A program made the translations under genes and the position numbers. Positions 1 through 24,241 of a stretch of DNA of 24,241 nt are shown piece by piece. Each line of letters starts with the position of its first letter. Positions within the stretch are counted from its first letter, which is position 1. The notes beneath the pieces are model-generated. The model worked only from the letters and a program-made list of their open reading frames with translations, was not told where the DNA came from and searched no databases. The stretch spans positions 1 through 24,241 of IMG/VR virus record IMGVR_UViG_3300044800_000048, one strand, 5' to 3'. The DNA is from a virus.

Positions 1-238
1 ATTGATCGTTGGCAAAAGTGTCGCCTGTCCAATATGCCGCTGAATCAGCACCCGTCCCATAGGCATGATTATTGGCCCCCTGCATTTGGCTTAAAGTGCC
101 TGCGGTTGCCCAAGAGCCACTTAACGGGAGAGACGCAGTCCTATCAAAATTGTCAGTTGCGGGAAGGGTGGCATTGGAAACCCCGCACCATAGAAGGAGC
201 GATAGAAGTAATATTGTAACGCTTAAGACTTTCTTCAT
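1..238 (-). CDS. Secreted phage protein with signal peptide, LamG-like start (partial)
   Basis: The reading frame opens at an ATG on the minus strand and is still open at the window edge, so only the first 79 residues are present. Residues 1-23 are a clear Sec signal peptide: Lys2-Lys3, a long Leu-rich core and a likely signal peptidase I site after Ser-Asn-Ala. The mature part begins with a DNFDRT segment followed by a Ser/Gly/Trp-rich stretch, as seen at the start of jelly-roll (concanavalin/LamG-like) modules in phage receptor-binding or surface proteins. That family link is from resemblance only. It lies 16 bp after the next secreted-protein gene and reads in the same direction, so it probably belongs to the tail or host-interaction end of the late operon. 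The ribosome site is weak. The rest of the protein, and its function, lie outside the window. Confidence 0.6.
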   Translation of the reverse strand, partial: MKKVLSVTILLLSLLLWCGVSNATLPATDNFDRTASLPLSGSWATAGTLSQMQGANNHAYGTGADSAAYWTGDTFANDQ

Positions 239-254
239 ATTCCGTTTCAATAAA

Positions 255-1070
255 TTACGAGATACTGCATGTTATTGTCACGCTGAGCGTGTCACCCGAA
301 AGGACATCCCGATGCGCTGCGAAAGGCCCCATCCCCAGCAAGTTTGTGGCCGTGCCTGAAACTGCATCAGTCATAAATGCTCCGTAGACGGCGGAAGTCG
401 CATTGATGGTAAAATTGGCCTTGGATGCTGAGTTGTCTATTGAACCACTTGCCGCAGTCCCTGGGTTCCATTGAATCCGGTTCCCGGCATAGGGGGTCAC
501 TTCGGTCCAGGGAGAATGTGAAGACAGGGTATCCGTCAACCTTGCGCCCATAAGGTACTGATATGTCCCATTCGTGGCGGCCGGAGATATGGTCACTACG
601 GAAGATGAGCTATAGGTCATCGTGTAAGTTGCGTCAGCACCTGCATTGGCTCCCTTGATCGTGATTGGCTGAGTAGAGTCCCCGGCTACGAATGGAGAGT
701 TTGTGGTGTCCGTCAACGTAGTAGTGCCGGTAATGACTCCCGTCGCACTCGCATAATCAGGACCCACAAGGCCAACGTACCAAACCGGAGTGGCCGAGGC
801 TGTTTTCAAGGTATAAGTCAGGTATAAATTCAGCCCGACGGTTACGACCCTGTTTTCAAAGTCCTCTACCCAGATAACCTTTCCATCCCGGATGCACTCG
901 ATGTGATAGTGCTGTTTGAGCTTCGCATCCTGATGTACTGACTGATTCATTGAGAGGCCGGAGGACAGGGCCATCTTCATTGGATTTTGAAGATTGGTCT
1001 GAGCCCAACCGCAAGAGATGAACATCAAACCCAAAACTAATGAAGCAAATAATAATTTATACTTTTTCAT
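255..1070 (-). CDS. Phage structural-type protein with N-terminal signal peptide
   Basis: The product is 271 residues and starts behind a strong AGGAGG site. The first 24 residues look like an export signal: Lys2-Lys3, a hydrophobic core, then FISCGWAQ, which could be cut as a lipoprotein at the Cys (the lipobox is poor) or by signal peptidase I after Ala. The rest is Ser/Thr/Gly/Ala-rich beta-type sequence. It contains a 'RDGKVIWVEDFENRVV' segment and a late 'NSASKANFTINATSAVYGAF' segment, both recalling a widespread uncharacterised phage protein found near tail-fibre and neck genes. Homologues I recall lack a signal peptide, so the export signal is odd here. It sits downstream of the neck gene at 1087. 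It may be a tail or fibre-associated protein or an exported surface protein; the function is unproven. Confidence 0.6.
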   Translation of the reverse strand: MKKYKLLFASLVLGLMFISCGWAQTNLQNPMKMALSSGLSMNQSVHQDAKLKQHYHIECIRDGKVIWVEDFENRVVTVGLNLYLTYTLKTASATPVWYVGLVGPDYASATGVITGTTTLTDTTNSPFVAGDSTQPITIKGANAGADATYTMTYSSSSVVTISPAATNGTYQYLMGARLTDTLSSHSPWTEVTPYAGNRIQWNPGTAASGSIDNSASKANFTINATSAVYGAFMTDAVSGTATNLLGMGPFAAHRDVLSGDTLSVTITCSIS

Positions 1071-1086
1071 TTTACTTCCTCCTTTT

Positions 1087-1689
1087 TCATTCTTCGGGTC
1101 TCACAACATAACTAAGGGATGCCTTCAACTGACCTGTGTCCACCAAGGGATGCTCGCTTCCCTTTCTTTCCTTGGTCGATGGCGCATTTGGAGGCCAATT
1201 ATTCCTTGGATCATCAAACCAGCGAATCGCAGCGTCCCTGCCTAAAGTCCCGGCCTCCTTCAAATGAGTTTTTGCTTCTCCTTTTTTGCCGTCGAGCAAG
1301 GCCGTTGCAGCCTTCGAAAGCTCCTCGGCTATCTTTTCCTTGTTGTCCTCGGCCTCTATCGCTGGCTCTATAATAGGGCGAGGGGGAATTTGCCAAAGCG
1401 GTGAGCCGTGGGAATGGAGGTACATCCCCAAAGCTGCCCTGTACGAGTGTTTTTCAATGTCCTGTTCCATAGCTTCCCGCATGGCCCTCGCCCTAACTCC
1501 ATGAGTCATTAAGAACGCTATCTGGGGATTTGTGACTTCCCCACCCGTTCGTAAACGCTTCCTGTAAAGCCTTCCCTGCTGCTCGGCGGGAATCCCCACA
1601 TACACTTGTGATTTGGAGATCTCCTCAAGAGCCTTCTTAAAGTCTGAGAGTCGATCCTTTTCAGTCAATGTGGTCGTGACATTAATCAT
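1087..1689 (-). CDS. HK97 gp10-like neck/minor tail component
   Basis: The 200-residue product shows features of the HK97 gp10-like head-tail family. There is an early 'SQVYVGIP' strand, then an 'NPQIAFLMTHG' segment and an 'IPPRPIIEPAI' motif, in the order expected for that fold. The middle is alpha-helical and charged, and the C-terminus carries 'HPLVDTGQLKASLSYVVR', the usual ending of the family. These proteins act at the neck or at the tail-completion interface. The gene follows the DUF4054 gene by 3 bp, and its order after capsid and DUF4054 genes is the standard head-to-tail transition. The ribosome site (GAAAG) is weak, which suggests coupling to the gene before it. Confidence 0.8.
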   Translation of the reverse strand: MINVTTTLTEKDRLSDFKKALEEISKSQVYVGIPAEQQGRLYRKRLRTGGEVTNPQIAFLMTHGVRARAMREAMEQDIEKHSYRAALGMYLHSHGSPLWQIPPRPIIEPAIEAEDNKEKIAEELSKAATALLDGKKGEAKTHLKEAGTLGRDAAIRWFDDPRNNWPPNAPSTKERKGSEHPLVDTGQLKASLSYVVRPEE

Positions 1690-1692
1690 CTT

Positions 1693-2238
1693 TCAGTAAA
1701 TGTACATGGCCCCAAATCCCACAATCTGGGCCATCGTAGCGAACTGCTGACCAAAAACTGTGAGCAGGAACGCCGCCCATCCGGGAAGGTCCCCAACAAT
1801 CGTCTGATAGCTCACATTGAGGTCCCCTGCCCCTTTACTCACCTGAATTCCTTTTCCAACCCCGACCGCAGCCACTTTTCCGACAGATGGATTGGTTTCC
1901 GTGGCTGATTGAAGCCATAGGGTGCAGAAGTGAGCAATGAAAAGAGACATCCCTACCAGCCACATATCTTTCCACCGTGCCTGTTGCACACAAGCAGAGG
2001 CCAGATTGATGTAAAGCTGAAGCACTGCCTGTGGGACTACGCCTCCTTGATAATTGCCTTGTGCATCAACGTTAGCGAACTGAGGGTATACAGCCACAAA
2101 GTCCGCTATCGCATAAGGCGGGTTAGTGCCAAACACGAGGTTGGAGGCATCGCATATGACGCCGGAAATGTAGGCGCTCTCGTACGTGCCCCCCCACCAC
2201 TGAATTAGCAAGGCGTTAAGATCGGGCATATTAGACAT
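1693..2238 (-). CDS. DUF4054 head-tail connector protein
   Basis: The 181-residue protein matches the DUF4054 pattern. It has an N-terminal 'FVAVYPQFANV' motif, a helical block with 'YINLASACVQQARWKD', a hydrophobic helix around 'LFIAHFCTLWLQ', and a C-terminal Gly-rich part leading to 'TVFGQQF'. Family members are head-completion or adaptor proteins that join the portal to the tail; this role comes from family knowledge. The N-terminal 40 residues (WWGGTYESAYISG) look like an extension relative to the minimal family. The gene lies between the small capsid-linked gene at 2268 and the gp10-like gene. Confidence 0.75.
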   Translation of the reverse strand: MSNMPDLNALLIQWWGGTYESAYISGVICDASNLVFGTNPPYAIADFVAVYPQFANVDAQGNYQGGVVPQAVLQLYINLASACVQQARWKDMWLVGMSLFIAHFCTLWLQSATETNPSVGKVAAVGVGKGIQVSKGAGDLNVSYQTIVGDLPGWAAFLLTVFGQQFATMAQIVGFGAMYIY

Positions 2239-2267
2239 TTTATGTCCCTATTAAAATTCAACTTTTA

Positions 2268-2540
2268 TTATTTCTTAGCTTTGGCCTTGGGATCTTCCTC
2301 CGCTGCCGGTGCTGGTTCCGCAGCAGGCTTTACGACTTCCATAATGTCCCCATCCTTCGAAGCCCATTCCCACATCTTGTCCTTTTTAATCCAATCAGGG
2401 GCCTCCTGAATTCCAGTGTCCGGCTTCGTCTCAAAGACTGCCTTATCGAACTCCATCTGATTCATTTTCTCGCCTGGTTTCGGCACCAGACGAACCTCAG
2501 GATTTAGAAAGCGAAAAGCTTTCTTCGCAATTACAAACAT
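2268..2540 (-). CDS. Small conserved phage head-region protein
   Basis: This 90-residue protein starts behind an AAGGAGG site. It begins with a short beta-type segment (FVIAKKAFRFLNPEVRLVPKPGE), continues with 'APDWIKKDKMWEWASKDG', and ends in a low-complexity Ala/Pro/Glu/Lys tail. Short proteins of this layout are common directly after major capsid genes in phages with DUF2184 capsids. Their function is not known; a decoration or assembly role is an inference from position. A hairpin with a T-rich tail separates it from the capsid gene. Confidence 0.65.
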   Translation of the reverse strand: MFVIAKKAFRFLNPEVRLVPKPGEKMNQMEFDKAVFETKPDTGIQEAPDWIKKDKMWEWASKDGDIMEVVKPAAEPAPAAEEDPKAKAKK

Positions 2541-2557
2541 AAGAACCTCCTTTTTTA

Positions 2558-2585
2558 AGAAATCCCCTGGCCATGCGACCAGGGG
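2558..2585 (-). terminator. Intercistronic hairpin/terminator after the capsid gene
   Basis: On the minus strand, CCCCTGG and CCAGGGG form a 7-bp GC-rich stem with an 8-nt loop, followed by a T-rich ATTTCTT tail. It lies between the major capsid stop and the ribosome site of the next gene. It could act as a partial terminator or an mRNA-stabilising hairpin that lets capsid protein be made in excess over downstream products. The tail is not a pure T-run, so termination may be leaky. Confidence 0.55.
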
Positions 2586-2612
2586 TAGGCTACTATTCGC
2601 TGAATCTTGATA

Positions 2613-3704
2613 TTAGATGCCGTCAAAATATCCAACGGGCTGAAAATAGAGAAACTTTACCTGGCCGATCTGTCCAAGGTAAAGGGTTAGATAGGCCCCG
2701 CCTTCCATTACGGTAGGCATCGTCATCACCCTATTGATCGGGACGGTGATGTCCAAATATAGTCGGTTGTCGTCGTTCACGTAGGCCATCATCCTGTCCG
2801 TAGATGCTGCTCCTGCACCTATGCACCATCTCGAAGGGAAGATTTTCAGGTCTACCCCTTGAGATTTCCCAATATTGTTCTCAAGCAGGAAGTTCAGGAT
2901 AGATACATTACCTGCAAGGCTCACTTTCTGGGAAACGATGTAGGCAAACTGAGCAGGCGGGATGAGGATCTGATTGGCCATGCCGGTGACGTCATACTGA
3001 GAGGCTGCCCATGTGGCTACCATTGCAGCATTCACGTCGTAGAGTATCTCATCGGGAGTTTTGGTGTTCCATGCGGGGGTTCCCGCTGCCCCGTTGGCTA
3101 CCGCAGCCGCAGTCACAAGTGGGTTGTTCAAAAGGCCAGGATAAACGGTGTCGCTGAAAGGTCCGACATACGTTACCAGATCAAGGGTCTTGTTCCAGTT
3201 CAACTTGATGCCCTTATCGAGGATGTCCTCAAGTGATCTCCCTACTTGCTGCATCATCTGCATGTCGATGAAACTGACTTTGAGGACGTTGCCCCAGTTG
3301 AACACCCTATAGATGTCCTTCCCAATGTTGGCCTGCATCACGGGGATCTGGTTGGATTGAGTACCCATGAGGCCATAGAAATTAGGCCCCGCCATCGCAT
3401 AATCGATGTTAAAGGTTGAAGTGAAGTTCACCCACCCGCCGCCTGACTTGATGGGAATGTCCCTCATCCAGGTGACAGAGGTTAAAGGCTCCCTCACCTT
3501 TGGGTCAAGTTTCTCAAGTTCGGATTGTAGGAATACCTGACCTCCACCGACCGCCGCATCCTTCATCATGACCCTGAAAGCGTTCTGACCCATGGCTGCG
3601 AATGCGGGATAACTGTCAAGAGTGGGGCGGAGGAGATTTGGGCTTCTTGCCAATCTTGCCTCCGGTGTGTCCCCAGTCCAAAATTTTTCAAAGTGTTCTA
3701 ACAT
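2613..3704 (-). CDS. Major capsid protein, DUF2184 family
   Basis: The 363-residue protein starts behind AAAGGAGGGATGAGAA. It has the features of the DUF2184 (Major_capside) HK97-fold family: an early 'TSVTWMRDIPIKSGGGW' segment, a central 'DMQMMQQVGRSLEDILDKG' spine helix region, and a C-terminal 'DRMMAYVNDDNRLYLDITVP' segment that ends in 'YLGQIGQVKFLYFQPVGYFDG'. It would form the icosahedral shell. The order protease-scaffold, cement, capsid is standard. There is no long N-terminal delta domain, which fits with scaffolding being supplied by the separate DUF2213 gene at 4323-5759. Confidence 0.88.
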   Translation of the reverse strand: MLEHFEKFWTGDTPEARLARSPNLLRPTLDSYPAFAAMGQNAFRVMMKDAAVGGGQVFLQSELEKLDPKVREPLTSVTWMRDIPIKSGGGWVNFTSTFNIDYAMAGPNFYGLMGTQSNQIPVMQANIGKDIYRVFNWGNVLKVSFIDMQMMQQVGRSLEDILDKGIKLNWNKTLDLVTYVGPFSDTVYPGLLNNPLVTAAAVANGAAGTPAWNTKTPDEILYDVNAAMVATWAASQYDVTGMANQILIPPAQFAYIVSQKVSLAGNVSILNFLLENNIGKSQGVDLKIFPSRWCIGAGAASTDRMMAYVNDDNRLYLDITVPINRVMTMPTVMEGGAYLTLYLGQIGQVKFLYFQPVGYFDGI

Positions 3705-3718
3705 TTCTCATCCCTCCT

Positions 3719-4288
3719 TTAAGGTAGATTTCTACTAACGAGCGTGATTTCGGTGCAGAGGTTCGCATCCATCACGCCGGTTGTGAAATAGCAATTTGTG
3801 AGCAGCACCTGGTTAGTGCCGTCAACCGTGGCCTCAATACTTCCGAGGAGACCTGCTGGGATAGCTCCGTTCAAAGTCTTTCGGCAGTAAACCAACCCTC
3901 CTGCGGTAGGGGTGCCCACGGCACATTTCACTATCACGGCTCCAAGTTCAATAACGTCGCATGGTGAACTGGGGCCGTAAAAATTGATTACGGGTACGGG
4001 CATGTAGGTCTCAAAGCTCTTGACTTCCCTCACCGCGAAGCCCGCAAACATGGCAAATGTGGGGGTTCCACTCGATCCACTGATGTAATCGGCCCACTGC
4101 TGCCAAGTTCCCCCTAAAGAATCGGGATTGAGAATAACCGCATCCCCAAAATTGATGTTTGCGGCAGGGGTTGTTCCTACGGAATATCGTCTCACTTTTC
4201 TCGGCATGATAACTAAACCTGCTGAGTTTCGGGAATAGCTCCCGAGATATCCGATGTTCATTTGGATTCCAATCGCTGTTCCTGGCAT
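3719..4288 (-). CDS. Structural cement / head decoration protein (Gp24-like)
   Basis: The chosen ATG sits behind a perfect AAGGAGG (spacing 8) and gives 189 residues beginning MPGTAIGIQMNIGYLGSYSR. An upstream in-frame extension to 4396 overlaps the preceding gene and has no ribosome site. The start, together with 'PAANINFGDAVILNPDSLGGTWQQW' and the beta-rich body with 'EVKSFETY', resembles phage structural cement proteins (Gp24-like) that bind the outside of the capsid. The gene sits 14 bp upstream of the capsid gene, the usual position of decoration proteins. The role is inferred from family and position. Confidence 0.7.
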   Translation of the reverse strand: MPGTAIGIQMNIGYLGSYSRNSAGLVIMPRKVRRYSVGTTPAANINFGDAVILNPDSLGGTWQQWADYISGSSGTPTFAMFAGFAVREVKSFETYMPVPVINFYGPSSPCDVIELGAVIVKCAVGTPTAGGLVYCRKTLNGAIPAGLLGSIEATVDGTNQVLLTNCYFTTGVMDANLCTEITLVSRNLP

Positions 4289-4322
4289 GTTAGCCACCTC
4301 CTTAGAATTTAGATTCGGAATA

Positions 4323-5759
4323 TCAGGCGGATGCAACCTCGCCTGGATTCTTCCGGTTGTATTTTTTCGTAACGTCCTTAGCCCAATCGGTATCATTCAA
4401 GGGCTTGTCCTTGTCCTGCATCTGGCGCCGATCCTCTTCAAACTTCACTTTATCGGGTTTCTTCAAATGCAGAAGGTTTCGGTATCCATCCTTCGTCTTT
4501 CCCTCTTTCCTTGGTATCATGTCATTGAATGCCCTGATAAGAGCGGCATCCTTGCTCTTTGCCACGAATGGCTTCAGGGCTTTCATGAACACCGTAAGCT
4601 TTGCGCTATCGGCTCCTGGGATGGGGTTCTTTGGGATTTCCTCTCCGCTTAGCACGGGAGCAGAGAGCAACTCTGAGTCCCGGACCCTATCATCGTCGTC
4701 ATCTCCGGTCTCGGGTATTTCTTCTGACCCTTCACCACCACCCTTAACCAGACTTACCAACTCTTGAAGCAGGGCCAGCATCTTCTGCTGGGGATCATCG
4801 GTGACTCTCCGTGAAAGGTAATCATCGAATGCTTTTCTCCGGTCATCGTCATCCTTGCATCGGTCCATGTCGTCCTTGAGTTTCGCCCAGCGATCATCTC
4901 TTACCCGCCGGTCGTCATCTCTTACCCTGTCGTCATCCCGGACCCTATCATCGTCTCTGGTCCGGTCGTCCTTCAATTTCTTGTCGTCCCTTACTCGGTC
5001 ATCGTCATCCCTGACTCGATCGTCGTCATCTCTTACCCGATCATCGTCGTCCTTCAATTTCTTGTCATCGTCTTTGTTTCGCATTTCAGCCCTCCTTTTT
5101 TCCTTTGCCACAGTTTCGTGAGCTTCAGCTATTTTCTCTGGTTCGGCATCTTTGGTGTATTCCCTCAACCCGAGACCGAGAATATGTTGAAATAAATTTT
5201 TAAACATTTTAGCCTCCTTTTTCTCATCCTTTATCCTCACCCTATCGCCTGCCCGTCCGTTTTTGACGACGGCGATATGGTTGATACGGATATCATGTTG
5301 TGCATAATTACCATCTCTCATGGGGACGTACTCACAGTCATAACCACAAGAGATCTCCCTGAATTCCCCACTTTCAACCTTGCTGATTAAATTGGCATCC
5401 TTAACGATCAGGTCACAAACCAGAGACTCGTTTCCATCCTCCAGGACCCCGCCCCGTCTAAAGTTCTGAGCATGTCCCCTGTGATAGGAGTTCTCGTTAG
5501 ATGGGTTCACAAACTCCGGTGGATGTCCGTCGGTGATAGTCTTTCCCTCGGCAGTGGCAAGCGTACTTGGAGAAAAGACTTCTTTTGGATCCCTATAAAC
5601 TTTTACAGTGTCTTGGGAATCCATTCCTATCTCATTTCCCTTGTACTCTTGCCATCCCGTGCGAGCAACCGGAACATTTCGACAAATCAGATAACCCTCT
5701 GGTGATTTGGCTATGTTGTCTGAGATCCGGCTGCCAAAATAGACGATGTTTCTACCCAT
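4323..5759 (-). CDS. DUF2213 prohead protease fused to acidic repeat scaffold
   Basis: The product is 478 residues. Residues 1 to about 180 are a DUF2213 domain ('PEGYLICRNVPVARTG', 'ITDGHPPEFV', 'REISCGYDCEY', 'HIRINHIAVVKNGRAGDRVR' in outline), a family associated with prohead maturation protease. The second half differs: a helical stretch, then a long Asp/Arg repeat (unit DDDDRVR) and a C-terminal helical region around 'AKLTVFMKALKPFVAKSKDAALIRAFNDM', as expected for a scaffold. Two in-frame ATGs at residues 185 and 226 each follow a perfect Shine-Dalgarno site, so shorter scaffold-only products are likely. The arrangement resembles lambda C/Nu3, where one frame encodes protease plus scaffold. 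It lies just upstream of the cement and capsid genes. Confidence 0.8.
   Translation of the reverse strand: MGRNIVYFGSRISDNIAKSPEGYLICRNVPVARTGWQEYKGNEIGMDSQDTVKVYRDPKEVFSPSTLATAEGKTITDGHPPEFVNPSNENSYHRGHAQNFRRGGVLEDGNESLVCDLIVKDANLISKVESGEFREISCGYDCEYVPMRDGNYAQHDIRINHIAVVKNGRAGDRVRIKDEKKEAKMFKNLFQHILGLGLREYTKDAEPEKIAEAHETVAKEKRRAEMRNKDDDKKLKDDDDRVRDDDDRVRDDDDRVRDDKKLKDDRTRDDDRVRDDDRVRDDDRRVRDDRWAKLKDDMDRCKDDDDRRKAFDDYLSRRVTDDPQQKMLALLQELVSLVKGGGEGSEEIPETGDDDDDRVRDSELLSAPVLSGEEIPKNPIPGADSAKLTVFMKALKPFVAKSKDAALIRAFNDMIPRKEGKTKDGYRNLLHLKKPDKVKFEEDRRQMQDKDKPLNDTDWAKDVTKKYNRKNPGEVASA
4830..5075 (-). repeat. In-frame tandem repeat encoding Asp/Arg units (DDDDRVR)
   Basis: Degenerate 18-21 bp units encode DDDDRVR, DDDRVRD and related blocks, interrupted twice by KKLKDD. 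The units stay in frame, so the array is coding rather than a CRISPR. It encodes a highly charged, probably disordered or helical spacer in the scaffold part of the DUF2213 protein. Confidence 0.8.
5084..5101 (-). promoter_or_regulatory. Second internal ribosome-binding site and start (Met226)
   Basis: A second AAAAAAGGAGG lies 6-7 nt before an in-frame ATG. It would give a 253-residue product starting at MRNKDDD, just before the acidic repeats. Two consecutive optimal sites in one frame are hard to explain by chance. Confidence 0.5.
5207..5220 (-). promoter_or_regulatory. Internal ribosome-binding site and start (Met185 of DUF2213 protein)
   Basis: Inside the DUF2213 frame, AAAAAGGAGG lies 5 nt before an in-frame ATG. 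The site is stronger than that of the full-length start (GGGGGA). Initiation here would give a 294-residue product that lacks the protease domain and begins MFKNLFQHILG. I infer that it makes a free scaffold protein. Confidence 0.6.
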
Positions 5760-5770
5760 GACTAATCCCC

Positions 5771-6250
5771 CTATTGCGAAGGTGTGAATATAAATGTCGC
5801 AGTGGCGAGAACTGCACTGGTCGTAGGAATGAACTTAATGTATTTTGATTTTACACCGCTCACCCACCACGTTTGGTTAGTGTTAGTCACTGTCAGCGTA
5901 TTCGGGGTTAGATATAAATAAGTTCCGCCTGGGGCCTTCCTAAAAGTTCCCGTAGGGGTTTCAGAGCATAGTAAGGCCATAGCGAACGTCCCGCTTCCGC
6001 TATTGATTGTGTATTCGAGGGCGCCTCCCGAGTAATTAATCATGTTAATTGGAGAAATGTTTGCGGCAATAGGAGTATTGAGTCCCTTGCCGGTCACTCC
6101 CCCAAATAAGGTTGTCGAGGCACCTTTAAAAAATATTGCATTGATGGTCCCCCCAGGTCCAACCTGAGATTCCGCAACGCTCCAGAACGTAAATCCGAGC
6201 ACTACAACTAATGCCAATAGAATCAATCCTTCCCATCTTTTGATCTTCAT
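5771..6250 (-). CDS. Small exported protein inserted in the head operon
   Basis: The protein has 159 residues behind a strong AAGGAGGTAAGTAGAA site. Residues 1-27 are a signal peptide or anchor: 'MKIKRWEG', then a Leu/Val core, with a possible cut after Ser-Val-Ala. The mature part is Gly/Thr/Ser/Asn-rich beta sequence with no motif I recognise. It lies between the DUF2213 gene and a small conserved gene, where no exported protein is expected, and behind two intergenic hairpins. It may be a cargo (moron) gene or an exposed virion protein whose signal is used during assembly or lysis. Function unknown. Confidence 0.55.
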   Translation of the reverse strand: MKIKRWEGLILLALVVVLGFTFWSVAESQVGPGGTINAIFFKGASTTLFGGVTGKGLNTPIAANISPINMINYSGGALEYTINSGSGTFAMALLCSETPTGTFRKAPGGTYLYLTPNTLTVTNTNQTWWVSGVKSKYIKFIPTTSAVLATATFIFTPSQ

Positions 6251-6284
6251 TTCTACTTACCTCCTTGTTTGTGGTTTAGAGCCA

Positions 6285-6327
6285 AAAGAAAAGGGCCAAT
6301 ACGAGGGTACGGCCCCGTACGGCCCTT
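6285..6327 (-). terminator. Compound hairpin terminator upstream of the exported-protein gene
   Basis: On the minus strand AAGGGCC (6321-6327) pairs with GGCCCTT (6291-6297), followed by TTCTTTT. Nested within it, GTACGG and CCGTAC form a second perfect stem. This looks like an intrinsic terminator between the genes at 6384 and 5771. Confidence 0.55.
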
Positions 6328-6347
6328 CTCTTAAACCTTTATGATTT

Positions 6348-6371
6348 CTGCTCGATCCGTCGATCAAGCAG
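6348..6371 (-). other. 10-bp intergenic hairpin
   Basis: CTGCTTGATC and GATCGAGCAG on the minus strand form a 10-bp stem with one G-T wobble around a GACG loop. It lies just after the stop of the gene at 6384 and just before the compound terminator hairpin. Its role is unknown; it could stabilise the 3' end of the upstream mRNA. Confidence 0.45.
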
Positions 6372-6383
6372 TTGGCACGTTAA

Positions 6384-6638
6384 TTATTTAAATCTTTTGT
6401 CGAAATCTCCACAAATGCTATCAATCCCGCTCAAGCCCCCGGAGCTCCTTTCCGGTATCGGCTGCTCCATGAGTCCCCCAACGTTGCCGCCGGAAAGCTG
6501 AACGGCGTCCTGATCGCATGGCCCCCCTGGAACGACACCTTTGTTTCTACTTGCAAAGTAGACCTCTTCCCCTTTTTCTGAACCATACTCCCGTTCAAAC
6601 TTCTCTTTTACTTCCTCTTCTTTACTGCTTAATGGCAT
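6384..6638 (-). CDS. Small conserved phage head-region protein
   Basis: This 84-residue protein begins MPLSSKEEEVKEKFEREYG and continues 'SEKGEEVYFASRNKGVVPG'. That resembles short proteins found after Mu F-like genes, in which a helix leads to a 'vyFASkNKG' motif. The remainder is Gly/Ser/Pro-rich. The start codon overlaps the previous stop (TAATG), showing translational coupling to the Mu F-like gene. The function of this group is not established. Confidence 0.65.
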   Translation of the reverse strand: MPLSSKEEEVKEKFEREYGSEKGEEVYFASRNKGVVPGGPCDQDAVQLSGGNVGGLMEQPIPERSSGGLSGIDSICGDFDKRFK

Positions 6639-7492
6639 TACGCTGCTAACCTCACTCCGCTCAATTCTCTAAATTGTGATAATGTCATCATTTGAATCCT
6701 ACCTGATAGATGCACTTTGTGAGGAAATCGAATTTGATCCAAACGCAGGATAGGCAATGGCGTACATCTGCACCGAAAGATCCGTCCTGCGTGATAGTTC
6801 CCATAATCTTTCTCTTCATGATTCAATGCCTCCGGATCTGGAGGGTCTGACCACCGGACAAGGACTTCATTCATCAATCGGTGGCTTGGTCTCACTCTTG
6901 AATCGTGAGAGCTGTACCATTCGTACCAATCAAGGTCTAAGTCCTGCGCCCTTGCTTCAACCAGAGCGCTGTTAGCTTTGGCCGTCTCAGTAATGGCGAT
7001 AAGCTCGATCCGGCTCCTCGACACTTTAGGGAATCTCTCCATCAAATCCTCAGCGATAGATTCTGCCCGCCTTCCCTTTTCCGTTTCCCTCATGATAAAG
7101 CTGTTGGCCTTTTGAGCGAGATCAAGGGGAAACGTGGAGATCAGTTTGGCGTTCTCCTTGACAATCGATCTCATCACCGTGCCAACTTCCCCCCTCAATT
7201 CCTTCCTCATGGCTGCGTAAAGCTCCCTTCCCATCATGCTCTCTTTCATGGCCTCTTTCCAAGTCTTTGCAGTATCAGAAAAGAGAGCCGTTGCCATGCG
7301 GGATGCAGCCGAGAAGGCTAATTTGCGATAGCCCTCTTCGGCCACATACTGCCTGAGTAGGAGGAGGATCTCCTGAGGGTCAGTGATGGCAAGATTTTTT
7401 ATTTTAGTGTAAAACCTCTTCATCAGGTTTTCGATCTCCTGAGAGTATTGAGTTTCAACTCGTTTCCGAGTAGACCACTTATCTGGGTTCAT
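6638..7492 (-). CDS. Mu F-like minor head protein
   Basis: The chosen ATG overlaps the preceding stop (ATGA) and follows GGGAG, giving 284 residues that begin MNPDKWSTRKR. The N-terminal half is helical. The C-terminal half carries the Mu F / SPP1 gp7 pattern: 'IELIAITETAKANSALVEA', then 'WYEWYSSHDSRVRPSHRLMN', then 'NYHAGRIFRCRCTPLPI', with the CRC pair typical of the family. These minor head proteins associate with the portal and are needed for head morphogenesis. The position after the portal gene supports the call. Confidence 0.85.
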   Translation of the reverse strand: MNPDKWSTRKRVETQYSQEIENLMKRFYTKIKNLAITDPQEILLLLRQYVAEEGYRKLAFSAASRMATALFSDTAKTWKEAMKESMMGRELYAAMRKELRGEVGTVMRSIVKENAKLISTFPLDLAQKANSFIMRETEKGRRAESIAEDLMERFPKVSRSRIELIAITETAKANSALVEARAQDLDLDWYEWYSSHDSRVRPSHRLMNEVLVRWSDPPDPEALNHEEKDYGNYHAGRIFRCRCTPLPILRLDQIRFPHKVHLSGRIQMMTLSQFRELSGVRLAA

Positions 7493-7863
7493 AACATTGC
7501 TCCCAGGAATCCCCATGAATTTACCTTATCCAACCCCCCACCATTGGGATGCGGGTCGTGGACCAGCTCACCATTCAAACCAACACAGGCATGCTCCCCT
7601 CCCCGTGGGCTAATCCCGTTAATAAAATGATAAATTTTTCCATCATACATCGCTTCAATCACTTTCCTTTGTTCCTCATTCTCTGGGTCAATCTCAACAT
7701 AGAAAAGTCCAAAAGGCGAAAGGAAATCAGCAAGTTTATGAAGCCAGCCCTCATCACTCCCCAGAGTCGGAATCTCATTGAGTTTCTTCTCCAGAATGGA
7801 AGCGAGACAAGCCTCGAAGCAATTCCCCTTTTCACCAAATTTACTTTGATACACGGGTTTCAC
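7489..7863 (-). CDS. Papain-like cysteine-protease-like phage protein
   Basis: The best start is a GTG five bases after GAGGAG, giving 124 residues that begin MKPVYQSKFGEKGNCFEAC. The GNCFEACLASIL segment places a Cys at the start of a helix. A later 'GGEHACVGLNGELVHDPHP' provides His and Asp or Asn in the order of a papain/C39-like catalytic site. Similar small proteins occur in many phages without a known function. It lies between the portal and Mu F-like genes, overlapping both (23 nt and ATGA). It could be a virion peptidase, a host-targeting enzyme or an inactive fold member; the catalytic reading is inference. Confidence 0.6.
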   Translation of the reverse strand: MKPVYQSKFGEKGNCFEACLASILEKKLNEIPTLGSDEGWLHKLADFLSPFGLFYVEIDPENEEQRKVIEAMYDGKIYHFINGISPRGGEHACVGLNGELVHDPHPNGGGLDKVNSWGFLGAML

Positions 7864-9295
7864 TCGGCTCCTCAATGGGTGTCAATTCTCCTGTTGCCCC
7901 AGGTTGCCCCCCAAATCCCTCAAACTCTTTCTCCGACGGCACTTCATCATCCGCATCCTCTATCATCTTGTCCGTTACATTACTGAAGAGCCCTGTCTCA
8001 TCCTCCATCTGTCGAAGCTCTTTCAGATAAGTCTTTCTTCCATACACGCCGTCATTAAAAGGCTTGCTGATCGCCTCAACTTTCTTAGCAGCAAGTTCGG
8101 CCATCTCCTCCGCCGACATCGTACGAACGGAAGGAAACCTGAAATCAAGGTCATCGGGAACATCCCCCCATGTGCTCATTGCAATGACTGGCATGAGCTT
8201 ATCGAGCTGAGGCTTCAATTCCCTCTTCTGCTTGTGGCCCACGTTATCATAGTAAATGCGCTCATCACCCTCATTGCTCTGACCCAGGCCGCTAATGGTC
8301 CGACCAAAGAGCCTCGTCATCGGTATCTCACAGGCGCCGCATACGTCGAGCATGAAGGATTGGTAAACCTCGTTGATTCCGGCGAAGCTATATTGATGGG
8401 TCCTCATGCCCGGCCCTTCAGGGGTAATGATCATTCCCTGGTTACTCATCATTTGATTTTGCATAGACAGAATCTGACTTATTTTCTGCTGAACGTCAGG
8501 AGATGCAGTCGTGAGCATCTGAACGAGGTTATTCATTTTGAGTTCGATGATATTGGCCCGGAAGACAAGACTGGCGATATTCCAGGAAGTGTTGTCCCTC
8601 TTCTTTAGCTCATCATAAATGATCTCGAACTCTGACATTCCCCATCTCATCTCCGCCTGCCACTCCCAGGCGGGGAGCTGACGCCCGCAAAACCTAAGTA
8701 CTCGGGATGCATCCACATCAAAGCTTTGAGCTGTTTCAGTGGTGACATGGTAAGATGCAGGTAAACCAAATTCTGGCGGGTTATTGAGGTCGGTGATAAG
8801 CTCTGCTCCTGGACTTATTCCTGACCACCTATCGAAGACGAGCAAGCCCTTGAAGCTTCCGGGCGTCACGTCATTATAATCAAGGGGTTCGTCAAGGATA
8901 TCTTGGTGGCCTTCAATCATAATAATGGCGCCGGCCCCGCCGAACAGCCTTCCCCATTTAAGGGCCGTAAGTAGTTTCTCCTCGGTGTGGGTCTTATTAA
9001 TCACTTTATCAAATTGGTCTATCTCCTCGGGGGAGACTTGACAGGTAAGTTCAAATCGATTTTTCATCATATCTTCAGGGTAAGTGTCGATTACTTTTCG
9101 GGCGATCCAGTTAGTGCGGTAGAGGGCGAGCATGAGATAATAATTTCGGGTAAGGCGGGTAAGAGTATATTCCGTGCCCTCAAGGAGATTGGTAGTACCA
9201 AATCCGATGCGGGCAAGCTGATTGGCAAAGCTGTCAAGGGTAGCGGCATCAAGGATGGCAACTTTTTTCTCGTTAGTTTCTTGTGCCATATCCAT
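7841..9295 (-). CDS. Portal protein, DUF1073 family
   Basis: The start at ATG 9295 follows GGTGGAAATTAAG and gives 484 residues beginning MDMAQETNEKK. The body fits DUF1073 (Phage_portal_3): 'NYYLMLALYRTNWIARKVIDTYPEDMMKN', the Gly-rich 'GRLFGGAGAIIMIEG', 'SRVLRFCGRQLPAWEW', and 'EIPMTRLFGRTISGLGQSNEGDERIYYDNV', the most diagnostic block. Portals form the dodecameric DNA entry ring and dock the terminase. Length and the position after the terminase genes agree. The C-terminal 50 residues are acidic and Pro/Gly-rich. Confidence 0.88.
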   Translation of the reverse strand: MDMAQETNEKKVAILDAATLDSFANQLARIGFGTTNLLEGTEYTLTRLTRNYYLMLALYRTNWIARKVIDTYPEDMMKNRFELTCQVSPEEIDQFDKVINKTHTEEKLLTALKWGRLFGGAGAIIMIEGHQDILDEPLDYNDVTPGSFKGLLVFDRWSGISPGAELITDLNNPPEFGLPASYHVTTETAQSFDVDASRVLRFCGRQLPAWEWQAEMRWGMSEFEIIYDELKKRDNTSWNIASLVFRANIIELKMNNLVQMLTTASPDVQQKISQILSMQNQMMSNQGMIITPEGPGMRTHQYSFAGINEVYQSFMLDVCGACEIPMTRLFGRTISGLGQSNEGDERIYYDNVGHKQKRELKPQLDKLMPVIAMSTWGDVPDDLDFRFPSVRTMSAEEMAELAAKKVEAISKPFNDGVYGRKTYLKELRQMEDETGLFSNVTDKMIEDADDEVPSEKEFEGFGGQPGATGELTPIEEPSETRVSK

Positions 9296-9296
9296 C

Positions 9297-9518
9297 TTAA
9301 TTTCCACCAGATCCCAGCGGACCTCCGGAGGCCGGTATGATTACCATTAATGCCTCAACCAGCCAATTCACTATCAATCCCTTCGGGGATATTACGACCG
9401 TGGGGTTGATCACGCAATTATATTTCTTCAGAACGGCCCTGACCTCATCCAGACACAACGCTTCCCTCCGCTTAGAATCAACGGTTAATCCTACTATCCT
9501 TTCAGCTTCTGAATCCAT
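9297..9518 (-). CDS. Small conserved phage protein before the portal
   Basis: A perfect AAGGAGG is followed by three in-frame ATGs (9527, 9524, 9518). The last has the best spacing (9 nt) and gives 73 residues beginning MDSEAERIVG. The sequence continues 'LDEVRAVLKKYNCVINPTVVISPKGLIVNWLVEAL', a pattern seen in short phage proteins that pair a helix with a KKYNC-containing beta hairpin. The stop lies one base before the portal start, so the two are probably coupled. The function is unknown. Confidence 0.6.
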   Translation of the reverse strand: MDSEAERIVGLTVDSKRREALCLDEVRAVLKKYNCVINPTVVISPKGLIVNWLVEALMVIIPASGGPLGSGGN

Positions 9519-9562
9519 TTTCATCATCCTCCTTCTCTGTACGTTCTTCCCCATTGCCTTTG

Positions 9563-9907
9563 TCAGTGTGTGGGATACTCCAGATTCAGTCTCTCAATTT
9601 CTTTATCAACTTCTTTCAATTCTTTTGTCAGCCTGGCCGTTTCCCTATGTACGTATGCTTGGTAAGGAGTATCGTATTTTGCGTAATCTGCTTGCCTTTG
9701 TGCATCTTCCACCGAAGTAGCCTGTTCCGAATTTAGCAGACCTTCATTTATACCGACATCTCCTCTTATGGCTTGTAATACTGCATTCTGAAAGTTAATT
9801 GTTTCATTTGCTTTGTGCATCTGATCAAACATCCAGAAATTTAGTCCGACAGAAATAACAAATAAACAGATTAAAACCAAAAATGTTTTGCTGATTTTTT
9901 CTTTCAT
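9563..9907 (-). CDS. Membrane-anchored coiled-coil protein
   Basis: The product has 114 residues. Residues 7-25 form one hydrophobic span (TFLVLICLFVISVGLNFWM), followed by a charged helical region with 'ARLTKELKEVDKEIERLNLEYP', likely a coiled coil. The topology (short N-in anchor, periplasmic coiled coil) resembles an inner-membrane spanin, but no holin or endolysin is adjacent and the family is not recognisable. Its ATG overlaps the stop of the micro-gene before it (ATGA), so it is translated as part of the terminase-portal operon. Confidence 0.55.
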   Translation of the reverse strand: MKEKISKTFLVLICLFVISVGLNFWMFDQMHKANETINFQNAVLQAIRGDVGINEGLLNSEQATSVEDAQRQADYAKYDTPYQAYVHRETARLTKELKEVDKEIERLNLEYPTH

Positions 9908-9999
9908 AGCAGTTTCTCCTCTGCATCTCGTAATTTTACCGGCAGCATGGCGAGATTTTCCATGTTTTCGGGAGCGACCCTATCCGGTATTTGTCTCAT
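9904..9999 (-). CDS. 31-residue micro-protein coupled to TerL
   Basis: This tiny frame begins at an ATG that overlaps the large-terminase stop (ATGA) and ends at a TGA overlapping the ATG of the next gene (ATGA again). The peptide MRQIPDRVAPENMENLAMLP… is predominantly helical with an acidic C-terminus, and it carries the ribosome site (GAGGAG) for the next gene near its end. Exact overlap at both ends argues that it is translated and not chance. The function is unknown; it may serve mainly as a coupling leader or be a small packaging accessory. Confidence 0.5.
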   Translation of the reverse strand: MRQIPDRVAPENMENLAMLPVKLRDAEEKLL

Positions 10000-11249
10000 G
10001 CGCTAAGTCTCCAGGGGTTGATTTTTGTGTAGAGACCATATCTAAGACAATCCACCGCATCATCCATCTTTTTAATTGGCTCTTCTTTGCCGAGTAGAGA
10101 CTTTTTACTGTCCCATGAATAGGTAGGGATTTCTCTCAAAAGAGGGGGGCAATTCTGTTTGTGGATTCTAACGAGCTTGCGACAAAACATCGTGGACACA
10201 AGGCGTATGCCGTCCATGACTTCGTTGTCAGCATCGATAAACCAGATGCCCCTGTTACTAAGCTCAGCGGCAAAAGATGCGCACTCGGGGGGAAGTATTA
10301 CTTGGGCGTCCTTTCTATCTCCGATAAAAGCTTCGAGATCGTCCGCATACTCACCATCTGTCTTCTGACGCATCTCCTTGCGGGAATCCCAATAATACAT
10401 TCTTTGTATCCAAACAATTTTCCCGTCATCGAGAAATTCGATATAACATTGAGGATGATCAGTCCCATAGTCAACAGCTACCCATCGTTCAATGTAGCTT
10501 CCCTGCACACCGAGACCTGGGGGGGCTGTATCATCGTCAAAAAGACATCCGTCGTTCCAGGAATCCCGATAGATAGAGCCTTCAGCCACAACCCATAGAC
10601 CGTCAATGTAACGCAGTTTAAACATTCCTGCATAGGCCCTCCTGATAAATTCTTTATATTCTTTCGTAAGATTTGGATTGTCATCGAGGCCGAAATGTTC
10701 AGACCAGAGATCTCCGCGGTCACGCAGTTCCTGATTGTCAAGGTATTCAGTTTTGAAGAAATGAAAAGGGGAGTCGGCATTGGTAGTAAAATAAGCCCGG
10801 GCTCCAGGCGGGGAAAGTCTGTTGATCGCCATCTTAACGAAGCTCTCTGGCTGAAGCGTCAATTCATCGCCATACCATTTCCCGATCGTAGCACCACGGA
10901 TGTATTTCTCACTCCCTTCATCCTTTGCGCCGATCACTTGCCATTGATCGTTGAAAAGCCGAAGCTCTCCCGATTGACGGTTGTAGTCATAATTCCTTGT
11001 CCCAATGACATCAAAGAGATCGTCAAGGACATTCCGGTAAATCGTCTGTTTACTCACTCCGGAAATAACGCCGATTCCTCCTACCTGGTACTTGCAAAGC
11101 TGTACTATCTTTGGAATCATGGCCCAGGTCTTAGAGGACCGAATGGCCCCCTCGAGAACATTCAATCTCCGGTCTTGGGATGGATGTCGAAATGCAAAGT
11201 CGTAGGCCTTCTTGCCAAACTGTTTAATCTTCTTTTCCATCGGTGTCAT
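9996..11249 (-). CDS. terL: Terminase large subunit, PBSX family
   Basis: The start at ATG 11249 (MTPMEKKIKQFG) gives 417 residues, typical of PBSX-type large terminases. An upstream in-frame extension belongs to the small subunit frame. The ATPase has a P-loop 'EGAIRSSKTWAM' and a Walker B-like 'GKWYGDELTL', followed by 'ESFVKMAINRLSPPGARAYFTTNADSPFHF'. The nuclease half has 'WVAVDYGTDHP' with the first acidic residue and 'MDDAVDCLRYGLY' near the C-terminus. It packages DNA into the prohead through the portal. The P-loop reads GAIRSSKT where GAIRSGKT is usual, a Gly-to-Ser change worth noting. It overlaps the small subunit gene by 26 nt. Confidence 0.9.
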   Translation of the reverse strand: MTPMEKKIKQFGKKAYDFAFRHPSQDRRLNVLEGAIRSSKTWAMIPKIVQLCKYQVGGIGVISGVSKQTIYRNVLDDLFDVIGTRNYDYNRQSGELRLFNDQWQVIGAKDEGSEKYIRGATIGKWYGDELTLQPESFVKMAINRLSPPGARAYFTTNADSPFHFFKTEYLDNQELRDRGDLWSEHFGLDDNPNLTKEYKEFIRRAYAGMFKLRYIDGLWVVAEGSIYRDSWNDGCLFDDDTAPPGLGVQGSYIERWVAVDYGTDHPQCYIEFLDDGKIVWIQRMYYWDSRKEMRQKTDGEYADDLEAFIGDRKDAQVILPPECASFAAELSNRGIWFIDADNEVMDGIRLVSTMFCRKLVRIHKQNCPPLLREIPTYSWDSKKSLLGKEEPIKKMDDAVDCLRYGLYTKINPWRLSA

Positions 11250-11588
11250 TATCCTCGGAAGGGCCAGCCCGGAAAGCATCAAGAAGCTCATCAAGATGAT
11301 CAACGTTACTTTTGCGAGTTCTCTCTGTCGGGTACATATCGAGAATTGTCGCAAGATCCCTCGTAGCATCAAGTTGAACATGTGGAACATCGAGAGGCTT
11401 TGAATAGACAATCGTTCCTTGATGCTGAAAGGGTTTTTTAAGTTTTTTTTTGATAGGCGTTTGAAATTTCTGATGATATATTCCCTGCTCACTTTGAGGC
11501 GTTTGCAAATCTGGATTGTCTCGTCTCGCACTTCATCTCTTGCTTCGAGGCCGATCTCTTTTTCTAACTCATCATTTCGATTGCTCAC
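11224..11588 (-). CDS. terS: Terminase small subunit, apparently read by -1 frameshift
   Basis: A GTG start behind AGGATAAAAT opens a frame with a convincing N-terminus (LEKEIGLEARDEVRDETIQICKRL…REYI, helix-turn-helix-like). From about 11440 that frame becomes unlike protein, and the -1 frame instead encodes a convincing C-terminus ('GTIVYSKPLDVPHVQ', 'ILDMYPTERTRKSNVDHLDELLDAFRAG') ending 26 nt inside terL. One -1 shift on the A9 or A6 run joins both parts into 121 residues. The -1 frame has a stop just upstream of the junction region and no ribosome site of its own, so it needs the shift. It would bind the packaging site and load the large subunit. A homopolymer sequencing error is the alternative. 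Confidence 0.65.
11433..11451 (-). other. Candidate -1 slippery sites in the small terminase gene
   Basis: In the frame of the upstream coding segment the codons are TCA AAA AAA AAC TTA AAA AAC, which contains A AAA AAC twice in the correct register for -1 slippage. Nine and six consecutive A residues also make transcriptional slippage possible. No clear stimulatory hairpin was identified downstream. Confidence 0.5.
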
Positions 11589-11612
11589 ATTTTATCCTAA
11601 ATCCCTGTTTCA

Positions 11613-11651
11613 ACACTACGCACAAACCTTAAAGTTTGTCAAGATGACAAA
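11613..11651 (-). promoter_or_regulatory. Candidate late promoter with palindromic operator
   Basis: Leftward, TTGACA (11642-11637) is an exact -35 box, spaced 18 bp from TAGTGT (11618-11613), a weak -10. The -35 lies in one arm of a perfect palindrome, TTTGTCA-TCT-TGACAAA (11635-11651). This 79-bp gap sits just before the small terminase gene, where a late operon promoter is expected. A second palindrome, ACAAAC-N6-GTTTGT (11622-11639), overlaps it. Confidence 0.5.
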
Positions 11652-11667
11652 TTGATGACATATTTTT

Positions 11668-11895
11668 TTATGTCTTTCTTTTAATCGGAGGAGATCTCCT
11701 TTTAAATCTTTTATCTAATCCAGCTTTTTTATTAAATTTAATGATCCATGAATCCAATTCTTCTGATAAAGCCACAGGTCCTTGTCCGGGCGCTCTCAAA
11801 ATAGGAATGCCTTTTTCTTTTCGACGAAGGACAGTCCGCCAGCAAACTCCGCCCAAGTATGCGCATATTTCTTTTCTTCCAACAAGCCAGCTCAT
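11668..11895 (-). CDS. Small helix-turn-helix DNA-binding protein
   Basis: This 75-residue basic protein begins MSWLVGRKEICAYLGG and continues 'WRTVLRRKEKGIPILRAPGQGPVALSEELDSWI'. That is the layout of MerR/excisionase-type (helix-turn-helix 17) proteins: a recognition helix, a wing with 'giPilr' and a 'seeLdsWi' ending. The C-terminus is Lys/Arg-rich. Its ATG overlaps the stop of the VRR-NUC gene (ATGA). It could regulate the late promoter just downstream of it (11613-11651) or bind the packaging site; both are inference from position. Confidence 0.65.
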   Translation of the reverse strand: MSWLVGRKEICAYLGGVCWRTVLRRKEKGIPILRAPGQGPVALSEELDSWIIKFNKKAGLDKRFKRRSPPIKRKT

Positions 11896-12221
11896 TTCAA
11901 AGGACTCTTTATTTGAAGTTTCGTGATAACGTCTTCAACCGAAGAAGCCACAAACGCCACACCTCCGGATCTGTTTATATCTTCCATAAATTTGACCTGA
12001 AGATCGCTCGGCTTTCCTCCTGGGCGTTTCACTTCAATCCCTAAAATCCTTCCGCTTCCAGGGAGGATCCCGACAATATCAGGGACACCTGGAACGCTGA
12101 ATTGTCCTTGCCATTGTCTCCAGTTGAAGATGCCTTTGAGGTCGAGATAGCGCTGAATGGATTTTCTGATTTCCGACTCTGTGGGTTCGAAGGCTTCTCT
12201 AAGGAGTTTTAGCTTTGTCAT
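11892..12221 (-). CDS. VRR-NUC domain nuclease
   Basis: The 109-residue protein carries the PD-(D/E)XK motif set of the VRR-NUC family: 'SEIRKSIQRYLDLKGIFNWRQWQGQ' (leading Glu), 'GVPDIVGILPG' (PD motif) and 'GRILGIEVKRPGGKPSDLQVKFMEDI' (ExK plus following Gln). Stand-alone phage members act as structure-specific nucleases, probably Holliday-junction or replication-fork resolution. It overlaps the replication initiator gene by 23 nt and fits a replication and recombination role. Length is normal for phage-encoded single-domain members. Confidence 0.85.
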   Translation of the reverse strand: MTKLKLLREAFEPTESEIRKSIQRYLDLKGIFNWRQWQGQFSVPGVPDIVGILPGSGRILGIEVKRPGGKPSDLQVKFMEDINRSGGVAFVASSVEDVITKLQIKSPLK

Positions 12222-12807
12222 TAATTTCCTGCTTTTTTAAAAGTTCTGCCTGTTCCTTAAGTATTGCTCTTCTCGATACAGGATCAAGTTTCTTGGAGGG
12301 GGTTTCTTCTCTTCCTAAAACGAGAGAAACGAGGTCTTTTGGTTCTCCTCTCATACTCTCCTCTCCTATCCTATCCTTTCCTCTCCTATCCTCTCCTATA
12401 GGTTCCTTTTTTGAGGTCATATAGTCCGTTTTTGGGGAACCATGTTCTTTTTCTCCAACATTCAATTGAAATCTTCTTTTATAACGGTCAGTTAATTGAT
12501 AAGTTGACCAGTTCAAAATATAGTACCCTGCGCCATTTTCTGATTTGGCTATTTTCTTGGTTTCAATGAATCTTTGTATGCTTCGACTAAGGAGTTCTTC
12601 TGAAATACAGAGTAAACCGGCAAGTTGTTGGGGTGGATAATCGGTTTCAGGATTGGCTCTAATATACCCATTATCTTTTGAAGCAAGCGCCATTAAATCA
12701 ACCCATACTGATCTTTCATCGGGTTGAAGTTCTATTCTCGTAGACCCAAAAATCCATTTATCAATCCAAAGTGGAATCCAATTCATCGAATCATCCCTAT
12801 TTTTCAT
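12199..12807 (-). CDS. Phage replication initiator / replisome organizer
   Basis: The 202-residue protein starts in an ATGA overlap with the preceding gene. Residues 8 to about 115 match the replisome-organizer N-terminal (winged-helix, DnaD-like) pattern: 'NWIPLWIDKWIFGSTRIELQ', 'SVWVDLMALASKDNGYI', 'YPPQQLAGLLCISEELLSRSIQRFIETKKI' and 'YILNWSTYQ'. The linker is charged and low-complexity (EPIGEDRRGKDRIGEE) and is encoded by the iteron-like repeats at 12361-12400. The C-terminus is helical and Lys-rich. Such proteins bind the phage origin, often inside their own gene, and recruit host helicase. No helicase or loader is visible nearby, so the phage may rely on host machinery. Confidence 0.7.
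   Translation of the reverse strand: MKNRDDSMNWIPLWIDKWIFGSTRIELQPDERSVWVDLMALASKDNGYIRANPETDYPPQQLAGLLCISEELLSRSIQRFIETKKIAKSENGAGYYILNWSTYQLTDRYKRRFQLNVGEKEHGSPKTDYMTSKKEPIGEDRRGKDRIGEESMRGEPKDLVSLVLGREETPSKKLDPVSRRAILKEQAELLKKQEINDKAKTP
12361..12400. repeat. Iteron-like direct repeats inside the initiator gene (candidate origin)
   Basis: CTCTCCTATC occurs at 12361-12370 and 12381-12390 with a 20-bp period. CTCTCCTATA follows at 12391-12400, and a related CTATCCTTTC sits between the first two. All pyrimidines are on the plus strand. Phage origins commonly lie within the initiator gene as direct repeats, so this is a candidate origin; it may also be only low-complexity coding sequence. Confidence 0.4.
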
Positions 12808-13145
12808 TCAAACATCTCCATCTGGCCTTTGAGGAATTCCCTGGCCTTGATTTTATTCACCGCTGCCATGCGGTCAAGGATCGCCTTCATCCTGGCTCCG
12901 AGGTTTGCCAGATACTCATTTACCTCCTCAGAGGATGCCCCATAATAAACGCCCAAGGGGGGATGTATGGACGTCAGTATCGGGATGCCCTCCATATTGA
13001 GTTCTCTGATTATTAGGCGAATCTCACGGTCATTGGTCCGAATGGGGAGGAGTTCAATGCAGAGGTTACGAATGGTAATCGCCTTCTCTTTCCCCCAATG
13101 ATGCTTTTTGAGGATATATTTGATATTGGATTTTAAATCAGCCAA
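12804..13145 (-). CDS. Conserved phage protein, winged-helix-like
   Basis: The start is a TTG four bases after a run of G residues acting as ribosome site. The product has 113 residues. 'AITIRNLCIELLPIRTNDREIRLIIRELNMEGIPILTS' looks like a winged-helix DNA-binding unit, followed by 'PPLGVYYGASSEEVNEYLANLGARMKAILDRM' with the pattern of small phage proteins near replication initiators. It probably helps replication or regulates it. Its stop overlaps the initiator start (ATGA). The exact function is unknown. Confidence 0.6.
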   Translation of the reverse strand: MADLKSNIKYILKKHHWGKEKAITIRNLCIELLPIRTNDREIRLIIRELNMEGIPILTSIHPPLGVYYGASSEEVNEYLANLGARMKAILDRMAAVNKIKAREFLKGQMEMFE

Positions 13146-13177
13146 AAGCCCCCCCCAAAAATCTTGTTAAGAACTCT

Positions 13178-13384
13178 CTACCGTTCTTTACAGTTCTGAC
13201 CTTCTAAATCAAAAAAATTTGTGCAATACTGCTCGACATCGAAATAAGAAAGATGGAGACCCCGAGCGATCAAATGAACAATCATCTCATTTTTCCCTCT
13301 TCCTTCTTTTCTGGCTTGTTTTTCGATCAAGGCATCAAGACTAAGCGGCAGGCGAAGGTAAACCGGATTTCCCTTTTTATCCAT
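13178..13384 (-). CDS. Ribbon-helix-helix (Arc-like) regulator
   Basis: The 68-residue protein starts behind GAGGAGGGACA. It shows the ribbon-helix-helix layout: a beta strand 'NPVYLRLPLSLDALIEKQARKEGRGKNEMIVHLIARGL', in which the strand alternates residues, helix A begins at SLDALIEKQ and helix B contains the conserved NEMIVHLIARG. The C-terminus has two Cys residues. It is the first gene of the leftward early block. A 19-bp palindrome just upstream (13403-13421) is a plausible autoregulatory operator, which fits the usual behaviour of the family. Confidence 0.75.
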   Translation of the reverse strand: MDKKGNPVYLRLPLSLDALIEKQARKEGRGKNEMIVHLIARGLHLSYFDVEQYCTNFFDLEGQNCKER

Positions 13385-13402
13385 TGTCCCTCCTCAAAAA
13401 AA

Positions 13403-13433
13403 CCTTGTCTATCCCACAAGGGTTTGATAAGAT
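13403..13433 (+). promoter_or_regulatory. Rightward promoter with CCTTGT-N7-ACAAGG operator
   Basis: TTGTCT (13405-13410) and TAAGAT (13428-13433) are separated by exactly 17 bp, and TG lies one base upstream of the -10 (extended -10). A palindrome, CCTTGT-N7-ACAAGG (13403-13421), covers the -35. It points to the structured RNA starting near 13440 and lies between that RNA and the divergent ribbon-helix-helix gene. Confidence 0.55.
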
Positions 13434-13439
13434 TCAAAA

Positions 13440-13533
13440 ACAAAAAGAGAGTGCCAGTGGATCGGTTCTACCTTGGGGGGATGAACTTTTAAGGCTGGCA
13501 CTCTCTCGGGGCGGGTGAGCCCCGCCGTTTTTT
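13440..13533 (+). ncRNA. Candidate ~94-nt structured RNA ending in an intrinsic terminator
   Basis: AGAGAGTGCCAG (13446-13457) pairs perfectly with CTGGCACTCTCT (13495-13506), closing a 37-nt loop. Directly after it GGCGGG (13510-13515) pairs with CCCGCC (13521-13526) around TGAGC, followed by G and six T residues (13528-13533). A good promoter starts near 13440. The result is either a free small RNA or a 5' leader attenuator of the gene whose ATG begins on the next base. No known RNA family was recognised. Confidence 0.6.
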
Positions 13534-13749
13534 ATGACAAAAAAAGTCTTCTTTACTTTCCCTGATGGAGAAGAAGTAGTTTCCCTAATAAAATGGGATC
13601 CAAAGACAGATTCATTCAAATTCAAATTGACCATCCTTAAGCCGGATGATACAAGCTGGGCGGACTTCCCAGAACTTATTCAAACTAACGAAATGATCTC
13701 AAAAGAGATCGAAAAACTGGCAAAAAGCCGCAAAAAAAGGAAAAAATGA
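13534..13749 (+). CDS. Hypothetical small phage protein
   Basis: The 71-residue protein begins MTKKVFFTFPDGEEVVSLIKW, a beta-hairpin-like start, continues 'KTDSFKFKLTILKPDD' and ends in a Lys/Arg cluster (KLAKSRKKRKK). I do not recognise the family. The ATG follows directly on the T-run of the terminator, with no Shine-Dalgarno sequence outside the hairpin, so translation would need read-through and an unusual initiation. It overlaps the next gene by 4 nt (ATGA). It may be a regulated early protein controlled by the leader RNA. Confidence 0.5.
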   Translation: MTKKVFFTFPDGEEVVSLIKWDPKTDSFKFKLTILKPDDTSWADFPELIQTNEMISKEIEKLAKSRKKRKK

Positions 13750-13991
13750 AAGATTTAAAAGACGCATTAACTAACATACTTACACTTTGCATACAGAATT
13801 CAACTTTTTTGGCACAGGTTTCCGCTGACGTTTCTGCTTTAAAGACAGTAATTTCCGCTTTGGGGCCAGAAGCCCGTGCAGCATTAGAGGAGCAGTTGAC
13901 CGTGGAGCGTGATAGGATTCAGAAACGGCTTCAAGAGTTGCAGATATTTGGTGAATTATTGCGTTCAAAAATTTCCAATATGGTAAATTAA
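13746..13991 (+). CDS. Hypothetical coiled-coil protein
   Basis: This 81-residue protein is mostly amphipathic helix: 'DALTNILTLCIQNSTFLAQVSADVSALKTVIS', then 'EARAALEEQLTVERDRIQKRLQELQIFGELLRSKI'. It starts in an ATGA overlap with the gene before it, so the two are co-translated. An antisense frame exists but is less protein-like. No family is recognised. It converges on the leftward regulator gene 6 bp beyond its stop. Confidence 0.5.
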   Translation: MKDLKDALTNILTLCIQNSTFLAQVSADVSALKTVISALGPEARAALEEQLTVERDRIQKRLQELQIFGELLRSKISNMVN

Positions 13992-13996
13992 GTGAG

Positions 13997-14200
13997 TTAA
14001 TCTTTTGCATTTGGATAAAGCAATTCCAGACGATCAACCTTTCCGTTTGTGGCCTTCTCAATCCGGAGGGCCATTTCAGGGGATGGTTTATATTTTCCAA
14101 TCATCATCACCCTGAATGAGCCGTAGTTAAATTGGTTGATTTCACAAAAATGTTTCATCGTAATTTTATTTTTTATGAGAAAATTGCGTAAAGTTTTCAT
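13997..14200 (-). CDS. Cro/YdaS-like helix-turn-helix regulator
   Basis: The 67-residue protein resembles small Cro/YdaS-type regulators: 'MKHFCEINQFNYGSFRVMMIGKYKPSPEMALRIEKATNGKVDRLELLYP', with a degenerate recognition region followed by the diagnostic 'spemAlrIEkATnGkVdrleLlyP'. The ATG lies only about 12 nt from the -10 box of its promoter and lacks a Shine-Dalgarno site, so the mRNA is probably nearly leaderless, as for some phage repressor genes. It is read against the neighbouring plus-strand genes. It is likely one half of the lysis/lysogeny switch. Confidence 0.7.
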   Translation of the reverse strand: MKTLRNFLIKNKITMKHFCEINQFNYGSFRVMMIGKYKPSPEMALRIEKATNGKVDRLELLYPNAKD

Positions 14201-14504
14201 AGTTGAGGCTAACTTAACACACCCTCAACCCAAAAGTCAAGAAATAAATCATTTGGGAGGAGTCGTAGAGTTTTATATCAAAAAAAATAAATCAAATGGT
14301 TTGAGTAATGCCGAATTAGCACGCAGATTAGGCGTGGATAGATCGGCGGTGACCCAATGGATAAAAGGTAAAAATTCATTTACTATCGGGAATTTATTAA
14401 AAATGCTTCAAGTTTTTCAAATAGATTTTTTTGATTTTGCCCGCACCGCAGATATTCTTACCTCTTGGGGAAAATTCAGCAAAAACTATCCTCCGAAAAG
14501 ATAA
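14178..14504 (+). CDS. XRE-family helix-turn-helix repressor candidate
   Basis: The helix-turn-helix is clear: 'LSNAELARRLGVDRSAVTQWIKGKNSFTIGNLLKMLQVF', with helix 2 NAELARRLG and recognition helix RSAVTQWIKG. The start is uncertain. ATG 14178 gives 108 residues but reads through the operator and overlaps the divergent gene; TTG 14253 gives 83 residues, leaves the operator non-coding and fits domain length, but neither has a strong ribosome site. It lies between the two matched operators in the position of a lambda-type repressor, so it is the best candidate for the protein that binds them. Confidence 0.75.
   Translation, partial: RKLRKVFIVEANLTHPQPKSQEINHLGGVVEFYIKKNKSNGLSNAELARRLGVDRSAVTQWIKGKNSFTIGNLLKMLQVFQIDFFDFARTADILTSWGKFSKNYPPKR
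14202..14240 (-). promoter_or_regulatory. Leftward promoter with 17-bp operator over its -10
   Basis: Leftward, TTGACT (14240-14235) is followed after 17 bp by TTAAGT (14217-14212). The operator, read leftward GTTAAG-N5-CTCAAC (14218-14202), covers the -10 and the start region. The same operator occurs over the rightward early promoter at 14549-14565. A second CTCAAC half-site (14224-14229) forms a 7-bp inverted repeat with 14202-14208. Confidence 0.6.
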
Positions 14505-14527
14505 ATCCTGATTCTCAAAAAAAACAC

Positions 14528-14565
14528 TTGACAAGTTTTATCGCCTGTGTTAAGTCTATCTCAAC
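14528..14565 (+). promoter_or_regulatory. Rightward early promoter with matching operator
   Basis: TTGACA (14528-14533) is an exact -35, 17 bp from TAAGTC (14551-14556), with TG one base upstream (extended -10). The operator GTTAAG-N5-CTCAAC (14549-14565) covers the -10. TGTGTTAAGT followed by CTCAAC after 4 bp is identical to the leftward promoter. It drives the plus-strand early operon. Confidence 0.65.
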
Positions 14566-14585
14566 ATTAAATTGGGGTGATTCCA

Positions 14586-14936
14586 ATGAAAGCCAGAGGC
14601 GGTAAAGAACTCAATAAATATCTTAATGGGGGAAAATTAAGTCTAAAACAGATGATTCTTGCAAAATGTTTTGAATGTTGCGGTAACTATGCGGATGGAA
14701 AGGATGATTGTGAACTATCAGACTGCCCTTTATATCCAATTATGCCATACGGGGTAGTATGGAAGGGCAGGAAGAAGGGGAAAATTCCTGTAGGCTTCGT
14801 AAAACATAGGCTACAGGAGCAAAAAGGCATATCTATAAAGGAATCCCAGAACCATTTGTCACAGTCGCCAGGAACCTGTAACCTCTGCTTCGGCAGTCCT
14901 ACGGGAATTGGGCATGGTGTTGGCGGCAATGACTGA
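14586..14936 (+). CDS. Cys-rich zinc-binding-type phage protein
   Basis: The ATG at 14586 follows GGGGTGA and gives 116 residues. The core has 'LAKCFECCGNYADGKDDCELSDCPLYPIMPYG', with five to six Cys in a CxxCC-x8-C-x4-C spacing that suggests a zinc site, and the C-terminal part has another CxxC ('GTCNLCFG'). Proteins with the 'YaDGk.DC....CpLyp.mPY' pattern recur in phage early regions with unknown function. It is the first gene of the early operon, directly behind the regulated promoter, so it is expressed early on induction or infection. Role unknown, perhaps host takeover. Confidence 0.7.
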   Translation: MKARGGKELNKYLNGGKLSLKQMILAKCFECCGNYADGKDDCELSDCPLYPIMPYGVVWKGRKKGKIPVGFVKHRLQEQKGISIKESQNHLSQSPGTCNLCFGSPTGIGHGVGGND

Positions 14937-15032
14937 CAATTAACCTGGCAGATCGGGAAACCGACGGAACAGGGGAGAGAGGGAATCCAAAACCACATAG
15001 GAGAACTATATCCAGAAAGGAGAAAATAAGAA

Positions 15033-15275
15033 GTGGTTATTAAAAGATTTATTGAACTTGAAAATGGTTATTTCATGGATAAGCCAAAACAAGGGAATCC
15101 AAAGTGGACTGCTATTTTATTATGCTGGATTGTGAGGGTGATTAAACGAAAGAATCAAAAAGAATATCAACGACGCAAAAGATGGACTCATTGTATTGAG
15201 GCTCCAACAAAACGAATGATGGAATCAGGAGTTGCTAAATTTTCCAGAAGAAAAGATGTGAAATTACTGAATTAA
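15033..15275 (+). CDS. Hypothetical basic early protein
   Basis: The frame begins at GTG about 10 nt after AGGAGA and encodes 80 residues. An ATG at 15072 is an alternative start. The protein is strongly basic (KRFI…, IKRKNQKEYQRRKRW, SRRKDVKL), with one hydrophobic patch 'KWTAILLCWIVRV', and could bind nucleic acid or membrane. I recognise no family. The preceding 97 bp hold no gene I can support. Confidence 0.45.
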   Translation: MVIKRFIELENGYFMDKPKQGNPKWTAILLCWIVRVIKRKNQKEYQRRKRWTHCIEAPTKRMMESGVAKFSRRKDVKLLN

Positions 15276-15292
15276 GAAAGGAGGCTACCATT

Positions 15293-15556
15293 ATGGAGAC
15301 AGCAAAAGAAATATTACAGACGGCGTTTAAGAAGGAGGATGCGATCGAACAGGCCATTGATCGATGTTTCAGGCTGATCAGAGACGACATTAAGAAGTCC
15401 ATGGATGAAAGGGAATTCTTCCGCGATGCGGACCTGAGAAGGGAACGAACCATCAATGCTCGTCAGAAGCAGGAGCTTGATCTTGCGGTGAGGGAATTGC
15501 TAAAAGCTCGGAAGATGATCGCAGGGATGAAGGAACTGTTGCAGATAAAAGCGTAA
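15293..15556 (+). CDS. Hypothetical helical early protein
   Basis: The 87-residue protein starts behind AAAGGAGG and is almost wholly helical and charged: 'AKEILQTAFKKEDAIEQAIDRCFRLIRDDIKKSMDEREFF', then 'RRERTINARQKQELDLAVRELLKARKMIAGMKELLQ'. It is probably a coiled coil. Family and function are unknown. The structured RNA at 15563-15621 begins a few bases after its stop. Confidence 0.5.
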   Translation: METAKEILQTAFKKEDAIEQAIDRCFRLIRDDIKKSMDEREFFRDADLRRERTINARQKQELDLAVRELLKARKMIAGMKELLQIKA

Positions 15557-15562
15557 ATAAGC

Positions 15563-15621
15563 GGGTGGGGCGAAAGCACTGGTCTACTCATCTCCAGTTT
15601 GGAATCCTCTCCAACCCACCC
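15563..15621 (+). ncRNA. Candidate four-way-junction RNA in a 5' leader position
   Basis: Four helices abut with no unpaired joining base. P1 is GGGTGGG (15563-15569) with CCCACCC (15615-15621), 7 bp. P2 is GC-GAAA-GC (15570-15577). P3 is ACTGG (15578-15582) with CCAGT (15594-15598). P4 is TTGG (15599-15602) with CCAA (15611-15614). AAAGGAGG, the ribosome site of the next gene, starts 3 nt after P1 (15624-15631). Such a contiguous fold in a 59-nt gap is unusual. It may be a translational switch. P2 has only 2 bp and is the weakest element. No known family was recognised. Confidence 0.55.
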
Positions 15622-15639
15622 CGAAAGGAGGATTAGAAA

Positions 15640-15780
15640 TTGAAATGTAATCATCCAAAATGGAAAACTATGGTTAAAGGTAAAAGTTGGAAGTGTAGAA
15701 CTTGTGGATTTGTTAAGACCAGACATGGAGAAGTAACAACACTTGAAGCCATGAGAGATTTGATGCCTAAAGGGAGGTGA
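15640..15780 (+). CDS. 46-residue zinc-ribbon microprotein
   Basis: A TTG start 8 nt after AAAGGAGG encodes MKCNHPKWKTMVKGKSWKC…, with Cys3, His5, then CRTCG (Cys19, Cys22) and His29. This resembles a small zinc ribbon. It is too short for most gene callers. It lies directly behind the four-way-junction RNA and ends 6 bp before the next gene. Function unknown; a role as a DNA- or RNA-polymerase-binding phage factor is possible. Confidence 0.6.
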   Translation: MKCNHPKWKTMVKGKSWKCRTCGFVKTRHGEVTTLEAMRDLMPKGR

Positions 15781-15786
15781 ATCCAG

Positions 15787-15981
15787 ATGACAAAAACGAT
15801 TCCTTATAAAGACGTGAATAAAAAACTGAAAGGGGGAATGAAACAGATCAAAGACGCTATTGATCTATTGAAAACTCACATAGTCATAGGCGACGTAGTT
15901 TTCCCAACAGCACCTAAGCCAGTTAGGACTCGGAAGGCTAAGGGTCCGGTGCCGCCAACAACGGAAGGGGAGGAGAAGTGA
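15787..15981 (+). CDS. Hypothetical small basic protein
   Basis: The 64-residue protein begins MTKTIPYKDVNKKLKGGMKQIKDAIDLLKTHI and continues with a Pro/Lys/Arg-rich tail (PKPVRTRKAKGPVPP). It has a helical N-terminus and a probably disordered basic C-terminus, compatible with nucleic-acid binding. The ribosome site overlaps the end of the previous gene (GGGAGGTGA). No family is recognised. Confidence 0.45.
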   Translation: MTKTIPYKDVNKKLKGGMKQIKDAIDLLKTHIVIGDVVFPTAPKPVRTRKAKGPVPPTTEGEEK

Positions 15982-15996
15982 AGGCAAGGAGGAATT

Positions 15997-16095
15997 ATGA
16001 AGGATAGGTATGAGCTTTGCGAGGAACACAAAAACGCAAAAATTTATTATGACTATCGACTAACGTGTCCTCTCTGCAATGCAGAAAAGAAATAG
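15997..16095 (+). CDS. 32-residue Cys/His microprotein, possibly extended by -1 shift
   Basis: It starts behind AAGGAGG (spacing 4) and encodes MKDRYELCEEHKNAKIYYD…, then 'TCPLCNAEKK' and a stop. Cys8, His11 and CPLC suggest a CxxH/CxxC zinc site. In the -1 frame the sequence continues 'KEIEELKYQTERLNEEE' to a stop at 16132-16134, a typical coiled-coil tail for such phage proteins. A slip at GAA AAG (A-AAG) would join them into about 45 residues. It could be a programmed event, a mutation or coincidence. Confidence 0.45.
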   Translation: MKDRYELCEEHKNAKIYYDYRLTCPLCNAEKK

Positions 16096-16144
16096 AAGAA
16101 CTCAAGTATCAGACAGAACGATTAAATGAGGAGGAGTAAATCCA

Positions 16145-16564
16145 ATGCCAGAAGAAATTATCAAAGAATATCTGAAGTATCCATTGACTGAAGTGGAGAT
16201 GAGAAAAGAGGCCGAGAAGATGGCCTACTGCTTATCCAAAAGGGCTGAATTGGAGGGAGACCTTAAATCCATTAAGAAGCAGGTCGAGTCAGATATTGCC
16301 AAGGTTGAGGCAGAACTGACTTCCGCGGTGACCAAATATCAGTCAGGCTTCGAGATGCGAAATATCGAGTGCCGGATCGATAAAGACTTTCAAACCAACA
16401 CCATTCGAACGGTTCGCCTGGATACGTTTGAATTGGTTCGAGAGCGGGCGATGACTTCAGAAGAAAGACAGTTAAACCTTTTTGAACCCCCAGAAGAAAA
16501 GGATCTTCCCGATGCTGATGCAAAGGGCTACATGAAGGAAAGGAAAGAGACGATTAATGAGTGA
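16145..16564 (+). CDS. Conserved phage coiled-coil protein
   Basis: The 139-residue protein begins with 'YPLTEVEMRKEAEKMAYCLSKRAELEGDLKSIKKQVESDIAKVEAEL', a long coiled coil, then a beta segment 'GFEMRNIECRIDKDFQTNTIRTVRLDTFELVRERAMTSEERQLNLF'. That pattern recurs in phage early regions, usually as a stand-alone protein of unknown function near recombination genes. A role with the recombination module downstream is possible but unproven. It overlaps the next gene by 8 nt. Confidence 0.6.
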   Translation: MPEEIIKEYLKYPLTEVEMRKEAEKMAYCLSKRAELEGDLKSIKKQVESDIAKVEAELTSAVTKYQSGFEMRNIECRIDKDFQTNTIRTVRLDTFELVRERAMTSEERQLNLFEPPEEKDLPDADAKGYMKERKETINE

Positions 16565-16844
16565 ATATGATGAAATGGAAATGGATTTTGATGTTTTAGA
16601 ATCAACACCCTGTCCGATATGTCAGAAAATCGTTTCAGATGTTTTTAGTATTGAAACAGAAAAACCCTTTACTGCTCAATCCCCAATGGCCGGACTTACG
16701 GTTTGGGGGCCCTATGATGTACCTAAACAAATTATTTGCCAAGGTCATTCATGGGTGCATTTTAAATTCTTACATGATGATTCAGAAAGATTGGTTTTAA
16801 TGAAATTACCAGAACATTTAAAAACGAAATACGCCAAGGCATAA
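16557..16844 (+). CDS. Small zinc-finger-like protein
   Basis: The 95-residue protein has an acidic N-terminus (SEYDEMEMDFDVLE), then 'TPCPICQKIV' and later 'PKQIICQGHSWVHFKF', giving Cys-x2-Cys and Cys-x2-His pairs that could bind one zinc ion. The C-terminus is helical and basic. Its start lies inside the previous gene's end. No family is recognised. Confidence 0.5.
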   Translation: MSEYDEMEMDFDVLESTPCPICQKIVSDVFSIETEKPFTAQSPMAGLTVWGPYDVPKQIICQGHSWVHFKFLHDDSERLVLMKLPEHLKTKYAKA

Positions 16845-16859
16845 GAAAAGGAAGTCTAA

Positions 16860-16985
16860 ATGATCTGGCTAATCGCATTAATCGCTTACGGAATCGGACT
16901 GGCGTTTTGTTTGGCTCTTATGATAAGTGCCGATATTTTGAATGAGAAATGGGATGCACAAACTCAGAGCTACAAAGGAAGGTGA
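16860..16985 (+). CDS. 41-residue single-span membrane microprotein
   Basis: The frame begins MIWLIALIAYGIGLAFCLAL, a strong transmembrane helix, and ends with a short polar tail (NEKWDAQTQSYKGR). The ribosome site GGAAG is 5 nt upstream, and the stop lies inside the ribosome site of the next gene (GGAAGGTGA). It is too short for many callers. It could be a membrane-active early protein; function unknown. Confidence 0.45.
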   Translation: MIWLIALIAYGIGLAFCLALMISADILNEKWDAQTQSYKGR

Positions 16986-16989
16986 GATT

Positions 16990-17160
16990 ATGGAACATAG
17001 GCTTAAGGGAGCATTATTCAACGATGATTTATTCTGGTTTTGCTGTTGTTTTAACTTTATCAGAAGTGCCGCAGAATATTCACCCAAAGATATTTTAGAG
17101 GCATGGCGGACCCACAAAGAGGCTTGGGAGGAGACAGAGGAGGTGTTCCATGTATCTTGA
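16990..17160 (+). CDS. 56-residue hypothetical protein
   Basis: The ATG at 16990 follows GGAAGGTGAGATT. A further upstream in-frame ATG lacks a ribosome site. The protein has a Cys/Phe-rich patch (FWFCCCFNFI), then 'AAEYSPKDILEAWRTHKEAWEETEE', a charged helix. It overlaps the next gene by 11 nt. Family and function are unknown. Confidence 0.45.
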   Translation: MEHRLKGALFNDDLFWFCCCFNFIRSAAEYSPKDILEAWRTHKEAWEETEEVFHVS

Positions 17161-17314
17161 TCCACCTTTAGAAAACTCAGGAATGGTAGGAGCTTTCATA
17201 ATGTTGGTCTATGCGAGTGTCCTTATGGGTGCCTTCCTAATCACCTGGGGCATCGTGAAGCTCGGTATGTGGATACTGGGGTTTAGGGAGGAGCGAAGCC
17301 TGGGAAATGAATAA
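17150..17314 (+). CDS. 54-residue membrane microprotein
   Basis: The frame encodes MYLDPPLENSGMVGAFIMLV… with one or two hydrophobic spans (MVGAFIMLVYASVLMGAFLITWGIVKLGMWILG) and a charged C-terminus. It starts behind GGAGGTGTTCC within the previous gene and overlaps the next by 8 nt. The chain of overlaps supports translation. Function unknown. Confidence 0.5.
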   Translation: MYLDPPLENSGMVGAFIMLVYASVLMGAFLITWGIVKLGMWILGFREERSLGNE

Positions 17315-17477
17315 GGAACGCCTTAAATGGATTATTTCTGGAATCGACTTTGAGCATCTTAATGATTGGGAAGAAAGATTTTTAGAAAGATGCGAGAAAA
17401 TGATGGACCGGAAAGGATTCATATCTAATCCCATGGAAGAAATTGTTGAGAGACTTTATAGGGAGAAATCGAGATGA
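17307..17477 (+). CDS. 56-residue hypothetical protein upstream of the ATPase
   Basis: The frame begins MNKERLKWIISGIDFEHL and continues 'NDWEERFLERCEKMMDRKGFISNPMEEIVERLYREKSR', a compact helical protein. The 'L..fe..f.e....f..kGf.s.....ileklyrek' shape is seen in small proteins next to phage SbcC-like ATPases. Its stop overlaps the ATPase start (ATGA). It is likely functional with the recombination module; not confirmed. Confidence 0.5.
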   Translation: MNKERLKWIISGIDFEHLNDWEERFLERCEKMMDRKGFISNPMEEIVERLYREKSR

Positions 17478-19432
17478 AAGAGATTACATTGCTCAAACTA
17501 TCGCTTCGAGATTTTCAGGGGGGAACCATAATCTTTGATGCGAAAGGAAAAGATGTTTTTATTTTTGGCGCTAATGCCGTTGGGAAGACCCGACTCGTAA
17601 GTGCCTTTACTTGGCTTCTTTTTTCTAAAGACGCCCTTGGACGTGCTGATTTTGAGATTAAGAATCTTGACACACAAGGCGAGGCGGCACATGGTCTTGA
17701 ACACAGCGTAGAGGCGGAACTTTCCGTAGGCGGAGAACCCGTCAATCTGAAAAAGGTCTTCAAAGAAAAGTGGACGAAAAAGAGGGGAAACGCCGAAAGA
17801 GAATTCTCGGGCCACACCACGGAATACTTTGTTGATGGAGTTCCGCTTCAGGAAAAACTATACATCCAGAAAATAACGGATATTGCCGGGGATGAATCCA
17901 AGTTCAGGCTTCTAACTTCACCTTCTGTCTTCCCCGCACTTCATTGGCAGAAACAGCGAGCCCTTTTACTTGAAGTCTGTGGTGATATCTCGGATGCCGA
18001 TGTAATTGCATCAGATGAGAAGCTCTTTCCTCTCGCGGCCATACTCGGAAAGCGCACCCTTGAGGATCACCGGAAGGTTGTCACAGCAAGAAGATCAGAA
18101 ATTAACAAGGAAATGGAGAGGATCCCCATTCGGATCGATGAGGTACGCCGTGGAATTCCAGATGTTACTGGCATAGACCGAAAGGCATCAGAAAAGGAGG
18201 CCCAGGCGCTTGAGACTGCCCTGAACGATGCCAAATTAAGGCTCCAAGGGGTCAACACCGGTGGTAATGTCGGGGTTCTGACAACCAAGCTCTCCGGGCT
18301 CAATGCGGACCTCCGAAAGATGGAGGATGCCCATAGGTCAAAATCTCTGTCTATACTTAACCGATTAAATCAGCAGATTTCGGAACTACAGGCCCAAATT
18401 AATAGTTCTTGTCGCCATATATTTGAGATCAATGACGATATAAAGTCAAAAGATAAAATGCTTCAAAGTACGGACGCGGATTTGATTAATCTACGCAATC
18501 GGTGGACTGCAATAGACACTGAGAAATTTAAAGACACTATTTCCGACACGTGTCCTGCCTGCGATCAGCCCCTTCCTTCTGAACGAGTTCAGGAAGCAAA
18601 AGAGAAGGCCTTTGCAGTTTTTAACGACAGCAAGGCCAATCATTTAGAAGAGATCAATCGTGTGGGAAAAGATCTGAAAGAGAAGAGAGACCGACTCAGC
18701 ACCGAAATCGAAAATCTAAATATAGAATTGGACGGTACTAAAGCAAAACTATTGATTTTAAACCCTCAACCAAAAGAAATCACTGAAGAGCGCGACATCC
18801 TGAAAAGCAATTCTGAAGACTTCTCCGGTATCCCTCACCATTCCGACCTTTTGGACGAGATCGAAGATATGGAGTCTCAAATCAAGGCCGAGAGGGAAGG
18901 CAAGGCGCAGGATATCGAGAAGATTCAGGGAGAGATCAGGGAACATCAGGCCCACTACGGATTTGCAAAGGCCAAAATTGACAGGTTTCTTGGAAGAGAG
19001 CAGGGAGAGAAACGCATTGAGGAATTGAAACAGATTGAAAAGGTTTTATCTGCTGAATTTGAAAAACTGGAAGGCGAGCTCTACCTGTCAGATTTATTTG
19101 TGAAGACGAAAGTTGGACTCTTGACAGATCGGATTAACTCTAAGTTTGAGTTTACACGGTTTAAGCTGTTCGACGTTCAAGTAAATGGCGGAATTTCTGA
19201 TTGCTGTGAAATTACTGTTGGAGGAGTAGGATACAACTCTGGATTAAATTCCTCTGCAAGAACACAGGCAGGTTGTGACATTATCAGAACCCTTCAACAG
19301 CATTTCGGAATGAAGGCGCCGGTATTTGTGGATAATAGAGAAAGTGTTTCGGATTTGCCTAAACTTAACTGTCAACTCATTTCTCTTGTCGTATCGCCAG
19401 AAGACAAGACACTAAGGATAGAAAGGAGATAA
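17474..19432 (+). CDS. SbcC/Rad50-like AAA ATPase
   Basis: The 652-residue protein begins with a Rad50-type head: 'LSLRDFQGGTIIF' then Walker A 'FGANAVGKT' (residues 32-39). Long coiled-coil arms (about 190-345 and 375-540) flank a CPAC pair (Cys360, Cys363), like a zinc hook. The C-terminal head has a signature-like 'GLNSSARTQAG' and a Walker B-like 'APVFVDNRESVSD' followed by 'QLISLVVS'. It is shorter than cellular SbcC (about 1000 residues), as usual in phages. It probably works with a nuclease on DNA ends ahead of RecT-mediated annealing. The RecT gene follows after 5 bp. Confidence 0.85.
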   Translation: MKEITLLKLSLRDFQGGTIIFDAKGKDVFIFGANAVGKTRLVSAFTWLLFSKDALGRADFEIKNLDTQGEAAHGLEHSVEAELSVGGEPVNLKKVFKEKWTKKRGNAEREFSGHTTEYFVDGVPLQEKLYIQKITDIAGDESKFRLLTSPSVFPALHWQKQRALLLEVCGDISDADVIASDEKLFPLAAILGKRTLEDHRKVVTARRSEINKEMERIPIRIDEVRRGIPDVTGIDRKASEKEAQALETALNDAKLRLQGVNTGGNVGVLTTKLSGLNADLRKMEDAHRSKSLSILNRLNQQISELQAQINSSCRHIFEINDDIKSKDKMLQSTDADLINLRNRWTAIDTEKFKDTISDTCPACDQPLPSERVQEAKEKAFAVFNDSKANHLEEINRVGKDLKEKRDRLSTEIENLNIELDGTKAKLLILNPQPKEITEERDILKSNSEDFSGIPHHSDLLDEIEDMESQIKAEREGKAQDIEKIQGEIREHQAHYGFAKAKIDRFLGREQGEKRIEELKQIEKVLSAEFEKLEGELYLSDLFVKTKVGLLTDRINSKFEFTRFKLFDVQVNGGISDCCEITVGGVGYNSGLNSSARTQAGCDIIRTLQQHFGMKAPVFVDNRESVSDLPKLNCQLISLVVSPEDKTLRIERR

Positions 19433-19437
19433 CGACC

Positions 19438-20424
19438 ATGGCAACACCAGAAAAGAAGAACACCCCAGCAGTAGAGAAGTCCGTTGTGGACATCGTGAGC
19501 GAAAAGGTTTCCGAGTTCCTGAAATCTGGGCAACTCGATCTTCCAAAGAACTACAGCGTGGATAATGCCCTGAAATCCGCCTACCTGACCCTCAACACCG
19601 TCGAGGATAAGGAGAAAAAGAAGGTTATGGAGGACGGGAAACTTACAGGGGTTTGCACGAAGGCCAGCATTGCCAATGCCGTACTGGATATGGTTGTTCA
19701 AGGGCTCAACCCGGGTAAGAAGCAATGTTACTTTATCGTCTACGGAAAAACACTTACCTGTCAGCGGTCCTATTTTGGCTCCATGGCCGTGGCAGAGATG
19801 GTAAACCCCGCCATCAAGGATTGGGGTTTCAATGTGGTCTACGAGGGCGACACCTTCAAGTATGGCATCCATAACGGCAAGGCCGCTGTCATCGAACATG
19901 CCCAAGAGCTTGAGAACATCGATAAGGCGAAGATCATAGCCGCCTATGCCATGGCCCTCGACAAAGACGGGAATCCGATCAAGACCGAGATCATGACGAT
20001 TGAAGAAATTCATCAGGCTTGGAAGATGTCAAAGATGAAACCGATCGACGACCAGGGAAATGTGAAGCCAGATAGTACCCATGGAAGGTTTGCCCGGGAC
20101 ATGGCGCTGAGGACCATCATCAACAAGGTCGCAAAGTTCATCATCAATGCGAGTAGTGACAACGCCCTACTCTTGGAGCGAATCAATCGAGCGGAGGAAT
20201 TGGCAGATGCCGCTGCGGTTCAGATGGAGATCGAGGATAAGGCAAACAAGGGATCAGTGATCATGATATCGGAGGAATCTGGGAAGGTGGCACAGGGAGA
20301 GCCGGAAGAGACGAAGAAGCCGGAAGCCGCACCAGATAATGATTTACCTTCTCCAGAGGAAGAGCAGACGGCTCTCCTGAAAAAAGGGATGGTTTTGGGA
20401 GAAAAAAGGGCACCGGGATTCTGA
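19438..20424 (+). CDS. recT: RecT-family single-strand annealing protein
   Basis: The 328-residue protein starts behind AAAGGAGATAACGACC. The RecT core is visible as 'ALKSAYLTL', 'ASIANAVLDMVVQGLNPGKKQCYFIVYGKTLTCQRSYFGSMAVAE', then 'VYEGDTFKY' and 'GRFARDMALRTIINKVAKF' in order. The C-terminus is charged and Pro/Glu-rich, as often seen for interaction tails. It anneals complementary single strands during phage replication and recombination. No RecE-type exonuclease is adjacent; the SbcC-like ATPase or the metallo-beta-lactamase-fold hydrolase may supply end processing. Confidence 0.92.
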   Translation: MATPEKKNTPAVEKSVVDIVSEKVSEFLKSGQLDLPKNYSVDNALKSAYLTLNTVEDKEKKKVMEDGKLTGVCTKASIANAVLDMVVQGLNPGKKQCYFIVYGKTLTCQRSYFGSMAVAEMVNPAIKDWGFNVVYEGDTFKYGIHNGKAAVIEHAQELENIDKAKIIAAYAMALDKDGNPIKTEIMTIEEIHQAWKMSKMKPIDDQGNVKPDSTHGRFARDMALRTIINKVAKFIINASSDNALLLERINRAEELADAAAVQMEIEDKANKGSVIMISEESGKVAQGEPEETKKPEAAPDNDLPSPEEEQTALLKKGMVLGEKRAPGF

Positions 20425-20425
20425 G

Positions 20426-21043
20426 ATGAAGCCACTTTTACTCGATCTTTTCTGCGGCGCTGGCGGGGCCGCAATGGGTTATCAACGGGCTGGCTTTGAG
20501 GTTGTCGGCGTGGATATCAAGCCTCAGCCGCATTATCCTTTTGAATTTATTCAAGCTGACGCCATGATGTTTCCCCTACACGGGTATGATGTGATTCACG
20601 CAAGCCCACCTTGCCAGGCTTATTCTAAAAGCGGAACTCATCATCGCTGGAAACATCCCGACTTAATTGCTGAAGTAAGGGATTTACTCATGGCAATTAG
20701 CAAACCATTCATCATCGAAAATGTAGAACAGGCAAGATTCAAATTGAGATCACCAGTAATGCTATGCGGGTCAATGTTCGGCCTGAGAATTTACAGACAT
20801 AGATATTTTGAGACGAAACCTGAAATTTTTTCTTTATTGCCGTTCTGCAATCATTCGAGACCCGCCGTTTACATAACGGGTTCTCCGAGGCCCAAGAGCG
20901 GAATCCGGAAAGATGCGCCTGCCGCTCTAAAACGAAAAGTATTGGGCACACCATGGATGACAATAAAAGAAATGGATGAAGCTATCCCGCCGGCCTATAC
21001 CGAATGGATAGGAAAACAATTAATGGCGGCAATAAGACCATGA
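20426..21043 (+). CDS. Compact C5-cytosine DNA methyltransferase
   Basis: The 205-residue protein has the C5 methyltransferase motifs in order: motif I 'LLDLFCGAGGAAMGYQRAGF' near the N-terminus, motif IV 'ASPPCQAYS' with the catalytic Cys, motif VI 'FIIENVEQA', motif VIII-like 'RHRYFE', and C-terminal 'AIPPAYTEWIGKQL'. The target-recognition region between VIII and IX is very short (about 40 residues), so the enzyme is much smaller than Dcm-like proteins (over 300 residues). It probably modifies phage DNA against host restriction. No restriction gene is adjacent. Start 1 bp after the recT stop; its stop overlaps the next start (ATGA). Confidence 0.85.
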   Translation: MKPLLLDLFCGAGGAAMGYQRAGFEVVGVDIKPQPHYPFEFIQADAMMFPLHGYDVIHASPPCQAYSKSGTHHRWKHPDLIAEVRDLLMAISKPFIIENVEQARFKLRSPVMLCGSMFGLRIYRHRYFETKPEIFSLLPFCNHSRPAVYITGSPRPKSGIRKDAPAALKRKVLGTPWMTIKEMDEAIPPAYTEWIGKQLMAAIRP

Positions 21044-21762
21044 AATTCACTTCCTTTGCCTCATCATCAAGGGGGAACGCTTACCTCCTTCAAGCCGAAG
21101 GAGCTGCCCCCCTTCTTCTCGAGGCCGGTCTTCCTATCGGTCGACTAAGAGATAAACTAAGAGAGCACGGAATAAGCCTGTCGGATCTCGGGGGCTGTCT
21201 TGTCAGTCACGAGCATATGGATCATGCGAAAGCGGTCAAGGATCTGCTCAAGGCGGGAGTGGATTGTTATATGAGTGCGGGGACAGCAAAAGCCTTGGAT
21301 GTGCTCAATCATCACCGCATCCAGCTATTTACTGATAAAATATTGGAATGGTTCATTCCCCATCGATGGTTTATTACGAAGTTTGAATTGGAGCACGACG
21401 CAGAAGACCCCATTGGGTTTTATATTTCGAGCTATGGTGAAAAATTGCTTTTTATTCCAGATACATCCTATATCAAAAACAGGTTTCATGGAATCACGAT
21501 GATTGCGGTCGAGTGCAATAACGTCTCTGAGCTTCTTAGCAAGAATATTCTCGACGGCCACATCCCAGCAATAGTTGGAAAGCGAGTTCGCAGGTCTCAC
21601 ATGTCTCTTGAGAATCTAATTACTATGCTAAAAGCCAACGATCTTAGTCGTTGTAGGGCAATCTTTTTGACCCATTTGAGCGATGGCAATAGTGATGAAG
21701 TCAGGATGAAATTAGAAATTCAACAGGCTGTAGGTATTCCCGTCTATATCTGTGAGGAGTAG
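21040..21762 (+). CDS. Metallo-beta-lactamase-fold hydrolase
   Basis: The ATG overlapping the methyltransferase stop gives 240 residues beginning MKFTSFASSSRGNAYLLQ. The metal motif is 'VSHEHMDHAKAV' (HxHxDH) with 'SSRGNAYLL' before it. 'FIPDTSYI' supplies a later Asp, and 'RRSHMSLENL' and 'IFLTHLSDGN' supply His residues. The layout matches YycJ-like phage members often found near RecT, so a nuclease role in end processing is plausible. Alternatively it may act on small molecules. The protein is cytoplasmic (no signal). Confidence 0.8.
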   Translation: MKFTSFASSSRGNAYLLQAEGAAPLLLEAGLPIGRLRDKLREHGISLSDLGGCLVSHEHMDHAKAVKDLLKAGVDCYMSAGTAKALDVLNHHRIQLFTDKILEWFIPHRWFITKFELEHDAEDPIGFYISSYGEKLLFIPDTSYIKNRFHGITMIAVECNNVSELLSKNILDGHIPAIVGKRVRRSHMSLENLITMLKANDLSRCRAIFLTHLSDGNSDEVRMKLEIQQAVGIPVYICEE

Positions 21763-21763
21763 A

Positions 21764-22657
21764 ATGAGTACCACAAAAATTGAATGGGCAGATAAGGTCT
21801 GGAATCCTGTAACTGGTTGCTCTCCTGTCTCCAGAGGGTGCGATCACTGTTATGCGAAACGGATGGCTACCCGTCTCGCAGGAAGATACGGCTATCCCAA
21901 AGATGACCCATTTAAAGTGACCTTCCATCCTGATCGCCTCGATGAACCTCTCCACTGGAAGAAGCCAAGCCGAATCTTTGTTTGTTCGATGGGGGATATA
22001 TTTCATGAGAACGTGACATTTGAGATGATAAAACAAGTATTCATGCACGCTGCCAATTCTAAACGCCATACTTATTTATTTTTAACAAAACGACCACAAA
22101 GAATGGTAGAGGTTATTTGTTGGTTTTTGCAATTTGCCTATCAAGGAGAAGATGGATATATCACACTTCCATCCTTACCAAAAAACTTCTGGCTCGGTGT
22201 CTCTGTCGAAGACCAGAAAACCGCCAATGAGAGGATACCGATTCTTTTGCAGATACCGGCAGCCAAGAGATGGGTATCTGTAGAGCCTACGCTGGGGCCG
22301 GTGGATTTAAGCGGGTGGTTATTTATTGACGAAAAAGGAGATTCGATTGAACCGCCGATCCAGTGGGTAGTTATGGGAGGTGAAACCGGTCCTCATGCCC
22401 GTCCTCTTCATCCCGATTGGGTAAGATCATTGAGGGATCAATGCCAGACGGCAGGGGTGCCTTTTTTCTTTAAGGGATGGGGGGAATATACCTTATTCCT
22501 TCAGCGAATCCATGGATCAAAAACGGGAGATATTCCTTATTATCCATATGGCCACGGATCTCCTTACAAAATGATTGGTGGAGATTGGTTTAAAAAGGTC
22601 GGCAAAAAGGCCGCTGGCCGATTGCTCGATGGGAAAATTTGGGAGGAATACCCTTGA
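21764..22657 (+). CDS. DUF5131 (phage Gp37/Gp68) family protein
   Basis: The ATG behind GAGGAG gives 297 residues beginning MSTTKIEWADKVWNPVTGC. The Cys cluster 'GCSPVSRGCDHCYA' (C-x6-C-x2-C) and later 'IFVCSMGDIFHENV', 'YLFLTKRP', 'LGVSVEDQKTANERIPILLQIPA', 'RWVSVEPTLGPVDL' and 'WVVMGGETGPHARPLHPDWVRSL' are the complete family signature. The cluster and barrel-like pattern resemble radical-SAM enzymes, though the family's chemistry is not established. Such genes are common in phages, often near DNA modification genes. Overlaps the region upstream of the integrase. Confidence 0.85.
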   Translation: MSTTKIEWADKVWNPVTGCSPVSRGCDHCYAKRMATRLAGRYGYPKDDPFKVTFHPDRLDEPLHWKKPSRIFVCSMGDIFHENVTFEMIKQVFMHAANSKRHTYLFLTKRPQRMVEVICWFLQFAYQGEDGYITLPSLPKNFWLGVSVEDQKTANERIPILLQIPAAKRWVSVEPTLGPVDLSGWLFIDEKGDSIEPPIQWVVMGGETGPHARPLHPDWVRSLRDQCQTAGVPFFFKGWGEYTLFLQRIHGSKTGDIPYYPYGHGSPYKMIGGDWFKKVGKKAAGRLLDGKIWEEYP

Positions 22658-22719
22658 TTGATCCTTTGACTTCTTTTTTTAACCATGATACCCTTCCTCC
22701 TTATCCGGGGGGATGGAAT

Positions 22720-23775
22720 ATGTCAATCAATGAATATCGGCCAGGGAAATGGAGGGTCAGGGTCTATCACAAGGGACAGAGGCATGAATGGTGTAAGACT
22801 CTTGATGGACGATGGGTGCTCATCAATCGGAAAATGGCCGAAGATACGGAAAGAGATATCCTCGGTCTCATCCGGTCCACTAAAGGAAACCTTAACTTAA
22901 ACAAATTCAAGAAGAAAAAACCTACTAAATTTAATGTGGCCGTCGAGACCTGGATTACTTTATCGACCTGCTCTATCGAATGGATTCGCGCAAGGGAAAG
23001 AATCGCCAATAAATACCTCATTCCCTTTTTCGGGACCATGAATCTTGAGGATATAGAGGAAGGGCATTTACAGCAATTCCATGCCGAGCTCAAACAGAAG
23101 GGATTAGGCGAAAAATATATTTACAACATCTTTGGGGAATTGAAGGCCCTCTTCCACCGAAACAGAAGATCAATCCCCTTCCTTCCCGACTTTCCGCAGA
23201 TCAAATTTCAAGATCCGGTTATCCGGTATCTCACCTCAAAACAGCAGGACGAGGTATTTGAATCAATCCCAGAGATTGACAGGCCCATCTTCACCTTCAT
23301 GCGATACACAGGTTGCAGGCCTAACGAGGCGAGGGGGTTATTGAGGGATAATGTATTTTTGAGGGCTGACCCGCCCTATCTTGTTCTTTCTACTGTCTTG
23401 GGGGGGAATGGGCAATTAAAACAGAATACAAAAACCAGAAAGGTTAAACCTTTGCCTATTATTCCTGAAATTGAGATGGCGATTAAACCCAAAGAAGTGA
23501 CCCGATTCATCTTTACCAAAAGGGGAAGGCCCTATTCAAAGAAGATGGTAGGAAAAATCTGGAATAAAGCAAACCTTGAGGCCAATCAAAAATACGGGAC
23601 CCCGATTGTCCATCTCTATCAGGGAACGAAGCACTCTTTCGGGTGCCAGAGGTTAAATGCTGGCTTTTCCCTTGATGAGATAGCGGCGGTCATGGGTCAT
23701 ACGGATAAAAGAACGACACTCAAATATGCCAAGTATCAAGTCTCTAAGTTAGGGGATGTGATGAGGGGAAAATAA
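22720..23775 (+). CDS. int: Tyrosine-type integrase
   Basis: The start at 22720 follows GGGGGGATGGA and gives 351 residues beginning MSINEYRPGKWRVRVYHKG, a typical N-terminal arm-binding unit. A core-binding domain follows ('WIRARERIANKYLIPFFGTMNLEDI'), then the catalytic domain: 'YTGCRPNEARGL' (first Arg), 'TKTRKVKPLPI' (Lys), 'VMGHTDKRTTLKYAKY' (His and the nucleophile Tyr). The usual HxLRH box is 'YQGTKHSFG', with no first His and Lys in place of the second Arg. It inserts the phage into the tRNA gene at the window edge, 440 bp away. It overlaps nothing but lies 62 bp after the DUF5131 stop. Confidence 0.9.
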   Translation: MSINEYRPGKWRVRVYHKGQRHEWCKTLDGRWVLINRKMAEDTERDILGLIRSTKGNLNLNKFKKKKPTKFNVAVETWITLSTCSIEWIRARERIANKYLIPFFGTMNLEDIEEGHLQQFHAELKQKGLGEKYIYNIFGELKALFHRNRRSIPFLPDFPQIKFQDPVIRYLTSKQQDEVFESIPEIDRPIFTFMRYTGCRPNEARGLLRDNVFLRADPPYLVLSTVLGGNGQLKQNTKTRKVKPLPIIPEIEMAIKPKEVTRFIFTKRGRPYSKKMVGKIWNKANLEANQKYGTPIVHLYQGTKHSFGCQRLNAGFSLDEIAAVMGHTDKRTTLKYAKYQVSKLGDVMRGK

Positions 23776-24206
23776 TGGATACTTCAGAACAATATATCAA
23801 GATGTGCGAGAAGGCAGAGGAGATTCAAAATCATTTTAACGAACGGAAATTCGATGAAGGTTCTTTCTGGTTTAGAGGTCAAAAGAAAGATATCGTTACC
23901 AATAAATATTTTGCTTTCTTTAGAAAATTTGGGGATGTTTGGCTTCCCCGTCAGGATCAGTTGCAGGAGATGATATTGGAAAAACATGAGAATGAATTTA
24001 AATGTCTGGAATGGGTAGGGCTTGTTGAATCTTTAATTGGTTATTATGAAAAAATGGGGAAAAGAAATCTGGAAAGAACAAAATCATTAGAACAACTTTG
24101 GCTTGCCCTCGTGATGAAAAAGAAGTTTGGGAAAGTTTGGGATGGAAGAGAATGGGGAGCAGACAGGGAGCAGAAAAGGAAGGCCGTTGGAATCATTGAT
24201 GAATAA
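23775..24206 (+). CDS. Conserved phage protein next to the attachment site
   Basis: The 143-residue protein starts in the last base of the integrase stop (TAATG). It contains 'VWLPRQDQLQEMI' and 'LVESLIGYYEKMGK', a pattern I have seen in uncharacterised phage and prophage proteins. The sequence is helical, Lys/Glu/Trp-rich, with no catalytic motif visible. Position between integrase and attachment site is common for passenger or regulatory genes. The function is unknown. Confidence 0.6.
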   Translation: MDTSEQYIKMCEKAEEIQNHFNERKFDEGSFWFRGQKKDIVTNKYFAFFRKFGDVWLPRQDQLQEMILEKHENEFKCLEWVGLVESLIGYYEKMGKRNLERTKSLEQLWLALVMKKKFGKVWDGREWGADREQKRKAVGIIDE

Positions 24207-24214
24207 GGGGTTGC

Positions 24215-24241
24215 TGGCTGGGGGACGAGGAGTCGAACCTC
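24215..24241 (-). tRNA. 3' end of a tRNA gene (tRNA-Gln-like), prophage attachment site
   Basis: On the minus strand the sequence reads GAGG-TTCGACT-CCTC, a T-arm with a canonical 7-nt TTCGACT loop. Then TCCCCCA follows as the acceptor strand, G as discriminator and encoded CCA. The implied 5' acceptor strand TGGGGGA, with U1-A72 and G73, fits tRNA-Gln. The rest is outside the window. Its position 8 bp beyond the last phage gene and near the integrase marks an integration site. Confidence 0.75.

Follow-up and report, generated by a model that had tools for sequence, protein, structure and literature searches.

The window, meaning the whole stretch of DNA analysed here, is a virus record of 24,241 bases. 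About 1 kb after HTH genes at positions 13997-14504, a short gap between an 87-aa ORF and a small ORF resembling a zinc ribbon holds a sequence predicted to fold as an RNA four-way junction. The coordinates of this element, its helices and the features around it are collected in Table 1.

Table 1. Coordinates of the element, its neighbours and the features shared with other phages (window positions unless a locus is named)
Feature	Position	Strand	Basis or remark
Upstream 87-aa ORF	15293..15556	+	terminates 6 nt upstream of the element
Four-way-junction RNA element, both arms of the closing stem included	15563..15621	+	minimum-energy fold, homologues, covariance-model matches
P1 5' arm, GGGUGGG	15563..15569	+	pairs with 15615-15621 (7 bp)
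P2 mini-hairpin, GC-GAAA-GC	15570..15577	+	arms 15570-15571/15576-15577; same in all copies
P3 hairpin, 5 bp, 11-nt loop UCUACUCAUCU	15578..15598	+	ACUGG/CCAGU at 15578-15582/15594-15598; stem invariant across copies
P4 hairpin, 5 bp, 6-nt loop AUCCUC	15599..15614	+	arms 15599-15603/15610-15614; 2 pairs altered on both sides in G001
P1 3' arm, CCCACCC	15615..15621	+	minimum-energy fold; three-way sequence conservation ends here
Ribosome-binding site AAAGGAGG of the zinc-ribbon ORF	15624..15631	+	sequence; adjoins the element in G004 too
46-aa ORF, CxH...CxxC zinc-ribbon-like, UUG start	15640..15780	+	ORF list; weak sub-threshold Pfam matches
Segment present in the window, absent from the homologous site of G001/G002	15557..15769	+	blastn alignments stop at 15557 and restart at 15770
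Second structured RNA	14839-15003		window
Second structured RNA	L064 3779-3580	-	
Second structured RNA	L125 2586-2808		
C-terminal tail DLPDADAKGYMKERK	16494-16547		window
C-terminal tail DLPDADAKGYMKERK	L064 2741-2691	-	
C-terminal tail DLPDADAKGYMKERK	L125 3001-3046		

Fold of the element

The minimum-energy fold of the element consists of helices of 7, 2, 5 and 5 bp with no joining nucleotides at the junction, which bears out the earlier note's description of four helices set end to end without unpaired joins. The 7-bp closing stem, the GC-GAAA-GC mini-hairpin and the 5-bp hairpin are each present as described there; P4, listed as 4 bp, has 5 bp (UUGGA/UCCAA), and the closing stem does lie just 5' of a ribosome-binding site, P1 ending 2-3 nt before it.

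The fold energy by itself is unremarkable. When the downstream bases are included (15563-15631), the z-score is -1.23 and 24 of 200 shuffles fold equally well, and for the element alone it is -2.76, with 3 of 200 shuffles as good. The same stretch as a DNA single strand also folds favourably (z -3.28, 0 of 200). Perfect 7/2/5/5 junctions whose P2 loop has 4 nt number one in the window; Markov-shuffled strands hold about 0.05 each, so that about 0.1 would be expected in the window, a chance figure computed after the motif had been seen. In longer context other folds compete with that of the G001 copy described below, and the G004 fold, once the ribosome-binding site is included, is beaten by another conformer. 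The window sequence alone is not decisive for a real fold; conservation is.

Copies in related phages and their gene contexts

Copies of the element were found in the related IMG/VR records G001 (60 kb), G002 (145 kb) and G004 (62 kb). Searching the element against related records gave homologues at E 3e-29 and 3e-14; the copy in G001 and G002 is 84% identical (E 3e-14 to 8e-14). The G004 copy, 94% identical over 76 of 81 bases, turned up, amid many chance matches, when the opening 15 bases of the element served as a scan pattern. The 87-aa gene that precedes the element has close relatives in G001 and G002, near-duplicates of each other whose matched loci are alike. A covariance model gave one strong match per record, at 94.3, 91.7, 81.0 and 81.0 bits in the window (G000), G004, G001 and G002, with the next-best score in the G000-G004 records at 8.6 bits; G003 had no strong match, and a single unrelated locus reached 18.1 bits (E 0.01) in another covariance-model search. 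One copy was detected per record, and as the records may be fragments a single copy per genome is not firm.

Outside these records, a DNA search of annotated phages and plasmids returned just short matches (E 2 to 8), which we take as chance, and scanning IMG/VR and GTDB genomes with degenerate patterns returned, beyond the copies already described, nothing but sequences that lack this fold. The collections searched may omit near-identical records. Among named phages the closest portal relatives are 41% identical. Rfam 15 gave no match in the window at the gathering threshold, and at permissive thresholds the surroundings of the element showed sub-threshold noise alone in the window and G004 and no match at all in G001. 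By these searches the element is not in Rfam.

Conservation follows the fold. The block shared by the window and G004 runs from AGCGGG through the ribosome-binding site, and the two are 94% identical within the element but 84% identical in the neighbouring coding region that they share; in the three-way comparison the conserved block ends at the closing stem on both sides and the flanks differ. P4 in G001 reads UAGGG/CCCUA, so that two pairs are altered on both sides (U-A to A-U and A-U to G-C) and none is broken, against 0, 0, 0, 0, 0 and 1 double-sided paired changes in slid controls. By a hand estimate, four changes among ten stem positions would fall as two complementary pairs in about 1% of cases by chance. 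Column shuffles reached the same covariation count in 61 of 500 trials, which makes this evidence thin, because the distinct sequences behind it number just three, and two of these hardly differ. P1 carries one G-C to G-U change in G004. In G001 it needs one bulged U, after which seven pairs remain when read by hand; an ungapped alignment scores three P1 cells of this copy as unpaired. The stems of P2 and P3 are invariant in all copies and so silent on covariation. Of the covariation that the earlier note proposed to look for in P1, P3 and P4, what was found is therefore two compensated pairs in P4 and one G-U in P1, with P3 unvarying.

The P2-P3 side of the junction is invariant: every copy has the same GGCGAAAGCACUGG and UCUACUCAUC, save for one C inserted between them in G004, and within the P3 loop UCUACUCAUC is the same throughout apart from insertions of 1 nt in G004 and 4 nt in G001. 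Because the copies share no reading frame, being separated by 1- and 4-nt indels, we rejected a conserved peptide. Taken with the compensated changes in P4, these comparisons make it likely that the conserved four-way junction is a real structure.

The genes around the copies differ. In G004 the element sits between a 62-aa ORF and an 80-aa VIKRFIELE gene, whose homologue in the window (15033-15275) has no such leader. In G001 and G002 the copy falls past the integrase, in the rightward operon; a 258-aa ORF comes before it and an 84-aa ORF after it, the latter preceding a Holliday-junction-resolvase-like gene. In all three contexts the element begins about 0-6 nt past a stop codon, on the strand of its flanking genes. 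At the window's own site, G001 and G002 keep the flanking genes and lack both the element and the zinc-ribbon gene: the stop codon of the 87-aa homologue runs straight into the ribosome-binding site of the next gene, and the segment holding element and zinc-ribbon ORF is an exact presence/absence difference after that stop codon (compared with L002/L003). TAAA stands at both ends of this segment. In L064, the segment that differs at its own site consists of the 62-aa ORF followed by the element.

The earlier note had read the element as a leader controlling the zinc-ribbon microprotein, and in this respect it is not borne out. A different gene follows the element in G004 and in G001/G002, which argues against a dedicated zinc-ribbon leader or a single-pathway metabolite switch, and neither the phage collection nor G001-G004 yielded a homologue of the zinc-ribbon protein. 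Conserved flanking genes without the stems, which that note regarded as counting against its proposal, are indeed seen at the homologous site of G001 and G002, but the element is conserved elsewhere in both records. The structural hunch was thus right on the RNA and wrong on its target, and the mobility was revealed only by comparing gene contexts. In our best reading, the element is a portable, single-copy, gene-independent intercistronic RNA of a small group of related temperate-type phages.

Possible action and alternatives

We favour, at a probability of roughly 0.45, an intercistronic RNA that is independent of particular genes, relocates, and acts at the level of the transcript or polymerase. 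The conserved four-way junction would be carried within the operon transcript, would move between intercistronic gaps, and would work on the transcript or on the transcribing polymerase. It may control read-through, by analogy with the put RNA of HK022, or it may serve processing or insulation at the gene boundary; in either case the surface recognised would probably be the invariant P2-P3 side, GGCGAAAGCACUGG...UCUACUCAUC. Action at this level appears the most likely because the element is tied neither to one downstream gene nor to a start codon, and its distance from the ribosome-binding site is not fixed. Transcription or RNA-processing machinery also fits better as the reader, because of the position-independence, the single copy and the invariant loop. 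If so, the element would add another gene-independent RNA of phages, of which put, with a different fold, is the best-studied example. We regard it as doubtful, though conceivable, that it represents an RNA-only phage control element of less than 65 nt, one per genome and relocatable, that acts either on the polymerase (put-like, with another fold) or as a trans-acting small RNA. A terminator was considered and rejected: TTTTTT follows the copy in G001 only, not those in the window or G004, and a terminator scan calls none there.

A translational leader would toggle between two conformers. The four-way junction would leave the ribosome-binding site accessible; in the other conformer P1 would pair with the P3 loop and AAUCCUC (15603-15609) with GAGGAUU (15628-15634), so as to hide the start region of any gene that follows. 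In context, the G004 leader has this site-hiding alternative as its minimum-energy fold, the P4 loop of the window is complementary to the ribosome-binding site over 6-7 nt, and the site lies 3-4 nt downstream in two of the three copies (window and G004). However, null elements whose stems and loops were randomised at constant composition equalled the site hiding at frequencies of 0.45 (window), 0.25 (G004) and 0.86 (G001), and shuffled loops matched the complementarity between the 5' arm of P1 and the P3 loop in 13-42% of cases; in G001, moreover, about 40 nt separate the element from the site, to which its P4 loop can form one pair fewer, and the downstream gene is different in each context. 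A translational switch through a site-hiding fold is unsupported, and we judge such a leader unlikely. The riboswitch-like role suggested earlier is likewise not supported: the site-hiding fold does no better than the randomised nulls, and the three contexts have three downstream genes, with no consistent association with a gene or pathway and no linked ligand. Only slightly less probable than this leader, and so unlikely too, is an element that acts as DNA, a mobile or recombination/replication site folding as a single strand, for which the intergenic position would be a tolerated insertion. It has moved between unrelated gene contexts, its DNA fold is the favourable one noted above, and GCGAAAGC is a very stable DNA mini-hairpin. 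Against this stand the shared strand with the flanking genes (a chance of 0.25 for all three alike), the G-U retained in P1 of G004, which suits RNA better than DNA, the lack of recognised terminal repeats or target duplications, and the single copy in each record, which would be unusual for a mobile element.

A small RNA cut from the operon transcript and acting in trans elsewhere would explain the single copy and the varying places, and the invariant loop agrees with it; no promoter-like site was found near the element, itself a weak test, and GATGAGTAG, which would pair exactly with the loop core, does not occur on the + strand of the window. We consider this improbable. The modest z-scores of the fold and the origin of the copies in few phages would also be expected if the element had no function, being common only through recent recombination and folded by chance. 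Yet the 84% identical copy has both of its P4 differences compensated, at the rough hand-estimated odds given above, and conservation stops with the fold while the flanks differ; this explanation is very improbable.

Among known RNAs, SAM-I and NiCo are four-way-junction riboswitches, and resemble the element in having four helices and a compact junction near a ribosome-binding site; the element differs in a junction without unpaired nucleotides, in the lack of a linked metabolic gene and in matching no Rfam family. Its 7-bp closing stem, 5-bp third and fourth arms and small second arm recall tRNA, but a T-loop motif or CCA end is not visible. ARAGORN found no tRNA in the window, and Rfam, searched at E up to 10, none in 15400-15800, so that the tRNA-like character once proposed is not supported. 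RNase III or other processing hairpins occur between phage genes and are likewise intercistronic and gene-independent; the element is no simple long hairpin and has sequence-conserved loops. The put RNA of phage HK022 (putL/putR) is a cis-acting RNA of about 60-75 nt in the early left and right operons, with two stem-loops, and causes terminator read-through without phage proteins (PMC9378689). The likeness lies in the size, the independence from the following gene and the early operons. In place of the two long stem-loops in a V of put, however, the element has a predicted four-way junction with a tiny P2, and it occurs once per record at varying depth in the operon rather than in left and right operons. 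It is not a member of put, which serves as an analogy only. The manA and wcaG motifs, candidate structured RNAs from cyanophages and marine metagenomes, have been seen in many marine sequences, and wcaG is tied to metabolic and light-induced gene classes (PMC2864571). They too are phage-carried candidates, whereas the element is known from three sequences, with no gene class and no Rfam match.

A second structured RNA and other features of the window

A second, larger structured RNA of about 165-225 nt lies near the start of the early operon and is common to three phages. It forms stable single folds in all three (z -2.1, -3.8 and -2.1), in which GGA.UCCC/GGGA.UCC forms the closing stem and a second, long arm accompanies a GNRA hairpin domain. 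By eye, the GNRA hairpin varies yet stays paired (UCGG-GAAA-CCGA versus UGC-GAAA-GCA), as does the stem at its base (CUGU/ACAG versus UAUC/GAUA). It had no Rfam match in the window at E up to 5, and L064 gave only noise. This RNA may be more deserving of a study of its own than the four-way junction.

Otherwise different-looking proteins end in the C-terminal tail DLPDADAKGYMKERK: one of 139 aa in the window, one of 132 aa in L064 and one in L125, the last a relative of the 64-aa protein of the window (15787-15981). Its DNA gives a 46-nt match between the window and L125 that is 98% identical. Could DLPDADAKGYMKERK be a portable peptide tag? In the early region of G001 (L149), two ORFs at 1753-2421 and 4882-5271 look by eye like HNH-type homing endonucleases; the first had no Pfam match. 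Finally, repeats at 4678-5069 of the window code for aspartate-arginine runs of the DDDRVRD type, and fall inside a 478-aa protein encoded on the minus strand (4323-5759).
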